DNA of 64,000 nt from positions 62,001-126,000 of the forward strand of contig JAJEGM010000032.1 in assembly GCA_022819825.1 (NCBI GenBank), read 5' to 3'. The number at the start of each line of letters is the position of its first letter. Position 1 is the first letter of the stretch. This document shows positions 1 through 64,000 of this stretch, in pieces. Under the pieces are notes generated by a model that was given only the letters and a program-made list of their open reading frames with translations, did no database searches and had not been told where the DNA came from. This DNA comes from Acidimicrobiia bacterium. GTDB taxonomy: Bacteria; Actinomycetota; Acidimicrobiia; Acidimicrobiales; Bin134. A program made the position numbers and the translations under genes.

Positions 1-864
1 CAAGGCAGGGGATGGCAGGTGCAGCCTCAGCGCTTCATGAGCGGCCCGCTTGATGTACTCCCGGTCGGTCACCCTGGCTCGATCCTCGGGGTGAGTCTCA
101 AACCACTCGTCGAGGTGGGCGATCAGGTGGGGCACCGAATGGGTGGTGGTTTGGGTGGCCGCCACCAAGAAAAGACAGGCCTCTCGGATGGACAGCCCCT
201 CATCCCAGTCGTCGTTCCAATGCAGATAGAGCATGGTGATCAGATCGACGGGCAGTTCGTCTCTTTCGATCTCACCTTGGTGGAACTGCTCAATGAGGGC
301 CCGTCGGCGGGCCACAGACGAGGCGAAGAAGTCGCGGTCGAAGTCGTCGCGAACCGCCAGGATGCGCCTGATCACCTCATCGTGGTCCTCGGTTGACCAC
401 TCGACGGTGGCTCCGGTGCCGAGCTGCTCGACGTACTCCCGGAATGCGGTGGTGCGCTCGGGGGTGTCCACCCCGTCGATCCCGGTGGTGGCCGCGGCGA
501 TGCGGGCCAGCATGGTGCGCAGCAGCACACAGAGGTCGGCCCGGACGATGCCGTCGTCGCCCCGGTTGTCTCGGCATTCCTCCAGTGTTTTGCCGATCAG
601 CGGAATCAACTCGGTGTGCTCGTAGTACTCGAGTGCGGCCTTAGCGAATAGCGGGGCCTCGAGCCGGCGACGCTCGAAGTGCTCGTCGCCGTCGATGGTC
701 AACAGGGAGCGCCCGAAGAACGGCTGGCTTTCCTGATGCGACCCCTGCCGGAAGCTCCGCGACCGGAGAATCTCATCGATTTCGGCATAGGTGATGAAGT
801 GCTGCAACCCCACAATGTGCGGGGGCGGCGGCATCTCTCGGATGGTGGGCTCTCGAGTCGGCAC
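1..864 (-). CDS. Cytochrome P450, C-terminal part beyond the left edge
   Basis: A heme-thiolate monooxygenase cut by the window edge: 288 residues are present and the heme-binding cysteine loop is missing. The frame is open from a GTG at 864, which is preceded by GGGAGGT six bases upstream. Visible P450 landmarks are the C-helix region LLTIDGDEHFERRR (about 54-67), the I-helix motif AATQTT (235-240) and the K-helix E-x-x-R (E277-R280, EALR). The I-helix has Gln where most P450s have the acidic residue of AGxD/ETT, which may alter proton delivery. The gene diverges from the DMT permease at 942. The substrate is unknown. Family assignment is firm; completeness past the edge cannot be judged. 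Confidence 0.85.
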   Translation of the reverse strand, partial: MPTREPTIREMPPPPHIVGLQHFITYAEIDEILRSRSFRQGSHQESQPFFGRSLLTIDGDEHFERRRLEAPLFAKAALEYYEHTELIPLIGKTLEECRDNRGDDGIVRADLCVLLRTMLARIAAATTGIDGVDTPERTTAFREYVEQLGTGATVEWSTEDHDEVIRRILAVRDDFDRDFFASSVARRRALIEQFHQGEIERDELPVDLITMLYLHWNDDWDEGLSIREACLFLVAATQTTTHSVPHLIAHLDEWFETHPEDRARVTDREYIKRAAHEALRLHLPSPAL

Positions 865-941
865 AATTGGACCTCCCGTGCGAAACAGAAGATAGCCGGT
901 GAGCAATCGGGCATCTCTCGGGCCACTAGCGTGCGGAGGGC

Positions 942-1769
942 ATGCCGGTGTTGCTGGGGGCTTTGGCGTCGGGGCTGATCGGCGTTTCCGACTACTTCGG
1001 GCGGTATTGCAGTCGGCGCGCCCAGGCCCTGACTGCGGTGGGCACCGCTTTTGTGGGCGGGCTGGGCATCACGATGGTGCTGTTGGTGATTGTGCCCAGC
1101 GCCATCACTACGGCCGACCTGCTGCTGGGGGCGGCCTCGGGAGCGCTCATCGCCATCGCCCTCTCGGCTATGTGGCACAGCTTGGCCGTGTCCTCGTCGG
1201 CCATCGCGTCACCCATCGTGGCCGCCTTCACCTCGTTGGGGCCGCTGATCTACGGACTAACCACCGGGGAACGCCCCACTCTGGCGGCCAACATCGGCAT
1301 TGCCGTGGCTGTGGCCGGGCTGCTGTTGGCGGTGATCGTGCCCCAGACCGTGACGAACGTCGGCACAGGCATCGCCTACGCCATCCTCGGCGGACTCGCC
1401 TTCACCGCAGCCATCGTGCTGTTGGATCGAACCAGCGTTGAAAGTGGCATGTGGCCCGCAGCCACCCAGCGGGCGGCTGCCCTGGTGTTCATGCTGATGG
1501 TCACCCGGGCTAGGCGCATTCCCCAGATCCTGCCCCGCTCCCTGCGGTTGGCTGGCCTGGCCGGAGGCATCGCCGGTGGCTTGGGCATGGCGTCGTTCAT
1601 CGCCGGAGTCCAGCGAGGTCCGGTGGGTGAGGTGTCGGTAGCCGGATCGCTCTACCCCGTGGTCACCATCGCCCTGGCCGTGATCCTCGACGACGACACC
1701 CTGCGCTGGTGGCAGGCCGTCGGCATCGCCGCCGTACTGGCCGGCACCACCCTGATCACCATCGGCTAG
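942..1769 (+). CDS. DMT-superfamily (EamA-like) membrane permease
   Basis: A 275-residue, very hydrophobic protein with roughly nine or ten predicted membrane segments and two homologous halves, as in EamA/DMT transporters, which move small metabolites across the inner membrane. The second half keeps the typical pattern of a Gly/Ala-rich helix, then GPVGEVSVAGSLYPVVTIALAVI and a final helix ending in TTLITIG. GGAGGG lies at 935-940. ATG 942 sits very close to it; the in-frame GTG at 948 has better spacing and could be the true start. It runs alone, divergent from the P450 and convergent with the phosphohexomutase. The substrate cannot be predicted. Confidence 0.8.
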   Translation: MPVLLGALASGLIGVSDYFGRYCSRRAQALTAVGTAFVGGLGITMVLLVIVPSAITTADLLLGAASGALIAIALSAMWHSLAVSSSAIASPIVAAFTSLGPLIYGLTTGERPTLAANIGIAVAVAGLLLAVIVPQTVTNVGTGIAYAILGGLAFTAAIVLLDRTSVESGMWPAATQRAAALVFMLMVTRARRIPQILPRSLRLAGLAGGIAGGLGMASFIAGVQRGPVGEVSVAGSLYPVVTIALAVILDDDTLRWWQAVGIAAVLAGTTLITIG

Positions 1770-1827
1770 GCCGACCGCGGGAGTTCTGTTGGCGGGCCAG
1801 TCGTGCGAGGTTGGAACGAAACCACTA

Positions 1828-1891
1828 AATTACGGCGCAGCCGGGGAGAGGAGGACGGGAGGGGGGCATTCCTCTCCCCGGCTGTGTAATT
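1828..1891. terminator. Bipartite hairpin between convergent genes, likely bidirectional terminator
   Basis: A perfect 14-bp inverted repeat (CAGCCGGGGAGAGG at 1838-1851 and its complement at 1871-1884, 19-nt loop) is flanked by a second matching pair, AATTAC 1828-1833 and GTAATT 1886-1891. It sits in the 159-bp gap between the stop codons of the DMT permease and the phosphohexomutase. The symmetry and place fit a terminator for both genes. No long T run follows either arm, so a rho-independent mechanism is uncertain. Confidence 0.6.
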
Positions 1892-1928
1892 CATTAAACC
1901 GGGATATGGGCTGGAAACGGCGCGTTAT

Positions 1929-3272
1929 TCAGGCGATAAGGGCCTGGACTTCGGCCACCCGCTGTTGCACCTCGTCGGGGGTGGGGGCCTCAAGATTCAA
2001 CCTCAGCAGCGGCTCGGTGTTGGAGGGGCGCAGGTTGAACCACCAATCGCCCAGGTCCACGGTGAGCCCATCGAGCCGGTCTTGGCTGGCATTCGGATAG
2101 GTGGCCGCCACCCGCTCGATCGCGCTGGCAGCGTCTTCCACCGCGGCATTTAACTCTCCCGATGCGGCATAGCGGTCGAAGTCCGACACCAGATCAGACA
2201 GGCCCGCCGGGTGGTGGCTGAGTGCTTCCAGCACCATCAGGGCGGCAATCAGCCCGCTGTCGGCCCGATAGTTGTCTCGGAAGTAGTAGTGGCCCGAGTG
2301 CTCCCCTCCGAATATTGCACCGGTTTCGGCCATGGCCTGTTTGATGATGGAGTGGCCCACTTTGGTTCGCACCGCCGTGCCACCCGCCTCGGCGATCGCT
2401 TCGGGAACGGTCCGGGAGCAGATCAGGTTGTGGATGATGGTGGCGCCGGGTTCCCGCTCCAAGACGGTACGGGCGATGATGGCGGTGGTGAGCGATCCCG
2501 ACACCGGCCGGGCGTTCTCGTCCACCAAGAACATGCGGTCGGCATCGCCGTCGAAGGCCATCCCCACGTCGGCTCCTAGTTTCAGCACCTGGTTTTGGAG
2601 GTCTCGTAGGTTCTCGGGCTGGAGAGGATCGGCCGGGTGGTTGGGGAAGGTGCCGTCCAACTCGGGATACAGGTGGTCGAGTGTGAAGGGCAGTCCTTCG
2701 AACACCGCGGGCACTACCAGGCCACCCATGCCGTTGGCGGTGTCGGCCACCACCAGCAGCGGGGCCAGCGCATTCATGTCGACGAACGAGCGGACATGGG
2801 CGACGTAGTCGCCCAGCAATTCGCGGCTCGTGTGGTTGCCCTTGATAGCTGCCGGATCAGGGCCGGCGATGGCTATGGCCTTGATGGCCTCCAAGCCAGT
2901 GTCGGCGCCGATGGGCGCGGCGCCCGCGCCGCACATCTTGATGCCGTTGTAGCCCACGGGGTTGTGGGAGGCGGTGAACACTGCTCCGGGCAGATCGAGG
3001 CTGCCCGAGGCGTAGTAGAGCATGTCGGTGGCGCACAGTCCCACGTCCACCACGTCGATGCCGTGGTCCATCGCGCCTTCGCCGAACGCGGCAGAGAATT
3101 CTTCGCCCTCGGGGCGCATGTCCCGCCCGACCAGCACCGCGGTAGCCCCCGATGAGGCCACGAACCGGGCGAAGGCGCCTCCGATGGCCCGAGCCCCGTC
3201 GGCATCGATCTGATCGCCCACGGTGCCCCGAACGTCGTAGGCCTTGAAGATGGCGTCGTAGTCGGTGGCCAT
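1929..3272 (-). CDS. manB: Phosphomannomutase/phosphoglucomutase (alpha-D-phosphohexomutase)
   Basis: Cytosolic enzyme moving phosphate between C1 and C6 of mannose or glucose phosphate, feeding nucleotide-sugar synthesis. The 447 residues match the family length and all four signature sites are present: phosphoserine loop TASHNP (S102), metal loop DGDADR (241-246), sugar-specificity loop GGEHSG (322-327) and the C-terminal phosphate loop RPSNTEP (about 415). GEHSG is usual for dual-specificity PMM/PGM. The ATG start has no strong ribosome site. It is the last gene of a leftward run that includes a glycosyltransferase-like fusion, which fits a role in supplying activated sugar. The symbol is by family; specificity is inferred. 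Confidence 0.93.
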   Translation of the reverse strand: MATDYDAIFKAYDVRGTVGDQIDADGARAIGGAFARFVASSGATAVLVGRDMRPEGEEFSAAFGEGAMDHGIDVVDVGLCATDMLYYASGSLDLPGAVFTASHNPVGYNGIKMCGAGAAPIGADTGLEAIKAIAIAGPDPAAIKGNHTSRELLGDYVAHVRSFVDMNALAPLLVVADTANGMGGLVVPAVFEGLPFTLDHLYPELDGTFPNHPADPLQPENLRDLQNQVLKLGADVGMAFDGDADRMFLVDENARPVSGSLTTAIIARTVLEREPGATIIHNLICSRTVPEAIAEAGGTAVRTKVGHSIIKQAMAETGAIFGGEHSGHYYFRDNYRADSGLIAALMVLEALSHHPAGLSDLVSDFDRYAASGELNAAVEDAASAIERVAATYPNASQDRLDGLTVDLGDWWFNLRPSNTEPLLRLNLEAPTPDEVQQRVAEVQALIA

Positions 3273-3316
3273 GCCGGGCCGGCTAGCGGTCGGGGCGGTT
3301 CTGCGGCATCGGGCGG

Positions 3317-4144
3317 CTACTGCTTCTTCAGGTTCTGCTTCATCTCGTCGAGCTGCATCAAGATGGGATAGCCGCTGACGCTGATGGCGTTGCCGTGGCC
3401 GGTGTGGTGGACGTCGAACACCGATTGAAGGGCGGTGTAGTAGCCCTGCACATCGAGAGTCTGGTTCACCGCCCGCTTGGCCTGGGCCAAACCGAAGGCG
3501 TTGTTCTTGGCGATCTGGGCGGCCAGCTCGTGGGTGCGCTCCCAGAGTTGGTCGCGGGCAACCACCTCCCGGGCCACCCCGATCTGCACGGCCTCTTCTG
3601 CCCCCAGCGTGCGCTGGGTGAACAGCAGGTCTTTGGCCCGGCGGGCCCCCAACTCCCAGGTGTGGCCGTGGTACTCCACCCCGCCGATGGCCATCAGCAC
3701 CACCGGGTCGGAGAACTCCACGTCGTCGGCCACCACCAGCAGATCCAGCGGCCAGATCAGATTCAGAGCTCCGGCGATGGCCTTGCCCTGTATGGCGCCG
3801 ATGGTGGGCTTGGGGATGTTGCGCCAGTGCCAGGAGTAGCCCAAGTACTTGCGGGCCTCCCAGCGGTAGATCTTGTTCAGCTGCCAGCTGCCGTCGGGCT
3901 CGGCCAGCGACACGGCGTCGGGGTCGGGGGCGCCGCCGCCCAGATCGTGGCCGGCGGAGAAGTGCCTGCCCTCGCCCCGCAGCACGATCACCTTCACATC
4001 GTCGTCGTACTCGGCAGCCAAGAAGTGGTGGTGCAGCTCATCGAGCATTCGCTCGTTCTGGGCATTGGCCTTCTCGGGTCGGGCCAGTGTGATGGTGGCC
4101 ACCGCGTCTGCGGTCTCGTAATCGACATATCTGTACTCGCTCAT
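3317..4144 (-). CDS. Enoyl-CoA hydratase/isomerase family protein
   Basis: A crotonase-fold protein of 275 residues acting on an acyl-CoA thioester. The first oxyanion-hole segment is RGEGRHFSAGHDLG and the second is IQGKAIAGALNLIWPLDLLVVADD, both typical of the fold. AAGGA lies six bases before the ATG. It follows the glycosyltransferase fusion by 52 bp and precedes the phosphohexomutase by 44 bp, all leftward. The neighbours give no clear pathway. It shares the SAGHD motif and an extended tail with the hydratase at 47275. Hydratase, isomerase or another crotonase activity cannot be told apart from sequence alone. Confidence 0.88.
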   Translation of the reverse strand: MSEYRYVDYETADAVATITLARPEKANAQNERMLDELHHHFLAAEYDDDVKVIVLRGEGRHFSAGHDLGGGAPDPDAVSLAEPDGSWQLNKIYRWEARKYLGYSWHWRNIPKPTIGAIQGKAIAGALNLIWPLDLLVVADDVEFSDPVVLMAIGGVEYHGHTWELGARRAKDLLFTQRTLGAEEAVQIGVAREVVARDQLWERTHELAAQIAKNNAFGLAQAKRAVNQTLDVQGYYTALQSVFDVHHTGHGNAISVSGYPILMQLDEMKQNLKKQ

Positions 4145-4196
4145 TAGATGTCCTTAATTGATGCCTGCAAATGTGGGTTCTACCACGGTCTTGGCG

Positions 4197-6854
4197 TCAG
4201 GTCTTGCTGAGGGCGGCCGCTTCAAGAACGGCCAGGGTTCGATCAGCGATGGGGGCCCAGTCGAAGGCTGGTTGAAGGTCGATCAGGGCTTGGGAGGAGC
4301 GGTCCAAGTCCTCAGGGGTGAGATTGTCGAGGCACCGAGCCAAGTCCTCAACGGTCTCTCCGTAGCGAATATCGGCGCCGTCGAAGGTCTCGTCGAAGAA
4401 GTCCCATTGGCTGGTGATGGCGGGCACGCCTGCTCCGATGCAGTCGAAGGCGGTGCCGGTAGTGAGCATCCCGGAGGGGGCGAAGGGGAGGATCACCGCG
4501 TCGAAGGCCTTCACGCGCCGCAGGTACTGACTGAAATCGAGATGGCCGAACTCGGCAATGATCCGGGGATCGTCGGGAACCGCCACCGACAGATCCACCC
4601 GGATCACCAACTGGATGTCGTCCCGGGCACATGCATGTACCGCGTCGACCACCAGTTGGAGGTCCTTCTCCACTCGGGGAGTGCCGATTACCGCAACTCG
4701 GAGTCCGCACGGTGCCCAGCCCTCGGCCAGCTCGACATCTTCCCGGGTGGTGTTGGCCACCGTTTCGTACTCGCGGCCCCAATGGCCGTGGGGGATGACG
4801 TGGTGCTCGGTGTTGGGACCGTATTGGTAGGTGGCCAATGCCACGTCGTAGCCGGCTTGGCTGTGATGGATGACCGCGTCGGCCGCTTCGGCCCATAGCT
4901 GGTAGCTGGCTGCGGCCTCGTCGGTCTTGAAGAAGTGGGGCAGCAGGTTGTGCTGGGTCCACACGATGGCGGTGCCGGCGGACTTGACCTGCGCCAGCAC
5001 CTCGGCGGTGCGCTGGGGGTCGACGCCGCTCCACCATTCGGGCCAGGCCATGTGCAACACGTCGATGTCCTGGAGCCTCCGTACCAGCTTGTCGTCGGGG
5101 ATGCCTGCGCCAAGCGCCACCACCCGGTCGGCCAGTGGGTCGTATAGCGAGCGGTCGTAGGGGTGCCCGTGGATGGTGCTGGCCACCCGCAGCCGGGGAG
5201 TGACCTTCCAGGTGAAATCCACCACTGCCGAGGGTGCGATCTCGGTCTGGTACACCCGGGGCAGCTCGCCCCAGAAGCTGCGCCACTCGGCGACTCCCTC
5301 GGTGTCGATGGCCTGAACCCGACCGGCGTCGAACTCCACGTCCAGCGGCCGTCCGGCGGGCTCGGCCACTGTGAGGGTCAGCGGGCCGGGGAGGTCAGGG
5401 TCGTCGAATTGGAGTTGCTCGGAAACAATCAGCGAGCGACCCTCCACCCGGTAGGTGGCGGTACGACGGCCCGCCACCGTCGGCTCATCGCTGCCCGCCG
5501 GCGCCCACCCGTTGTGGACGATGGTGACCGAGCCCGGTGCGTGCTCCACCGATGTGGGCAAGCCTGCGGGGACCAGGGGAGCATTGCTGGCGCCGGTGCG
5601 GTCGTCTCGGCCCAGTGGGGTGATCACCGGCAGCATCACCGGATGGCCAGAGGTGGGTTGCTCAAACAGGCCCGGGCTCCGCGGTGAGGGGGTGTAGTCG
5701 GCCGAGAATCCGAAGACCGTGGGCAGGGAGAACGAGAGCGGTTTGGCCCGGTACGACCACACCGTGGCCCGCTGGGAATCGTCGAATGAGATGAAGCGCT
5801 CCGCGGGGATATAAGCGTCGCCGGGGGGCGCGCTGGCCGCTCCAGGTCTGCGGCGCAGTTCAAGGGCGGAGAGCAGCAGCTTGCCGTAGATGTCCAGGGT
5901 CATCTGAAGCCGTCGGGCCGGGCCGCGGTAGAACATGGGGGCCCGGTTTTGGTGGGCGGCGATGACCCCCTTGGGGAACCACTCCACAAGATCGTCAAGA
6001 GTCGCATCGGCTCGGGCCAGCCAGCGGTGTTGGGGCACGTCGAGGTCGCGCCCAGCGGCAATGGCGGCCAGCTCGATGGTGATGGCCATGCCCAGGGCAC
6101 CGATAGACCGCCCCCACACGATGGCTCCGCCCGGCTGGGCCACCTCGTCGAGGTCGACCAGCACCTTCGACAGCCCGCTGGCCCACCCCGGGCCGAGCTG
6201 ATCGGCCAGCGGCTCGGCGAACAGATACATGTCGGGGGTGTAGATGTCGTAATGGACCCAGTTGCCCATGCCGTCGTTCAGCCAGCCGGTGAGGCTGGAG
6301 AACATCGAGCGCACCCGGTCGAGTAGAACGGGAAGCTCAGCGGGCGCCTCGCCGCCCCGAAGCTCGGCCAGGGCTCGCAGGCATCGGGAGGCCACCACTG
6401 CGAAGTTGGGCGGGATGGCGTCGGTGTCGGCCAGCCGGTCGATGATGCCCGGGGAGTGCACGGCGTCGAGCACGGTCTGGTGGAGCTCGGAGGGGATGGA
6501 ATCGAGACCCCCGATGCGCAGCACCGTCTCTCCCACCCGGTAGCTGGCGAACGCCTCCACTGTGGCGGGATCAAGCGAAGCGATCAGCGGCGGGATCCGG
6601 TCTCGCAGCTCGCACCCGCCCACCTCATCGACTCCGCATTCGATGAGCAGCCCCAGCACGTACAGCAGGTCGGCGGTGGCGTCGTCCAAAACCGCATGGC
6701 CGGCGTAGAGCCGGGGCAGTTCCAGTCCGGGAGCGGCGGACTGCTCGAAGTCCGCCATCTTGTCCCTTGTCACCTCTATCAGCCGGTCGGCGAGGGCACC
6801 AGCGGTGGTGGTACCGGCCAAGGGGTGTTCGGGAAAGCGAAAGTCCATGCTCAT
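4197..6854 (-). CDS. Toroid (DUF2264-like) domain fused to a GT-B glycosyltransferase
   Basis: An 885-residue two-part protein. Residues 1 to about 560 are rich in helices (to about 340) and then beta strands, with WVHYDIYTPDMYLFAEPL (199-216) and VWGRSIGALGMAI (247-259), features reminiscent of DUF2264-type alpha/alpha toroid plus beta-sandwich proteins related to polysaccharide lyases. Residues about 565-885 look like a GT-B glycosyltransferase C-terminal half: VWTQHNLLPH (631-640), an HSQAGY segment, VIGTPRVEKDLQLVVDAV (722-739), and the sugar-nucleotide region PFAPSGMLTTGTAFDCIGAGVPAI (790-813). The ATG at 6854 overlaps the upstream stop as ATGA; an ATG at 6848 is also possible. Proposed role: building or trimming a glycan or glycoconjugate. 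The N-terminal assignment is tentative; no signal peptide is seen. Confidence 0.65.
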   Translation of the reverse strand: MSMDFRFPEHPLAGTTTAGALADRLIEVTRDKMADFEQSAAPGLELPRLYAGHAVLDDATADLLYVLGLLIECGVDEVGGCELRDRIPPLIASLDPATVEAFASYRVGETVLRIGGLDSIPSELHQTVLDAVHSPGIIDRLADTDAIPPNFAVVASRCLRALAELRGGEAPAELPVLLDRVRSMFSSLTGWLNDGMGNWVHYDIYTPDMYLFAEPLADQLGPGWASGLSKVLVDLDEVAQPGGAIVWGRSIGALGMAITIELAAIAAGRDLDVPQHRWLARADATLDDLVEWFPKGVIAAHQNRAPMFYRGPARRLQMTLDIYGKLLLSALELRRRPGAASAPPGDAYIPAERFISFDDSQRATVWSYRAKPLSFSLPTVFGFSADYTPSPRSPGLFEQPTSGHPVMLPVITPLGRDDRTGASNAPLVPAGLPTSVEHAPGSVTIVHNGWAPAGSDEPTVAGRRTATYRVEGRSLIVSEQLQFDDPDLPGPLTLTVAEPAGRPLDVEFDAGRVQAIDTEGVAEWRSFWGELPRVYQTEIAPSAVVDFTWKVTPRLRVASTIHGHPYDRSLYDPLADRVVALGAGIPDDKLVRRLQDIDVLHMAWPEWWSGVDPQRTAEVLAQVKSAGTAIVWTQHNLLPHFFKTDEAAASYQLWAEAADAVIHHSQAGYDVALATYQYGPNTEHHVIPHGHWGREYETVANTTREDVELAEGWAPCGLRVAVIGTPRVEKDLQLVVDAVHACARDDIQLVIRVDLSVAVPDDPRIIAEFGHLDFSQYLRRVKAFDAVILPFAPSGMLTTGTAFDCIGAGVPAITSQWDFFDETFDGADIRYGETVEDLARCLDNLTPEDLDRSSQALIDLQPAFDWAPIADRTLAVLEAAALSKT

Positions 6855-7849
6855 GCCATGGTGGCCAATCGCTCTTTGGTCACTTCGTTGAGGGCGGGCT
6901 CCCCGGCTGACCATCGCCAGACCTCCTCGATCACGTAGTCGGTCATGCGGGCCAGCTCGGTGCCCTGGCTTCCGGCCAGATGGGGACTGATCCACACGTT
7001 GGGCATCTCCAGCAGCGGGCTGTCATCGGGCAGCGGCTCGGGATCGGTCACATCCAAGACGGCATACAGCCGCCCCGAAGCCAGGTGAGGCATGAGCGCC
7101 CCGTGGTTGATCAGAGGGCCGCGGGCGGTGTTGATCACGGTGGCCCCGTCGGGCAATGCGGCCAACTGGTCGGTGCCGATCATGTGCATCGTCTCGGGTA
7201 GAGCCGGTGCGTGGATGGACAGCACATCGGCACTAGCGCACAATTCGTCCAACTCCTGCTTCTCCACCCCCAGCGAAGCGGCTTCCTCAGGGGTGACGAA
7301 GGGGTCGTACAGCATCACCGTCAAGTGGGGGAAGGGGCGCAGCAGCTCGATCACCCGGCGACCGATCAGCGATGCCCCCACGATGCCAATGGTGCGTCCG
7401 TAGTTGCCCCACTGGCGGTCGCCCATCGCCGACATAACCGAGAAGTCAACCGGGCCCCGGCGCCACAGAACGCCCTTATTGGCGAACAAGATGGCGGCCA
7501 AGGTGAACTCGGCCACCGGCTCGGCGTTGGCGTTGGCCCCGCTGGTCACCCGGATGTCCCGGTCCCATACCGCGTCGGTGAGGGTCATCTTCACCGTTCC
7601 CGCGGCGTAGGCGAACAGCCCCAGCCGGGGTGCCCGATCCAGCATGGCGGCGTCCAACGGCGGGCATCCCCAATGGCCGACGATCACCTCGGCCTCGGCT
7701 AGCACGGTGTCGGCCTCGTCATCCCAAGCTGCGATGGGCTGGGTATTGAGCACCGTTCCCAGTTCCCGTAAGCGGTCTAGGTCGTCCTCGTCGAACAAAT
7801 CCACACCCGGCCAGTGGGCGATGGCGATGTTGGGTTGCTCTCTGCTCAT
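6851..7849 (-). CDS. D-isomer-specific 2-hydroxyacid dehydrogenase
   Basis: A 332-residue NAD(P)-dependent dehydrogenase interconverting 2-oxo and D-2-hydroxy acids. The Rossmann motif is IGIVGASLIGRRVIELL, and the catalytic trio is present as Arg in NTARG, Glu in DPEP and His in SPHLAGSQG. The chosen ATG at 7849 follows GGGAGA by nine bases; a longer reading upstream has no support. It is the first gene of the leftward operon and its stop overlaps the start of the toroid-glycosyltransferase fusion by four bases, so the two are probably translated together. It diverges from the SDR at 7912 across 62 bp. The true substrate is unknown. Confidence 0.9.
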   Translation of the reverse strand: MSREQPNIAIAHWPGVDLFDEDDLDRLRELGTVLNTQPIAAWDDEADTVLAEAEVIVGHWGCPPLDAAMLDRAPRLGLFAYAAGTVKMTLTDAVWDRDIRVTSGANANAEPVAEFTLAAILFANKGVLWRRGPVDFSVMSAMGDRQWGNYGRTIGIVGASLIGRRVIELLRPFPHLTVMLYDPFVTPEEAASLGVEKQELDELCASADVLSIHAPALPETMHMIGTDQLAALPDGATVINTARGPLINHGALMPHLASGRLYAVLDVTDPEPLPDDSPLLEMPNVWISPHLAGSQGTELARMTDYVIEEVWRWSAGEPALNEVTKERLATMA

Positions 7850-7911
7850 TGCCAGAAGTCTCCCAATATCGGCTAGACCATTCACAAGCAAGACCGAAAA
7901 GGGGAGAGGCT

Positions 7912-8763
7912 ATGGCAGATCTGGTCAGCTACGAGGGCAAGCGGGTGCTGGTGGTGGGCGGTGCCACCGGGATGGGGGCGGCGGCGGCTCAGAAGGCAGC
8001 GGCGTTGGGCGCTTACACCATCGTGATGGACATCGCCGACGTGACCTACGAGTGCGGGCAGTACATCAACGTCAACCTGGGCGATCAGGCCAGCGTGGAC
8101 GGGGCCGTCGAGGCCATCGAGGGTCCAGTGCACGCGGTGCTGGCCTGTGCGGGGGTGGCCGACGGCACCGGCAATCTGATGCTGATCAATTTCACGTCGC
8201 AACGCCACCTCATCGAGGCGCTGATCAAGAGCGGCAAGCTGGGCCGGGGTGGCTCGGTGAGCTTTATCTCCTCGGCGGCCGGGATGGGTTGGCTGGACAA
8301 CCTCGAGCAAGTGAAGGACTTTCTGGCCACCCCGGACTGGGACACCGCTGCGGCGTGGATCGACGAGAACGAGGGCACCGACAGCTATATGTTCTCCAAG
8401 CAGGCCATCAACGGCTACGTGGCCGCCCAGGCGTTCCCTTTCCTGCAAAAGGGCATCCGCATCAACTCCATCATGCCCGGACCCACCGACACCCCCTTGG
8501 CCCGGGCCAACGCCGACCTATGGCTCGGATTCGGGGCCAGCTACCGGGAGGCCGCCGATGTGCCCACCTTGGTTCCCGAGCAGATGGGCGACACGCTGCT
8601 GTTCTTGAGCAGCGACGCGGCCAGCGGCATCAACGGGATCAACCTGCTGGTGGACCAGGGCCACACCAACGCCTCGCTGGTGGACGCCTGGGACGACCCC
8701 TTCGTGAAGGTCATGGCCGGCATGATGGACTTTGACCCGGCCATGTTCGGGATGGACGAATGA
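7912..8763 (+). CDS. Short-chain dehydrogenase/reductase (3-alpha-HSD / coniferyl-alcohol dehydrogenase type)
   Basis: A 283-residue classical SDR. The coenzyme motif is GGATGMG (16-22), the catalytic residues are S121 in ISSAAG and Y159-x3-K163 (YMFSK), and PGPTDTP follows. The insert between the Ser and Tyr (AAGMGWLDN to GTDSYMF) is longer than in most SDRs and resembles the 3-alpha-hydroxysteroid/coniferyl-alcohol dehydrogenase subgroup. GGGGAGAGG precedes the ATG. It is followed after 13 bp by a thioesterase and both are probably cotranscribed. A steroid or aromatic alcohol is a plausible substrate but is inference. Confidence 0.88.
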   Translation: MADLVSYEGKRVLVVGGATGMGAAAAQKAAALGAYTIVMDIADVTYECGQYINVNLGDQASVDGAVEAIEGPVHAVLACAGVADGTGNLMLINFTSQRHLIEALIKSGKLGRGGSVSFISSAAGMGWLDNLEQVKDFLATPDWDTAAAWIDENEGTDSYMFSKQAINGYVAAQAFPFLQKGIRINSIMPGPTDTPLARANADLWLGFGASYREAADVPTLVPEQMGDTLLFLSSDAASGINGINLLVDQGHTNASLVDAWDDPFVKVMAGMMDFDPAMFGMDE

Positions 8764-8776
8764 GCCCGCTCTTCTA

Positions 8777-9616
8777 ATGAGCGGCCAATTGCCTGACATC
8801 TTGGAGCTCACCGAAGTCGGGGAGCGTCGCTATCACGTATTCCAGCCAGCGGAGTCGGCTGAGGGGCGCGATGTGGTGTTCAGCGGCCAGCTCATGGCCC
8901 AGATGATGATGGCGTCGGATAGGGAAGCAGGCAGCGCCAAGGACATCCGCTCCGTGCATGCCATCTTCGCCCGGGCGGGCACCTACACCCTGCCCATCGA
9001 GGTAGATGTCGACTCCATGCAGGCCGGGCGCACCTGGGCCAGCGATGCGGTCACCGCCACCCAGGGGGGCAAGCTGCTCAGCCGGGCGCTGATCTTGATG
9101 AGCACAGTGGACGACGACTTGATGCGTCACGAGCCGGCCATGCCCGATGTGCCCGGTCCCGATGGCTTGGATCCCGGCTTCGCCTTCATCTTCCCCGGCG
9201 CCGAGTGGCGGCCGGTGCCCGACGAACCGGAGATCGACGGCGTGCCGGTGGAGCGGGCCTGGCACCGCTACGAGCCGGGGGTGGAATCTCAAGCCGCCAA
9301 CCAGGGCATCGCCGGATGGGCCACCTGCGGCAACATCATCGGTTTGGCCATGCGCCCCCATCGAGACACCATCCGAATCGAGGATGCCCACCGCACCTTG
9401 TCCACCGGGGTTATCGCTCACACGCTCCACTTCTTGGACCGGTTGGACGTGTCACAGTGGCTGCTCATCCAGATGTCGGGCACCAAGGCGGCCAACGGCC
9501 GGGTCTACGGCCAAGGCGAGGTGTTCACCGCCGAAGGCCAGCTGGTGGCCACCTTCCAACAAGACTCCATGGCCAAAGCCGCCCCCGCCCCCATGGACCC
9601 CTCCCGCTCGATGTAG
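8777..9616 (+). CDS. Acyl-CoA thioesterase, TesB-like double hotdog
   Basis: A 279-residue protein matching the length of TesB-type thioesterases, which hydrolyse acyl-CoA to free acid and CoA. The N-terminal hotdog includes VFSGQLMAQMMMAS and RSVHAIFARAGTYTLPIEVDVDSMQAGRTWAS; the second half has HTLHFLDRLDVSQWLLIQM and AANGRVYGQGEVFTAEGQLVATFQQD, typical of the C-terminal hotdog. The ATG at 8777 lies 14 bases after the stop of the SDR, so the two likely form an operon. Converges with the aldehyde dehydrogenase ending at 9675. Confidence 0.85.
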   Translation: MSGQLPDILELTEVGERRYHVFQPAESAEGRDVVFSGQLMAQMMMASDREAGSAKDIRSVHAIFARAGTYTLPIEVDVDSMQAGRTWASDAVTATQGGKLLSRALILMSTVDDDLMRHEPAMPDVPGPDGLDPGFAFIFPGAEWRPVPDEPEIDGVPVERAWHRYEPGVESQAANQGIAGWATCGNIIGLAMRPHRDTIRIEDAHRTLSTGVIAHTLHFLDRLDVSQWLLIQMSGTKAANGRVYGQGEVFTAEGQLVATFQQDSMAKAAPAPMDPSRSM

Positions 9617-9674
9617 CAGCCCAGGTGCCGATTCCGAATGCACCCTTGGGACAATCAGCCACTCGGGATCCAGG

Positions 9675-11138
9675 TCAACCGATCACGAACGGGTCGCGGG
9701 TGGCGCCGGTTAGCTCTATCCAGACGGTTTTGGTTTGGAGGAAGCCGTCGAGGGCTTCGAGGCCGTTGTCCCGCCCGTAGCCTGATTGTTTGAAGCCGCC
9801 GAAGGGGGCCATGTAGCTCACGTTGCGGTAGGTGTTGATCCACACCGTGCCCACTCGGAGTGCTCTCGACACTCGGTGGGCCCGGCGGATGTCGTTGGTC
9901 CAGATGCCCGCGGCCAGCCCGTAGTCGCTGTCGTTGGCCAGCTTCACCACTTCGTCCTCGTCTTCGAAGTCGAGCACGGCCAGCACGGGGCCGAACACTT
10001 CCTCGCGGACGATGGTGGACTGGTTGGTCACCCCGGTGATCACGGTGGGGCGTACGAACCGCCCGCCGAGGTCGGGGTCGACCACACCGCCGGCGGCAAT
10101 GGTGGCGCCCTCTGAGCGGGCTTGGGCGATCATGGCCAGGATCCGGTCTCGCTGGGCGTCAGACGCCGACGGCCCCATTTCGGTGGCAGTATCGGCGGGA
10201 TCGCCTAGCACCAGTTCGTTGGCCCGGGCTACCACCCGTCCGACCACCTCATCAGCAATGTCTCGGTGGATGTAGGCCCTAGACCCTGCAATGCAGGTCT
10301 GTCCGCTGGCCGCGAAGATCCCGGCCAAGAGCCCATTGGTCACTGCCTCGGGATCGGCGTCGGCGAAGATGATCTGGGGTGACTTGCCGCCCAGTTCCAG
10401 CACCGTGGGGGTTAGGTTGTCGGCCGCGGCCCGGGCCACGTGCTTGGCGGTGGCCCCGCCGCCGGTGAAGGTGATCTTGTCTATGTCGGGATGGGAGGTA
10501 ATGGCTGCTCCCACCTTGGCTCCGCCGGTCACCACGTTGATGACGCCGGGGGGGAACCCGGCCTCGGCGGTTCGCTCGGCCAGCATCAGCGCGGTCACCG
10601 GGGTGATGTCCGATGGCTTGACAACAGCGGTACACCCGGCGGCCAGCAGCGGGGCGAGCTTCCAGGTGAGAAGGGCCAATGGCGAGTTCCACGGGATGAT
10701 GGCTCCCACCACCCCGATGGGCTCGCGCTCGGTGTACACCAAGAAGTTGGGCGACGGGCTGGGAAGCTGCTCGCCGCCGATCTTGTCGGCCATTCCGGCG
10801 AAGAAGTCGTAGTAGCCCTGCAAGCCTTTGGCCTGGGCTGACGTCTCGCGGATGATCTTGCCGTTGTCCCGGGTCTCGACCTGGCCCAACAGCTCGGCAT
10901 CTCGGGTCAGAAGCTCACCGAGGCGGCGCATCAACTGGGCTCGCTCAGTGGCGGCCATGGTGGCCCAGGGGCCGTCGGTGAACGCCCGCCGAGCCGCCCG
11001 GACGGCGTCGTCCACCGCAGCGGGGTCGTCGGCCACCTCGGCCCAGGGCTCGCCAGAAAACGGGTTGGTCGTGGCCATGCGCCTGCCGTTGGGAGGAGGA
11101 GCGAACCCCCCGTCAATCCAGTTGTCGTAGATGTCCAT
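9675..11138 (-). CDS. Aldehyde dehydrogenase family protein
   Basis: A 487-residue NAD(P)-dependent aldehyde dehydrogenase, full length for the family. It carries the catalytic-Glu motif LELGGKSPQ, the nucleophile motif GQTCIAG, the coenzyme loop FTGGGATAK and the C-terminal PFGGFKQSGYGRDNG. GGAGGA sits six bases before the ATG at 11138; a longer reading upstream of it looks spurious. It is divergent from the PuuD-like amidotransferase at 11219, a pairing that recalls gamma-glutamylated putrescine breakdown (PuuC with PuuD), but no gamma-glutamylputrescine synthetase is in the window. Betaine-aldehyde or semialdehyde substrates are equally possible. Confidence 0.92.
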   Translation of the reverse strand: MDIYDNWIDGGFAPPPNGRRMATTNPFSGEPWAEVADDPAAVDDAVRAARRAFTDGPWATMAATERAQLMRRLGELLTRDAELLGQVETRDNGKIIRETSAQAKGLQGYYDFFAGMADKIGGEQLPSPSPNFLVYTEREPIGVVGAIIPWNSPLALLTWKLAPLLAAGCTAVVKPSDITPVTALMLAERTAEAGFPPGVINVVTGGAKVGAAITSHPDIDKITFTGGGATAKHVARAAADNLTPTVLELGGKSPQIIFADADPEAVTNGLLAGIFAASGQTCIAGSRAYIHRDIADEVVGRVVARANELVLGDPADTATEMGPSASDAQRDRILAMIAQARSEGATIAAGGVVDPDLGGRFVRPTVITGVTNQSTIVREEVFGPVLAVLDFEDEDEVVKLANDSDYGLAAGIWTNDIRRAHRVSRALRVGTVWINTYRNVSYMAPFGGFKQSGYGRDNGLEALDGFLQTKTVWIELTGATRDPFVIG

Positions 11139-11218
11139 CAGCGTTCCTCCTCCACTCCAGCAGCCACCGCAAACCAAACTAACGTTCGCAGCGAGAGCGT
11201 TTGGAAGCGAACAATTCG

Positions 11219-11926
11219 GTGACCACAAAACTCCCATTGATAGGACTGCCCGGCCGGCGCAAGCAGGCATCGGAGATCAGCGGCTTTCCCGAAGCGATGG
11301 CCAAGAGCGATGTCGATCTGTACATGGCCGATTACGCCCGCGGCGTCATTGAAGCCGGCGGCATCCCGGTTCACATCCCTATAGACGTCGACCCCACAGC
11401 GGTGGGAGAGCGGCTCGATGGGATCGTCCTCTCCGGGGGAACCGACGTCGACCCGATCCTCTATGGGGCCGATCCCGATCCCGAGCTGTTGCCCCTCGAG
11501 CCCGAGCGCGACGATCTAGAGCTGGCGTTGCTCTCTGCCGCCCTCGATGCCGAAGTCCCGGTGCTTGGCATCTGCCGGGGCATCCAAGTGCTCAACGTCC
11601 ACCAGGGCGGCACGCTGCACCAGCACGTGCCCGAACACGGCCGCTTCGACTTGCCCATCGATTCCACCATCCACCAGGTGAGTTTTGCCGAGGGCTCCAC
11701 ACTGCATGAGCTGTACGGCCCCTCAGCCCAGGTGAACAGCCTCCATCACCAAACGGTGGCCGATCTGGGCCATGATCTCACCGTCACCGCCCGAGCCGAC
11801 GACGGCACCATCGAGGGCGTGGAGATGGGCGATCACGTGGTCGCCGTCCAATGGCACCCCGAGATGATGCCCACCCGCCCCACCGACCCCATCTTCGGGT
11901 GGCTGGTTGAGCGGGCCTCCCGCTAG
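11219..11926 (+). CDS. Class I glutamine amidotransferase / gamma-glutamyl-GABA hydrolase-like (peptidase C26)
   Basis: A 235-residue protein of the PuuD family, which cleaves gamma-glutamyl amides such as gamma-glutamyl-GABA. It shows the family order GRRKQ near the N-terminus, DGIVLSGGTDVDPILYG, the nucleophile elbow GICRGIQVLN, HHQTV and the QWHPE of the Cys-His-Glu triad. The GTG at 11219 is taken as start; a TTG at 11201 is the alternative and neither has a strong ribosome site. It diverges from an aldehyde dehydrogenase, consistent with a polyamine-related role. Its TAG overlaps the stop of the convergent methyltransferase within the palindrome CTAG. Confidence 0.87.
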   Translation: MTTKLPLIGLPGRRKQASEISGFPEAMAKSDVDLYMADYARGVIEAGGIPVHIPIDVDPTAVGERLDGIVLSGGTDVDPILYGADPDPELLPLEPERDDLELALLSAALDAEVPVLGICRGIQVLNVHQGGTLHQHVPEHGRFDLPIDSTIHQVSFAEGSTLHELYGPSAQVNSLHHQTVADLGHDLTVTARADDGTIEGVEMGDHVVAVQWHPEMMPTRPTDPIFGWLVERASR

Positions 11927-12948
11927 CCGGGCTTGCGGGCGAGGAAGAAGTACGCCGGGGTGAAGATGCCGAGCTTGCCTGCTTCGGCCAGGCCCTCGGC
12001 GCCTATGTTCAGGGTTTCCGACACGCGAACTGCTCCTTGCGGCACGACGCGAAGCGCTTCGAGCACCCGTAGCGACTGGGTGGTCATCCAGCGACCTATG
12101 GCCGACGCGCGCAGTCCCGTCAGAGAGAATCCCGGGCTTACCAGGGGTTGATACCAGGGGATTGACGGGCCGGCTGGAATCGCGAGGTCCCTTGTTTCCA
12201 ATATCTCGAATCCCACCGACTTGAGCGCATTGTCAACGGTTGGTAGGTCGTCCAGGTCAGTCAGCCCGGTTCCCAACAGGAGGTTGTTCTTGATCTTGAG
12301 GTGGAGGGGATTCTCAGCGTCGAAGCGATCAGTTAGACACCATTCGTGAGCGGCGAAGCACTGGCCGGGCTTCAGCAATCGGAAGGCCTCGCCATAGATG
12401 CTCTCTTTGTCGGGGGCGCAGCAGGTGGCCTCAATGCCGTAGACCGCGTCGAACGACTCGTCAGGGGCATCGACGTTCAAGAAGTCGCAGTGCAGGAAAT
12501 CGGCCAGATGGGTGAGCTTCGCCTCTTCCGCCAGCTTCCGGGCGCGTTCCAATTGGTAGGCGTTGCTGTTCACGCCGACGACCTTGGCCCCGGAGAAACG
12601 GGCGATCTCCAATAGCGGGCCGCCGATGCCGCAACCGAGGTCGGCCACGACCATCCCAGGCCGCAACTCGAGCTTGTGGGCCAAGAAGTGCTCGTGGCGT
12701 CTGATGGAAGCCTCCAAGCTCTCCCCGGCCACTCGGGGGGCAAAGTGAAAAGACCTGCCCCATCCGTACTCGTAGAAGTCCGTGGCCACGTCGTAATAGA
12801 GGTTGTTGAACTCTTCGTGGTCGTCTTCCCCGCTGTCTGAATTGCTGTTCTTGAGCTGCCTGAATCGGCGCTCGTATTCGCGAATAGTCGGGTCGACGGC
12901 TTCCGTGCTTCCTGGCTTCTTCAAAATGTTGGCGAGCTTGTCAGACAT
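11923..12948 (-). CDS. Sterol C-24 methyltransferase-like (ERG6/SMT family) SAM methyltransferase
   Basis: A 341-residue protein that follows eukaryotic ERG6/SMT almost end to end. It keeps the SMT-specific segment YEYGWGRSFHF (59-69), GES..ASI.RHEH.LA (75-90), SAM motif I DLGCGIGGP (103-111), the EIARF and VGVNSNAYQ stretch (114-132), IEATCCAP (172-179), LLKPG (191-195), EWCLTD (202-207), IPWYQPL (263-269) and the tail FTPAYFFLARKP (329-340). In SMT enzymes these residues bind SAM and the sterol and transfer methyl to C-24 of the sterol side chain. The generic bacterial homologues (tocopherol or UbiE types) lack YEYGWG and the C-terminal sterol methyltransferase region. GGGG precedes the ATG. 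Bacterial members are rare, mostly from uncultured lineages. Whether the substrate is self-made or taken up is unknown: no squalene cyclase or epoxidase is in this window. Confidence 0.88.
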   Translation of the reverse strand: MSDKLANILKKPGSTEAVDPTIREYERRFRQLKNSNSDSGEDDHEEFNNLYYDVATDFYEYGWGRSFHFAPRVAGESLEASIRRHEHFLAHKLELRPGMVVADLGCGIGGPLLEIARFSGAKVVGVNSNAYQLERARKLAEEAKLTHLADFLHCDFLNVDAPDESFDAVYGIEATCCAPDKESIYGEAFRLLKPGQCFAAHEWCLTDRFDAENPLHLKIKNNLLLGTGLTDLDDLPTVDNALKSVGFEILETRDLAIPAGPSIPWYQPLVSPGFSLTGLRASAIGRWMTTQSLRVLEALRVVPQGAVRVSETLNIGAEGLAEAGKLGIFTPAYFFLARKPG

Positions 12949-12979
12949 TGAGCCCCTTCAAATTCGGCTTCGACAGCAC

Positions 12980-12993
12980 GGGCGCTTCCGCCC
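12980..12993. terminator. Short GC hairpin between the small HTH gene and the SMT-like gene
   Basis: GGGCG and CGCCC flank a CTTC loop, in the 105-bp gap after the 84-residue ORF and before the SMT-like gene, both leftward. It could end transcription of the small operon or lie in the leader of the SMT gene. There is no T tract and the stem is short, so this is weak. Confidence 0.3.
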
Positions 12994-13053
12994 ACAACGA
13001 CGAGCCAGCATACTGACGTGTCTGCGGCAGCGACTATTGGCTGCTGTCTAGGC

Positions 13054-13308
13054 CTAGGCCCGATCGGATTCGACGATGGCGGTCACCGTCTTGCGGCCGA
13101 GTCCCGAAGCCTCGGCGAGTTGTCGGAGCGAGGCCCCAACGCGATGGGCCACCCGAATCATGTCGTCCCGGATTGCCATCTCCCTGTGAGCCCGATCTGC
13201 GCTAAGGCCAACCACAGCTAGTGCGGCACCAACTTCGTCTTCAAGACCGCCTCGGTACTTGTCCATCAAGGCATCAGCTGCGGACACATCTACATCGCGA
13301 TAGCTCAT
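13054..13308 (-). CDS. Small HTH-like protein, hypothetical
   Basis: An 84-residue protein whose C-terminal part, SLRQLAEASGLGRKTVTAIV (about 60-79), reads as a helix-turn-helix of the kind found in Xre or resolvase-like DNA-binding proteins. The N-terminal part is charged and helical. The ATG at 13308 overlaps the stop of the upstream small gene as ATGA and follows GGGGAG. With its partner it forms a two-gene module behind a palindrome-rich region, an arrangement that resembles toxin-antitoxin or other self-regulated pairs, but no toxin fold is recognised. Function not assigned. Confidence 0.6.
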   Translation of the reverse strand: MSYRDVDVSAADALMDKYRGGLEDEVGAALAVVGLSADRAHREMAIRDDMIRVAHRVGASLRQLAEASGLGRKTVTAIVESDRA

Positions 13309-13466
13309 GATTGCTCCCCTAGTCCGTCGGCCAGCTTGTCTCGAATCGACATCAACATCGGAATGCGCGGTGACAAATCGCCAGCTGCCTCGGCATTGTT
13401 GAGGTGGGCGAGGACCATCCCCATCAGCTCCAAGGCTTCGATTCGCTCAAGCTCAAGGTGAACCAC
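13305..13466 (-). CDS. Small hypothetical protein, partner of the HTH gene
   Basis: About 53 residues, starting VHLELERIEALELMGMVLAH and ending MSIRDKLADGLGEQS; mainly helical, without a known motif. The frame stays open upstream to a TTG at 13505 (66 residues), which would run through the palindromes and into the SnoaL-like gene, so the GTG at 13466 just after the repeats is preferred. The stop overlaps the ATG of the HTH gene by four bases, implying coupled translation. Existence is supported by that overlap and by the control-like repeats; the function is unknown. Confidence 0.5.
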   Translation of the reverse strand: MVHLELERIEALELMGMVLAHLNNAEAAGDLSPRIPMLMSIRDKLADGLGEQS

Positions 13467-13503
13467 TGGTCCAATTCTAACCACTAGTGGTCCTATCCGG
13501 ACC
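13461..13503. promoter_or_regulatory. Palindrome-rich operator-like region of the small HTH module
   Basis: Within 43 bp lie the 12-bp perfect palindrome ACCACTAGTGGT (13480-13491), the inverted pair GGTCC/GGACC (13489-13493, 13499-13503) and the repeated words AACCACTGGTCC (13461-13472) and AACCACTAGTGGTCC (13479-13493). The block lies directly before the preferred start of the 53-residue gene and inside the last codons of the SnoaL-like gene. This is the layout of an autoregulatory operator; the HTH protein is the obvious candidate binder. Confidence 0.5.
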
Positions 13504-13923
13504 AAATTTGAAGCCGGTGAAGTCGCCGGACATGTCGGGCGGGCCGTAGTAGATGCGGTGGAGGGCGCGGCGGGCGAACTTCCACTCGCCTTCTTCCTGG
13601 CAGTATTCGTCGTCGTAGTAGCCGTACATGGTCATGGGGCCTTCGTCGGGGCGCTTGAAGTGCTCGATCACGTACCAGCGCCCCGTGCCGGTACCGGCAT
13701 TTTCATCAAGATCGGCCCAGCCGTTGAGGTAGGCGTGGATCACTCCATCGAGACGGGCCAGCATCCCCTTCCAAGACGTTGCGATCTCATCCCGACCGCT
13801 CTTGGTCATCGGGCCCATCTCCCAAACTGCATCGGTGGCCCAGGTGGCCGCCCACTGATCGGCGTCGAAACGGCACACCGCGTCGGAATAACGGGCTAAC
13901 AGGGTTCTGATCTCTTCTGACAT
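13477..13923 (-). CDS. SnoaL-like (NTF2-fold) protein
   Basis: A 148-residue NTF2-fold protein of the SnoaL/limonene-epoxide hydrolase/ketosteroid isomerase superfamily. It shows the family beginning EIRTLLARYSDAVCRFDADQWAATWATDAVWEMG and the later strand pattern GRWYVIEHF and YYDDEYCQEEGEWKFARR. GGAAGGGC lies just before the ATG at 13923. Its last 10 codons overlap the palindromes that seem to control the next small operon. It diverges from the VOC gene at 14054 over 130 bp. The fold is clear, but the reaction (isomerase, dehydratase, hydrolase or a non-enzymatic role) is not. Confidence 0.82.
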   Translation of the reverse strand: MSEEIRTLLARYSDAVCRFDADQWAATWATDAVWEMGPMTKSGRDEIATSWKGMLARLDGVIHAYLNGWADLDENAGTGTGRWYVIEHFKRPDEGPMTMYGYYDDEYCQEEGEWKFARRALHRIYYGPPDMSGDFTGFKFGPDRTTSG

Positions 13924-14053
13924 GGCGCCCTTCCCGACGGTCCTGTGGTCTGGCGCCAAGATAATTCAGCACGTTCAATGGGGAAGGATGCTTGTCGAAG
14001 CAAGGCCTTGCCCGACGGTACGCTCCGCGTATGGCTATCGGGAAAATAGAACC

Positions 14054-14560
14054 ATGATCAACGGGGTCCACCACATCGCATTGTCCACCGGGAACCTGGT
14101 CCGGATGCGGGAGTTCTACACCGAGGTACTCGGATTCGAGGTGGCGGATGAGAGGGGCTGGACCGATAACAAAATCATCGACAGCATCGTTGGGCTGGAG
14201 AATTCGGCGGCCAGCAGTTTGATATTGCGGGCCGGCAATCTGTTCATTGAAATCTTCGAGTTTCACGAGCCGATCGGGGCTTCCTCCGACCCTGACCGGC
14301 CAGTTTGCGACCACGGCTATACCCACTTCGCCCTCAACGTGACCGACATCGACGCTGAGTACGAGCGGCTACAGGCCGCCGGAATGCGCTTCCACCGGCC
14401 GCCGCCCACAAAGGAGGAACTGGGCGAGCGAGGGGAGAAGCTGCAACTGCGGGCAACTTACGGGCGCGACCCCGACGGCAACGTGATCGAAATCCAAGAA
14501 GTGCTCGACCCCGACATGCCGTTTGCCATGCACAAAGCTGGATTCCGCCAAGAGGCCTAA
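14054..14560 (+). CDS. VOC (glyoxalase/dioxygenase fold) protein
   Basis: A 168-residue metal-binding VOC protein with two beta-alpha-beta-beta-beta modules. Module 1 begins VHHIALSTGNLVRMREFYTEVLGFEV; module 2 has GYTHFALNVTDIDAEYERL and ends RDPDGNVIEIQEV, supplying the usual His and Glu metal ligands. Families with this layout include glyoxalase I, methylmalonyl-CoA epimerase and extradiol dioxygenases; size favours a single-subunit lyase or epimerase. The ATG at 14054 matches the family start, so the longer frame upstream is discarded. It diverges from the SnoaL-like gene and its stop overlaps that of the convergent double-DABB gene. Confidence 0.85.
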   Translation: MINGVHHIALSTGNLVRMREFYTEVLGFEVADERGWTDNKIIDSIVGLENSAASSLILRAGNLFIEIFEFHEPIGASSDPDRPVCDHGYTHFALNVTDIDAEYERLQAAGMRFHRPPPTKEELGERGEKLQLRATYGRDPDGNVIEIQEVLDPDMPFAMHKAGFRQEA

Positions 14561-15315
14561 CCGGAATACTCGGCCCGTTCGCCGAATGGGGTGTAGCGCC
14601 AGGCGATGATCTCGTCGTAGTCCATGGCGCCGTCGGGGAAGACGGTGAAGTTCTTCCGCTGCTCCTCTAGGGCTGGCTTGGCCTCGGCGTACGGCGAGCC
14701 CACTTCGTACACAACGAGGTGCTGAAACGGCATGCCGTTGGGGCCGATCTCGCCGTGGTCGATGGCCCATCGGGGAGTGAGGGTGTTGGCAGCGGCCCAG
14801 TAGCGCCGCCCGGTGAGGAAGCCAGGGGTCGCCATTACTTCCCGGTAGTGGATGGTGTACCAGTGCTCGAACCACTCGAGGTTGCCCTTGGTGGGATTGG
14901 CCAGCGATATCCCAAGATGGTCAACCTCACCGGGGCTGGCCGAGCCGATCTGCGCGCTGGTCTGGGTGAATGCCCAACTGGCCACCGTGTCGTGGTCGAG
15001 GCTGTCGCCGGGCCGAATGGAGTAGTCGTCTTTGGTGGTGATCGCCTGGACAACTTGGGGCAGGTCGCCCTCGATCTCATACACGGCCAAGAACTCGAAT
15101 GGCATCGGCAGATCGCTGCGGTCGGCGTGGGTGCGCATCCACCCGGGCGTCAGGGTGTCGGCGTCGGGGCTCATCCGGTACCGCCGCCCTCTAACCACCC
15201 CATCGCATGACACGACCTCGTGGAGATGGACTTCGTGCCATTGGTGATACCGGGCCTCCTGGCCGATCACCGGGTTGGTGAAGGTCAGCAACACGTGGCG
15301 GTCGGAGGAGTCCAC
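14557..15315 (-). CDS. Tandem dimeric alpha/beta-barrel (EthD/DABB-like) protein
   Basis: About 252 residues containing two copies of one ferredoxin-like domain. Copy 1 has FTNPVIGQEARYHQWHEVHLHEVVSCDGVVRGRRYRMS; copy 2 has LANPTKGNLEWFEHWYTIHYREVMATPGFLTGRRYWAA, so the motif x-NP-x(8)-W/Y-x2-H-x(4)-E-V-x(9)-GRRY is repeated. Proteins of the EthD/DABB group are small monooxygenases, decarboxylases or stress proteins that normally dimerise; this one would form the barrel inside one chain. The start is uncertain: the GTG at 15315 is used, a TTG at 15324 is possible, and no clear ribosome site is seen. Its stop overlaps that of the VOC gene. Confidence 0.7.
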   Translation of the reverse strand: MDSSDRHVLLTFTNPVIGQEARYHQWHEVHLHEVVSCDGVVRGRRYRMSPDADTLTPGWMRTHADRSDLPMPFEFLAVYEIEGDLPQVVQAITTKDDYSIRPGDSLDHDTVASWAFTQTSAQIGSASPGEVDHLGISLANPTKGNLEWFEHWYTIHYREVMATPGFLTGRRYWAAANTLTPRWAIDHGEIGPNGMPFQHLVVYEVGSPYAEAKPALEEQRKNFTVFPDGAMDYDEIIAWRYTPFGERAEYSG

Positions 15316-15341
15316 AACCCACAACGGTACGCTGATCGCAG

Positions 15342-16112
15342 ATGGTCTTCTGGGTGACTGCGGCGGTGATCGCCGGGATGATGCTGGCGGTGTGGGCAAT
15401 CAGCGTGGCGATTCGAGACGCCGGCATCGTCGACATCTTGTGGGGCTTCGGCTTTGTTGTTGTGGCCTGGGTGAGCCTGCTGGTCACCGACGGACACGGC
15501 GTGCGGGCTGCCCTGTTGGTGGCCATGGCCACCACGTGGGGGCTTCGCCTAGCCATCCATCTGGCGTTTCGCAACATCGGCGCAGAAGAGGACTTCCGCT
15601 ACCAGTCCATGCGCCGCCGAGCCGGCGACCGCTTCTGGCTCACCAGCCTGCTGCGGGTGTTCGGGTTGCAAGCGGCGGCCATGTGGGTGATGTCGCTTCC
15701 TCTCATGATCGGCATCAGCGACGCCGATCGAGGTTGGAGTGCACTGTGGGTGATCGGCGCGGTGGTGTTCCTGATCGGCTTCGGCTTCGAGGCCATAGGC
15801 GACTGGCAGCTCGCCCGGTTCAAGGCCGATCCGGCCAACGCGGGGAAGCTGATGGATCGAGGCCTGTGGCGCTACAGCCGCCACCCCAACTACTTCGGCG
15901 ACGCCACTGCCTGGTGGGGCATCGGTTTGGTGGCCGCCTCCACGCCAATCGGGATCGTGGGCCTGATCGCACCGGCGATGATCACCTGGATCCTGGTCAA
16001 AGTGTCCGGCGTGCCCATGGTGGAGCACCGTATGAAGAGGAAGCGCCCCGGCTACGACGAGTACATCCTGCGAACCAGCGCCTTCCTGCCTCGCCGCCCC
16101 AAACCGCTATAG
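15342..16112 (+). CDS. DUF1295 membrane protein (steroid 5-alpha-reductase C-terminal fold)
   Basis: A 256-residue integral membrane protein with about six or seven hydrophobic segments. It carries the DUF1295 hallmark GLWRYSRHPNYFGDATAWWGIGL in the C-terminal half, shared with steroid 5-alpha-reductases, sterol C14/C24 reductases and isoprenylcysteine methyltransferases, where it helps bind NADPH or SAM. An early motif, LRLAIHLAFRNIGAEEDFRYQSMRRRAGDRF, is also typical of DUF1295. These proteins are often of unknown substrate. Its position 2.4 kb from the SMT-like gene makes a sterol or lipid double-bond reductase worth considering, though they are not in one operon. Confidence 0.85.
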   Translation: MVFWVTAAVIAGMMLAVWAISVAIRDAGIVDILWGFGFVVVAWVSLLVTDGHGVRAALLVAMATTWGLRLAIHLAFRNIGAEEDFRYQSMRRRAGDRFWLTSLLRVFGLQAAAMWVMSLPLMIGISDADRGWSALWVIGAVVFLIGFGFEAIGDWQLARFKADPANAGKLMDRGLWRYSRHPNYFGDATAWWGIGLVAASTPIGIVGLIAPAMITWILVKVSGVPMVEHRMKRKRPGYDEYILRTSAFLPRRPKPL

Positions 16113-16211
16113 GCCGGGAACTTGAGCAGGCAGTTACCACGTCTTATCTAAAGAGGTTGAGCCAAGAGGCGTAGACCCAGCCGTAGACTTCCTCAAGAGC
16201 GAGGTTCGCCG

Positions 16212-17132
16212 ATGAAGGCCAAGCGCACGACTCAACTGATCGCCACCATCGGTCTGGCGCTCGCTCTTCTCTTTGCCGCCGGCTGCGGTGGTGGTGCAGA
16301 TGAGGAGCAAATCGCCGTGGTGGGGGCTGAACCGGATGCAACGGCCTCTAGCACCACCCCACCGTCTCCCGAAACGGCGACATCAGCGACCGCGGTAGCA
16401 ACCCCCACCGTTGACCCCGACGCCAATGCCTCGGTCACGGGCACGGTCACCTACCGAGAGCGGATCGCGCTATCTCCCGGTGCGGTTGTCACCGTGCAGC
16501 TTCGAGACACGTCTCTCATGGATGTGGCCTCTGAGCTGATTGCCGAGCAGGTCATCACCAATCCGGGGCAGGTGCCCATCGCGTTCGAGGTGTACTACAA
16601 CAAGGACGACATCAACCCCCGAAACACCTATTCCATCCAAGCCCGGATCACCGAGTCCGACGGCCGCCTGGCCTTCATCAACGACACCGCCTACGACGTG
16701 ATCACCCGGGGCAACCCCACCCGAGTCGACATGGTTCTGGTGATCGTCCAGCCGCCGCCCGACCCCACTGGCGAGTGGAACGAGGAGAACTCCCGCCAAT
16801 ATGTGGAAGAAGAGGTCGAAGTGATCGGGGCCGAAGTAGTGGAGTATCACCCCGAGGTGATCTTGCTAGTGGACCACTACCAGTCCACCGTTGAGAACTG
16901 CGTCCGCCGGGGCAGCCAGTCGTTCGAGATCATCGGCTCGGACATTCACGCCACCATCACCCTGACCGTCCCGCCGCCCACCCCATGGGCCATCGACTGC
17001 GACGCAGAAAGGGTCGTGGTTGAAGAGGTGATCCGCTTCGGCGACGCCCTCACCCCCGGCCAGACCTACCGGGTGTTCGTCAACGGCACCGAGACCACCA
17101 CCTTCACCGCCCCCCTGGCCGACACCCGGTAG
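16212..17132 (+). CDS. Lipoprotein with YbaY/YscW-like domain
   Basis: A 306-residue secreted lipoprotein. The signal peptide has a charged N-terminus, a hydrophobic core and lipobox LLFAAGC, with lipidated C25; a Thr/Pro/Ala-rich linker follows to about residue 75. The region NASVTGTVTYRERIALSPGAVVTVQLRDTSLMDVASELIAEQ to about 185 matches the YbaY family, known in some cases as pilotin-like or surface lipoproteins. The C-terminal 100 residues form an extra unassigned part with cysteines at VENCVRRG and AIDCDAE that could pair in a disulphide. It stands 100 bp after the DUF1295 gene and converges with the agmatinase gene. Confidence 0.75.
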   Translation: MKAKRTTQLIATIGLALALLFAAGCGGGADEEQIAVVGAEPDATASSTTPPSPETATSATAVATPTVDPDANASVTGTVTYRERIALSPGAVVTVQLRDTSLMDVASELIAEQVITNPGQVPIAFEVYYNKDDINPRNTYSIQARITESDGRLAFINDTAYDVITRGNPTRVDMVLVIVQPPPDPTGEWNEENSRQYVEEEVEVIGAEVVEYHPEVILLVDHYQSTVENCVRRGSQSFEIIGSDIHATITLTVPPPTPWAIDCDAERVVVEEVIRFGDALTPGQTYRVFVNGTETTTFTAPLADTR

Positions 17133-17142
17133 AAGAAGTCGC

Positions 17143-18084
17143 TCAGTCTGAGTACCGCACCCCTGGCAACACGCACAGCATCTCGAACAGCAGGTTGGCG
17201 GCGGTTAGGGCGGTGGCGCCGGTGGGGTCGTAGATGGGGGCTACCTCTACGAGTTCGCAGCCCACTAAATCGAGGCCCCGGCAGCCTCGGATGATCTCCA
17301 GGGCTTGGGGCGCGGTGAGCCCGCCGATCTCCGGGGTGCCGGTACCGGGGGCGAAGGCGGGGTCGAGGGCGTCGATGTCGAAGCTGACATAGACGGGGCC
17401 GCCGCCTACCTTGTCGCGCACCTCGGACATGAGCGGTTCCAGCGAGCGGCTCCAGCACTCCTCCACCTGCACTACTCGGAAGCCCTGCTCGCGAGACCAG
17501 TCGAAGTCGTCGGCGGCATAGCCGGTGCCCCGCACCCCGATCTGGGCCACTCGGTGGGTGTCGAGCAGCCCTTCTTCCACTGCCCGGCGAAACGGTGTGC
17601 CGTGGGCGATGGCCTCGCCGAACATGTGGTCGTTGATGTCGGTGTGGGCGTCCACGTGGATCAGCCCCAGCGGACCGTGCTTTTTCCGCATGGCCCGCAT
17701 GATGGGCAGGGCCATGGTGTGGTCGCCCCCCATCGACACGATGATCACATCGTGCTGGAGCAGATCGTCGTAGAAGGCCTCGATGCGGGCCACTGCGTCG
17801 GCCAGGTTGTAGGGGTTGGTGGCCACGTCGCCGATGTCATCGATGCGCAGGCTGTCGAACGGCGCCGCCCTAGTAGCCATGTTGTAGGGCCGGATTAGCA
17901 CCGACTCGTTTCGGATTCCCCTCGGACCGAAGCGAGCCCCCGGCCGGTTGGACGTGCCGATGTCTATCGGCACGCCCACGACGGCGACATCAAGATCGGC
18001 CGCCGCCGACCGGCCGGGAAGCCGCATGAAGGTGGCGATGCCCGCGAAGCGGGGCATCTGATTGCCCCCGAGGGGTTGAGGCAT
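17143..18084 (-). CDS. Agmatinase/arginase (ureohydrolase) family enzyme
   Basis: A 313-residue ureohydrolase, which uses a two-manganese site to remove urea from guanidino compounds such as agmatine (giving putrescine). The metal ligands are all present: His in MGGDHT, Asp-x-His-x-Asp in DAHTD and Asp-x-Asp in SFDIDALDP. A GTG three codons upstream exists, but the ATG at 18084 has AAGGTGG five bases before it and is preferred. It lies 45 bp after potD on the same strand, as the last gene of the polyamine operon, which favours agmatinase over guanidinobutyrase or arginase. Substrate choice is inferred from context. Confidence 0.88.
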   Translation of the reverse strand: MPQPLGGNQMPRFAGIATFMRLPGRSAAADLDVAVVGVPIDIGTSNRPGARFGPRGIRNESVLIRPYNMATRAAPFDSLRIDDIGDVATNPYNLADAVARIEAFYDDLLQHDVIIVSMGGDHTMALPIMRAMRKKHGPLGLIHVDAHTDINDHMFGEAIAHGTPFRRAVEEGLLDTHRVAQIGVRGTGYAADDFDWSREQGFRVVQVEECWSRSLEPLMSEVRDKVGGGPVYVSFDIDALDPAFAPGTGTPEIGGLTAPQALEIIRGCRGLDLVGCELVEVAPIYDPTGATALTAANLLFEMLCVLPGVRYSD

Positions 18085-18128
18085 GTCTGCCACCTTAGGA
18101 CTCCAGTACGCCTACTGGCCCGAGGCGA

Positions 18129-19232
18129 TCAGCCCTTGGCCTCGATGAAGGCGTCGGAGAACTTAACCTCGAAGTCGCCAGTGTCCTGGATCTCCTCCAA
18201 GATCTCCACCGGGGCCACCCCAGGCGTGCTGAGGAAGTCTTGGAGGTCTTCGTCCAGCCCGCCGAACGCGGCTGCATTGGGAGTGGAGTAGTAGTTCCAG
18301 TTCGACAGAGCCGCGCCCTGTTCGGCGGTGAGCAGCCAGTTGATGAACGTGTGAGCGGTACACGGGCTGCCGGCGTCGAACGGAATCGCCATGTTGTCAA
18401 TCCAGCGGGTACCGCCCTCGTCGGGCACGAAGTACACGTAGCGCGACGGGTCGTCGGTCTCCAGGAACTGGGTGAACATGTCGCCCGAGTAGCCGTGGGC
18501 GATCACCGTCTCACCGGTGGTGAGGAACTCATCGGCCGAGTCGGTGTTGAACGCCGCCAGGCGGCCTCGGGCGCTGGCCACCAGATCGGTGGCCTCCTCC
18601 AGCTCGCCCTCGTCGGTGGAGTTCAGCGAGTAGCCCAGATACTTGAGGGCTGCGCCGATCGTCTCCCGGGGATCGTTGAGCAGCGAGATCGAGCCGCTGT
18701 GCTCATCGGCGATGGCCGGATCGAAGATCAGACCCCAGGTGCGGGGGAAGTCGGTGCCCACCGCCTCGGTGTCCACCGCGATGCCGGTGGTGCCCCACTG
18801 GTAGGGAACCGAATAGTCGCCCGCCGGGTCGTAGATCAGGTTCCGGAAGTCGCTTGAGATGTTGGCGATGTTGGGAATGGCGTCCTTGTTCAACGGCTGA
18901 ACGGTCCCGCCGGCGATGAGGATGGCCACCATGTAGTCCGACGGCACGATCAGGTCGTAGCCCGAATTGCCGGCAGCCACAATGGGCTGCATGGCCTCGT
19001 TGGAGTCGTAGACGTCCATGGTTACGCTCACATCGAACTCGTCTGAGAACGCGGCGAGCTGCTCCTCGTCGATGTACTCGGCCCAGTTGAAGATGTTGAG
19101 GTTGCCATCGGTCTCGTTCACCTCGCAGTCGGCGATTTCACCTCCGTCATCGTCGTCATTGCCGCACGCTGCGGCTGCCAGCGCGAAGGCCAGAAGCACA
19201 GAGAGCAGCCAGAACAGTTTCTTGTTTCTCAT
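18129..19232 (-). CDS. potD: Polyamine ABC transporter substrate-binding lipoprotein PotD-like
   Basis: A 367-residue periplasmic-type binding protein anchored as a lipoprotein (lipobox ALAAAAC, C23), followed by an Asp-rich stretch. NLNIFNWAEYIDEEQLAAF is the classical opening of the spermidine/putrescine-binding fold; GYDLIVPSDYM and PYQWGTTGIAVD complete the ligand cleft. Its ATG overlaps the stop of potC by four bases; GAGGGG precedes it. It delivers putrescine or spermidine to PotBC. The upstream reading of the same frame is out of phase with potC and is not real. Confidence 0.92.
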   Translation of the reverse strand: MRNKKLFWLLSVLLAFALAAAACGNDDDDGGEIADCEVNETDGNLNIFNWAEYIDEEQLAAFSDEFDVSVTMDVYDSNEAMQPIVAAGNSGYDLIVPSDYMVAILIAGGTVQPLNKDAIPNIANISSDFRNLIYDPAGDYSVPYQWGTTGIAVDTEAVGTDFPRTWGLIFDPAIADEHSGSISLLNDPRETIGAALKYLGYSLNSTDEGELEEATDLVASARGRLAAFNTDSADEFLTTGETVIAHGYSGDMFTQFLETDDPSRYVYFVPDEGGTRWIDNMAIPFDAGSPCTAHTFINWLLTAEQGAALSNWNYYSTPNAAAFGGLDEDLQDFLSTPGVAPVEILEEIQDTGDFEVKFSDAFIEAKG

Positions 19233-20143
19233 TGGTTTATCCCCTCTTTGATTTGGGTGTTGGTTGTGGATGGAGCTGACACGGCCTGGCGGGCGGCGCG
19301 CAGCGATGGGCGCCCGCCGCGGCCGCTGAACTGCTGGAAGGCCAGCGACAAGGCGACGAGGATGACCGATGCGGCCAACATGAGCACCGAGGTGGCGTTG
19401 ATCAGCGGGGTGACTCCCCGGCGGATGAGGCCGAACACGAACACCGGAAGGGTGGTGGCGCCGGGGCCGGCGGCGAACTGGGTGATGACCACGTCGTCGA
19501 GCGACAGGGTGAGGGCCAACAGGGCCCCGCCCGCCACGCCGGGCACGATCTGGGGGAAGGTCACATAGCGGAACGTCTTCCACCGAGTGGCGTAGAGGTC
19601 TAAGGCGGCCTCCTCCAACACCTCGCTCATACCCGCCAGTCGGGCCCGCACCACCACCGACACGAAGCTGATGTTGAAGGCGATGTGGCTGATGGTGATG
19701 GAGCCGAGCCCCTTCTGGGCGTCCCAGCCGAACACCGACTCGAGAATGTCGAAGAACTCGGCGAAGAACAGCAGCATCATCACCGCCATGGTCACGTCGG
19801 GGATGATGATCGGGAGATAGAGCAGGGCGTCGAACACCTTGCGTCCCCTGAACTTGAAGCGCTCCAGGGCCAAGGCGGCCAGCGTGCCCAGTACCACCGA
19901 GATGACGGTGGACAGCAGGGCCACCCGCACCGACACCCACACCGCGTTCTGGAGCTGGCTGTGCTCGACGAAGTCCTGGTACCACTCCAGCGTGAAACCG
20001 CCCCACCGGCCCACATTGCGGTCGTCGCTGAACGAGAACACGATCAGCACGAAGATGGGGGCGAAGAAGAACAGGTAGACCAGCCAGGAGTGGGCCGTTA
20101 GAGCGATCTTGGTGGTGCCCCGGGGCTGGACCGTGCTGCTCAT
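19229..20143 (-). CDS. potC: Polyamine ABC transporter permease PotC-like
   Basis: A 304-residue inner-membrane permease with about six helices. The cytoplasmic EAA loop reads EEAALDLYATRWKTFRYVTFPQIVPGV and docks the PotA ATPase. GGFTLEWYQDF in the first periplasmic loop is typical of PotC/YdcV proteins. Start ATG 20143 and stop overlap potB and potD by four bases each, so translation is likely coupled. The C-terminal 30 residues after the last helix are Arg/Ser-rich and longer than usual. Confidence 0.92.
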   Translation of the reverse strand: MSSTVQPRGTTKIALTAHSWLVYLFFFAPIFVLIVFSFSDDRNVGRWGGFTLEWYQDFVEHSQLQNAVWVSVRVALLSTVISVVLGTLAALALERFKFRGRKVFDALLYLPIIIPDVTMAVMMLLFFAEFFDILESVFGWDAQKGLGSITISHIAFNISFVSVVVRARLAGMSEVLEEAALDLYATRWKTFRYVTFPQIVPGVAGGALLALTLSLDDVVITQFAAGPGATTLPVFVFGLIRRGVTPLINATSVLMLAASVILVALSLAFQQFSGRGGRPSLRAARQAVSAPSTTNTQIKEGINQ

Positions 20144-21051
20144 AGGTTCCGGCCCCCAGTTCGGAAGTACACCAGGGTGGCCACCAGCATCACCGCCATC
20201 AGCACGAACGACAGCGACGCCCCCACGGGCCAATTCCTCGCCGTAAGGAATTGGGTGACGATGTAGGAGCCGAGCAGCGTGGTCTTGGCCCCACCCAGGA
20301 TCTCGGGGGTCACGTAGGCGCCCAGGCTGGGCACGAACACCAGGATCGACCCGGCGATCACCCCGGGCATCGACAGCGGGAGCAGGACCCGCCGAAACGT
20401 CTGGAAGCCCGATGCATAGAGGTCGCGGCTGGCCTCTACCAGGCTGAGGTCGATGCGCTCGATCGACGCATAAAGGGGCAGCACCATGAACGGCAAGAAG
20501 CCGTAGACCAGCCCGATCACCACCGCAGAGGTTGTGAACAGCAGCTCCCGCTCTCCCAGGCCGAGGGCCTCGGAGATGTTGGTAAACAGCCCGTCGTTGC
20601 CCAACAGCACCCGCCAGGCGTAGTTGCGCACCAAGAAGTTGGTCCAGAACGGGATCATCACGAACACCAGCATCAGGTTGCGGACCAGGGGGGTGCGGGT
20701 GGCGATGAAGTAGGCGAACGGGTAGGCCACCACTAAGCAGATCAGCGTGGTGAGGATGGCCAGCCACAGCGACCGGAACAAGATGTCCCGGACGATGGGC
20801 TCGCCCAGCTTGCGGTAGGCGTCGAGGTTCCAGCCCGACAGGTCGGTTCCGCCAAATCGGTTCCGGGTAGCGAACGAGTAGATCATCACGATCCCCAGCG
20901 GGACGGCGAAGAACAGCACCAGGTAGGCGTAGGCCGGGAGTGACAGCAGAAAGCCCCGGCGAGACGCGGCCCGCTCAGCGGCCTTCTCGAACTCGGGAGT
21001 GGCGACGGCCGCTTCCTCGAGCCACTCGGGCCGGTCGGCGACCATCGTCAT
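20140..21051 (-). CDS. potB: Polyamine ABC transporter permease PotB-like
   Basis: A 303-residue permease, partner of PotC. After a charged cytoplasmic N-terminus of about 33 residues come six predicted helices; the EAA loop is VEASRDLYASGFQTFRRVLLPLSMPGV and FWTNFLVRNYAWRVLLG is the classical PotB/YdcU signature. Overlaps with potA and potC by four bases. Confidence 0.92.
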   Translation of the reverse strand: MTMVADRPEWLEEAAVATPEFEKAAERAASRRGFLLSLPAYAYLVLFFAVPLGIVMIYSFATRNRFGGTDLSGWNLDAYRKLGEPIVRDILFRSLWLAILTTLICLVVAYPFAYFIATRTPLVRNLMLVFVMIPFWTNFLVRNYAWRVLLGNDGLFTNISEALGLGERELLFTTSAVVIGLVYGFLPFMVLPLYASIERIDLSLVEASRDLYASGFQTFRRVLLPLSMPGVIAGSILVFVPSLGAYVTPEILGGAKTTLLGSYIVTQFLTARNWPVGASLSFVLMAVMLVATLVYFRTGGRNL

Positions 21052-22142
21052 GCCCGCACCACCGAGATAGCGTCGAGCGTCCAGGACACCGCGACTTCCT
21101 CGCCAACGTGGGGCCGGTATCCGCCGGGCTGGTTCTCTCGGCGGACCTCAAGCCGAGCCCAGCCCAGTACCACCGTGTACACCAGGGCGTTGCCCAGATA
21201 GGTCACGCTCTCCAGGCGGCCCACCACCGATTGCTGGTCGGCGGGTACCTCTTCGGGCGGGTGCATCCCGGCCCGCTCCGGTCGCAGGCACACCGCCACC
21301 CGGGTGCCGACGGGGAGGTCCGACTTGCCGGGGATGTGGACCCCATTGGCCAGGCACACCGTGTCGTTCGACACCACCGAGGCGTCGAGCAGGTTGGTCT
21401 GGCCGATGAAGTTGGCCACGAAGCGGTTCACTGGGTGCTCGTAGATCTCCGCGGGAGTGCCAACCTGGAGGAGCTCGCCCTCGTTCATCACCCCGATCCG
21501 GTCGGCCATGGTCAGGGCCTCTTCTTGGTCGTGGGTGACGAACACGAAGGTGATGCCCACCTCGCGCTGGAGCGCCTTGAGCTCGCCCTGCATCTCTTGG
21601 CGGAGCTTGAGATCGAGGGCCCCCAGCGGCTCGTCGAGCAGCAGCACCTTGGGCCGGTTGACCAGCGCCCGGGCCAGCGCCACCCGCTGGCGCTGACCTC
21701 CCGAAAGCTGCTGGGAACGGCGCTGCTCTAAGCCTTCGAGACGCACCAGGCTGATCGCCTCTTGGACTCGGCCGGCGATCTCCTGCTTGGCCACCCGCTG
21801 CATCTTGAGCCCGAACGCCACGTTGGCCTCCACCGTCATGTGGGGGAAAAGGGCGTAGTCCTGGAAGACGGTGTTCACCGGGCGCTTGTTGGGCGGGAGC
21901 GTGCCGGCCTCGTCGCCGAAGATCTTGAGGCTGCCCTCGGTGGGGAACTCCAGTCCGGCAACCATGCGCAGGGTGGTGGTCTTGCCGCACCCCGACGGCC
22001 CGAGCAGGGCGAAGAACTCGCCGTCGGCGATTTCCAGGTCCACGTTGTCCACCGCCACCACCGACCCGAAGCGCTTGGTGATGGCGGTGAGCTTCACCGC
22101 CGCGATCTGCTCGCTCACCTGATGATCCCCCCGGTCGCTCAT
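21048..22142 (-). CDS. potA: Polyamine ABC transporter ATPase PotA-like
   Basis: A 364-residue ATPase powering the PotBCD importer. Walker A is GPSGCGKTT, Q-loop TVFQDYALFPHM, signature LSGGQRQRVALARAL, Walker B VLLLDEPLGALD and H-loop FVTHDQEEA; the C-terminal 120 residues form the TOBE domain. The ATG at 22142 shares its A with the TGA of the Lrp gene (TGATG). A GTG at 22118 with GGGGGG eight bases upstream is an alternative start eight codons later. Confidence 0.93.
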   Translation of the reverse strand: MSDRGDHQVSEQIAAVKLTAITKRFGSVVAVDNVDLEIADGEFFALLGPSGCGKTTTLRMVAGLEFPTEGSLKIFGDEAGTLPPNKRPVNTVFQDYALFPHMTVEANVAFGLKMQRVAKQEIAGRVQEAISLVRLEGLEQRRSQQLSGGQRQRVALARALVNRPKVLLLDEPLGALDLKLRQEMQGELKALQREVGITFVFVTHDQEEALTMADRIGVMNEGELLQVGTPAEIYEHPVNRFVANFIGQTNLLDASVVSNDTVCLANGVHIPGKSDLPVGTRVAVCLRPERAGMHPPEEVPADQQSVVGRLESVTYLGNALVYTVVLGWARLEVRRENQPGGYRPHVGEEVAVSWTLDAISVVRA

Positions 22143-22600
22143 CAGCCGGTGCCCCAGCTGTAGGTCTGCTTGACCAGGCGCAGATAGTTCAGCGTCTCCA
22201 GGGTGACCACGCCGGGAATGGCCCGGATGCGGTCGTTCACCACCGACATGAAGGCATCGCTGTCGGAGCACACGATTTCGGCGATGATGTCGAACCGCCC
22301 GGCCACGATGATCACGTACTCGGCCTCGCTGATCTCGGCGATGGCGTCGGCCACGCACCGGGCGTCTCCCGTCACCGAGACCCCCACCAGGGCTTGATAG
22401 CCCAATCCCAGCGCCACCGGGTCGGTCACCGCCACCACCTGGATGACTCCCCGCTCGATCAGCCGGTTGACCCGCTGGCGGGTGGCGGCCTGCGACAGCC
22501 CGACCAGCGGCGCGAGCTGCGCGTGGGGCAGGCGCCCGTCGATCTGGAGTTCGCGGATGATGGCCTTGTCGATGTCGTCGAGATCGAATACCGCGGTCAT
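22142..22600 (-). CDS. Lrp/AsnC family transcriptional regulator
   Basis: A 152-residue regulator with an N-terminal winged helix-turn-helix (DLDDIDKAIIRELQIDGRLPHAQLAPLVGLSQAATRQRVNRLIERG) and a C-terminal RAM/AsnC ligand-binding domain (about 65-150). Proteins of this type sense an amino acid or related small molecule and form octamers on DNA. It lies inside the polyamine operon between the aminotransferase (15-bp gap) and potA, so it probably controls this operon and perhaps the divergent aldehyde dehydrogenase operon through the 181-bp region at 23975-24155. Confidence 0.9.
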   Translation of the reverse strand: MTAVFDLDDIDKAIIRELQIDGRLPHAQLAPLVGLSQAATRQRVNRLIERGVIQVVAVTDPVALGLGYQALVGVSVTGDARCVADAIAEISEAEYVIIVAGRFDIIAEIVCSDSDAFMSVVNDRIRAIPGVVTLETLNYLRLVKQTYSWGTG

Positions 22601-22615
22601 CTACTCACTCGCCCC

Positions 22616-23974
22616 CTATACCCGGGCCTGGGCCTCGGTCAGCGCAGTGCGCAAGATCTGGTTGATGCGTTCGAACTCGTCGGGTCCGGCGATCAGCGGC
22701 GGAGAGAGCTGGATCACCGGCTCGCCCCGGTCGTCGGCCCGGCAGATCAGCCCTAAATCGAGAAGTCGATTGGTGAGGAAGCCCCGCAACAGCGATTCGG
22801 ATTCCTCGGCCGAGAACGACTCCTTGGTGTCGCGGTCTTTCACCAGCTCGATCCCGTAGAAGTAGCCCATGCCCCGCACCTCGCCGACGATGGGCAGATC
22901 GGCCAGATCATCCAGGGCAGCTCGGAACGCGGCCTCGTTGGCCTGGACGTGGGCGAGGAGGTGCTCCTTCTCGAAGACGTCGAGATTGGCCATCGCCACC
23001 GCGCAGCTCACCGGGTGCCCGGCAAAGGTGAACCCGTGCAGAAACGACTCGTCGGTGCCTACGAACGGCTCGGCGATGCGGTCGCTGGCGATCATGGCCC
23101 CTAGCGGCGCGTAGCCCGATGTCAGGCCCTTGGCGCAGGTGATCATGTCGGGCACGTAGTCGAGCCGCTCTGATCCGAACATGCTGCCCAGGCGTCCGAA
23201 CGCGCAGATCACCTCGTCGGACACCAGCAGGATCCCGTATCGGTCGCAGATCTCGCGGAGCCGGGTGAAGTACCCGTCGGGCGGCACGAAGCAGCCGCCG
23301 GAGTTCTGCACCGGCTCTATGAACACCGCCGCCACCGTCTCGGGCCCTTCTCGCAAGATGGCCTGTTCGATGTCGTCGGCACAGGCCAGCGTGCAGGCAT
23401 CGCACGCCGCGCACAGTTCGCAGCGGTATCGGTTGGTGTTGGCGGCGTGGCTCACACCGGGCACCAGCGGCTCGAAAGGCTCCCGTATCTCGCTCAACCC
23501 AGTTATGGACAGCGCCCCCAGGGAAGTGCCGTGGTACGAGAGATCGCGGCTGACCACCTTGTGGCGCTCGGGCTGGCCGATCACCTTGAAGTACTGGCGG
23601 GCCAGCTTCCAGGCCGACTCCACCGCCTCCGACCCGCCGGTGGTGAAGAACACCCGGTTCAGGTCTCCGGGAGTAAACGAGGCCAGACGGGCGGCCAACT
23701 CCACTGCTCCGGGATGGGCGTAGGTCCAGATCGGGAAGTAGCCGAGCTGTGAGGCCTGCCGTCCGGCCGCTTCGGCAAGCTCCTCTCGCCCGTGGCCCAC
23801 TTGGGACACGAAGAGGCCGGCCAATCCGTCGAGGTATTGGTTGCCTTTGGCATCCCACACGTAGCAGCCGTCGCCTCGCTCCATGATGCGCATGCGGTCG
23901 ACCGCGCTGCCGAGGCTGCTGAAGTGGCCCCACAAGTGGCGGTCGGCCAACGCGACCAGATCGTCGTGCTGCAT
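22616..23974 (-). CDS. Class III PLP-dependent aminotransferase with a cysteine cluster
   Basis: A 452-residue class III aminotransferase, a group that includes putrescine, GABA and beta-alanine transaminases. PLP residues are seen: TTGGSEAVESAWKLAR phosphate loop (111-126), DEVICAFGRLG (D253) and the Schiff-base lysine K282 in TCAKGLTSGYAPLGA. Between the N-terminal domain and the PLP region is a cysteine-rich segment with C185, C188, C191, C194 and C198; four of them fit CxxCxxCxxxC. It is the first gene of the polyamine operon and faces the aldehyde dehydrogenase, which suggests conversion of putrescine to 4-aminobutyraldehyde. Exact substrate unknown. Confidence 0.9.
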   Translation of the reverse strand: MQHDDLVALADRHLWGHFSSLGSAVDRMRIMERGDGCYVWDAKGNQYLDGLAGLFVSQVGHGREELAEAAGRQASQLGYFPIWTYAHPGAVELAARLASFTPGDLNRVFFTTGGSEAVESAWKLARQYFKVIGQPERHKVVSRDLSYHGTSLGALSITGLSEIREPFEPLVPGVSHAANTNRYRCELCAACDACTLACADDIEQAILREGPETVAAVFIEPVQNSGGCFVPPDGYFTRLREICDRYGILLVSDEVICAFGRLGSMFGSERLDYVPDMITCAKGLTSGYAPLGAMIASDRIAEPFVGTDESFLHGFTFAGHPVSCAVAMANLDVFEKEHLLAHVQANEAAFRAALDDLADLPIVGEVRGMGYFYGIELVKDRDTKESFSAEESESLLRGFLTNRLLDLGLICRADDRGEPVIQLSPPLIAGPDEFERINQILRTALTEAQARV

Positions 23975-24034
23975 CGATGGTGCCCCCTACTCCGGCTAGT
24001 GATTACCGATTTAACACCAGAAAGGCCACTAGTG

Positions 24035-24049
24035 CAACCGATTCGGTTG
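24035..24049. promoter_or_regulatory. Perfect palindrome in the divergent polyamine promoter region
   Basis: CAACCGATTCGGTTG is a perfect 7-bp inverted repeat around one base, 61 bp upstream of the aminotransferase start and 107 bp upstream of the dehydrogenase start. It is a good candidate binding site for the Lrp-family regulator or another factor acting on both operons. Confidence 0.45.
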
Positions 24050-24090
24050 TGATTTTCGATTCGACAACTAGTTTTTGCCAAAACAGGGGC

Positions 24091-24119
24091 TTGATTGTGC
24101 GGGTTTGGTGCTGCAATAT
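24091..24119 (+). promoter_or_regulatory. Candidate sigma-70-type promoter of the aldehyde dehydrogenase operon
   Basis: TTGATT (24091-24096) and CAATAT (24114-24119) are separated by 17 bases, which is the ideal spacing, and would start transcription about 30 bases before the ATG at 24156. The palindrome at 24035-24049 lies just upstream, in an activator-like position. Confidence 0.4.
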
Positions 24120-24155
24120 GAGCAAGGCAACAAAGAGTGCGGGGGTAGCAGAATC

Positions 24156-25577
24156 ATGCTGACGGACAACTACATCAACGGGAAGTTCCAGCCAGCGATT
24201 GAAGGGGCGACCGATCAGGTGGTGAATCCGGCCACCGGAAAGGTGATCGGCGACGTGGCGTCCAGCTCGGCAGCTGATGTTGACGCCGCGGTCCAGGCCG
24301 CGGCCGCGGCCTTCCCCGAGTGGTCGGCCAAGACTCCCCGCGAGCGCAGCGAGATCCTCCACAAGGTGGCCGACATCGTGGAGGAGAACGTGGCCGAGCT
24401 GTCTGAGCTCGAGTGCGAGAACGTGGGCAAGCCGGTGTCGATCATCGAATTCGAAATGGACCAGCTGTGTGACAACTGGCGGTTTTTCGCCTCCGCGGGG
24501 CGCTTCCTCGACGGCAAGGCCGCCGGTGAATACCTCGAGGGCTACACCTCGATGGTGCGCCGCGACCCCATCGGGGTGGTGGGCTCCATCGCCCCGTGGA
24601 ACTACCCGCTGTTCATGGCGACATGGAAGCTCGGCCCGCCGCTGGCGGTCGGCAACACTGTGGTTCTGAAGCCCTCCGAGCTCACCCCCTACACAACGCT
24701 GCGGCTGGCTGAATTGCTCCAGGACGTGCTTCCCCCCGGGGTCTTCAACGTGGTGTGCGGCCAGGGCCAAGCCGCCGGCGTGCCGCTGGTGCAGCACCCC
24801 GACGTGGCCATGGTGTCGCTCACCGGTTCGGTGGCCGCCGGGAAGTCGGTGGCCCAAGAGGCGTCGGACTCGCTCAAGAGGGTCCACCTCGAACTGGGCG
24901 GTAAGGCGCCGGTGATCGTGTTCGACGACGCCGACGTCGAAGCAGTGGTGGCCAATCTGCGCGACAACAGCTTCTACAACACCGGCCAAGACTGCACCGC
25001 TCCTTGCCGGGTTATCGCCGGGTCCAAGGTGCACGACGACTTTGTGGCCCAGCTCACCGATGCCGCCGGCTCCGTGGTCACCGGCGACCCCACCGATGAG
25101 GACACCGAGATGGGCCCATTGGTGTCCGACGTGCAGCTCAACCGGGTGTCGGGATACGTCGAGCGGGCGGCCGAAGCCGGTGCGGAGATCACCATCGGGG
25201 GCGGCCCGCGCGACAGCGAGGGCTACTTCTACCAGCCATCGGTGGTAGTCGGGGTGGATCAGGCGTCGGAGATTGTGCAGCGGGAAGTGTTCGGCCCGGT
25301 CATCACCGTGCAGGCGGTACCCGATGAGGAGACGGCGCTGGCCTGGGCCAACGACTGCGACTACGGGCTGGCTGCCAGCGTGTGGACCAACGACGTGGGC
25401 CGGGCCATGCGCATGGCCAAGGGGCTGCGGTTCGGCACGGTGTGGGTGAACGACCACATCCCGATCATCTCGGAGATGCCCCACGGCGGCTTCAAGCAGT
25501 CGGGCTACGGCAAGGACATGTCGCTCTACGCCCTCGACCACTACACCGAGCTCAAGCACGTCATGGTGAAGCACTGA
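24156..25577 (+). CDS. Aminobutyraldehyde/betaine-aldehyde-type dehydrogenase
   Basis: A 473-residue aldehyde dehydrogenase. The active site shows LELGGKAP (Glu) and NTGQDCTAPCR (nucleophilic Cys), coenzyme loop LTGSVAAGK, and C-terminal PHGGFKQSGYGKDMS. NTGQDCTAPCR with LYALDHYTELKHVM is typical of gamma-aminobutyraldehyde dehydrogenases (PatD/PuuC/YdcW group), which oxidise the aldehyde made from putrescine. The ATG at 24156 follows GGGGGTAG. It opens the rightward operon with two FAD oxidoreductases and diverges from the aminotransferase/Pot operon. Substrate inferred from motif and context. Confidence 0.9.
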   Translation: MLTDNYINGKFQPAIEGATDQVVNPATGKVIGDVASSSAADVDAAVQAAAAAFPEWSAKTPRERSEILHKVADIVEENVAELSELECENVGKPVSIIEFEMDQLCDNWRFFASAGRFLDGKAAGEYLEGYTSMVRRDPIGVVGSIAPWNYPLFMATWKLGPPLAVGNTVVLKPSELTPYTTLRLAELLQDVLPPGVFNVVCGQGQAAGVPLVQHPDVAMVSLTGSVAAGKSVAQEASDSLKRVHLELGGKAPVIVFDDADVEAVVANLRDNSFYNTGQDCTAPCRVIAGSKVHDDFVAQLTDAAGSVVTGDPTDEDTEMGPLVSDVQLNRVSGYVERAAEAGAEITIGGGPRDSEGYFYQPSVVVGVDQASEIVQREVFGPVITVQAVPDEETALAWANDCDYGLAASVWTNDVGRAMRMAKGLRFGTVWVNDHIPIISEMPHGGFKQSGYGKDMSLYALDHYTELKHVMVKH

Positions 25578-25624
25578 GCTCGAAGAGCTGGGCACCGCAG
25601 GCGCTGGCTGCCGCCAAGCCCGCG

Positions 25625-26980
25625 GTGTTCTGGTCGGATCGCGACGACGCCCCGGTCGCCACACCCCCGCTGGCGGGAACAATCGAAGTCGATTTGGCGA
25701 TCATCGGCGGCGGCTTCACCGGTCTTTGGACCGCGCTTCAGGCCTTGGAGGACGAGCCGGGATTGCGGGTGGCAGTGCTAGAGGCCGAGCACTGCGGGTT
25801 TGGGGCCAGCTCCCGCAACGGCGGCTTTTGCGACTCGTCGCTCACCCACGGGCTGGCCAACGGACTTTCTCATTGGCCGGAAGAGATCGAGACCCTGCTC
25901 AGGCTTGGCCGCGAGAACTTCTCCGGACTGGCTGACAGCCTCGAGCGTCACCGTATTGATGCCGACTTCCAACTCTGTCCCGAGATTGGGGTGGCCACCG
26001 AGCCCTGGCACATGAACGGTCTTGCCGAGGACATTGAGCACTATCGGGCCTTCGGTGAGGACGTCGACCTGCTGGATGCTGAGCAGATGCAGGCCCGGGT
26101 GCATTCCCCGACCTATCTCGGGGGAATGATCCGGCGCAACGACGTGGCCTTGGTTGATCCGGCCCGACTTGGTTGGGGGCTGCGGTCAGCCGTCGAGTCA
26201 TTGGGGGGCGCAGTCCACGATGACACGCCGGCCAATGCCGTCTACCGCAAAGGAAGCCATCTCGAAATTCACATTCCCAGTGGACGAGTTCTGGCCGATC
26301 GCGCCGTAATGGCCACAAATGCCTATCACGGTCCGGTCAGACGCCCCCGCCGCTACACGATCCCCGTGTACGACCATGTGCTGGTGACCGAGCCGCTCTC
26401 TGTTGAGCAGATGGCCTCCGTAGGGTGGGCCGAGCGCGAGGGTTTGGGCGACGTGTCCAACCTGTTCCACTACTACCGGCTCACTGCCGACAATCGGATT
26501 CTTTGGGGCGGCTACGACGCCACCTACCACTTCAACAACGGCGTGGGCGCTCGCCACGACCAAAGCGATGTGACGCATACCCGGCTGGCCGAGCACTTCT
26601 TTGAGACGTTCCCCCAGCTTGAAGGGCTGTCGTTCAGCCATCGCTGGGGCGGGCCCATCGGCACCACTACCCGATTTACTGCGACCTGGGGCACCGCCCA
26701 CCGAGGTCGTCTGGCGTGGGTAGCGGGGTACACCGGCCTCGGGGTGGGGGCCAGTCGGTTCGGGGCCCGGGTAGCGCTGGACTTGGCGTATGGCCGACGA
26801 ACCGAGCGCACCGATCTCCAGATGGTGCGCAAGCCCCCGGTGCCGTTCCCTCCGGAGCCGGCTCGGTGGGCCGGTGTGCAGCTCACCCGCAAGGCCCTCC
26901 AACGGTCGGATCGACGGGGCGGTAAGCGGGGTCTGTGGCTGAGTCTGCTCGACCGCTTCGGCGTGGGGTTCGACTCATGA
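25625..26980 (+). CDS. FAD-dependent oxidoreductase, DadA/PuuB type, copy 1
   Basis: About 452 residues. The FAD-binding motif GGGFTGLWTAL is followed by a long VLEAEHCGFGASSRNGGF segment, typical of amino-acid and gamma-glutamylputrescine oxidases. A second conserved part is HRWGGPIGTTTRF followed by VAGYTGLGVGASRFGARVALDLAYG. The start is not settled: after the dehydrogenase stop there is no ATG, GTG or TTG in frame until GTG 25625, while the homologous region begins some 17 codons earlier, so a CTG at 25574 overlapping the upstream TGA is possible. It likely oxidises a polyamine or its amine derivative. Its stop overlaps copy 2. Confidence 0.82.
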   Translation: MFWSDRDDAPVATPPLAGTIEVDLAIIGGGFTGLWTALQALEDEPGLRVAVLEAEHCGFGASSRNGGFCDSSLTHGLANGLSHWPEEIETLLRLGRENFSGLADSLERHRIDADFQLCPEIGVATEPWHMNGLAEDIEHYRAFGEDVDLLDAEQMQARVHSPTYLGGMIRRNDVALVDPARLGWGLRSAVESLGGAVHDDTPANAVYRKGSHLEIHIPSGRVLADRAVMATNAYHGPVRRPRRYTIPVYDHVLVTEPLSVEQMASVGWAEREGLGDVSNLFHYYRLTADNRILWGGYDATYHFNNGVGARHDQSDVTHTRLAEHFFETFPQLEGLSFSHRWGGPIGTTTRFTATWGTAHRGRLAWVAGYTGLGVGASRFGARVALDLAYGRRTERTDLQMVRKPPVPFPPEPARWAGVQLTRKALQRSDRRGGKRGLWLSLLDRFGVGFDS

Positions 26981-28356
26981 GCGATCGCTACCGGGACCGG
27001 TCGTTTTGGCACGACACTTGCCCTGGGTCGCTTGAGCCCCGCCCAGCGCTCGATGGAGACACTGATGTCGACGTCGCCATCGTGGGAGGGGGCTACACCG
27101 GGCTGTGGACGGCGTACTACCTGTTGTCCATCGACCCATCGATTCGGGTGGTGGTGATAGAGCGCGACATCGTTGGGTTCGGCGCTTCGGGCCGCAACGG
27201 CGGCTGGTGCGTGGGGGAGTTGGCCGCCGGCCCCTGGCGGCACGAGGCCGCCGCCGGCAACGACGCGGCCCGCCGCTTTCTCCACGAATTGCACGATGCG
27301 GTCGACGAAGTGGGTCGAGTGGCCGAGCACGAGGGGATCGATTGCCACTACGCCAAGGGCGGTGCCGTTCGCCTCGCCCGCAACCGGGCCCACCTCGCGC
27401 GCCAGCGCGAGCAAGTTGAGGTCTTCCATAGTGCTTACGGGCTCACCGAGGAAGACATGAGGATGCTCGGCGCCGATGAGGCTCGGAGCCACTTGGCCGC
27501 CACCGGGGTTGTAGGCGGCATGTTCTTCGCCCACACTGCGGCCCTTCACCCGGCCCGGTTGGTTCGAGGGCTCGGCGATGCTGTTGAACGCCTGGGCGGC
27601 AAGATCGTTGAGAGCACAGCCGCCACCGCCATCGAACCAGGTCGCGTTGCAACCGACCGTGGAGTCGTCAAAGCCGAGACCGTGGTGAGAGCCCTCGAGG
27701 GCTATACCGGCACGCTGGATGGGAATCGCCGGACCTTGGCCCCCCTGTACTCGCTGATGGTGGCTACCGAACCCATCGATGACGCTCTCTGGGACGACAT
27801 CGGATTGAGCCGCCGCCAGACGTTCACCGACGACCGGTTCATGGTCATCTACGGGCAGCGGACCGCTGATGGCCGGATCGCGTTCGGAGGTCGGGGAGCG
27901 CCCTACAACTACGGCTCAAGAATCATCAGCTCGGTGGAGCAGAGATCGCGCACCCACGAGAAGATCGTCAAGACGATGGTAGAGCTATTGCCCATGCTCT
28001 CCGACGTGGCCATCACCCATCGCTGGGGTGGTGTGCTCGGCGTGCCCCGCGACTGGTTCCCGTCGATCGGTTTCGACCGGGACAGCGGCATGGCCTGGGG
28101 CGGAGGTTACGTGGGCGAGGGGGTGGCCGCCGCCAACCTGGCCGGGCGGACCCTGGCCGAGTTGATCACGGAGACGGATTCGCCCCGCATCGACCTGCCG
28201 TGGGTGGGGCACCGGTCGCGCCGGTGGGAACCCGAGCCATTGCGGTGGCTGGGCATTAACGGAGCCCTGGGGATTATGGGCATCGCCGACCGTTCCGAGG
28301 CGATCACCGGCCGGAAGTCCCGGCTCGGCCGGTTAATGCAGCGCGTCCTGAGCTAG
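26977..28356 (+). CDS. FAD-dependent oxidoreductase, DadA/PuuB type, copy 2
   Basis: A 459-residue paralogue of the preceding protein with the same opening (FWHD then GGGYTGLWTAYYL) and VVIERDIVGFGASGRNGGWCVGE. The second conserved block is HRWGGVLGVPRDWFPSIG and GGGYVGEGVAAANLAGRTLAELI. The ATG overlaps the upstream stop as ATGA. Proteins like this oxidise primary or secondary amines to imines and reduce oxygen or an acceptor; the tandem copies may act on different polyamines or as heteromers. It ends the operon 19 bp before the convergent SDR. Confidence 0.87.
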   Translation: MSDRYRDRSFWHDTCPGSLEPRPALDGDTDVDVAIVGGGYTGLWTAYYLLSIDPSIRVVVIERDIVGFGASGRNGGWCVGELAAGPWRHEAAAGNDAARRFLHELHDAVDEVGRVAEHEGIDCHYAKGGAVRLARNRAHLARQREQVEVFHSAYGLTEEDMRMLGADEARSHLAATGVVGGMFFAHTAALHPARLVRGLGDAVERLGGKIVESTAATAIEPGRVATDRGVVKAETVVRALEGYTGTLDGNRRTLAPLYSLMVATEPIDDALWDDIGLSRRQTFTDDRFMVIYGQRTADGRIAFGGRGAPYNYGSRIISSVEQRSRTHEKIVKTMVELLPMLSDVAITHRWGGVLGVPRDWFPSIGFDRDSGMAWGGGYVGEGVAAANLAGRTLAELITETDSPRIDLPWVGHRSRRWEPEPLRWLGINGALGIMGIADRSEAITGRKSRLGRLMQRVLS

Positions 28357-28375
28357 GCAGTCACCCGCGCGCTCG

Positions 28376-29155
28376 TCAGCCTTGATCGACGTCGGTGGAG
28401 TATTCGATGGCCACCTCGGGCTCGGGGGAGCGCAGTAGGAGCGACTCGATCCCGAACGTTGGTGCGGCGAACAGGGCGTCCATGCAGGAAACCAGGCCAT
28501 TGGCTACTTCATCGGCGTTCATGATTCCGGTGCGGAATCCCTGGCGCTGCCAGTGGGGAATGGCTGCCTCGAAGGCGTCGGGGGTGAAGGAATTGGCGAA
28601 CTCGGTGGGCATGGTCGGCCCGAGGATCACGGTCACAAACCGGCGGTTGCCCAGCAGTTCGGTGCGCCATCCCTCCATGGTCGCTTCCAGGGCCCGTTTG
28701 GACGCGGCGTAGGGAACTAGCGAGTGGCGGGGCATATCGGTGGAGTCCGACGACACCGCGGCCACCACCGCATCCTCGCTGAGGTGGGGAAGGGCGGCTT
28801 TGATCAGCAGGTTCGGACCGAACAGATTGACGCCGAAGACCGCCTGCCAGTCGTCCAGGTCTAACTCCGCCATTGGCGCCATGGGCGACATGCCCGAGGT
28901 GTAGACGATTCCGTCGAGTCGGCCGAGGGCGCCCACCGCTTCAGCCACTCCCTGCTCGATGCTGGTGGGGTCGAGCACGTCGATGGCCACCACATGGCCA
29001 CCCCCGGCCTCGGCCACCGCTTCTTCGAGCACGTCGCGGCGCCGGGCGGCAAACACAACATCAGCGTCTTGGCCCTGGAGGGCGATTGCGGTGGCCCGGC
29101 CCAGCCCCGATGAGGCGCCCACCACCAGTATCTTGCGCCCTTGCACGGCGTTCAT
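28376..29155 (-). CDS. Short-chain dehydrogenase/reductase
   Basis: A 259-residue classical SDR with VGASSGLG for coenzyme, SSDS for the catalytic Ser region and YAASK for Tyr-Lys. Arg-rich positions after the second strand (FAARRRDVLE) favour NADPH. Its ATG overlaps the stop of the SRPBCC gene as ATGA, so both are translated together from 29934. No substrate can be given. Confidence 0.87.
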   Translation of the reverse strand: MNAVQGRKILVVGASSGLGRATAIALQGQDADVVFAARRRDVLEEAVAEAGGGHVVAIDVLDPTSIEQGVAEAVGALGRLDGIVYTSGMSPMAPMAELDLDDWQAVFGVNLFGPNLLIKAALPHLSEDAVVAAVSSDSTDMPRHSLVPYAASKRALEATMEGWRTELLGNRRFVTVILGPTMPTEFANSFTPDAFEAAIPHWQRQGFRTGIMNADEVANGLVSCMDALFAAPTFGIESLLLRSPEPEVAIEYSTDVDQG

Positions 29156-29934
29156 TGGCCACTTCCTAGCGCATCAGCCAGCCATTGCTGCCACAGAGGC
29201 CCGTCCCTCTCGGCGGCCTCGGCCCCGTCGGCTCCGTAGAGGTACAACCACACCGACGCCCCGGCATGCTCGCCGTACGACTCCACCGCCACGAAGCCAG
29301 TCCCTGGCGCAGGCTGGTCGAGCAGCAGGGCGATTCGGTGAGGGTTGGCGTCTGCAACCGTGCCCGCCAGCACAGGGACATCGGAGGCTTGGGCCTCGAT
29401 CCGCTCGCCGACACTCGGGGACGAAGGTACGCCCAGAGCGGCGGTGAGCGCGGCCCAAACCTCGTCCAGCGAGCCGGATCCCATGGCAGTGGGCAGCACC
29501 GACGCTGCCGTCTGCCCGGCGAAGTGCTCCATGTGCAGCCCCAAGTTGAACATGAACAACTTCCAGCCCTCGACCATGCCGTCGTACTGGGCGTCCCACT
29601 CGCCGCCCTGACCGAAGCCGGAATTCACCAACCGCACCGCACACCGGTCGTTGCCCAGAGGCTCAACGGTCCACTCAAACGTCAATCCTTCAACCCCTTC
29701 GCCCCCGTCGAAACAGATACGACGAGGCGGCTCCCACACCGCCACCCGCCCGGGAATCTGCATCTCCGGCCCCGGCCCGAACGACGCCATCGCCGAGCCG
29801 CCCGCCCGCTCTTCCACCGTATGGGGCACATACCAAGAAGAGATCCCCGGACCGGTAGCCACCGCCCGCCACACCTCCTCGGCCGTCCCCGGCACCTCAA
29901 CCTCTAACTCAATCGACCGCCGCTCATCAGACAT
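29152..29934 (-). CDS. SRPBCC/AHSA1-type protein
   Basis: A 260-residue protein. The N-terminal 145 residues form an SRPBCC (Bet v 1-like) hydrophobic-pocket domain with the opening SIELEVEVPGTAEEVWRAVATGPGISSWYVPH and the late WTVEPLGNDRCAVRLVNSGF. The remaining 110 residues (about 150-260) contain LDEVWAALTAALG and an unassigned alpha/beta part ending PLWQQWLADAL. The pocket usually binds a hydrophobic ligand or acts as a stress or metabolic factor. It is the first gene of a pair with the SDR. Confidence 0.8.
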   Translation of the reverse strand: MSDERRSIELEVEVPGTAEEVWRAVATGPGISSWYVPHTVEERAGGSAMASFGPGPEMQIPGRVAVWEPPRRICFDGGEGVEGLTFEWTVEPLGNDRCAVRLVNSGFGQGGEWDAQYDGMVEGWKLFMFNLGLHMEHFAGQTAASVLPTAMGSGSLDEVWAALTAALGVPSSPSVGERIEAQASDVPVLAGTVADANPHRIALLLDQPAPGTGFVAVESYGEHAGASVWLYLYGADGAEAAERDGPLWQQWLADALGSGQ

Positions 29935-29963
29935 GGCCCCACCCTAGGGGCATCGGGATAGCT

Positions 29964-30200
29964 CTATTCGGGCTGAGGGGGACTTTGCCGTTTACTCTCT
30001 CTGACTCTGAGTCCTTCTCGGTAGAGAAGGGCAATACCGCAGGCCAAGGAGAAGATCAGCAGCAGAATCCAGCCCACTGGCGTGAAGGTGTCACCCACGG
30101 TTTCGTCTGCCGACGTTGCCCAAATGGCGAGCCACATGATGCCGCTAAATCCACTGCTCGCGCCGATCACTAAGAGCATTACATCCATGGGTCGCCACAT
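29964..30200 (-). CDS. Small two-helix membrane protein, hypothetical
   Basis: About 78 residues with two hydrophobic segments (MDVMLLVIGASSGFSGIMWLAIWA and FTPVGWILLLIFSLACGIALLY) and a basic, charged tail. The ATG at 30200 is chosen over a GTG at 30209; neither has a clear ribosome site. Composition is less GC-rich than the neighbours. No family recognised, and it could be a non-coding open frame, though the helix pattern argues for a real protein. Confidence 0.5.
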   Translation of the reverse strand: MWRPMDVMLLVIGASSGFSGIMWLAIWATSADETVGDTFTPVGWILLLIFSLACGIALLYREGLRVRESKRQSPPQPE

Positions 30201-30285
30201 GTAGCGCACTGTACATCATGATTTGGACTGGTTGGGCGCGACCTGTGCTCGCCGTGAGAATCGACCGTTGGTAGATTTTTGGGCG

Positions 30286-31077
30286 ATGGGATTGACGGAG
30301 GCGCAGCGGGGGAGTTGGGAGGAGAACGGGTTCTTCATTGAGAGGGGGTTCGCTAGCCGGGCTGTTGCCGACGCCATGGTTGAGCGGATCGTCGAGCTAG
30401 CCCGAGCCAGCGCCGAAGGTGAGCAGCGTCCCGACCTGTTCATCACCCCCGACAAGACGAACGAGAATCCCGCCACCCCGGAAGTCGGTGTCTCCAAAAT
30501 CTTCCGGGTCATGCGGGCTGAACCGGTGTTCTATGAGTTCGCCACCGATCCCCGGTTGCTGGCGATGATGGGTGATCTCATCGGCCCCGATGTGGACTGC
30601 TTCTTGTCGCAGTTCATCTTCAAGCATCCTGGCACCCTCGGCCAGCCCTGGCACCAAGACGACTACTACTTCCGCATGACGCCTCTGCCCCAGGTGGGGG
30701 TGTGGCTGGCCTGCACCGCGGCCACGCCCGACAATGGCCCGCTGTGGATCGTCCCCGGCTCTCACAAAGAGCCGATCCATGACGCGGTGCCCGACACCCG
30801 GGAGGGCGCCGGTTTGGCCTATGTCGAGATCGTCGATGTACCTACCGACAATGAGCAGGTGGTCCTCATGGAGCCGGGCGATTTGTTGGTGTTCCACTCC
30901 CACCTCCGCCACCGGTCCACCGACAACCTAACCGACGGGATGCGGGCGGCCATGGTGTACCACTACGCCTCGCCCGAATCGGAGGGGTGGCGGGCGTTCA
31001 ACCAAGACTGGACCGAGGTGTTGCGCGACGGCCAGACAGTGCAAGCGTCGACGGAGCCGGTGCCCATCGAGTTCTGA
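30286..31077 (+). CDS. Phytanoyl-CoA dioxygenase (PhyH) family protein
   Basis: A 263-residue Fe(II)/2-oxoglutarate dioxygenase. The iron ligands are H123-x-D125 (WHQDDYYF) and a distal His in FHSHLRHRSTDN, with a likely 2-oxoglutarate-binding Arg shortly after. LTEAQRGSWEENGFFIERGF at the start is standard for the family. ATG 30286 was chosen by this homology. PhyH proteins hydroxylate acyl-CoA, polar metabolites or antibiotics. It is alone, convergent with the TetR gene two bases away. Confidence 0.87.
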   Translation: MGLTEAQRGSWEENGFFIERGFASRAVADAMVERIVELARASAEGEQRPDLFITPDKTNENPATPEVGVSKIFRVMRAEPVFYEFATDPRLLAMMGDLIGPDVDCFLSQFIFKHPGTLGQPWHQDDYYFRMTPLPQVGVWLACTAATPDNGPLWIVPGSHKEPIHDAVPDTREGAGLAYVEIVDVPTDNEQVVLMEPGDLLVFHSHLRHRSTDNLTDGMRAAMVYHYASPESEGWRAFNQDWTEVLRDGQTVQASTEPVPIEF

Positions 31078-31078
31078 A

Positions 31079-31660
31079 TCAAGCTTCTCGCGAAGGCGGG
31101 TCCAACATTCCAAATGTCCTGCCTACGATTTTGGACCAGACATCGGGATCGGGGGCGGGGCGGCCGTGGGCTTCTTGCGCGCCGACGCCCGCCGAAAGGG
31201 CATTGATGATGTATAGCAGCACTTCGGGATGGTCGAGGTGGCTCAGGGAATCGAGGATCCAGGCGCTGCGAGCGGCGAAGATCTCCTGAACTCCGGCGGC
31301 CACGTCGGGATCATGGCGAGCGGCCGCGGCGGCGTCGATCTGCAAGAGCCTCAGATCGCGGCTGTCGGGGTTGATGAACTGGACGAGGGCGGTCATCGGC
31401 TGCTCAGCCACGGCATTCATGTCGAACCGGGCATCGCGTTCAGCCAACTGGGTGCGGATCACCTCCACCAAGAGCTGGCCCTTCGACCGGAAGTGGCCGT
31501 AAATGGCCCCTTTGGTCACCTCGGCGGCCTTGGCGATGTCGCGCAGCGAGACCGCGGCATAGCCCTGCTCGATGAACACCGCGGCGGCAACCTCCAAGAG
31601 CCGGGCCCGGGTGGCCGCCGCTTTCGGGGTGATCGGAGGATCGGCAAAGGCAGAGGTCAT
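31079..31660 (-). CDS. TetR family transcriptional regulator
   Basis: A 193-residue regulator with an N-terminal helix-turn-helix (ARLLEVAAAVFIEQGYAAVSLRDIAKAAEVTKGAIYGHFRSK) and a C-terminal ligand-binding helical domain. Its start overlaps the stop of the Liv fusion gene as ATGA, so it belongs to the transport operon and likely controls it in response to the transported molecule or a derivative. Confidence 0.9.
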   Translation of the reverse strand: MTSAFADPPITPKAAATRARLLEVAAAVFIEQGYAAVSLRDIAKAAEVTKGAIYGHFRSKGQLLVEVIRTQLAERDARFDMNAVAEQPMTALVQFINPDSRDLRLLQIDAAAAARHDPDVAAGVQEIFAARSAWILDSLSHLDHPEVLLYIINALSAGVGAQEAHGRPAPDPDVWSKIVGRTFGMLDPPSREA

Positions 31661-34479
31661 AGGTCGGCTCCGGCGTCTGATCGGTCGATGGCCCTGGTGT
31701 CGGTGCCGAGGTAGCTGGCCACCACTAGGGGGTTGTCGCGCACTGTGGCCGGAGTTCCCTCGGCGATCACCTCTCCGGCGTCCATGCAATAGATGCGATC
31801 GCTGATGGACATCACCAGCGGCATGTCGTGCTCGATCAACAGCACCGAGGCGTCCAGCTCCCGGCGCACTCCGTGCAGCAACGGCACCAGAGCCTCGGCC
31901 TCCCGCTGGGCCACTCCGGCGGTGGGCTCGTCGAGGCAGAGCAGACGGGAACCGCCGGCCACCAGGCAGGCCAGCTCCACAATCCGGCGGGTGCCGGTGG
32001 ACAACTCGGCCACGAACTTGTCGGCGAAGTCGCCCAAGCCGAAGAAGCCGATCAGGTCGTCAGCCACCCTGTTCTGCCGCCGCTCGTGCCGGGAGCCCGA
32101 TGGCAGGGCCAGGGCGGCAGGCCAAAAGCGGGTGCGGCCCCGCCGCTCCAGCGCAACTTGCACCGTCTCGCGCACGGTGAGGTCACCGAACAAGGTGGCG
32201 GCCTGGAAGGCCCGGCCCAAGTGATGCCGGTGGCGGCGATGTGGTGCCAGTCGGCTCACGTCGGTTCCGTAGATATGTACATGGCCGCTTGCGGGGATCA
32301 GGCCGCCCACCCCGTTCATGAACGAGGTCTTGCCCGCGCCGTTGGTGCCGATGAGCCCCACAATCTCCCCGTGGCCCACCTCGAGGCTTACCTGGTTCAC
32401 GGCCACCCGCGGGCCGTAGCGCACGGTGAGCTCGCTGGCGGCCAACGCAATGTCTGATGGCGGGTCGGGAATCGATGGTGGCGCAGGGATGTCGCGCCCC
32501 CGCACCAGGGGCGCGGGCTTCCTCTGGGCCAGCCAGCTGAAGTACGAGTCTCGAGCCATGTACCAGAGCTGCACGAATCCTCCGGGCGCGTACATCAACA
32601 GCACCAGGATTCCCAGGCTGCTGGTCAGCACCGGGATCAGCGCGGAATCGGGCCAGAAGGCGGGCAGCCCGATCACCCACAACGCCCCGAGCACGGGGCC
32701 GATCACCGAGCCGATACCGCCAATCACCGCGATGGCCACCACCTTGAACGAAGTGTCCACCGAGAAGAAGGAGAACAGGACGGTGGAGTACAGCCCGGCC
32801 AGCAGCGCACCGGCGAACCCGGCCAACCCGCCGCCCAAGGCGAAGGCCAGCACCTTTGATCCGGTGGGCCACACAGTGGCGGCGGCTGCGGCCGACGGGT
32901 TCTCCCTGGTGGCCACGATCCGGCGGCCGATTCCGGTGCGGCGCAGGTGGGCGGTGAACGCCACCCCCAGCACCAGCCCGATCAGGGCCAGATAGAAATA
33001 GGTTCGCTGGGGGGCGAGATCGATGGGCCCGATATGGGCCCGCTCCAGAAGCGCCGCAGATTGGCTGCCTCCGCTGAGGAACGGCCGGGTGAAGAAGAAC
33101 TTTTCCGCCGCCACCGCAAACGCCAAGGTCACCACGGCCAGCAACAGGCCCCGGGCCCGGAGCGCTCCGATGCCGATGATCACCGACGCCGCGGCCGCCA
33201 CAACTGTGCCCCACACCGCAGCCCACAAGAAATGCAGCTCGGGCATGGGCACCGCCACATCGAACCCGGCCACCCCGAGTCCGAGATCGTTCCCGTTGAC
33301 CAGCGCGGTGGTGGTGAGCGCGCCCAGGCCGGCGAAAGCGCCTTGGCCCAGCGAGATCTGCCCGCTCCAGCCCACCAGCACCACCAAAGAGAGGGCGGCC
33401 AGTGCCATCAGCAATATCTCGCTGTAGCGGAAGGTGCGGCTGGCGGTGGTGACGAACACCGGCACCACCGCGGCAATGGCCACCCCAACCGCGGCCAAGA
33501 CTCGAGAATGGTTGCGAACCCACCAGATCGAGCGCAGCCGGGCCGGAATGGGGCGAATCCGGGGGCTGAATGAGAAGGCGCCGGCCTCGTCGGGTGCGCC
33601 TCTCCGGGTGGTAGCCACGATCCCGAGAATCGCCACCAGCAGCAGCACGGCTTCGAATCTCCCCAGATCCAGCGGGTAGTTGACCCTCACCAGAGCCTCG
33701 ACGATGCCGAGGATGATCCCGGCGGCCACCGCCACACCGAACGACACGAAGGAGGCGCACACCGCCACCACCAGCACCCGGGTCATGGTGGCGTGACCGG
33801 GGCTGGTGGCCACGAACGAGCCGATGGAGTCGGCTTCCTGGAACACCGTGACCAGCCCGGCGAACGCTCCGGTGAGCGCCCACACCACCGTTGACACCCG
33901 TCCCGGATGGATGCCGGCCAGTCGAGCCCGGTCGGGATCGGCCGCGGTGGCCCGAATGGCCCGACCCCACGCCGACCACTTCACCCAGATGCTCAGCGCC
34001 ACCACCGCGGCAGCGGAGGCCACGAACAAGACGAACTCGCCCCCGTCTATGCGGATGCCGAACCACTCCAGCTCCCGGTTCCACGGCGTGGGGAAGCGGT
34101 GCCGCTTATCGGCCGCCGAGGCCTCGGGCAGGGCGAAGATGAGGGCTTGGGCCAACTGCGCCAGCCCGATGGTGGCCACCAGCAGGATCACCCGGGGGGC
34201 GGTGAACAGGCGGCGCACCACGGTCAGCTCGGCCAGTCCCAGGAATACGGCCCCGGCCAGCACGGCGAGAACCACGCCGGTCCAGTACGGCGCGCCGTAG
34301 CGGATCACCAGGTGGGCCATCACCTGGCTGGCCAACACCCCGGTGGCGCCCACCGCGAAATTGATGATCCGGCTCGACCGGTAGATGAGGATGACCCCAA
34401 GGGCCAACAGAGCGTAAGAGAGCCCGTTGACCGCGCCGATGAAGACGAATTGGCGTCCGACCTCGAAGGCGAGGATCAC
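31657..34479 (-). CDS. LivH-LivM-LivG triple fusion of a branched-chain amino acid-type ABC importer
   Basis: A 940-residue protein combining three usually separate subunits. Residues 1-300 are the LivH permease (NGLSYALLALGVILIYRSSRIINFA near the start), about 320-640 the LivM permease (LVGWSGQISLGQGAFAGLGA, 368-387), and about 676-930 the LivG ATPase with Walker A GTNGAGKTS (711-719), signature LSTGTRRIVELA, Walker B LLCLDEPTAG and H-loop LIEHDM. The GTG start overlaps the stop of the MFS-LivF gene (GTGA). It would form the channel and one ATPase of an importer for amino acids, amides or similar ligands. A permease-permease or permease-ATPase fusion is known in some actinobacteria; the triple fusion is uncommon. 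Confidence 0.9.
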   Translation of the reverse strand: MILAFEVGRQFVFIGAVNGLSYALLALGVILIYRSSRIINFAVGATGVLASQVMAHLVIRYGAPYWTGVVLAVLAGAVFLGLAELTVVRRLFTAPRVILLVATIGLAQLAQALIFALPEASAADKRHRFPTPWNRELEWFGIRIDGGEFVLFVASAAAVVALSIWVKWSAWGRAIRATAADPDRARLAGIHPGRVSTVVWALTGAFAGLVTVFQEADSIGSFVATSPGHATMTRVLVVAVCASFVSFGVAVAAGIILGIVEALVRVNYPLDLGRFEAVLLLVAILGIVATTRRGAPDEAGAFSFSPRIRPIPARLRSIWWVRNHSRVLAAVGVAIAAVVPVFVTTASRTFRYSEILLMALAALSLVVLVGWSGQISLGQGAFAGLGALTTTALVNGNDLGLGVAGFDVAVPMPELHFLWAAVWGTVVAAAASVIIGIGALRARGLLLAVVTLAFAVAAEKFFFTRPFLSGGSQSAALLERAHIGPIDLAPQRTYFYLALIGLVLGVAFTAHLRRTGIGRRIVATRENPSAAAAATVWPTGSKVLAFALGGGLAGFAGALLAGLYSTVLFSFFSVDTSFKVVAIAVIGGIGSVIGPVLGALWVIGLPAFWPDSALIPVLTSSLGILVLLMYAPGGFVQLWYMARDSYFSWLAQRKPAPLVRGRDIPAPPSIPDPPSDIALAASELTVRYGPRVAVNQVSLEVGHGEIVGLIGTNGAGKTSFMNGVGGLIPASGHVHIYGTDVSRLAPHRRHRHHLGRAFQAATLFGDLTVRETVQVALERRGRTRFWPAALALPSGSRHERRQNRVADDLIGFFGLGDFADKFVAELSTGTRRIVELACLVAGGSRLLCLDEPTAGVAQREAEALVPLLHGVRRELDASVLLIEHDMPLVMSISDRIYCMDAGEVIAEGTPATVRDNPLVVASYLGTDTRAIDRSDAGADL

Positions 34480-36692
34480 GACGAGTCTTCCGGTTCGGTG
34501 CGGTCGTCTCCCAAGAACACGGCCCGGGCGATGTCGCCCCGCTCGGCGAGCTCCGCGGTCGGCCCGTCGAAGCGGATCTGCCCCTTCTCGATGAACACCG
34601 CCCGATCCGACAGGGCCGCGGCGATGTTGAGCGACTGCTCCACGATGATCATCGTTTGGCCCTCGGCCTTGAGCCGCTCCACGATCTCCAACAGCTCGCC
34701 GATCACCGCGGGGGCGAGACCGAGCGACAGCTCGTCTATCAGCAGCACGTCGGGCTCATGCATCAGCACCATGGCCAGGGCCAGCATCTGCTGCTGCCCG
34801 CCGCTGAGCGCACTGGCGGGCTCGTCGAGCCGATCGGCCAACTCGGGGAAGATCTCCAGCACATGGTCGATCCGGGCATTGAGCTGGGCCCGGTTGCGCC
34901 GCATGGTCCATCCCCCGGTGCGGAGGTTGTCTTCGATGGACAGCGGCAGAAACACCGCTTTGCCCCCGGGGAGCTGCTGGATTCCCATGTCCACCCGGGT
35001 CTGGGGCGAGGTGAGGGTGATATCCCGCCCGTGCAGCGAGACGATGCCGCGAGAAGGCACAGCCAGCCCGCTGATAACCCGCAGGATCGTCGACTTGCCC
35101 GCCCCGTTGGTGCCCAGCAGCGCCAGGGTCTCGCCCCGGTCCACATGGAGGTTGACGCCGAACAGCACTTGCACCGGCCCGTAGGAGAAGTCGATGTCCC
35201 GCAACCCGACGGCGGGCAACTGGTCGGGATGCGATTTCCGCCGCTCCAGCTCGGCGTGGTCTTTTTCGATCTCGTCCACCACCAGCGACAGGTCGTGGCG
35301 AATGTGCCGCGCCCCCCAAATCAACAGGGCGCCCCCGATGATCTTGAACGGGATGGCCACGATCAAGATGGCGGTGCGCTCGTCGGTGGCGTCGGAGAGC
35401 AATCCGGCCACGATGGGGCCGAGCACGCCGCCGCCCAAGAAGATCACCATGATCGACAAGGCGGTGGACTGGGCTCGCAGCCGGTAGGGGACCACCCCCA
35501 CCAGAAGCGGCGAGATCATGCCGAAGATCACGACGCTCAGCACTGCGGGCACGATGCCCACCGCGGCGAACAGCACGGGATGGGGCATGAAGAACTGGAT
35601 GGGGATGGCCACCGCAATGGGGAAGAACAGTGCGCCCACCCAGGCCAGCGCGCGCTCCGGGCTTTCGCGGTACAAGGCGTCGTAGCGCTTGGCCGCCCAT
35701 GGCGCCGCGGCAAAGGCCAGCATTCCAGGAACGAATCCGATCATGGCCCGCTCAAACGGGCTCAGGCCCCACCGGTCATCCAGGAACAGGTTGACCAGGA
35801 AGCTCTGCCCGATGATCGAGAACACGATGATGCTGAACGAGATCCACGCCAGCTTCAGCGTCTTGATGGCCATGAGGCGCTGCCAAACCGCCCCCAGCGA
35901 CACCCGGGGCCGGTCGTCGTCCTCCTCCATTACCTCGCCGATCACCGACTTCTGCTCGAACTGCCCCCGAGGCGGGTCGGGAACGAACAGGGCCCAGATC
36001 CCCAGGAACAAGGTGGGCCAGGCGAACACCCAATAGGCCCACCGCCAGTTGTCGTCCACCAGCAGCATGAGGCCGCCCACCAACAGCGGGGCGATTCGCT
36101 CGCCGCCCCGGCCGAGCACATTCTTTACGGCATAGATCCGGCCTCGAGATGAAATGGGGTAGGCGTCGGCCAGCACCGCCCCTTGCACCGGAAAGGTGTT
36201 GGACGTGCCGATGCCCATGAGCACACCGACCATGAAAAACCCCAGTGCGGAGGCCTGAAACCCCCTGGTGAACATGGCCACGCTCCAGAAGATGGTGGCC
36301 AGCCCCACCAGCCGCATGCGGTTGACCCGATCGGCCATCTTGCCCATCGGGATGGCGCACAGCGTTGTGGTGATGAGACCGCCGATCCCCATCACCGCCA
36401 AACCGGCGTCGGAAACATTGAAGCTGTCCTGGATCTCCGGTCCGAGCAGGCTGGGGATGGCCAGTTGGAAGGCATCCACCGCGTCGAGGGTGCCCAGCAC
36501 GGCCAGCACGCCAACGCCGCCGGTGGCCACTGCCTGTCGCAGCGTGATCGCCTCGTCGCCGACGCCGGGGAGGTCCTCGTCGGCGCGGATCTCTAGCTGG
36601 TCAGCTTCGGCCGCCTCCCGGGCCGCTTCCTCATCGAGCAGCGCCCGGCTGAAGTCAGCGAAGCTGCGGCGGTCGCCCGACGCTTCGGTCAT
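34476..36692 (-). CDS. MFS transporter fused to a LivF-type ABC ATPase
   Basis: A 738-residue protein. Residues about 55-460 form a full Major Facilitator domain with many membrane helices and the MFS loop motif PMGKMADRVNRMRLVG (115-130). Residues 495-738 are a LivF ATPase: Walker A GTNGAGKST (527-535), LPGGKAVFLPLSIEDNL, signature LSGGQQQM (629-636), Walker B VLLIDE (649-654) and IIVEQSLNIA (682-691). In a normal Liv operon LivF is a free-standing ATPase paired with LivG. Here it is tethered to a secondary carrier. It lies 14 bp after the binding-protein gene and overlaps the LivHMG gene. The joining is uninterrupted and both parts look intact, so it is not a sequencing artefact or pseudogene by appearance. 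Confidence 0.9.
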   Translation of the reverse strand: MTEASGDRRSFADFSRALLDEEAAREAAEADQLEIRADEDLPGVGDEAITLRQAVATGGVGVLAVLGTLDAVDAFQLAIPSLLGPEIQDSFNVSDAGLAVMGIGGLITTTLCAIPMGKMADRVNRMRLVGLATIFWSVAMFTRGFQASALGFFMVGVLMGIGTSNTFPVQGAVLADAYPISSRGRIYAVKNVLGRGGERIAPLLVGGLMLLVDDNWRWAYWVFAWPTLFLGIWALFVPDPPRGQFEQKSVIGEVMEEDDDRPRVSLGAVWQRLMAIKTLKLAWISFSIIVFSIIGQSFLVNLFLDDRWGLSPFERAMIGFVPGMLAFAAAPWAAKRYDALYRESPERALAWVGALFFPIAVAIPIQFFMPHPVLFAAVGIVPAVLSVVIFGMISPLLVGVVPYRLRAQSTALSIMVIFLGGGVLGPIVAGLLSDATDERTAILIVAIPFKIIGGALLIWGARHIRHDLSLVVDEIEKDHAELERRKSHPDQLPAVGLRDIDFSYGPVQVLFGVNLHVDRGETLALLGTNGAGKSTILRVISGLAVPSRGIVSLHGRDITLTSPQTRVDMGIQQLPGGKAVFLPLSIEDNLRTGGWTMRRNRAQLNARIDHVLEIFPELADRLDEPASALSGGQQQMLALAMVLMHEPDVLLIDELSLGLAPAVIGELLEIVERLKAEGQTMIIVEQSLNIAAALSDRAVFIEKGQIRFDGPTAELAERGDIARAVFLGDDRTEPEDSS

Positions 36693-36706
36693 CTAGGAAT
36701 TGGTGG

Positions 36707-38197
36707 TCACGGGGTCAGGTCGACAGGGTCGCCGAGGCCGACGAGTTCGCCGTCCTCATCGGCGTCGCCGTCGAACTGCACAAACCGCATGGTGTCGTTG
36801 CCGTTGTACTTGCCCGGCCCAAACGACAAGAACGGGATCTCCGGCAGCGATGCCTGGGAGAGCGAATCCAGTCCAGCCTGGAAGGAGTCGTTGGTGAGCT
36901 CCGGCCCGGCCGCAGTGGCGATCTGCACGAACAGCGACAGATCGCGGCACGCCAGCACGGTGTAGTTCCAGTAGTTGGGGTCTTCCTCGCTGTTCTCCAC
37001 TCCCGGACCAGGTCGCTCGAAGCGTTCGTCGGGTAGCGCGGCCATCACCACGTCGAGGCACCCCTGGGTCTCGGCATCCACCGAATCGGAGGGCAGATTG
37101 AGTCGATCGGCTGTGGCGATGGTGCCGTCCAGCGCCATCGGGTCGATGCCCGAGGAGATCGCGGTTTCGAAATTGGTGGAGTCGACCGCGGCCATCTGAA
37201 TTCCCAGGTCGCCGTAGGTGACGAGGCCGGTGGCCGCGGCCCCAAAGATCACCATGCGGTCGATGCCGGCGTCGGCCACCTGCTGTTGCATGATCTCGGT
37301 CTGACTCTCAATGGCATCGTCGTCGAGCACGAGGTCGTCGATGTTCATGGTGATGGCGATCTCTACCCCGACGTCGGCAAAGGCTGCTTTCACAACATCC
37401 TCAATCCGGTCTTGAGTTTCGGACCCGTCATAATGGACGCCCACCGCGGTAGCGCCGTCGAACCACCCTCTTCGGGCCAGTTCGCTGATGAACACCTCCT
37501 CGCCGGCCGTCCCGGAGAGCCTGAAGCTGGCCAGAGGGGCTCTGGCCCGCTCCAAGAGCTCTCCTCTGGCATTTACCTGGGAACCCACGTTGATGGTCTC
37601 GTGCTGTTCCGACACGCAGTAGTTGGCGTCGCCCCGCAGTCCGCCCAACACGGCAAACACCTTGTGATCCTCGGTGAGTGTGATGCAGGCGGCCAGCATC
37701 TCATTGGGAAGGGCCGGGTTGAATCCGGCGATGTACGGCTCCAACGACCGGCCGTAGATGCCGCCTTCGGCGTTGACTGCGCCGGTAAGGGCGTCCCACA
37801 CCGGTTCGGGGTCGCCGAAGAAGCCGAAGCCGAACAAGGAGACGTCCCAGAAGCCGACACCGATCCGGATGGTGTCCTCGGTGACGCCCCGGAAGCTGGC
37901 GGTGAGCACGATCGGCGTTGGCTCGGGAGTGGGCTCCGGCGCCGGCTCAGAGGGCTCGCCGTCGCTGGCCGGCTCTTCGGGGGCTTCCGCGGCCGGTTCG
38001 GGTTCGTCGTCTTCTGCCGCTGGCTCGCTGGGAGCTTCTTCGGCTGGCTCGGCCGGTTCGGCCGCCGGCTCTTCGGCTGCCGCGGTCGGGGCCTCCTCAA
38101 CCGCGGGCTCATCCTCGCCGCCTCCCCCGGTGGTGCAGGCGGTGGCGAACACCGCCAGCGCCAGTAGCAGTGCCATCAACGTCCGTCGGTATCTCAT
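36707..38197 (-). CDS. ABC substrate-binding lipoprotein, Leu/Ile/Val-binding type, with acidic linker
   Basis: A 496-residue binding lipoprotein (lipobox VFATAC, C21). Residues about 28-95 are a linker made almost only of Glu, Pro, Ala, Ser and Asp. The type I periplasmic-binding fold then starts DTIRIGVGFWDVSLFGFG and shows two Rossmann-like lobes (ALTGAVNAEGGIYGRSLEPYIAG and FAVLGGLRGD). GGGGGAAAG precedes the ATG. First gene of the transport operon. The long acidic spacer may carry the fold away from a thick envelope. Ligand unknown. Confidence 0.88.
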   Translation of the reverse strand: MRYRRTLMALLLALAVFATACTTGGGGEDEPAVEEAPTAAAEEPAAEPAEPAEEAPSEPAAEDDEPEPAAEAPEEPASDGEPSEPAPEPTPEPTPIVLTASFRGVTEDTIRIGVGFWDVSLFGFGFFGDPEPVWDALTGAVNAEGGIYGRSLEPYIAGFNPALPNEMLAACITLTEDHKVFAVLGGLRGDANYCVSEQHETINVGSQVNARGELLERARAPLASFRLSGTAGEEVFISELARRGWFDGATAVGVHYDGSETQDRIEDVVKAAFADVGVEIAITMNIDDLVLDDDAIESQTEIMQQQVADAGIDRMVIFGAAATGLVTYGDLGIQMAAVDSTNFETAISSGIDPMALDGTIATADRLNLPSDSVDAETQGCLDVVMAALPDERFERPGPGVENSEEDPNYWNYTVLACRDLSLFVQIATAAGPELTNDSFQAGLDSLSQASLPEIPFLSFGPGKYNGNDTMRFVQFDGDADEDGELVGLGDPVDLTP

Positions 38198-38236
38198 CGC
38201 TTTCCCCCTGATCCCGTCGCCGTTGCATGCAAAATA

Positions 38237-38247
38237 TACCAGTGGTA
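38237..38247. promoter_or_regulatory. Short inverted repeat upstream of the GH3 gene
   Basis: TACCAGTGGTA is a 5-bp inverted repeat around one base in the AT-rich 86-bp gap between the divergent binding-protein and GH3 genes. It could be a half-site operator; the evidence is symmetry and position only. Confidence 0.25.
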
Positions 38248-38283
38248 GAAAAATTGTCCAGAGGATGTTTGAAAGAGGGTCTC

Positions 38284-40683
38284 ATGGCTGATGTCCAAGC
38301 GCTGGTAGCCGATCTGACGCTGGAGGAGAAGTGCCGGATGGTGGTGGGTGAGAGCCCGTGGACCATCCCCGGCTGTGAGCGGCTTGGGATTCCCGGCTGG
38401 TGTGTCAGCGACGGCCCGGTCGGGGTGCGGGGCCGGACCATGGGGCCGGGCCTGGTAGTGCCCGGGCCGTCGGCCATTGCCGCCACCTGGAATCCCGCCC
38501 TGGTCCACGAACTGGGCCAAGCTCTGGGCACCGAGGCCACCGACCGCAAGGTGGACATGATCCTCGCGCCCACGGTCAACCTCCACCGCTCTCCGAGGGG
38601 CGGCCGTCATTTTGAGAGCTACAGCGAGGATCCTGAGCTGAGCTCGCGCATCGCGGTGGCGTACATCACCGGCGTCCAGTCGCAGGGAGTGGGCGCCTGC
38701 GTAAAGCACTATGTGGCCAACGACCAAGAGCACGAGCGCTTCACCATCAACGTCGATGTTGATGAGCGGAGCCTGCGGGAGATATATCTCCCCCCGTTCG
38801 AGGCCGCCGTTAAAGAAGCCGGGGTCCGCTCCGTCATGGCCGCCTACAACTTCGTCAACGGCCACCACGCCTGCGCCCAGCCCGATCTGTTGATCGGCAT
38901 ATTGAAGGGAGAGTGGGAATTCGACGGCTTCGTGGTCTCCGACTGGGGTGCCATCAAAGAGACGGCGGCGCCCGCTCTCCACGGGCTCGACTTGGAGATG
39001 GCCGGTCCGGGCCGATGGTGGGGAAAGGGCCAGCTTCAAGAGGCGGTCGAGGCCGGAAAAGTGGACGAATCGCTTATCGACGACAAGGTGCGCCGCATTG
39101 TCGGTTTCCTGCACTGGGCTGGTCGCCTCAACACGCCCACCGACCACGACGAGGCCAGCATCGAACGTCCTGAACACCGGGAGTTGGCCCGTCGCACCGC
39201 GGCAGAGTCGATGGTGCTGGTTCGCAACCAAGGCGGCCTCCTGCCGCTGGCCGGCGACGGCACGGTGGCGCTCATCGGCGCAGGCGCGGCCGATACGGCC
39301 CTGTTGGGCGGCGGCTCGGCCAGCTTGATTCCTCATCGCACCACGTCGGTGCTGGAGTCGCTGGGGGAGCGGCTCGGCCCGCGGTTGATCGGCCACGCCA
39401 CCGGTCTCGAAATGCGCCGCAACGCCGACGCCGTCCCCCAGTCTTGGATTCCCGACGGCGTGAGCTTCGAGCTCTACAACAGCATTGGATTCGACGGCCA
39501 GCCGTTCGAGACTCTCACCCGTCCCCTGCCGTTCAATGCGTGGATCGGAGAAAACTGGCCCGAAGACTGCGACACCCTGTCGGTGCGCCTGGAGTTCACC
39601 ATGACGCCCGACCAGTCCGGGCGGCACCGGTTGTGCGCTCTCGGCTTCGCCCATGCTCGCCTGTATGTAGACGGCCAGCTGGTGGCCGACAACCAGGTCG
39701 ACGGGTTCGGCGCCGGCCTGGGCCTGCACGGCGGCCACGGGTATCTGCACCTGGAGGCCGGCCAGCAGTACCACATCCGCCTTGACCATGTCCCCAGAGA
39801 GAGGCGCCAGTGGGTGTGCATCGTGGACGTGGGGGTGGAGCTGGCCGACATGGATCGCGAGCAGGGCTTGGACGAAGCCGCCGCGCTGGCCGCCCAGGCC
39901 GATACCGCGGTGGTGGTAGTCGGCTCCAACGCCGAATGGGAGTCGGAGGGCGGTGACCGGGACTCGATCGAGCTGCCCAACCAGCAAGACGAGCTGGTGG
40001 AGCGAGTGCTCGACGCCAACCCCAACACGGTGGTGGTGCTCAATTGCGGCGCCCCGATGACTCTGCCGTGGCTCGACCGGGCCAAAGCAGTGCTGTTGGC
40101 CTGGTACCCGGGCCAAGAGGCGGGGGAGGCCATCGCCGATGTGCTGGTTGGCGACGCCGACCCCGGGGGGCGGATGCCCACCAGTTGGGCCTGGCGGGAG
40201 CAGGACACGCCCGCTTATCTGAACTACCCCGGCGAGGCTGGCGTGGTGCGCTACGGCGAGGGGATTTTCGTCGGCTACCGCTGGTACGACGCCCGGGCCA
40301 TCGAACCGATGATCCCATTCGGCCACGGCGGCTCCTACACAACGTTCGAGTGGGGCGAGGCTGAAGCCAGCGGCGAGGGCACCCAGCGCACTGTGACGGT
40401 ACCCGTCACCAACACCGGCCAGCGCCGAGGCAGCGAAGTGGTGCAGGTGTACGTGTCCCCGCCCTCCGGCGGGGTACCGAGACCCCCCAAAGAGCTGGCC
40501 GGATTCGCCAAGCTCACCCTCGACCCCGGTGAGACCGCCACCGCGGTGGTCGAGCTTCGCGAGCGCTCATTTGCCCGCTGGGATCCTGAGATTCACGATT
40601 GGGTGGTCGACCCCGGCCAATACCGACTGGTGGTGGCCGCCTCTGCCGCCGATCCCCGATCTGTATTGTCCCTGGATGTCTAA
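38284..40683 (+). CDS. Glycoside hydrolase family 3 beta-glucosidase with PA14-like insert
   Basis: A 799-residue GH3 enzyme cleaving terminal beta-linked sugars. The TIM barrel carries GRHFESYSEDP (107-117), the substrate-binding VKHYVAND (140-147) and the nucleophile D220 in VVSDWGA. Between the halves of the second domain sits a PA14-like module (about 410-520) with RLEFTMTPDQSGRHRLCALGFAHARLYVDG, as in Trichoderma-type and oligosaccharide-specific GH3 enzymes. The C-terminus has a fibronectin III-like fold (VTNTGQRRGSEVVQVYV). No signal peptide, so cytosolic. GAGGGT precedes the ATG. It overlaps the sulfatase. Confidence 0.92.
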   Translation: MADVQALVADLTLEEKCRMVVGESPWTIPGCERLGIPGWCVSDGPVGVRGRTMGPGLVVPGPSAIAATWNPALVHELGQALGTEATDRKVDMILAPTVNLHRSPRGGRHFESYSEDPELSSRIAVAYITGVQSQGVGACVKHYVANDQEHERFTINVDVDERSLREIYLPPFEAAVKEAGVRSVMAAYNFVNGHHACAQPDLLIGILKGEWEFDGFVVSDWGAIKETAAPALHGLDLEMAGPGRWWGKGQLQEAVEAGKVDESLIDDKVRRIVGFLHWAGRLNTPTDHDEASIERPEHRELARRTAAESMVLVRNQGGLLPLAGDGTVALIGAGAADTALLGGGSASLIPHRTTSVLESLGERLGPRLIGHATGLEMRRNADAVPQSWIPDGVSFELYNSIGFDGQPFETLTRPLPFNAWIGENWPEDCDTLSVRLEFTMTPDQSGRHRLCALGFAHARLYVDGQLVADNQVDGFGAGLGLHGGHGYLHLEAGQQYHIRLDHVPRERRQWVCIVDVGVELADMDREQGLDEAAALAAQADTAVVVVGSNAEWESEGGDRDSIELPNQQDELVERVLDANPNTVVVLNCGAPMTLPWLDRAKAVLLAWYPGQEAGEAIADVLVGDADPGGRMPTSWAWREQDTPAYLNYPGEAGVVRYGEGIFVGYRWYDARAIEPMIPFGHGGSYTTFEWGEAEASGEGTQRTVTVPVTNTGQRRGSEVVQVYVSPPSGGVPRPPKELAGFAKLTLDPGETATAVVELRERSFARWDPEIHDWVVDPGQYRLVVAASAADPRSVLSLDV

Positions 40684-42154
40684 CCCCGAGGGCTTCAGCG
40701 AGAGACGGGACTTGAAGTTGAGAGAACAGCCCAACATCGTCCTGATCAATTGCGACGATCTCGGTTACGGCGACCTTGGTTGCTATGGGTCCACGGCGCA
40801 CGACACCCCGGCGCTCGATCGCATGGCCGCGGAGGGGGTGCTGCTCACCGACTTCTACATGGCGTCGCCGGTGTGCTCGCCATCGCGGGGGGCAATGCTC
40901 ACCGGCTGCTACCCGGCCCGCATCGGCTTCGACTCTTTTGACGGCCTGCGCGTGCTCTTCCCGGGGATGGGGATTGGCCTCCATCCCGACGAGATCACCA
41001 TCGCCCGCCTCCTGAACGACGCGGGTTACGCCACTGCGATGGTCGGCAAGTGGCATTGCGGCGACCAGCCCGAGTTCTTGCCCACTCGTCACGGTTTCGA
41101 CCAGTGGCTGGGGCTTCCCTACAGCAACGACATGGGCATCCAACCCGACCTGTATACCCCCGAAGAGCGAGACGAGCTGAGCGAGAAGCTGGGATTCGAG
41201 CTGCCCGAACCGCTTCGGATTCCCCTGCCGCTGATGCTCGACGAGGCGGTCATCGAGGCCCAGCCCGACCAGGCCACCCTCACCTCGCGGTATCTCCAGG
41301 AGTCCATCCGGTTCATGCGCGATAACCGAGATCGGCCGTTATTCCTGTACTTCGCCCACATGTACGTACACCTGCCGATATACGTCCAAGAACGATTCGC
41401 CGCCATCTCGCGCAACGGCCCGTACGGGGCCGCCGTCGCGTGCATCGACTGGGCCGCCGATGTCCTCTTGCACGAGCTCGCCGAGCTCGGCCTCGACGAC
41501 GACACCATCGTGATCTTCACCAGCGACAATGGTGCGCTCGCTCGCCCCGGCGAAGGCTCCAACGCCCCGCTGCGGGCCAACAAGGGCACTACGTGGGAGG
41601 GCGGCCAGCGAGTGCCGTGCATCGTGCGGGGACCCAGCCGAATCGCCGCGGGCATCGAGTGCTCGGCGATGGCCACCGCGATGGACCTCTACACCACCAT
41701 CGCCAGTTGGTGCGGAGTCGACGTGCCGGACGACCGGATCATCGACGGGCGCGACATCAGCGATGTGCTCGAGGGTAAAACCTCCGAGTCCCCGCACGAG
41801 GCCTTCTACTACTACTCCGGTTCGAACCTGGAGGCGGTGCGATCGGGCAACTGGAAGCTCCACGTCTACAAGTCGGGGCACTACGGGAGCGAGGGCGCCC
41901 CCACCGAAGAGCTCTACGACCTCGACGCCGACATCGGCGAGACGACCGATGTCGCCGCCGACCATCCCGACGTGGTGGCTCGCCTGCGCCAATTGATCGA
42001 TCTGGCCCGCCACGACCTCGGCGACGCGGTCACCGGCGTCGAGGGTGCCCGCTGTCGGCCGGCCGGCCGAGTACACGACCCCGTAACCCTCACCACCTTC
42101 GATCCCAGCCACCCCTACTACATGGCCGAATACGACCTGGCCGACCGAGGCTGA
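40676..42154 (+). CDS. Type I (formylglycine) sulfatase
   Basis: A 492-residue sulfatase, which hydrolyses sulfate esters using a formylglycine made from Cys. The active-site motif is C67-S-P-S-R71 (VCSPSRGAMLTG), with metal ligands D27-D28 in INCDDLGYGD and the later TSDNGA segment; GKWHCG and GGQRVPCIVRGP are also family marks. No signal peptide is visible, so cytosolic. The ATG at 40676 overlaps the GH3 stop by eight bases and has no strong ribosome site; a TTG about 36 bases further on is possible. Activity needs a formylglycine-generating enzyme, not seen here. Likely acts with GH3 on a sulfated saccharide or sterol glycoside. Confidence 0.9.
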   Translation: MSNPEGFSERRDLKLREQPNIVLINCDDLGYGDLGCYGSTAHDTPALDRMAAEGVLLTDFYMASPVCSPSRGAMLTGCYPARIGFDSFDGLRVLFPGMGIGLHPDEITIARLLNDAGYATAMVGKWHCGDQPEFLPTRHGFDQWLGLPYSNDMGIQPDLYTPEERDELSEKLGFELPEPLRIPLPLMLDEAVIEAQPDQATLTSRYLQESIRFMRDNRDRPLFLYFAHMYVHLPIYVQERFAAISRNGPYGAAVACIDWAADVLLHELAELGLDDDTIVIFTSDNGALARPGEGSNAPLRANKGTTWEGGQRVPCIVRGPSRIAAGIECSAMATAMDLYTTIASWCGVDVPDDRIIDGRDISDVLEGKTSESPHEAFYYYSGSNLEAVRSGNWKLHVYKSGHYGSEGAPTEELYDLDADIGETTDVAADHPDVVARLRQLIDLARHDLGDAVTGVEGARCRPAGRVHDPVTLTTFDPSHPYYMAEYDLADRG

Positions 42155-42163
42155 GGGCGACAA

Positions 42164-43258
42164 CTAGGGCGCGGTCGACACCACCGAGTCTTCGAAGCCG
42201 AACACGCGTGCCGCATTGCCTCCCAGAACCTGGGCTGCGCTTTCGGAGTCGACACTGGCGAACTGGTCGGAAATCAATGCCCGGGAATCGGGATAGGTGC
42301 TCTCGGGGTGCGGATAGTCGTTGCCCCACATCAAGGGTTCGGGGCCGGTGAGGGCGAGATTGTTGAGGGCGACGGGGTCGCTCTGGAAGGTGGCGTGGAT
42401 CTGGTTTCGGATGTAGTGGCTTGGGAGCTCGGCAAGCTTGGGCTTCGCCCACCCCGCGTGGTCTCGGTAGTACTCGTCGAGGGTGTGCATTGTCCAGCCG
42501 ATCCAGCCGCCGTTCACCTCCACCATGACGACGTGCAGGTTGGGGTGGCGTTCGAGCACCCCTGAGCACGACAGGAGCGCAGCGGCTCGGGGACCCATGC
42601 TCTGTGTGGCCAAGAGGTTCGCGGTTGAGGACCCCCAGCCGCGGTACATGACCATGTCGTGGCCGCTGCCTTGGTGCATGGCGACTGGAAGCCCGATCTC
42701 ATCTAGGGAGTCCCAGAGCTTCTCCCATTGGGGCATGTTCCATTCCGGGGTTCCCACCAGGGGCAACATGATCGACCCGAATCCCTGGGCCACCGCCCGT
42801 TGGGCATCCTCGATGCAGTGGTCAACGTCCCAGATCGACATCATTGCGGCGCACTTCACCCGGGGCGACGTCCCGACCAAACGCTCGGCAATCCAGTCGT
42901 TGTATATGTGGCAGCAGCGCCGACCGAGGTCGCCATCGCCGAGTCGCCAGATGTACAGCCCGATTGTGGGGTAGATGACCTCACCGCGTATGCCGTCGGT
43001 GCGCATCATCTCTAGCCGATGCTCGATTGTGGCCATGGACCAGCGCCGGTCCTCCTGCTCTTCGGCTGCGGCGGGATTCATGTTCCACCCGAGGTCGCTC
43101 CCGTCCAGCACCAGGGTGTACCCGCCGTGTTCGTCGAGCTCGATTCGTCGGGGGGCGCGATCGCGGAATCCTTCGGGCAGCCGGTCATACCAGAGGTCGT
43201 GGGGCTCGTCGACGTGGCAATCAGCCGATACGAGAGGCGGAATCTCGCTGAGACTCAT
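42164..43258 (-). CDS. Amidohydrolase-2 (metal-dependent TIM-barrel) family protein
   Basis: A 364-residue protein of the ACMSD/amidohydrolase-2 family, which includes decarboxylases and hydrolases. Metal-site elements are SADCHVDEP near the start, HQGSGHD in the middle and the C-terminal WGNDYPHPEST. The ATG at 43258 follows AGGAG by six bases. It diverges from the fused acyl-CoA dehydrogenase over 119 bp and converges with the sulfatase ten bases away. Homologues often sit in steroid or aromatic acid clusters, but the reaction is unassigned. It differs clearly from the second amidohydrolase at 58828. Confidence 0.85.
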   Translation of the reverse strand: MSLSEIPPLVSADCHVDEPHDLWYDRLPEGFRDRAPRRIELDEHGGYTLVLDGSDLGWNMNPAAAEEQEDRRWSMATIEHRLEMMRTDGIRGEVIYPTIGLYIWRLGDGDLGRRCCHIYNDWIAERLVGTSPRVKCAAMMSIWDVDHCIEDAQRAVAQGFGSIMLPLVGTPEWNMPQWEKLWDSLDEIGLPVAMHQGSGHDMVMYRGWGSSTANLLATQSMGPRAAALLSCSGVLERHPNLHVVMVEVNGGWIGWTMHTLDEYYRDHAGWAKPKLAELPSHYIRNQIHATFQSDPVALNNLALTGPEPLMWGNDYPHPESTYPDSRALISDQFASVDSESAAQVLGGNAARVFGFEDSVVSTAP

Positions 43259-43377
43259 CAGCACTCCTAAGGTCATGGGGCACTCGGGCCGCCCTTCGGC
43301 TCGCAGGCCTGTCGAACATGCAACCCAGACAATAGGACAGCTACCGTTGAATTGTACATACTGAGGAAGAGTGAAGG
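43259..43377. promoter_or_regulatory. Divergent promoter region of the catabolic cluster
   Basis: The 119-bp gap between the amidohydrolase and the fused dehydrogenase holds an AT-richer stretch near its right end with TTGAATTGTACATACT (43347-43362 approximately) about 20 bases before the ATG. It must contain promoters for both directions. I find no match to the known KstR or KstR2 steroid-regulator palindromes. Confidence 0.35.
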
Positions 43378-45594
43378 ATGCGACTCGGACTTGAGAACGA
43401 CCAGCAGCTCCTCGTAGACAGCTTCGACGAGTTCTTCGCCCGCGAGTCCAGCCCCGACCGGGTGCGCGCCGCTGAAGCCGCCGGATTCGATTCCGGGCTG
43501 TGGAGCGCGCTGGCAGCGACAGGCGCCCTGTCACTGCGCGTTCCCCCCCACCTGGGCGGTGGCGGTGCCTCGCTGTTCGACACCTGCATCGTTCTCGAGC
43601 GGGCTGGCCGCCACCTCGCGACCGGTCCAGTTGCGGGCGCAATCGTCGCCGGCAGCCTTCTGGCCGCTTCCGGTGGGGGCGACTACCTCAATGCCGCGGT
43701 CGATGGCTGTTCTGTAGTCACGTTCGTGCCGGCCCAGCTCGACGCTGACGCTTCAAGGGTGCTTGTCGAAGGCGGGGCCCATGCCGACGCGGTGATTCTC
43801 TGGCGAGGCGACCACCTGGTTCTTGTCGCTCGCCCCGAAGTGATCGAACCTGTCAGCGACCTCGGTGCCGCCGGATTCGCGTGGTGGCCGACGGAAAGCG
43901 GCACAGCGCTCGCCACCGGACCGGAGGCCGGCCGGCTAGCGGCCGCGGGGGTTGCCGAGTGGCGCATCCTCACCGCGGCGGCGCTGGTAGGGCTAGCCAA
44001 GCGATCACTCGAACTCGCCGCCGAGTATGCGTCACACAGGATCCAGTTCGACCGAGTCATCGCAACCTTTCAGGGGATCGCCCATCCCCTCGCCGACGCG
44101 GCCACCGAAATCGAGGGGGCGCGGCTGCTGGTGTGGGACGCAATCTGGCGCGCGGGACAGGGCCAACCCGATGCCGCCGCGACTTTCTCGATGGCCTTCG
44201 CTTGGGCTGCGGAAGCCGCAACCCGGGCCACGGGAACTGCCTTGCACACGTTCGGCGGCTACGGCCTCGCCCTCGAATACGACGTGCAACTTCACCAGCG
44301 CCGGGCCAAGGCATGGTCCGCCGTAGCCGGTGATCCGCGGTCGGCCTTGCTCGAGGTCGCCGACGGGCTGTGGGGTGAGTCTCTTACATCGCTGCCCGAG
44401 GTCGGCGATGTTCCCATCGATTTCGGCCTCGGCGAAGAGGCCGAAGCATTCCGGCAGCAGGTTAGGAAGTTCCTAGCCGATCACCCTCCCGCTTCCTACG
44501 GTTGCGACATCCGGGGGGGCTGGGACGGCCACAGCGTTGAGTTCCATCGGGCGCTTGCCTCCTCCGGCATGGCATTTGCGAATTGGCCCCCCAAGTACGG
44601 CGGTCTCCAGAAAGGACCGTACGAGATGACCGCAATGCTCCAAGAGCTCTACAGCAGCGGGGTTTCCCTCCACCCGATCGCCAACGCTCAAATGGTGGGC
44701 CAAACAATTTTGCGCTTCGCACAGCCGGAACTGCTCGACGAGGTCATGCCCAAGCTGTGTCGTGGTGAGGTCATCACCTGCCTCGGCTACACCGAACCGG
44801 AATCAGGATCAGACGTTGCGGCAGCCAAGACCCGAGCGGTCCGTGACGGCGACGAGTGGGTGATCGACGGCCAGAAGATGTTCACCAGCGGGGCGGACAT
44901 CTGCCAATACGTCTTCCTGCTCACCCGCACCGATCCGGATGCGGCCAAGCACAAGGGGCTCACCATGTTCCTCGTACCCCTGAACAGCGAGGGCATCGAA
45001 ATCCACCCCATCCACACCCTCAGCGGGGAGAAGACCAATGCCGTTTTCTACACCGGCGTTCGAGTGCCCGACCGCTACCGCATCGGCGAAGTGAACGGCG
45101 GTATGGGCGTGATCGGGTACGCACTCGAGATCGAACATGGCGGGGGCGGTGTGGGTCTCTTTGCCCGAGCCCATGCCGATGCCCTCGACGCCGCCGTCGA
45201 GTGGGCCCGAACGAATATGTCCAACGGAGAGCCAACCCTGTCCGATCCCGTCGTTCGCACCCGTCTCGCCCGGGTGGCGACTCGGGCCCGCATCTCGGCC
45301 CTGTTCAACCTGCAATCTCTGTGGCGGGGGGCCGAGGGGCGGCCCAACCGCGGGGAAGGCCCCATGTCGAAGCTCTTCAGCGCCGAGGCCTACATTGAGG
45401 ACTCGAGCGACCTCGTGGACCTAGCGGCACCCGTGTCGCTGGTGAGCGCCGGTTCGGCCGGGGCCCTGTCCGACGGTGAGCTTGAGTTCGGGTACCGGCT
45501 TTCGGCAGCAACGAGCATCTACGGCGGCTCGAGCGAGATCATGCGCAGTATCATCGCCGAGGCCGTCCTCGGAATGCCCCGCAGCCGCAACTGA
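43378..45594 (+). CDS. Two-domain fused acyl-CoA dehydrogenase (FadE34-like)
   Basis: A 738-residue protein made of two acyl-CoA dehydrogenase units. Residues 1 to about 335 are a shortened, more diverged unit (HLGGGGASLFDTCIVLERAGRHL and TFGGYGLALEYDVQLHQRR). From about 350 to the end is a canonical unit with the FAD/substrate segment CLGYTEPESGSD (about 467-478) and ATSIYGGSSEIMRSIIAEAVLG. Fused alpha/beta units like this are seen in actinobacterial steroid side-chain dehydrogenases (FadE34/ChsE3). It introduces a double bond next to the CoA ester. It starts the long rightward operon; the ligase begins one base after its stop. Confidence 0.9.
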   Translation: MRLGLENDQQLLVDSFDEFFARESSPDRVRAAEAAGFDSGLWSALAATGALSLRVPPHLGGGGASLFDTCIVLERAGRHLATGPVAGAIVAGSLLAASGGGDYLNAAVDGCSVVTFVPAQLDADASRVLVEGGAHADAVILWRGDHLVLVARPEVIEPVSDLGAAGFAWWPTESGTALATGPEAGRLAAAGVAEWRILTAAALVGLAKRSLELAAEYASHRIQFDRVIATFQGIAHPLADAATEIEGARLLVWDAIWRAGQGQPDAAATFSMAFAWAAEAATRATGTALHTFGGYGLALEYDVQLHQRRAKAWSAVAGDPRSALLEVADGLWGESLTSLPEVGDVPIDFGLGEEAEAFRQQVRKFLADHPPASYGCDIRGGWDGHSVEFHRALASSGMAFANWPPKYGGLQKGPYEMTAMLQELYSSGVSLHPIANAQMVGQTILRFAQPELLDEVMPKLCRGEVITCLGYTEPESGSDVAAAKTRAVRDGDEWVIDGQKMFTSGADICQYVFLLTRTDPDAAKHKGLTMFLVPLNSEGIEIHPIHTLSGEKTNAVFYTGVRVPDRYRIGEVNGGMGVIGYALEIEHGGGGVGLFARAHADALDAAVEWARTNMSNGEPTLSDPVVRTRLARVATRARISALFNLQSLWRGAEGRPNRGEGPMSKLFSAEAYIEDSSDLVDLAAPVSLVSAGSAGALSDGELEFGYRLSAATSIYGGSSEIMRSIIAEAVLGMPRSRN

Positions 45595-45595
45595 C

Positions 45596-47230
45596 ATGAG
45601 CGATCTCGCCGACCGAGTTCGCACGACGGCACCCGACCTGGCAGCGCGCTACCGAGCCGATGGGCACTGGGACGACGGCACTCTCGGCGCGCTCGTGGCC
45701 CAGCGGGTGGCCGCCCACCCCCGCCTTCCCGTGCGGATCTGGTCGGACGACCGCCCCCACTACAGCGATGCCCGCACCCTCTTCGACCAGGCCCAACGCT
45801 TGGCCGGCGCCCTGCGTTCCAACGGGATCCGACCCGGCGACGTGGTGGCCTACCAACTCCCCAACTGGGCCGAGACGCTCACCACGCTCTGGGGTGGTGC
45901 TCTCGCAGGCGTCGTCCTTGTGCCTATCGTGCACTTCTACGGCCCCAACGAAGTTGGTTTCATCCTCCGCCAGTCGGAGGCTCGGGCGATAATCACCGTC
46001 GACCGGTGGGGCGGCACCGACCAGCTAGAAAACCTCGAGGCGTTGCGCTCTGAACTCGCCTCCCTAGAGCTGGTTGCGGTGGTGCTGGCTAGCGGATCGA
46101 AACCGCTCCCGCAGCACTCGACCCCATGGTCTTCCTTGCTGGAGGCCGATCCCATGAAGGTGCCGGAGATGGTCGAGCCCGACCACCCGGCTGTGATCGC
46201 CTACACCTCCGGCACCACGGCCGACCCCAAGGGCGTGATGCACTCGCACCGCACCCTGTTGGCCGAGCTCCGCCAGCAATCGGGCACCTCATTCTCCCGC
46301 GACCGCCCGATGCTCAACTCATCGCCTCTGGCCCACATGGCTGGCATGCTCGGCGGTGCCCTCCAACCCCTATTCCGCGGCGAGGAAATCCACCTGATCG
46401 ACCGCTGGGACCCCACCCGCGTGCTTGACATCGTTGAACGGGAGCGGATCCGTCCCGGCGGCGGCCCACCGATTTATCTCACCAGCCTGCTCGACCACCC
46501 CCGGTTCAGGGCAGCCCACCGCGAGTTGATGACGATCTTCGGCATGGGCGGCGCCCCCATCCCTAGCGCCGTGGCGGAGCGCGCCGAGGCCGAAGGCATC
46601 CGGCCGTGGCCGATCTACGGCTCAACCGAACACCCGACGATCACCCAGGCCGCTCCCGACGACCCTCCTGATGTGCGTATCCACACCTGCGGTCGACCCC
46701 GGCCCGGAGTCGAGGTCAGGTTGATCGACGATGAAGGCGGCGCGGTCGCACCTGGGGAGCCGGGCGAGATCCTCAGCCGGGGTCCGGACTTGTTCTGCGG
46801 CTACACCGATCCGGCTCTGACCGCCCGGGCGGTGGATGCCGAGGGGTGGTACCACACTGGTGACGTTGGCATGCTCGACGAGCGGGGCAACCTCTCGATC
46901 ACTGATCGCCTAGGCGACCTCATAATCCGGGGCGGTCGTAACATCAGCGGGGTCGAGATCGAGACCCATGTGCTGCGACATCCGTCGGTTGCTGAGGCGG
47001 CGGTTATCGCCGCTCCCCACCCGACTCTTGGTGAGACGGCGTGTGCGGTGCTGCGCCTTCGCAATAGCGCGGCTCAACCCACGATCGCAGAGATCCAGCG
47101 CCAGCTGGATGCTCTCGGCGTCCCCAAGCAGAAGTGGCCGGAGTCAATTCGGATTGTCGACGACTTTCCCCGCACGCCAACCGGCAAGATCCGCAAGCAT
47201 GTGCTGCGCGCAGACCTGGGCGGCCCTTAG
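45596..47230 (+). CDS. Acyl-CoA synthetase (AMP-forming), FadD type
   Basis: A 544-residue adenylate-forming ligase activating a carboxylic acid to its CoA ester. ATP motif is AYTSGTTADPKGVMHSH, adenine region YGSTEHP, hinge GWYHTGDVG then ITDRLGDLIIRGGRNISGVEIE, and catalytic Lys in PRTPTGKIRKHVL. Its ATG is directly after the upstream stop, so it is part of the dehydrogenase operon. The substrate could be a sterol or terpenoid side-chain acid. The FadD17/FadD19-like reading is inferred from context and motif. Confidence 0.9.
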   Translation: MSDLADRVRTTAPDLAARYRADGHWDDGTLGALVAQRVAAHPRLPVRIWSDDRPHYSDARTLFDQAQRLAGALRSNGIRPGDVVAYQLPNWAETLTTLWGGALAGVVLVPIVHFYGPNEVGFILRQSEARAIITVDRWGGTDQLENLEALRSELASLELVAVVLASGSKPLPQHSTPWSSLLEADPMKVPEMVEPDHPAVIAYTSGTTADPKGVMHSHRTLLAELRQQSGTSFSRDRPMLNSSPLAHMAGMLGGALQPLFRGEEIHLIDRWDPTRVLDIVERERIRPGGGPPIYLTSLLDHPRFRAAHRELMTIFGMGGAPIPSAVAERAEAEGIRPWPIYGSTEHPTITQAAPDDPPDVRIHTCGRPRPGVEVRLIDDEGGAVAPGEPGEILSRGPDLFCGYTDPALTARAVDAEGWYHTGDVGMLDERGNLSITDRLGDLIIRGGRNISGVEIETHVLRHPSVAEAAVIAAPHPTLGETACAVLRLRNSAAQPTIAEIQRQLDALGVPKQKWPESIRIVDDFPRTPTGKIRKHVLRADLGGP

Positions 47231-47274
47231 GCCATGGGTGCCGTCATCGGTACGATCGAATGACCGGAGGAACA

Positions 47275-48129
47275 ATGGAGAAGCACCAACTCGAGGACGT
47301 GGTCTACGAGAAGGATGGGGGGATCGCCCGGATCATCCTCGACAATTCCGACCAATCCAACATGCAGACCGAGGCCATGGTCTGGAGCGTGGACGAGTGT
47401 CTCGACGACGCCCAGTACGACTACGACATCAAGGTCGTCATCATCAAGGCCAACGGCGACGGGTTCTGCTCGGGCCACGACCCGAGTGGGAAGTACCCGT
47501 CGTTCATAGAGGAGCGCGAATCCGGGGGTGGCACCTGGCGGGGGCCGGCGCGGCTCTTCTTGTGGCCGGTGCTCAAGCTATGGGAGTTCCCAAAGCCCAC
47601 GATCGCCCAGGTACACGGCTATTGCATCGGTGGCGGCACCACGTGGGGCCTGCTTCCCGACATCACGATCTGCGCCGACGATGCCTGGTTCCAAATGCCC
47701 ATGGTTCAGAGCTTTGGGCTCCCCGGACTCGAGACCTCATTCGAGCCGTGGGTTTACATGAACTACAAGAGAGCCGCCGAGTACCTGTTCACCGCCAAGC
47801 GGGTCGAAGCCGCGGAGGCGCTCGATCACGGGCTCGTAAACCGGGTGGTGCCCCGCGACGAACTGGAGGTCACGGTGGAGGAGATGGCCGCGACAATTGC
47901 CCGGGCACCAACCATCACCCTCCAGGCGGCCAAGATGAACCTCACTCGGGCGTGGGAGACGATGGGCTTTCGCACCCACCAGCAATCGAGTAACGATCTC
48001 CAAGCAGTGGTGAGCCATAACCCGGAGTTCCGAGCGTTCATCGCCGAGCTCATCAAGAAGGTCCCCTTAGAGCGCATGGGTGAGAAGCGCCGTGACGCAA
48101 CGACCGAAGATAAGCCATCTAGGCAGTGA
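47275..48129 (+). CDS. Enoyl-CoA hydratase/isomerase family protein
   Basis: A 284-residue crotonase-fold protein. Oxyanion-hole segments are ANGDGFCSGHDPSG and VHGYCIGGGTTWGLLPDITICADD. CGGAGG is well placed before the ATG. The frame continues upstream into the ligase gene but that part is not used. In the operon it follows the ligase and precedes a P450, which fits beta-oxidation of an activated acid. Its tail (MGEKRRDATTEDKPSRQ) is charged and probably disordered. Confidence 0.9.
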   Translation: MEKHQLEDVVYEKDGGIARIILDNSDQSNMQTEAMVWSVDECLDDAQYDYDIKVVIIKANGDGFCSGHDPSGKYPSFIEERESGGGTWRGPARLFLWPVLKLWEFPKPTIAQVHGYCIGGGTTWGLLPDITICADDAWFQMPMVQSFGLPGLETSFEPWVYMNYKRAAEYLFTAKRVEAAEALDHGLVNRVVPRDELEVTVEEMAATIARAPTITLQAAKMNLTRAWETMGFRTHQQSSNDLQAVVSHNPEFRAFIAELIKKVPLERMGEKRRDATTEDKPSRQ

Positions 48130-48151
48130 CCAGCACCAAGGAGTCTGCGCC

Positions 48152-49381
48152 ATGCCCTCAGCCGTCGTTACGACCGATACCGAGGTGTTCACTTCGTCGG
48201 CGGCATATGCCGATGTGGAGGGGTGGCACGAGACCGTGACCCCGTTGCGGCGGGCGGCGCCGTTGGTGCGGCTGGAGGGAACGGGGATCGAGCCGGTCTG
48301 GGCCGTGCTTCGCCACGCCGAGGTGCTTGAAATCGAACGCCAAAACGAGCTCTTCACTAATTCACCCGCGTGCTCCGTCAGCCAGGCCCGCGGGGTGCTT
48401 TCCCCCGGTTACCAACAGCCATTGATGAAGACGCTCGTAGAAATGGACGGCGAGGAGCACCAGGCCCACCGGTTGGTGGTCAATCAGTGGTTCCTTCCCG
48501 GAAGCATCCGCCGCCTCGACGCCGCGATCACAGCGCGGGCCGAGGATGCGATCGCCGACATGCGCCGACTCGGCGACTCGTGCGACTTCGCCCAAGACAT
48601 CGCCCTGCGCTACCCGCTCCGCGTCATCATGTCGCTCTTCGGCGTCCCCGACGACGACTACGACACCATGCTGCGACTCACCCAAGCACTCATGGAGGCC
48701 CATGACCCCGACTCGGCGGGATTGGGCCCCGAGACGATGATCGAGTTCTACGAGTACTTCCGGGTCTTGGCCGAGAACCGCAGAGCCGAGCCGCGCGACG
48801 ATTTGGCGAGCCTTATCGCCAACGCCGAAATCAACGGTGAACCAGTAGGCGACCTCGGTGCCTTCGGCCTCTACCTCATCGTTGCCACCGCGGGCCACGA
48901 CACCACCAGCGGTGCGGTGGCCGGAGGGATGGAGGCGCTGATCAACCACCCTGAGCAACTCGAGGCGCTGCGGAGCGATCCCGACCTCTTCGCCAACGCG
49001 GCGGAGGAGATCATTCGCTGGGTGAGCCCGGTGAAGCACTTCCTGCGGACCGCTCAGAACGACTATGAGCTTGGGGGAGTGCAGATCCAGGGGGGCGACC
49101 GCGTCCTCCTCTCATACCCGTCGGCCAACCGAGACGAGCTCATGTTCGACGATCCCATGGCATTCGACGTCGCACGCCCCAACGCCGATCGGCATGTCGC
49201 ATTCGGCTTTGGGCGCCACCATTGCCTCGGCGCGCACTTGGCCCGGCTCGAGGTTGCGAAATTCTTCGAGCTGTTGATCCCCCGACTCCAAAGCGTGGAG
49301 GCCACCGGGCCCTGCCAAAACTTGAAGTCAAGCATGGTGAGCGGTCCCATCAGCCTCCCGATCACCTACCAGATGCGCTGA
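48152..49381 (+). CDS. Cytochrome P450 (CYP125/CYP124/CYP142-like group)
   Basis: A complete 409-residue P450. I-helix AGHDTT (247-252), K-helix E286-x-x-R289 and heme loop FGFGRHHCLGAHLAR with Cys358 are all canonical. AAGGAG precedes the ATG. P450s of actinobacterial steroid clusters oxidise the terminal side-chain carbon so that it can be CoA-activated; the place between a hydratase and a SnoaL gene in this operon suggests such a role. Substrate not determinable. It is unlike the P450 at the left edge, which has Gln in the I-helix. Confidence 0.9.
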   Translation: MPSAVVTTDTEVFTSSAAYADVEGWHETVTPLRRAAPLVRLEGTGIEPVWAVLRHAEVLEIERQNELFTNSPACSVSQARGVLSPGYQQPLMKTLVEMDGEEHQAHRLVVNQWFLPGSIRRLDAAITARAEDAIADMRRLGDSCDFAQDIALRYPLRVIMSLFGVPDDDYDTMLRLTQALMEAHDPDSAGLGPETMIEFYEYFRVLAENRRAEPRDDLASLIANAEINGEPVGDLGAFGLYLIVATAGHDTTSGAVAGGMEALINHPEQLEALRSDPDLFANAAEEIIRWVSPVKHFLRTAQNDYELGGVQIQGGDRVLLSYPSANRDELMFDDPMAFDVARPNADRHVAFGFGRHHCLGAHLARLEVAKFFELLIPRLQSVEATGPCQNLKSSMVSGPISLPITYQMR

Positions 49382-49405
49382 GTCCGCCACCGATAGGAGT
49401 ACCGC

Positions 49406-49927
49406 ATGAGCGATGCCAGCGAGGAACGACTCGACGCACTTGAAGCCCGCCTCACCCGGGCCGAGGATGAGCTTGCGGTGCATCGGCTGATCGTCCGCTA
49501 CGGGCTGGCCGTCGACGCCGGGGAGGCCGACGCGGCCATGGAACTGTTCACCGACGACACGGTGTACGAAGTGGCCGCGGTGGGCACCGGTATGGACGGC
49601 GACACGGATCGAACCTTTGTGATGAAGGGGCGGGACGCCGTGGGACAGATGGTGCGCTCTGATGTCCACCAGGGGTTGTTGCCCAACGCCGCGCACACGC
49701 CAGGGCCAGTGGTGGTTGAAGTCGACGGCGACCGGGCCCGGGCCACCGGCTACACCCGCATCTATCACCGCCGAGGCGAAGACGACTTCATCCTCTTCCG
49801 CCTGGCGGTGAACCACTACGAGTGCGTGAAACTCGACGGAAATTGGCTGATCGACCGCCGGCGCAGCGATGTGCTGGGATCGGCAACAGTCCAAGACCTC
49901 ATGCGGCTCGGCCTGGCGAAACCATGA
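49406..49927 (+). CDS. SnoaL-like (NTF2-fold) protein
   Basis: A 173-residue NTF2-fold protein; the long N-terminal helix ERLDALEARLTRAEDELAVHRLIVRYGLAVDAGEADAAMELFTDD is typical. It resembles proteins found beside Rieske oxygenases as small beta-like subunits, and the next gene is a Rieske alpha subunit, so it could be the oxygenase beta subunit or an independent isomerase/dehydratase. GATAGGAG precedes the ATG. Confidence 0.85.
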   Translation: MSDASEERLDALEARLTRAEDELAVHRLIVRYGLAVDAGEADAAMELFTDDTVYEVAAVGTGMDGDTDRTFVMKGRDAVGQMVRSDVHQGLLPNAAHTPGPVVVEVDGDRARATGYTRIYHRRGEDDFILFRLAVNHYECVKLDGNWLIDRRRSDVLGSATVQDLMRLGLAKP

Positions 49928-49960
49928 TGAGCGCAGTGTCGCCTGTGGGAGGATGATCCG

Positions 49961-51367
49961 ATGGCAGCGACAGCCACCATCTCGTTGCCGGGTGAAGTGC
50001 CCGAGCAGTGGGCTCTGGGCGACTGGACCGTGCCCAAGGGCCGCTATTTGGATCCCGACTTTCTCGCTCTCGAATACGAGCGACTATTCCCCTGCGTTTG
50101 GCAGATGGCGTGTCGCGAGGAAGAGCTCCCCGAACCCGGGAGTTTCTACGAGTACACGATCGGGCGGCAATCGATACTCGTGGTGCGACAGGTGGATGGT
50201 TCGCTCGCCGCGCTCCACAATGCCTGCTCGCATCGGGGGATGCGCATTATCGGCGGCGCTGGTCGGGTCGACGAATTCCGCTGCCGGTTCCACGGCTGGC
50301 GCTACGGGCTCGACGGTGCCAACACGTTCATGTTCATGGAGGAAGAGTTCGCCGAGCGCCCGGTGGAGTGCCGGAATCTGCGAGCCGTGCATGTCGACAC
50401 ATGGGGCGGCTGGGTGTTCGTTCACATGGGCGACGAGCCCGAGCCGCTGCTCGACTGGCTCGACCCTCTTCCAACGCTCCTTGCCCCATTCAACCTCGAG
50501 GGGATGCGCTACGCCTGGCGAAAGAGCACGGTCGTGCCCTCGAATTGGAAGACGCTCCTCGATGCTTTTGTCGAGGGTTGGCACAACGTGGGGACTCATC
50601 CCCAGATGCTGCGGGTGGACGAGGGGGATCCGCCCTCGGCCCGGCCCGCGACCGTCGAGGAGTTCGCCCACGGGGCGTGGACCCCGTCGGTTATGTATCG
50701 AAACCACTCGCGTTTCATCTACCAACCCCGTCCGTTCACCGGAGTCGTCGATCCCGGGCGCGCCGAGCGAGTGTCCCGTCCCGAATACTTCGCGACGATG
50801 ATGGCCTACCAGAACAAGCACATCGGGTCGCTGGCCACCGAACGCGACGTCCGTGCCGCCCGTTCGCTCGTCGGCCGCGACATCGACGGTCCGGTTTTCC
50901 CCGCCTACCTACAGGCCTGCAAGGAGTTCGCTCAGAAAGAAGGGGTGGAGGGGTACCCCGACATGACCGTTGAGGAGTTCAACGCGGGCAACGGCGACTG
51001 GCATGTCACTCCCACGATGGTGTTCTTGGTAGAGCAGTCGTGCTTGCTCGGCTACCGCATGCGCCCGAATGGAGACGACCCCGACTCGTGCATCTGGGAC
51101 GTCTACTCGCTCGAGCACTTCCGTTCCGACGAGGTGCCCGACACCAAGTGGGAGCACTACCCCGTCTGGCGAGACCACGATTGGGGCCAGCTGATCACCC
51201 AGGATCTCAAAAACCTCGGCGACATCCAGCGGGGAATGCACAGCCAGGGCTTTCAAGAACTCTGGATCAACATGAAGCAGGAAGGGGCGGTGATCAACCA
51301 TCACCGCATCGCCGACCGGTTCCTGTTCGGAGTCGACCACGGTGAGCCGCCGCCGTTCGAGATGTAG
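49961..51367 (+). CDS. Rieske-type non-heme iron oxygenase alpha subunit
   Basis: A 468-residue ring-hydroxylating oxygenase. Rieske ligands are C89-x-H91 (NACSHRG) and C108-x2-H111 (CRFHGWRY). The mononuclear iron site is EGWHNVGTH (H208, H213). GGGAGGAT precedes the ATG. Such enzymes hydroxylate aromatic, steroid or terpenoid substrates, using a reductase and a ferredoxin not seen nearby. It is longer than 3-ketosteroid 9-alpha-hydroxylase (KshA) and lacks KshA-like features that I can recognise, so a steroid role remains inference. Confidence 0.9.
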   Translation: MAATATISLPGEVPEQWALGDWTVPKGRYLDPDFLALEYERLFPCVWQMACREEELPEPGSFYEYTIGRQSILVVRQVDGSLAALHNACSHRGMRIIGGAGRVDEFRCRFHGWRYGLDGANTFMFMEEEFAERPVECRNLRAVHVDTWGGWVFVHMGDEPEPLLDWLDPLPTLLAPFNLEGMRYAWRKSTVVPSNWKTLLDAFVEGWHNVGTHPQMLRVDEGDPPSARPATVEEFAHGAWTPSVMYRNHSRFIYQPRPFTGVVDPGRAERVSRPEYFATMMAYQNKHIGSLATERDVRAARSLVGRDIDGPVFPAYLQACKEFAQKEGVEGYPDMTVEEFNAGNGDWHVTPTMVFLVEQSCLLGYRMRPNGDDPDSCIWDVYSLEHFRSDEVPDTKWEHYPVWRDHDWGQLITQDLKNLGDIQRGMHSQGFQELWINMKQEGAVINHHRIADRFLFGVDHGEPPPFEM

Positions 51368-51377
51368 CCCTTGGAGT

Positions 51378-51408
51378 GAACAATCACACTCTGTGTGTTC
51401 TGTTGTTC
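51378..51408. promoter_or_regulatory. Nested inverted repeat between the Rieske and acyl-CoA dehydrogenase genes
   Basis: GAACAA and TTGTTC enclose CACAC-TCT-GTGTG. It lies in the 72-bp gap, one of the longest inside this operon. It may be a stem-loop that modulates read-through or an operator for an internal promoter. Confidence 0.35.
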
Positions 51409-51439
51409 CATCAAGCCCTCACGCACTACCCTCGACGGA

Positions 51440-52663
51440 ATGGACCTGGAGTTGGGGCCTCACCACGCGCAGTTGCGCGAGGACGTCCGCGCCTTTCTCG
51501 ACGAGCACTGGCCCGCCGATGACGAAAAAGCGTTTCGTCAACGCGCGATCGACCGAGGCCTCATTTATCGGCACGTGCCGAGGGATTACGGCGGCTCCGA
51601 GCAGCCCACCGACCCGATTGCCGACGACATAATCGAGCAAGAGTTCACCGATCGACGCGCCCCCCTGGGAATAGTCGGCGAGGGGCCCGACATGATCGTA
51701 CCCACGCTCCTCTCCCAAGGCACCGAGGACCAGCGCAGAGAGTTCATCGCGCCCACGCTGCTCGGCGACATCATTTGGTGCCAGGGATACAGCGAGCCCA
51801 CTGCCGGCAGCGATCTCGCATCCCTCAAGAGTCGGGCTGAACTCGACGGAGATGAGTGGGTGATCCATGGCCACAAGGTTTGGAACACCGGAGCGCATAA
51901 CGCCCACTGGATGTTCGGCCTGTTCCGAACTGAACCCGAGAATCCCCGCCATGGGGGCCTGACCTTCCTCCTGATACCCATGGACCAACCGGGAATCGAG
52001 GTTCAGCCGATCAAGGCGATGACGGGCCATCACGAGTTCAATGAGGTCTTTCTGGAAGGTGCCCGCACCCCGGTGCGCTACACCGTCGGCGAGCGGGGCA
52101 ACGGCTGGGCCGTGTCGCGAAACCTTCTGGTCCACGAACGAAATCTGATGGGTTTCCGCTCTCAGCAGCTCTTCAACAGCATCGTCGACCGGGCCAGAGA
52201 CACCATTATCGGCGGCGGGTCTGCGCTTGAAGACCGCACGCTCCGCCGCACCTTGGTCGACCTTGAAGCCGACCTGTTAGCAGCTCGATATTCCCGATAT
52301 CGGGCCCTTTCCAACGTCAAGCGGGGAGGCGACCCGAACGCGGCGCTGGCCGGGGTCGTCAAGAAACTCCATGCCACCAAACTCGTCAAGCAATTGGTGC
52401 AAGTCGGCATCGATCTGGCCGGAGCCGACGAGGCCCTGCGCGATCCTGGCGACGCAACGGTCGATCTCGGTCGAGCCAATGAGCCGGGAGGATGGGCCCT
52501 GAACTACATGTTCACCCATGCGGTTGCCATCGGCGGAGGCGCGCCCAACATCCAGCGCAACATCATTGGTGAGCGCGGGTTGGGACTTCCCCGCGATCTG
52601 CGCACGCCAACAGTGGAAACCGCTCGCACATCAAACCCGAACCGCGGAGATGGCCCCTCATGA
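51440..52663 (+). CDS. Acyl-CoA dehydrogenase, canonical (alpha-like) subunit
   Basis: A 407-residue acyl-CoA dehydrogenase with the flavin and substrate motif CQGYSEPTAGSDLASLKSR and the usual C-terminal helical domain ending APNIQRNIIGERGLGLPRD. The ATG at 51440 gives the family-standard start. Its stop overlaps the ATG of the HpaB-like gene. With the diverged dehydrogenase at 54046 it looks like an alpha2beta2 enzyme, as in actinobacterial steroid side-chain degradation, except that another gene lies between. Confidence 0.88.
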   Translation: MDLELGPHHAQLREDVRAFLDEHWPADDEKAFRQRAIDRGLIYRHVPRDYGGSEQPTDPIADDIIEQEFTDRRAPLGIVGEGPDMIVPTLLSQGTEDQRREFIAPTLLGDIIWCQGYSEPTAGSDLASLKSRAELDGDEWVIHGHKVWNTGAHNAHWMFGLFRTEPENPRHGGLTFLLIPMDQPGIEVQPIKAMTGHHEFNEVFLEGARTPVRYTVGERGNGWAVSRNLLVHERNLMGFRSQQLFNSIVDRARDTIIGGGSALEDRTLRRTLVDLEADLLAARYSRYRALSNVKRGGDPNAALAGVVKKLHATKLVKQLVQVGIDLAGADEALRDPGDATVDLGRANEPGGWALNYMFTHAVAIGGGAPNIQRNIIGERGLGLPRDLRTPTVETARTSNPNRGDGPS

Positions 52664-54030
52664 TGACTGGAGACGAGTATCGGGCGTCGCTGCGCGATGG
52701 CCGACGGATCTACTACGACGGCGAACTAGTCGAAGACGTGACGACCCATCCCCGAATGCAGGGCTCGGTCGACCTCATCGCGGCGGGCTACGACGCTTAT
52801 GCCGATTCTGGCCCGGAGGCCTTCGCCGAGGCTTATGAAGCACCGCGCTCTTCTGCGGAACTGCGTGAGCGACTCGAGCTTCTCACCAAATGGGACACGT
52901 CTCTCGTCACCACCCTGGAGAGCCTGAACGCCTTGCGCACCGCGGCGGGCCGCATGGGAAACGATGTCTACAGCAGCCGCATCGAGGACTACATCGCCTG
53001 GTGCCAAGAAAACGACGTTCGCTGCGTCCAAACCATCAGTGACGCCAAGGGCCACCGGAACCTGTCACCAGCCAAACAGGACGACCCCGACGTCTACACC
53101 CGCATCGTCGAGGAACGGGCCGATGGCATCGTCATCCGAGGCGCCAAGCTCCACATATCGGCGGCCGCGGTCACCCATGAGATGGTGATCATGCCCACCA
53201 AGATGATGCGCCCGGGCGAAGAGCAGTGGTCGGTGGCATGTGCGGTGCCGATGAATGCGCCGGGAGTCATCGTGCTCAACACCACCGTGTCGCCCCGCCT
53301 CGATGAGCTCGACGAGCACCCCTACAGCCGGACCCGATCCATGCCTGAGGGATTCGTGGTCTTCGAGGACGTATTCGTTCCGAACGAGCGCGTGTTCCTC
53401 TGCGGAGAAGTCGAGCATTCCGCGACCTTTGCCCACTCACTGGGGCTGTGGCAGCGAGCCGGGGGCATTGCCCACATGGCTGAGAACTTCGACATACTCG
53501 TCGGCCTGGCTCGCCTGCTGGCCGAGGCCAACGGAACCGAGCGCATCAACCACATCAAGGACAAGATCGCCGAGATGGTGATCCACGCCACCTTGGTTCG
53601 AGCGGGGTTTGAGGCCGCGGTCACCAACGTCTCCACCACCCCCGAGGGATGGGTCACGCCGAACGAGCTCTACACGAATGCGGCGAAGTATTTCGGCGCC
53701 AAAGAGTTCCCTCGCATGCTCAGCCTCATCCACGACATCGGAGGCGGGTCGATCGTCACCGCCCCGCTTCCCGGCGATCTCGCCAATCCGGAGACCCGGC
53801 CACTGGTGGAGAAGTACATGCGAACGATGGAGGGGGTATCCGGTGAATACCGCACCAGGCTCTTCCACGCCGTGCGCGACATGACCGCCAGCGATTTCGG
53901 CGGATGGTGGCAGGTGGCCGTGAACATCAGCGGCGCTGGCCTCTATGCGCAAAAGCTCGTCACCACCAAGCACTACGACATGGAACACGCGAAGGCTGCC
54001 GCCCGCCGCGCCGCGGGTCTCGACGACTGA
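52660..54030 (+). CDS. HpaB/4-hydroxybutyryl-CoA dehydratase superfamily flavoprotein
   Basis: A 456-residue protein of the FAD-binding superfamily that joins 4-hydroxyphenylacetate 3-hydroxylase (HpaB) and 4-hydroxybutyryl-CoA dehydratase. Central elements SDAKGHRNLSPAKQDDPDVY (127-146) and ERADGIVIRGAKLHISAAAVTHEMVIMPT (152-180) are conserved in both. The [4Fe-4S] ligands of the dehydratase are not found: there is no CxxxC pair near residues 80-105, and the visible cysteines are C115, C122, C194 and one near 250. This favours a flavin hydroxylase or another activity. It is inserted between the two halves of an acyl-CoA dehydrogenase pair. Confidence 0.82.
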   Translation: MMTGDEYRASLRDGRRIYYDGELVEDVTTHPRMQGSVDLIAAGYDAYADSGPEAFAEAYEAPRSSAELRERLELLTKWDTSLVTTLESLNALRTAAGRMGNDVYSSRIEDYIAWCQENDVRCVQTISDAKGHRNLSPAKQDDPDVYTRIVEERADGIVIRGAKLHISAAAVTHEMVIMPTKMMRPGEEQWSVACAVPMNAPGVIVLNTTVSPRLDELDEHPYSRTRSMPEGFVVFEDVFVPNERVFLCGEVEHSATFAHSLGLWQRAGGIAHMAENFDILVGLARLLAEANGTERINHIKDKIAEMVIHATLVRAGFEAAVTNVSTTPEGWVTPNELYTNAAKYFGAKEFPRMLSLIHDIGGGSIVTAPLPGDLANPETRPLVEKYMRTMEGVSGEYRTRLFHAVRDMTASDFGGWWQVAVNISGAGLYAQKLVTTKHYDMEHAKAAARRAAGLDD

Positions 54031-54045
54031 AGATACGGGCCATTC

Positions 54046-55122
54046 GTGTACTTCGGCCTCACCGATGAACAGCTCATGATGCAGGACACGGTGCGGTCGG
54101 TGCTCGAGTCCGAATGCCCACCGCTGGCGATCTTGGAACAGCTCAAGACCTCAGTGGAGATGGCCGGTCCGTGGTCGACGCTCTCTGAGATGGGCGTACC
54201 GGGCCTTCTTGCCCCGGAGAAACTTGGCGGCGGCGGTTTCGAACTGCTCGATGCCGCGCTCGTGGCCGAGGTCAGCGGTGAGGGGGCACTCCCCGGGCCG
54301 CTGCTCGGCCACCAACTCGCCATGCTCGCCATCATCGGTGGAGGAAGCGACGAGCAAAAGGAGCGATGGGTGCCCTCGCTGGCCTCCGGTGAACGAGTCG
54401 GCACCATTGCCTGGGCCGAGTTGGGCGACCGCTGGGACCCGAACTCTTGGACGGTCCGCATCGAGAATGATCGGCTTTATGGGCAGAAGGTTCACGTCCC
54501 GGCCCCTGCACCGTCGGGCTTGGTGGTGGTCGGCACCGCGCCGGGTGGACTGGCGGTAATCGACGGTCCATCGACCGGCGTGGAGTTCCGCGATTTCGAC
54601 GGCATCGACCGCACCCGACCCTTGGTTGAAATGCAGTTCGACGGTGCTGTCGCTGAAGTGCTGCCGAGGGGGTCCGATGCGGCCAATCGCCTCCGAGATG
54701 CCGGATGCGCCCTTTTGGCCGCCGATGCCTTCGGGTGTGCCTCGCGGATCATGCGTGAGACCATCGACTACCTGTCGGAGCGGGAGCAGTTCGGCACCCG
54801 GCTGGTTCAGTTCCAGGGCGTCAAGCACGAACTGGCCAACATGGCGGTCGAGCTCGAGCCGACCCGGGCGCTCTGGTGGTACGCCGCCCACGCGCTAGAT
54901 CACGTCCCAGATGAGGGGCCGAGGGTTGCCGCCATTGCGAAAGCCACGATCGGCGACCGGGCCATGCGCATAGCCCGGGCTTGTGTCGATCTCCACGGTG
55001 CCATCGGCTATGCGTGGGAGACCCCGATCCACCTCTGGTACAAGCGCATCATGTTCGACCGGGCCTTTCTCGGTGGAAGCGGGTATCACCGCGACCGCGC
55101 CGCTGAACTGGCCGCCTGGTGA
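54046..55122 (+). CDS. Acyl-CoA dehydrogenase, diverged (beta-like) subunit
   Basis: A 358-residue shortened dehydrogenase with GLTDEQLMMQDTVRSVLESECP at the start, PEKLGGGGFELLDAALVAEVSGEGALPG and the C-terminal HGAIGYAWETPIHLWYKR. It lacks the SEP-x-AGSD motif of the full enzyme (only WAELGDRWDPNS is at that place), as do the non-catalytic or half-site subunits of heteromeric actinobacterial dehydrogenases. The GTG start is used. Its end overlaps the convergent fused dehydrogenase by 37 bases. Confidence 0.85.
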   Translation: MYFGLTDEQLMMQDTVRSVLESECPPLAILEQLKTSVEMAGPWSTLSEMGVPGLLAPEKLGGGGFELLDAALVAEVSGEGALPGPLLGHQLAMLAIIGGGSDEQKERWVPSLASGERVGTIAWAELGDRWDPNSWTVRIENDRLYGQKVHVPAPAPSGLVVVGTAPGGLAVIDGPSTGVEFRDFDGIDRTRPLVEMQFDGAVAEVLPRGSDAANRLRDAGCALLAADAFGCASRIMRETIDYLSEREQFGTRLVQFQGVKHELANMAVELEPTRALWWYAAHALDHVPDEGPRVAAIAKATIGDRAMRIARACVDLHGAIGYAWETPIHLWYKRIMFDRAFLGGSGYHRDRAAELAAW

Positions 55123-57191
55123 CCCGGCAAGTCGGCAATCTCGACCCCAACCGGGACCACACCGGTGCGGACCAAGTCGGCACCGACTTGACGGGCGAGC
55201 TCCACCGATCGGCCGAGAACGGCGTCGATCGTCAGCGCCCGGTGATACCAGCCGTGGTGGGGGTGCTCCTCGGTGAATCCGATGGCGCCAAGGGCCTGGA
55301 GGGTTTCCTTGCCCACGCGTCGGCCGACCCGGCCGGCTAGGAGCTTGGCCAGCGTGGTTGGTACCGGTGCCAGGGTCCTCGATGCGGTATCGCACACCTC
55401 GCGCAGCGAGGTCCTGGCAATGTGGGCTTCGGCAAGCATGAACTGCACGGCTTGGAAGCTATTGAGCGGAGCACCGAACTGCTCGCGGTCGGCGGTGTGC
55501 TGGGCGGCAGCTTCGAACATGGCGTCGACCGCGCCCAGCGTCTCGCAGGCCAGCGCCCAACGACCGAGTGCCGTGGCTCGCTCTACGGTTTCGGGGTCGA
55601 ACGAGATCGCGGCCGACGTATCAGCGACTCCCGCTACGAGGCGGTCTTTCGACAAGAACTGAACGTCATCCACCCACGAGACCGCTTCCGCGTCGACGGT
55701 GATCCACCCATCGGCCGAGTCCAGCACGATTGTCGATGCTCCGGTGGCCGCCGCGTCGACGATCACCCGGGTCGATTGGCCACCGAGGTTCTCCGTGGCC
55801 AAGGCGAGTGTTGTACCTTCGCCGAGGACCGACGAGAGCAGGGTGGCGAGCGCCGTGGTTTGCTCGCCGGAGCGACCGGCCGCCTGGAACACGGCCGACA
55901 CTGCTTGCCGGTTGTCGGGGTCGTCGAGATCGGCCACCACATCGGCGAACCCAAGCGTCTCAAGACCCGAGTTCGCGCCAGCCGGATCCATCATTGCGGC
56001 GAGCGCCGCGTCCAAGTACTCGTCGGTGGGTGTCGAGTTCTTCCCGGAGATCAGCTGGCGGAAGATCGTGATGTTCTGGATCTGACGGGTTCCGCCCCAG
56101 ATCGGGATGGCATGCGTGAAGATCAGCTCTTCTTGCATCACCTCCTCACGCGCCGTGGGGGCCCACATATACCCAGAGGGGTGGGCTCGATCTGCGGTCT
56201 CGAAGAGGTACTGCTCGGTGTCGCCGAGCATCGCTTTATTGACCGCAGACTGCGGCCCCGGCTGGCCGTCGGCGGCGAGCTCGACCATGGTCGACCATGA
56301 GCGGGAGCGCATCGCGAATACGTCGGCGACGCTGTTGCCGAGACGCTCTATGTCGGACGGCTCGACGACCATCGGTGCGAACTCCGCCAACCGCTGAGTG
56401 ATGTAAGTGTTGCGTTGCCAGGCATACGACCCCCGTTCGCACGACAGCAGGTACATCGCAACCTCCCAACCTCCATCCACGTCCCCGACCAGTGCGTTGC
56501 CCGGCACGGTCACGTTCTCGAAGAAGATCTCAGCCAGTTCCGGGGAACCGTTGGATTGGTTGATCGGGGTGAGGGTGACTCCCGGCGCCTCGAGATCAAC
56601 CACGAACATGGTCAAGCCCCGGTGGCGGGATTCGGGCGTCCCCGTGCGTGCGATGAGCAGACACCACTTGGCCCACTTCGACCAGCTCGTCCAGATCTTG
56701 TGGCCGTTGAGTACCCAGTGGTCGCCGTCTCTCGTTGCATGTGTGCGCAGCGACGCCAGGTCGCTGCCCGCGCCGGGCTCGCTGAATCCCTGGCTCCAGG
56801 TCTCGTCTCCCCGCAGCATTCGAGGCAGGAGCTCAGCCATGAGGTCGGGATGGCCGTACTTGACGAGCGAGGGAAGAAGCACCTCAAGGTGCTCGTAGAC
56901 GAAGCGGGGCGGATAGCCGGCTAGGGCGAGTTCCTCGTAGATGGCAGCCCGGTGCAAGATGTTGCCCCCGCGTCCGCCGACCGACTCGGGCCATCCGAGG
57001 GTGGCCCACCCGGCCTCGTGCAGCGTTTTCTGTAGCCGTCTCAACAGGTCGACGCGATCATCAGCTTCGACATGGAGAACCCGCAGTTCGGCGAGATCGT
57101 CGCGACGATCCTCTAGCCAGCTTCGGAATGTGCTCGCCTCATCGGCCGGGCTGGCCGGTGGGGCAACCGATGAGAACTCATCTTGGGTCAC
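55086..57191 (-). CDS. Two-domain fused acyl-CoA dehydrogenase, reversed domain order
   Basis: A 701-residue fusion. Here the canonical unit comes first (1 to about 405; WSQGFSEPGAGSDLASLRT at 132-150; LIFTHAIPIWGGTRQIQNITIFRQLISG) and the diverged unit second (about 405-701; ADREQFGAPLNSFQAVQFMLAEAH, LGAIGFTEEHPHHGWYHR). That is opposite to the fused protein at 43378. The GTG at 57191, five bases after GGAG, overlaps the stop of the ligase as GTGA. It belongs to a leftward operon with the ligase and an amidohydrolase, and probably catalyses another round of alpha,beta-desaturation. Confidence 0.88.
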   Translation of the reverse strand: MTQDEFSSVAPPASPADEASTFRSWLEDRRDDLAELRVLHVEADDRVDLLRRLQKTLHEAGWATLGWPESVGGRGGNILHRAAIYEELALAGYPPRFVYEHLEVLLPSLVKYGHPDLMAELLPRMLRGDETWSQGFSEPGAGSDLASLRTHATRDGDHWVLNGHKIWTSWSKWAKWCLLIARTGTPESRHRGLTMFVVDLEAPGVTLTPINQSNGSPELAEIFFENVTVPGNALVGDVDGGWEVAMYLLSCERGSYAWQRNTYITQRLAEFAPMVVEPSDIERLGNSVADVFAMRSRSWSTMVELAADGQPGPQSAVNKAMLGDTEQYLFETADRAHPSGYMWAPTAREEVMQEELIFTHAIPIWGGTRQIQNITIFRQLISGKNSTPTDEYLDAALAAMMDPAGANSGLETLGFADVVADLDDPDNRQAVSAVFQAAGRSGEQTTALATLLSSVLGEGTTLALATENLGGQSTRVIVDAAATGASTIVLDSADGWITVDAEAVSWVDDVQFLSKDRLVAGVADTSAAISFDPETVERATALGRWALACETLGAVDAMFEAAAQHTADREQFGAPLNSFQAVQFMLAEAHIARTSLREVCDTASRTLAPVPTTLAKLLAGRVGRRVGKETLQALGAIGFTEEHPHHGWYHRALTIDAVLGRSVELARQVGADLVRTGVVPVGVEIADLPGHQAASSAARSR

Positions 57192-58831
57192 GTGTACTCC
57201 AATAGAAAGCCGCGGCCTCGGGCCTCGAACTGGTTTCGCAGGGTGGTGATGTCGTGGCTGGTCATGAGCCGATAGCCGTCGCCGTCTCTTAGCCATACGG
57301 GGTCGGGGCAATCCCACGACTCAGCCCGCAACTGTCGGGTAAGGATCTTGTTGGAGGATGTCATCGGGAGCTCCTCGCAAATCCGCACGTAGCGGGGCAG
57401 GGCCTTTGTCCCCAGGTCGGGCTGCTCGCGCAGGAACCGGGCGAAGGCCTGCGGCTCGAAGCTCTCGCCGTCCCGGAGCAAGATTGCGAGCATGATCTGG
57501 TCACCGACGTCAACGTCAGGCACACCGTAGGCACAGACCAACGCGGCGGACGGGAAGCGGGCCATAACCCCCTCGATCGTGACCGCGGCCATGTTCTCGC
57601 CGTCAACCCGCATCCAGTCAGAGTTGCGACCCAGCAAGTAGAAAAAACCGGCCTCATCTCGATAGCCGAGGTCGCCGGTCCAGAAGATGCCGTCGCGGGT
57701 CTTTTCCTGCTGGGCCTCGGGGTCATTCCAGTACCCCTCAAACTCAAGATCATCCGCAATTCGAGCGATCTCGCCAATCGCTTCATCGGGATTGGTCAAC
57801 CGCCCATCGGCGGTGAAGACAGCGGGATCTTTGGGCTGACCGGTGTCAGGGTCGAGGACCGTGCTACCGGGTACACCCTGCCCTAGGGCGCCTGGAGGCG
57901 TGTCGGGAGTGGCAAAGATGCTGACACCACCTTCTGACGATCCGTAGGAATCAGAGACCGGGCAGCCGAATCGCTCCTCGAATCGCCGGCAGTTTAGTGC
58001 CCCGCCTTCGTTGCCGAAGACGAAGCGCAGCGGGTTCTCGCGGTCTTCGGGCGACTCGGGGGTAGCCAGCACATAGGCGATTACCTTGCCCACGTAGTTG
58101 GCGAGGGTTGCGCCGTACTTGCGGATGTCTGGCATGAATTGCGATGCCGAGAAGCGCCGGCGGATGGCCAGGGTCGCCCCCCCGGCGAGCGCTGCGCTCC
58201 AGCCCGACATGATCCCATTGGCGTGGAAGAAGGGCATGACGGAATAGAGGGTGTCATTGCTGGTGATCTGCCGGTTCCGGGCGATCATTGGGGCAATGCC
58301 AGCAAGGCGGCTCTGGGAGCAGATTGACGCCTTCGGTTCACCTGAGGTGCCGGAAGTGAAGATCAACAGAAACGGAGCGGCTTCGTCGATCTCGACGGAC
58401 GGAGCGGCCTTGCCGGCGTGCTCCTGAACTGTCCCTCGCCACCTGTCGGACTCGATGACGTAGGTGGCGTCGGCCGAAACGCCGGTGTCGAGGCCATCGA
58501 GCAGAGGCAGGAACTTCTCCTCGGTGACGAGAACAGCGCACTCGGTGTGGCGTATGTCCCGCTCGAGACCCGATCCACGACGCGTTGGGTTGATGCCGAC
58601 GATTGCCCCCCCGGTAATGGCGGCAGCGCCCAGCAGGAAGACATAGTCGGGAACGTTCTCCAGCAGAACGCCGATGTGGAAGGGCTCCTCGTCGGGTCGA
58701 TGCGACAGCAGAACGTGAGCTCGGGCGATGGCCTCGTCGACATACTCGCGATAGGTCCACGACTGCTCGCCCGCCCGCAACCCAACAGCGTCATCATCGG
58801 CGCGGGCAATAACAAGATCGGCGATATTCAT
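57188..58831 (-). CDS. Acyl-CoA synthetase (AMP-forming), FadD17/FadD1-like
   Basis: A 547-residue ligase. The opening HIGVLLENVPDYVFLLGAAAITGGAIVGINPTRRG is characteristic of the FadD17/FadD1 group. ATP motif is IFTSGTSGEPKASICSQSR, adenine region YGSSEGG, hinge IFWTGDLGYRDEAGFFYLLGRNSDWMRVDGENMAAV and Lys in MTSSNKILTRQL. Starts and stops overlap both neighbours by four bases. It would activate an acid for the fused dehydrogenase that follows. Confidence 0.9.
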   Translation of the reverse strand: MNIADLVIARADDDAVGLRAGEQSWTYREYVDEAIARAHVLLSHRPDEEPFHIGVLLENVPDYVFLLGAAAITGGAIVGINPTRRGSGLERDIRHTECAVLVTEEKFLPLLDGLDTGVSADATYVIESDRWRGTVQEHAGKAAPSVEIDEAAPFLLIFTSGTSGEPKASICSQSRLAGIAPMIARNRQITSNDTLYSVMPFFHANGIMSGWSAALAGGATLAIRRRFSASQFMPDIRKYGATLANYVGKVIAYVLATPESPEDRENPLRFVFGNEGGALNCRRFEERFGCPVSDSYGSSEGGVSIFATPDTPPGALGQGVPGSTVLDPDTGQPKDPAVFTADGRLTNPDEAIGEIARIADDLEFEGYWNDPEAQQEKTRDGIFWTGDLGYRDEAGFFYLLGRNSDWMRVDGENMAAVTIEGVMARFPSAALVCAYGVPDVDVGDQIMLAILLRDGESFEPQAFARFLREQPDLGTKALPRYVRICEELPMTSSNKILTRQLRAESWDCPDPVWLRDGDGYRLMTSHDITTLRNQFEARGRGFLLEYT

Positions 58832-59688
58832 CCGATTCCGAGTAGTCCGGCTGCGTTTCCTCGAAGGAACTTGGGCCATACATCGTCTCGAAAGCCGACG
58901 TGCTTCAAGTCGCCCATGATCTGCTCGAGCGACAAGCCGAACGGAAAGTAACCCGCGTACAGAACTTTGTCTGCACCCCTGGTATTGGCATAGTCGACGA
59001 TGGCCTGCGGATAGTACTTGGGGGCAAACCCAGAGGTGCAGAAGTGCAGGCCTGGCCATTTGAGCATCAATTTGACCATTAGATCCTCCCACGGCTCACA
59101 GCCATGCCGGGTGATGAGCACGAGCTCGGGAAAGTCGTACATCACCTGGTCGAGGCGTTCGACCCCTTGTGCCGACATCGGGAATCGGGGTCCCGGAACG
59201 CCCGCGTTCACAAAGATCGGCACACCGAGTTCTATGCATGTGGCGTAAATCGGATACATCTTCGGGTCATCGATCGGGACCTGCGGACTGAAGCCGGAAG
59301 GGAAGGCGTCGAAGGAGCGAACGCCGAACTCATCGAACTGCCGACGCATCTTGCGGATGCCGTCAACGCTCTCGTGGGGATACACGCCCCCGGTGGCTAC
59401 GAAGCGATCCGGGTGATCGCGCAGCGCTTGTTGGGCGACTTGGTCGCGACAACTCACCAGACCCCATTCAACTCCCCAGCGGTCCATCTCGTGGAGGGTG
59501 ATGTCGATCGGGTTCTCGGTGCCGTAGAGCTCCTTTGGCACATTTTTGAAGATGTACTCGACAGGGAACTCGAAATCATCGCGACTTTGCTCGTCTTTCA
59601 GTTGCACGCGCAGGCGCTCGTAGCCGGAGAAGTCTTTAGCGGGAAAGCCGATGAGCGTGTCAATGATGCCGATGTCACCAGCGATCAT
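58828..59688 (-). CDS. Amidohydrolase-2 family protein
   Basis: A 286-residue TIM-barrel protein of the amidohydrolase-2 (ACMSD-like) group. The usual N-terminal metal pair is not a clear HxH: the protein begins MIAGDIGIIDTLIGFP, so one metal site may be lost. LVLITRHGCEPWEDLMVKLMLKWP and ADKVLYAGYFPFGLSLEQIM correspond to later barrel strands, the final one lacking the common Asp-xx-HP motif. AGGGGAC precedes the ATG. First gene of the leftward dehydrogenase/ligase operon. Function unknown; a possibly metal-free member. Confidence 0.78.
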   Translation of the reverse strand: MIAGDIGIIDTLIGFPAKDFSGYERLRVQLKDEQSRDDFEFPVEYIFKNVPKELYGTENPIDITLHEMDRWGVEWGLVSCRDQVAQQALRDHPDRFVATGGVYPHESVDGIRKMRRQFDEFGVRSFDAFPSGFSPQVPIDDPKMYPIYATCIELGVPIFVNAGVPGPRFPMSAQGVERLDQVMYDFPELVLITRHGCEPWEDLMVKLMLKWPGLHFCTSGFAPKYYPQAIVDYANTRGADKVLYAGYFPFGLSLEQIMGDLKHVGFRDDVWPKFLRGNAAGLLGIG

Positions 59689-59776
59689 GAGCTGTCCCCT
59701 TACCTGCCCTCACAGGATACGAAAGTACAAATATTGCGTTATTGTTTACCACGACATCGTTGAGGGGGCATTTCCG

Positions 59777-60772
59777 GTGGAGTACAGACAGGTTGGCAAC
59801 TCGGGCCTTGAGGTCTCCGCCATCGGACTCGGCTGCACCAATTTCGGGACTAGGGCCACTGATGATCAGGTGGCCGAGATTATCCACGCCGCGATCGAAC
59901 GCGGTATCACGCTTATCGACACCGCCAACAGCTACAGCGCGGGGAAGTCTGAAGAGGCGGTGGGTAGGGCGCTGCGAGGCCGGCGCGATCAGGTCATCCT
60001 CACATCGAAGTTCGCCCAGCCCATGGGTGAGGGGCCCATGAACTGCGGCGGGTCCCGTCATCACATCATGCGGGCCGTCGAGGACAGCCTTCGCCGTCTC
60101 CAGACCGATCGGATCGACCTCTACCAAATGCACATTCCCGACCCAGCGGTGCCGATAGAGGAGACCCTTCGCGCGCTCGACGACCTCATCAAGCAGGGGA
60201 AGGTTCGCTATATCGGCAGCTCGTGTTTCGAGGCGTGGCAGCTTGCCGAAGCGGAATGGACCTCGCGGACCTCGAGCCTTGAGCGGTTCATCTCCACCCA
60301 ATGCCACTACAGCCTTCTCACCCGGGATGTCGAACACCACGTGCTTCCTGTGTGCGAGAAGTACGGAATCGGCGTGCTGCCCTTCTTCTCGCTCGAATCG
60401 GGCCTTTTGACCGGCAAATACCGAGCTGACGGCGAGCTCCCGCCCGATGCTCGAGCGGCAAAGTTCCCGCAGTTCTTCTTCGGGGTGATGAACGAGGCGA
60501 ATTTCGCCAAGATCGAGGCGCTGCACGAGTTCGCCGCCGCTCGCGGCCGGACCCTCACCGAGCTTTCGCTCGCCGCGATCTTGGCGCAGCCCCCGGTGAG
60601 CGCAGTGGTGGTGGGCGCCATGTCGCCCCAACAGCTCGACGGAAGCGTCGCAGCCCTCGACTGGAAGCTGACCCCTGAAGAGCGTGCCGAGATTGACGAG
60701 ATCGCACCGTCTCCTGTGCCCGACTGGCTGAGCTTCCTCCACCGCACAGCCGCGCCAGTGGGGCGAACATGA
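59777..60772 (+). CDS. Aldo/keto reductase
   Basis: A 331-residue NADPH-dependent reductase of the AKR fold. The tetrad is visible as D48 and Y53 (LIDTANSY), K78 (TSKFA) and His in LYQMHIPD. Late motifs RYIGSSCFEAWQL and the C-terminal LAAILAQPPVSAVVVGAM confirm the family. The GTG start follows GAGGGGG by eight bases. It diverges from the second amidohydrolase across 88 bp and opens the last rightward operon. Confidence 0.9.
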   Translation: MEYRQVGNSGLEVSAIGLGCTNFGTRATDDQVAEIIHAAIERGITLIDTANSYSAGKSEEAVGRALRGRRDQVILTSKFAQPMGEGPMNCGGSRHHIMRAVEDSLRRLQTDRIDLYQMHIPDPAVPIEETLRALDDLIKQGKVRYIGSSCFEAWQLAEAEWTSRTSSLERFISTQCHYSLLTRDVEHHVLPVCEKYGIGVLPFFSLESGLLTGKYRADGELPPDARAAKFPQFFFGVMNEANFAKIEALHEFAAARGRTLTELSLAAILAQPPVSAVVVGAMSPQQLDGSVAALDWKLTPEERAEIDEIAPSPVPDWLSFLHRTAAPVGRT

Positions 60773-60817
60773 ACGGCGGGTCGTCCGGGCAAAGGAAGAC
60801 CACCATGAGGAGCGACA

Positions 60818-61651
60818 GTGAGCAGCAGTAGCTTCGTCCAAAAATACGGCCCTTGGGCCCTCATTGCCGGTGGAGCGCTTGGTTTGGGGGAGGCCTGGGC
60901 AAACGCCCTCGCGTCCCGCGGGCTGAACATCGCTTCGATAGACCGCAACCTCGCCGCGCTCTACAAGCAGAAGGAAGAGCTCAAGCTCCGCTTCGGCGTT
61001 GACGTGCGTTCTATTCACGCCGATCTCACCCACCCCGACGTATACGACGAGGTGGTGCACCAAACGTCTGATCTCGAGGTTGGGATAATGGTGTACAGCG
61101 CGGCGATGGAGGTGGACCCGGCGAGAATGGCTCCCCACCTCTTTCTCGACGGTTCCCTGCAAGCGCACCGAGACCTCATCGCCATAAACGTGTCCGGCCC
61201 GTGCGCCTTCGCCTACCACTTCGGCGCTCTTATGAAGGAGCGCGGTCACGGTGGACTGGTGTTGATCTCGTCGGGAGCTGACGGACAGGGCTCTCCCTTC
61301 GTCGTCAACTACGGGGCCTCGAAGGCGTATATGACTGTGCTCGCCGAGGGGCTTTGGTTCGAACTCGCCCCCCACGGCGTCGACGTAATCGCTGCACCCC
61401 TCGGGCTAACCCGGACGACCGCGCTGGCCAACTTCCCCCACGTCAAGGCGATGGCCGCCGATGACGCCGTTGAAGCGATCATCGATCAGCTCGGCAAGCG
61501 GCCCCAGGTGGTGCCGGGCCGCAAGAACAGCCTTCAGCAGAGCTTCGTGAAGCGGATCATGCCGAAGAAGCGGGCGATTCGCTGGTTTGCCAACATCCAC
61601 CTCAACAATTTCCTTCGAGGCAACTCCGACTATGACCTCTACCGGAACTGA
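60818..61651 (+). CDS. Short-chain dehydrogenase/reductase
   Basis: A 277-residue SDR of the 17-beta-hydroxysteroid-like type. Coenzyme motif GGALGLG (18-24), catalytic S151/S152 and Y165-x3-K169 (YGASK). GAGGAG precedes the GTG start. The C-terminal KKRAIRWFANIHLNNFLRG is basic and may touch membranes. In the operon it follows the reductase and overlaps the serine hydrolase by 20 bases. Confidence 0.87.
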   Translation: MSSSSFVQKYGPWALIAGGALGLGEAWANALASRGLNIASIDRNLAALYKQKEELKLRFGVDVRSIHADLTHPDVYDEVVHQTSDLEVGIMVYSAAMEVDPARMAPHLFLDGSLQAHRDLIAINVSGPCAFAYHFGALMKERGHGGLVLISSGADGQGSPFVVNYGASKAYMTVLAEGLWFELAPHGVDVIAAPLGLTRTTALANFPHVKAMAADDAVEAIIDQLGKRPQVVPGRKNSLQQSFVKRIMPKKRAIRWFANIHLNNFLRGNSDYDLYRN

Positions 61652-62789
61652 CGGAGGCGAAGCAGTAGTCGAAGGCTTCGTCGCGGCCGGGTACGAAGCG
61701 GTCCGTGATGCGTTTGCCGCAAACTTCGAGCAGGGCCTCGAGCTTGGGGCGAGCTGTGCGGCCACCGTTGACGGCGAGTTTGTCGTCGACATCTGGGCTG
61801 GCAGCGCCGACACATCTGGACGGCCTTGGCAGCAAGACACAATCGTCAACACGTTTTCGGTGACGAAGACCATGGCCGCGATCTGCGTGCTGGCGCTGGC
61901 CGACTGCGGTGAACTGGAGCTCAATTCGCCCGTCGCCAAGTATTGGCCGGAGTTCGCCGCGAACGGGAAGAGCGCCATCACGGTCTCTCACGTCTTGGCC
62001 CACACCTCGGGCCTGTCCGGCTTCGAACCGCCGGTAGTCGATGTCACCTTCCTCTACGACTGGTCGGCCTGCTGCGAGCGTCTCGCCGCCCAGGCGCCCT
62101 GGTGGGAGCCGGGGACGGCTTCGGGCTACCACGCGGTGACGCAGGGCTTTCTGGTAGGAGAGGTGGTTCGGCGGGTTACCGGCACGACGATCGGCCGCTT
62201 CTTCCGCGACGAGATCGCCGAACCGCTCGGAGCGGATTTCCACATCGGGTTGCCCGAATCCGAAGACCACCGCGTGGCCGAGCTCGTGCCACCGGCCCAG
62301 GGCCGGTCGCAACCGTTCCACACCGAGATTGCCGAGCGGACGAGCAAGAGCACTCCGTTGAACGGTGGCGAGGCGAACACGCGCGCTTGGCGTGCGGCCG
62401 AGCTACCAGCGATCGGAGGCATTGGAAACGCACGGTCCATCGCCCGAATCCACGCCATGATGGCATGCAGTGGCGAGCTCTCAGGAACCCGGATGCTGAG
62501 CGAGTCAACCGTGGCCGCCGCGGCGTGCGCCCAGATCACCGGCGTCGACCTGGTCAACGGTGTTGAGCTGACGTTCGGCAATGGATTCGGGCTCAACAGC
62601 GAGACCACTCCGATCAGCCCCAATGAACGGGCCATGTTCTGGGCCGGTTGGGGCGGCGCGTTCGCGGTGATCGACCTCGACGCTCGGGCCTCGGTCGCCT
62701 ACGCGATGAACCGCATGGCCGACGACTCGGCTACCGACTTCCGAGGCGGCATCCTGGCCGCGGCGGCTCTGGCGTGCGCTTCGGCGTGA
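61632..62789 (+). CDS. Serine hydrolase, class C beta-lactamase/esterase (EstB-like) family
   Basis: A 385-residue serine hydrolase. The catalytic S-x-x-K is S76-V-T-K79 (FSVTKTMA), and the second motif is the variant SGYHAVTQG in place of Y-x-N. No signal peptide, so it is a cytosolic esterase or lactonase rather than an antibiotic-degrading enzyme. Starts 20 bases before the SDR stop. Confidence 0.86.
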   Translation: MTSTGTDGGEAVVEGFVAAGYEAVRDAFAANFEQGLELGASCAATVDGEFVVDIWAGSADTSGRPWQQDTIVNTFSVTKTMAAICVLALADCGELELNSPVAKYWPEFAANGKSAITVSHVLAHTSGLSGFEPPVVDVTFLYDWSACCERLAAQAPWWEPGTASGYHAVTQGFLVGEVVRRVTGTTIGRFFRDEIAEPLGADFHIGLPESEDHRVAELVPPAQGRSQPFHTEIAERTSKSTPLNGGEANTRAWRAAELPAIGGIGNARSIARIHAMMACSGELSGTRMLSESTVAAAACAQITGVDLVNGVELTFGNGFGLNSETTPISPNERAMFWAGWGGAFAVIDLDARASVAYAMNRMADDSATDFRGGILAAAALACASA

Positions 62790-62861
62790 GCGCTTGCCGC
62801 CGCCTCGTGTTGTGGATAGAACACCACTTGCCCACTTGATCCCCATGGGAGGTATCGGGCC

Positions 62862-63263
62862 ATGACCAAAGCTGACGACATCGCCAAAGCTGACGACATA
62901 GAAGCTATTCGGCGCCTCCTTGCCGATTACTGCTTGGTGTGCGACGAGTGCCGATACGACGAATTCGCGCGCCTGTTCGGCGAGGACGGCGTTATGTACG
63001 CGTTCAGGCGGGAATGGAGCGGCCACGACACGCTCGTCGAGTTCCTTAAGAATGCCCCCGAAGGCGTTCACCTGAACACGGCTGTTCGGATCGACCTTGA
63101 TGGCGACCGGGCCGACGTGATGTCGAACTTCGTGTTCTACACCCACGACAAGCAGGTTGGCAGCATGGGGATATACGAGGACGTGGTCGTCCGCGACGGT
63201 GATGGCTGGCGATTCGCCCGCCGAGCCATCCGGATCGCAAAGCCGTCGAGCCACTCCGAATAG
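62862..63263 (+). CDS. SnoaL-like (NTF2-fold) protein with a duplicated N-terminal word
   Basis: A 133-residue NTF2-fold protein: AIRRLLADYCLVCDECRYDEFARLFGEDGV, then VHLNTAVRIDLDGDRADVMSNFVFYTH and RFARRAIRI. The first codons repeat: a 16-bp word CCAAAGCTGACGACAT occurs twice in a row (18-bp period), giving KADDIAKADDIE. GGGAGG precedes the ATG. Placed between the hydrolase and the last ligase. Confidence 0.83.
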   Translation: MTKADDIAKADDIEAIRRLLADYCLVCDECRYDEFARLFGEDGVMYAFRREWSGHDTLVEFLKNAPEGVHLNTAVRIDLDGDRADVMSNFVFYTHDKQVGSMGIYEDVVVRDGDGWRFARRAIRIAKPSSHSE

Positions 63264-63272
63264 GGCGCCGGA

Positions 63273-64000
63273 TGTCGGGGAGCCGACCGTCGACCATTCC
63301 AGCGCTGGTCCACGACGCCGCGATTCGATATCCCCAGACGGTCGCGCTCGAAGGCGACGATTGTTCGTGGACCTTTCCCGAACTCGCCGACGCCTGCCTC
63401 GCCTCCACCCGGGCGTTCATGGTCGCAGGCATCAGCCCCGGCGACCGGGTGGCGATCTGGGCCCCCAACAGCCCCCGGTGGATTATTGCCGCCGTGGGCC
63501 TCCAATCGGCCGGGGCCGCTCTGGTACCCATGAACACCCGGTTCAAGCGCGACGAAGCCGCCGACATCCTGAGCCGCACCAAAGCCTCGCTGCTCGTGAC
63601 GGTGGGCGACTTCCTGGGCACTCGCTACCTCGACCTGATCGACGACGACCCCCTTCCCGCGCTGGAGCACCGAGTCTTGCTCGACGACGCCGACGAACGC
63701 GCCAAGCCGTGGGAGGAGTTCCTCGACGCTGGGAAGCAGGTGAGTATCGACGAGGCCCGGGCCCGCACCGAGTCGGTCGGTCCGGACGACCTCGCCGACA
63801 TCATGTTCACCTCGGGCACTACTGGACGCCCCAAGGGTGTGACTATCACCCATGGACAGAACCTGTTCGCCTACGAGCGGTGGACCGATGCGGTGGGCCT
63901 CTGCCACGGTGATCGGTACCTGATCGTCAACCCGTTCTTCCACGCCTTCGGCTACAAGGCCGGATGGATGGCGTGCATCATGAGAGGCTGCACCATCCTG
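63273..64000 (+). CDS. Acyl-CoA synthetase (AMP-forming), cut by the right edge
   Basis: The first 242 residues of an adenylate-forming ligase: IPALVHDAAIRYPQTVALEGDDCSWTFPELADA, then PGDRVAIWAPNSPRWIIAAVGLQSAGAALVPMNTRFKRDEAADIL and the ATP loop IMFTSGTTGRPKGVTITHGQ. The rest is beyond the window. It starts ten bases after the SnoaL-like gene and resembles FadD3-type ligases in its beginning. In the operon it likely activates an acid in the same pathway. Confidence 0.87.

Follow-up and report, generated by a model that had tools for sequence, protein, structure and literature searches.

A gene of the sterol C-24 methyltransferase (SMT) family is carried by the 64,000-nucleotide stretch of Acidimicrobiia DNA that was analysed (the window), and its product probably methylates C-24 of sterols acquired from a sponge host or from the food of the sponge, with reduction by sterol reductases, in a bacterium without sterol synthesis. 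In the mechanism proposed from sequence comparisons, the enzyme would act like Erg6 or SMT1: with SAM as methyl donor, it would methylate a delta-24 sterol at its side-chain double bond, after which proton loss would yield a 24-methyl(ene) sterol. The sterol itself would be taken up from the sponge or the sponge's food, and these imported sterols are probably also the substrates of two tandem ERG4/ERG24 membrane reductases that the genome encodes. Many sterols of adult sponges have no delta-24 bond, and a suitable substrate, such as a desmosterol-like intermediate, must therefore be present. A scavenged sterol as substrate agrees with the in vitro activity of an SMT from a Chlamydiae MAG that contains no other sterol genes (Brown et al., 2023; PMC10070321).

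The SMT gene and its surroundings

Table 1. Features of the SMT locus, with positions in the window.
Feature	Position	Strand	Details and basis
Sterol C-24 methyltransferase-family gene (SMT)	11923..12948	-	341 aa, ATG start; ORF, Pfam, GTDB relatives, tree
Region I, sterol-binding aromatic segment YEYGWGRSFHF	12742..12774	-	residues 59-69; Region I definition of PMC5711494
SAM-binding motif DLGCGIGGP	12616..12642	-	residues 103-111; alignment of bacterial SMT rows
IEATC segment	12421..12435	-	residues 172-176; alignment
Pfam Sterol_MT_C domain	11929..12120	-	residues 277-340; Pfam search
Peptidase_C26 / gamma-glutamyl hydrolase-like gene	11297..11926	+	convergent with SMT, 4-base overlap; Pfam and synteny
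SnoaL-like (ketosteroid-isomerase fold family) gene	13477..13923	-	upstream of SMT, same strand; Pfam and synteny

The SMT gene is read from position 12948 down to 11923, a plus-strand reading of the same interval being ruled out by six stops. The open reading frame and the motifs listed for it in the preliminary description were all recovered, in the order YEYGWGRSFHF, GESLEASIRRHEH, DLGCGIGGP, IEATCCAP, EWCLTD, IPWYQPL and FTPAYFFLARKPG. A class I methyltransferase domain precedes the Sterol_MT_C domain, which matches its Pfam model with 78.7 bits (E 3.6e-22, cut-off 21.7), a match that excludes chance. Region I corresponds to Tyr81-Phe91 of Erg6 (PMC5711494) and differs from the yeast segment at one position, and the residues aligned with Erg6 Y81, E82, H90, E98, D125, C128, E195 and D276 are kept, both comparisons having been made with a provisional yeast sequence. 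Across 54 aligned bacterial SMTs, H68, E76, D103 and E173 (numbering of the window gene) are invariant, as are G105, G107 and G110 of the SAM motif, in which C106, G109 and P111 are nearly so. Identity amounts to 49.5% with Arabidopsis SMT1, 42% with yeast Erg6 and 37% with SMT2, values obtained with provisional eukaryotic sequences and to be taken as a lead, not as a database result. In the NCBIfam search no model claims the protein. Its predicted structure (pLDDT 87.5) matches solved SAM C- and O-methyltransferases, for example TleD, MitM and geranyl diphosphate C-methyltransferase, and because no true SMT is found among these solved matches, the structure search says little on the substrate. 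Judged by its sequence, the protein is a SAM-dependent enzyme of the sterol-C24-methyltransferase family and belongs to a bacterium.

At this site in the genus, the convergent peptidase C26 gene is a conserved flank that marks one side, and the SnoaL-like gene occupies the other, upstream of the SMT, in most members, at a distance of 34 bp in several relatives. The SnoaL-like gene has a GC content as low as that of the SMT (60.9%). It was rejected as an obligatory partner, being kept beside the SMT pseudogene of genome G004 (see below) and adjoining SMTs only within the genus, and the relationship of the two genes is one of association only. Syntenic SMTs with 85-98% identity are present in separately assembled relatives, and a homolog stands at the equivalent site of the single-contig chromosome G006. 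Contamination, or a eukaryotic contig, was rejected on the basis of the bacterial neighbours, the synteny across many MAGs and this same-site homolog. The earlier statement that the gene is not a contaminant is thus upheld by synteny, and the ordinary composition offered in its support applies only roughly, as the GC content of 60.6% is the next-to-lowest among the window's 47 longer genes (mean 65.0, s.d. 2.0).

Related SMTs across bacterial phyla

The view that SMTs are nearly all eukaryotic and rare in bacteria, on which the preliminary description had drawn, is outdated, given published bacterial examples (PMC10070321; PMC9531527) and the 331 relatives encoded in GTDB genomes, found in one scan of 84,980 genomes. 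The best 80 of these 331 are 43-98% identical to the window SMT and come from MAGs of Acidimicrobiia, Chloroflexota, Alphaproteobacteria, Gammaproteobacteria, Gemmatimonadota, Nitrospinota, Nitrospirota, Myxococcota and others. Among these 80, the SMT of the closest jk18x MAG is 98% identical; the jk18x MAGs, which are among the nearest relatives, derive from Caribbean Ircinia sponges, and the MAG sets with the prefixes SB06, RHO, COS, IRC, APA and p16 are presumably of sponge origin too. The present genome may likewise be sponge-associated.

A tree of 104 rows was built by a quick method, with three provisional eukaryotic rows, four distant methyltransferases as outgroup and sponge SMTs left out. 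The window SMT falls within a clade of 51 bacterial rows (SH-aLRT 99), among SMTs and apart from the genome's other methyltransferases, in keeping with the family assignment first proposed for it. Within this clade it groups with other Acidimicrobiia, with Chloroflexota interleaved, a pattern that speaks for transfer between phyla. The three eukaryotic rows lie outside the clade, and recent transfer from a eukaryote is unsupported by this tree, in which sponge SMTs are not among the rows. Seven genomes of the clade possess squalene epoxidase as well as oxidosqualene cyclase, which ties the clade to sterols.

When 50 SMT-bearing bacterial genomes from several phyla were sampled, oxidosqualene-cyclase scores split into two groups: 18 genomes scored ∼390-910 bits, and the others reached at most 290 bits or gave no match. 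Squalene epoxidase was detected in exactly these 18 genomes (p = 6e-14), often beside the cyclase, and the epoxidase search therefore has power, also in Acidimicrobiia, as represented by MAG G060. The other 32 genomes of the sample had neither gene. ERG4/ERG24 reductases were found in 26 of the 32 and not in the remaining six, so that the coupling of SMT and reductase is not universal.

Other genes were also observed close to SMT genes. L142:5783-7801 (minus strand) encodes a fusion of a GPP34 (Golgi phosphoprotein 3) domain with a cytochrome P450, which has homologs in ten further loci from Nitrospirota, Nitrospinota, Alpha- and Gammaproteobacteria and Chloroflexota. A KshA_C-type Rieske oxygenase is encoded at L096:2840-3871 (minus strand) and in seven further loci, also where the genome has neither epoxidase nor oxidosqualene cyclase.

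Sterol reductases and triterpenoid genes of the genus

SMT matches are present in 14 of the 22 genomes of the genus, 13 of them intact and one, that of G004, a pseudogene; at 1e-20 no match was obtained in 38 genomes from other families of the order. Some genus genomes have a tandem arrangement in which the second SMT is 66% identical, and in some there is a third type at another location, ∼40% identical, with MVFGWGESLHF as Region I. A separate SMT type at this level of identity, with Region I MVFGWGESLHF or MQFGWNESLHF, forms a clade of its own that includes loci L052, L058, L059, L060, L138, L142 and others, and possibly has a different substrate or performs a later methylation. In G004 the N- and C-terminal parts of the SMT persist at the same site, mutually out of frame (L069, near 9900-10270), and the gene is a pseudogene formed through internal deletion.

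The two tandem ERG4/ERG24-type reductases of the present genome lie on a contig other than that of the SMT (G000:C41:14298-16517), where their neighbours are core bacterial genes, including groEL, tsaD and alr as identified by sequence. They score 125.6 and 131.7 bits against PF01222 (curated cut-off 27), and the solved structure most similar to both is the delta-14 sterol reductase 4quv (E 5e-30 and 2e-32). Such reductases are found in all 13 genus genomes with an intact SMT and in two of the nine others, namely G008 (a 68%-complete draft) and G014; they are missing from G004, as is an intact SMT. The SMT and the reductases are thus inherited, that is kept or lost, jointly within the genus. 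The co-occurrence gives a Fisher p of 0.002, with G004 counted as SMT-positive and relatedness uncorrected, a count that overstates independence because members of a genus are related.

The preliminary description had proposed a search of the genome for squalene epoxidase and oxidosqualene cyclase, and neither was found. A single absence could reflect a gap in this draft genome (91.5% complete), and weight rests on the genus-wide result: epoxidase (PF08491) is absent from all 22 genus genomes, including the single-contig G006 and G014. Triterpene cyclases number about one per genome in the genus. The only one of the present genome is a squalene-hopene cyclase, with 750 bits against a cut-off of 431 and a DLDDTAE motif, which reaches 264 bits with the oxidosqualene-cyclase model, where the cut-off is 851; the range in three genus genomes is 257-264 bits. 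Two SQS_PSY-family synthases are encoded close to it, and a hopene cyclase is present in all genus genomes except one 68%-complete draft, with or without an SMT. From this gene content, the organism should make hopanoids and not sterols. Among the possibilities left open in the preliminary description, sterols that are made, sterols that are scavenged or a sterol-like lipid, scavenging is therefore favoured, synthesis is opposed by the missing epoxidase and oxidosqualene cyclase, and another lipid is less likely.

The part of the window from 43378 to 64000 holds a catabolic cluster that may be directed at steroid or terpenoid side chains. It includes a P450 resembling P450terp and CYP125, a Rieske oxygenase, a FadD3-type ligase and a CoA ligase for which the best NCBIfam model is the steroid-22-oyl-CoA synthetase CasI (598 bits, below the cut-off of 900). 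The best solved relatives of its fused double acyl-CoA dehydrogenase include the steroid side-chain enzymes Tcur3483 and 4x28. Full steroid catabolism was rejected despite this suggestive cluster, since HsaC, the extradiol dioxygenase of 9,10-seco steroid degradation, is over its cut-off in none of the 22 genus genomes (57 bits of 450 in the present one).

Sterol source and comparison with known systems

The two SQS_PSY-family synthases near the squalene-hopene cyclase would also suit an enzyme that methylates a triterpene of the cell's own, squalene or a hopanoid precursor, as do TMT-1 to TMT-3 of Botryococcus, SMT relatives that act on non-sterol triterpenes including squalene (PMC3533583). 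This is unlikely, as the sterol-binding domains of the TMTs are variant (PMC3533583) whereas Region I is canonical here, and the hopene cyclase occurs in the genus regardless of the SMT, which instead tracks the sterol reductases. Furthermore, no match to any triterpene cyclase was obtained in 23 of the sampled SMT-bearing genomes, and squalene synthase is missing from seven of the 30 epoxidase- and cyclase-less genomes searched. All seven are Acidimicrobiia that have kept the SMT together with two to four reductase matches each; with no squalene synthase, epoxidase or cyclase, a cell-made triterpene substrate is excluded in these genomes to the extent that the drafts are complete. It is also improbable that the SMT is intact but idle or otherwise employed, for example with a quinone, a small molecule or a different isoprenoid as substrate, given that the sterol-specific Region I and Sterol_MT_C have been kept, that the protein is 85-98% conserved in relatives and that its clade is consistently linked to sterol genes, even though the folds nearest to it (TleD, MitM and geranyl diphosphate C-methyltransferase) do not by themselves fix a substrate and four of 24 bacterial SMT homologs yielded nothing from either of the two sterols supplied (PMC10070321). 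De novo synthesis, in which the SMT would act late and the genes not found would lie in assembly gaps, might be suggested by the draft state of the assembly, by the ERG24-CYP51-LSS steroid clusters of Ircinia Acidimicrobiia MAGs (PMC9531527) and by Acidimicrobiia genome G060, which has a related SMT with both epoxidase and oxidosqualene cyclase, but is very unlikely in view of the epoxidase count of zero across the genus, its single-contig genomes included, and of the cyclase count of about one per genome, with scores far below the oxidosqualene-cyclase cut-off in the three genus genomes to which that model was applied.

If the SMT acts on scavenged sterols, as preferred here, a broader proposal can be made tentatively, with somewhat less than even confidence: a widespread guild of sponge symbionts from several phyla may make no sterols but import those of the sponge, use one to three SMTs to methylate them at C-24 and reduce the product, and some of the unusual side-chain-alkylated sponge sterols and their fossil steranes may be made jointly by host and bacteria. 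In the fossil record, steranes with a methylated side chain are assigned to particular eukaryotes, and 24-isopropylcholestane is taken as the oldest sign of animal life. The finding bears on the true makers of the side-chain-methylated sterols used as such early-animal markers: should many symbionts that make no sterols alkylate those of their hosts, a sterol may owe its side chain to one organism and its ring system to another, and its source could be assigned neither from SMT copy number nor from a missing bacterial sterol pathway. The SMT and the ERG4/ERG24 reductases, kept or lost together, constitute a small gene set with which host-sterol use by symbionts can be tested.

Bacterial SMTs are already known (PMC10070321), as are SMT and steroid clusters in Ircinia symbionts, Acidimicrobiia among them (PMC9531527). 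In the open-access literature no description was found of SMT and reductases jointly kept or lost in bacteria without epoxidase and oxidosqualene cyclase, an earlier description being possible. Yeast Erg6 and Arabidopsis SMT1 share with the window SMT the domain order, the Region I to IV motifs and 42-50% identity (from provisional sequences), but occupy a separate branch of the tree, and the window's genome has no pathway of sterol synthesis. Kelly et al. (2022) found SMT and ERG24-type genes to be enriched in Ircinia symbiont MAGs, with clusters also in Acidimicrobiia (PMC9531527). The habitat is the same, and the jk18x MAGs of that study are those among the nearest relatives here; however, the genes were read there as sterol biosynthesis, whereas the present genus has neither epoxidase nor oxidosqualene cyclase, and its SMT and reductases stand outside any cluster. 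Activity of bacterial SMT-family enzymes in vitro was shown by Brown et al. (2023) for SMTs from sponge symbionts, a Sandaracinus MAG and the Chlamydiae MAG, several of which methylate desmosterol or 24-methylenecholesterol (PMC10070321); a Sandaracinus NAT131 locus (L128) is among the rows of the present tree. The main text of that study does not name Actinobacteria, and it stresses de novo pathways, with only the Chlamydiae MAG discussed as lacking other sterol genes, whereas here the absence of sterol synthesis is the rule of a genus.
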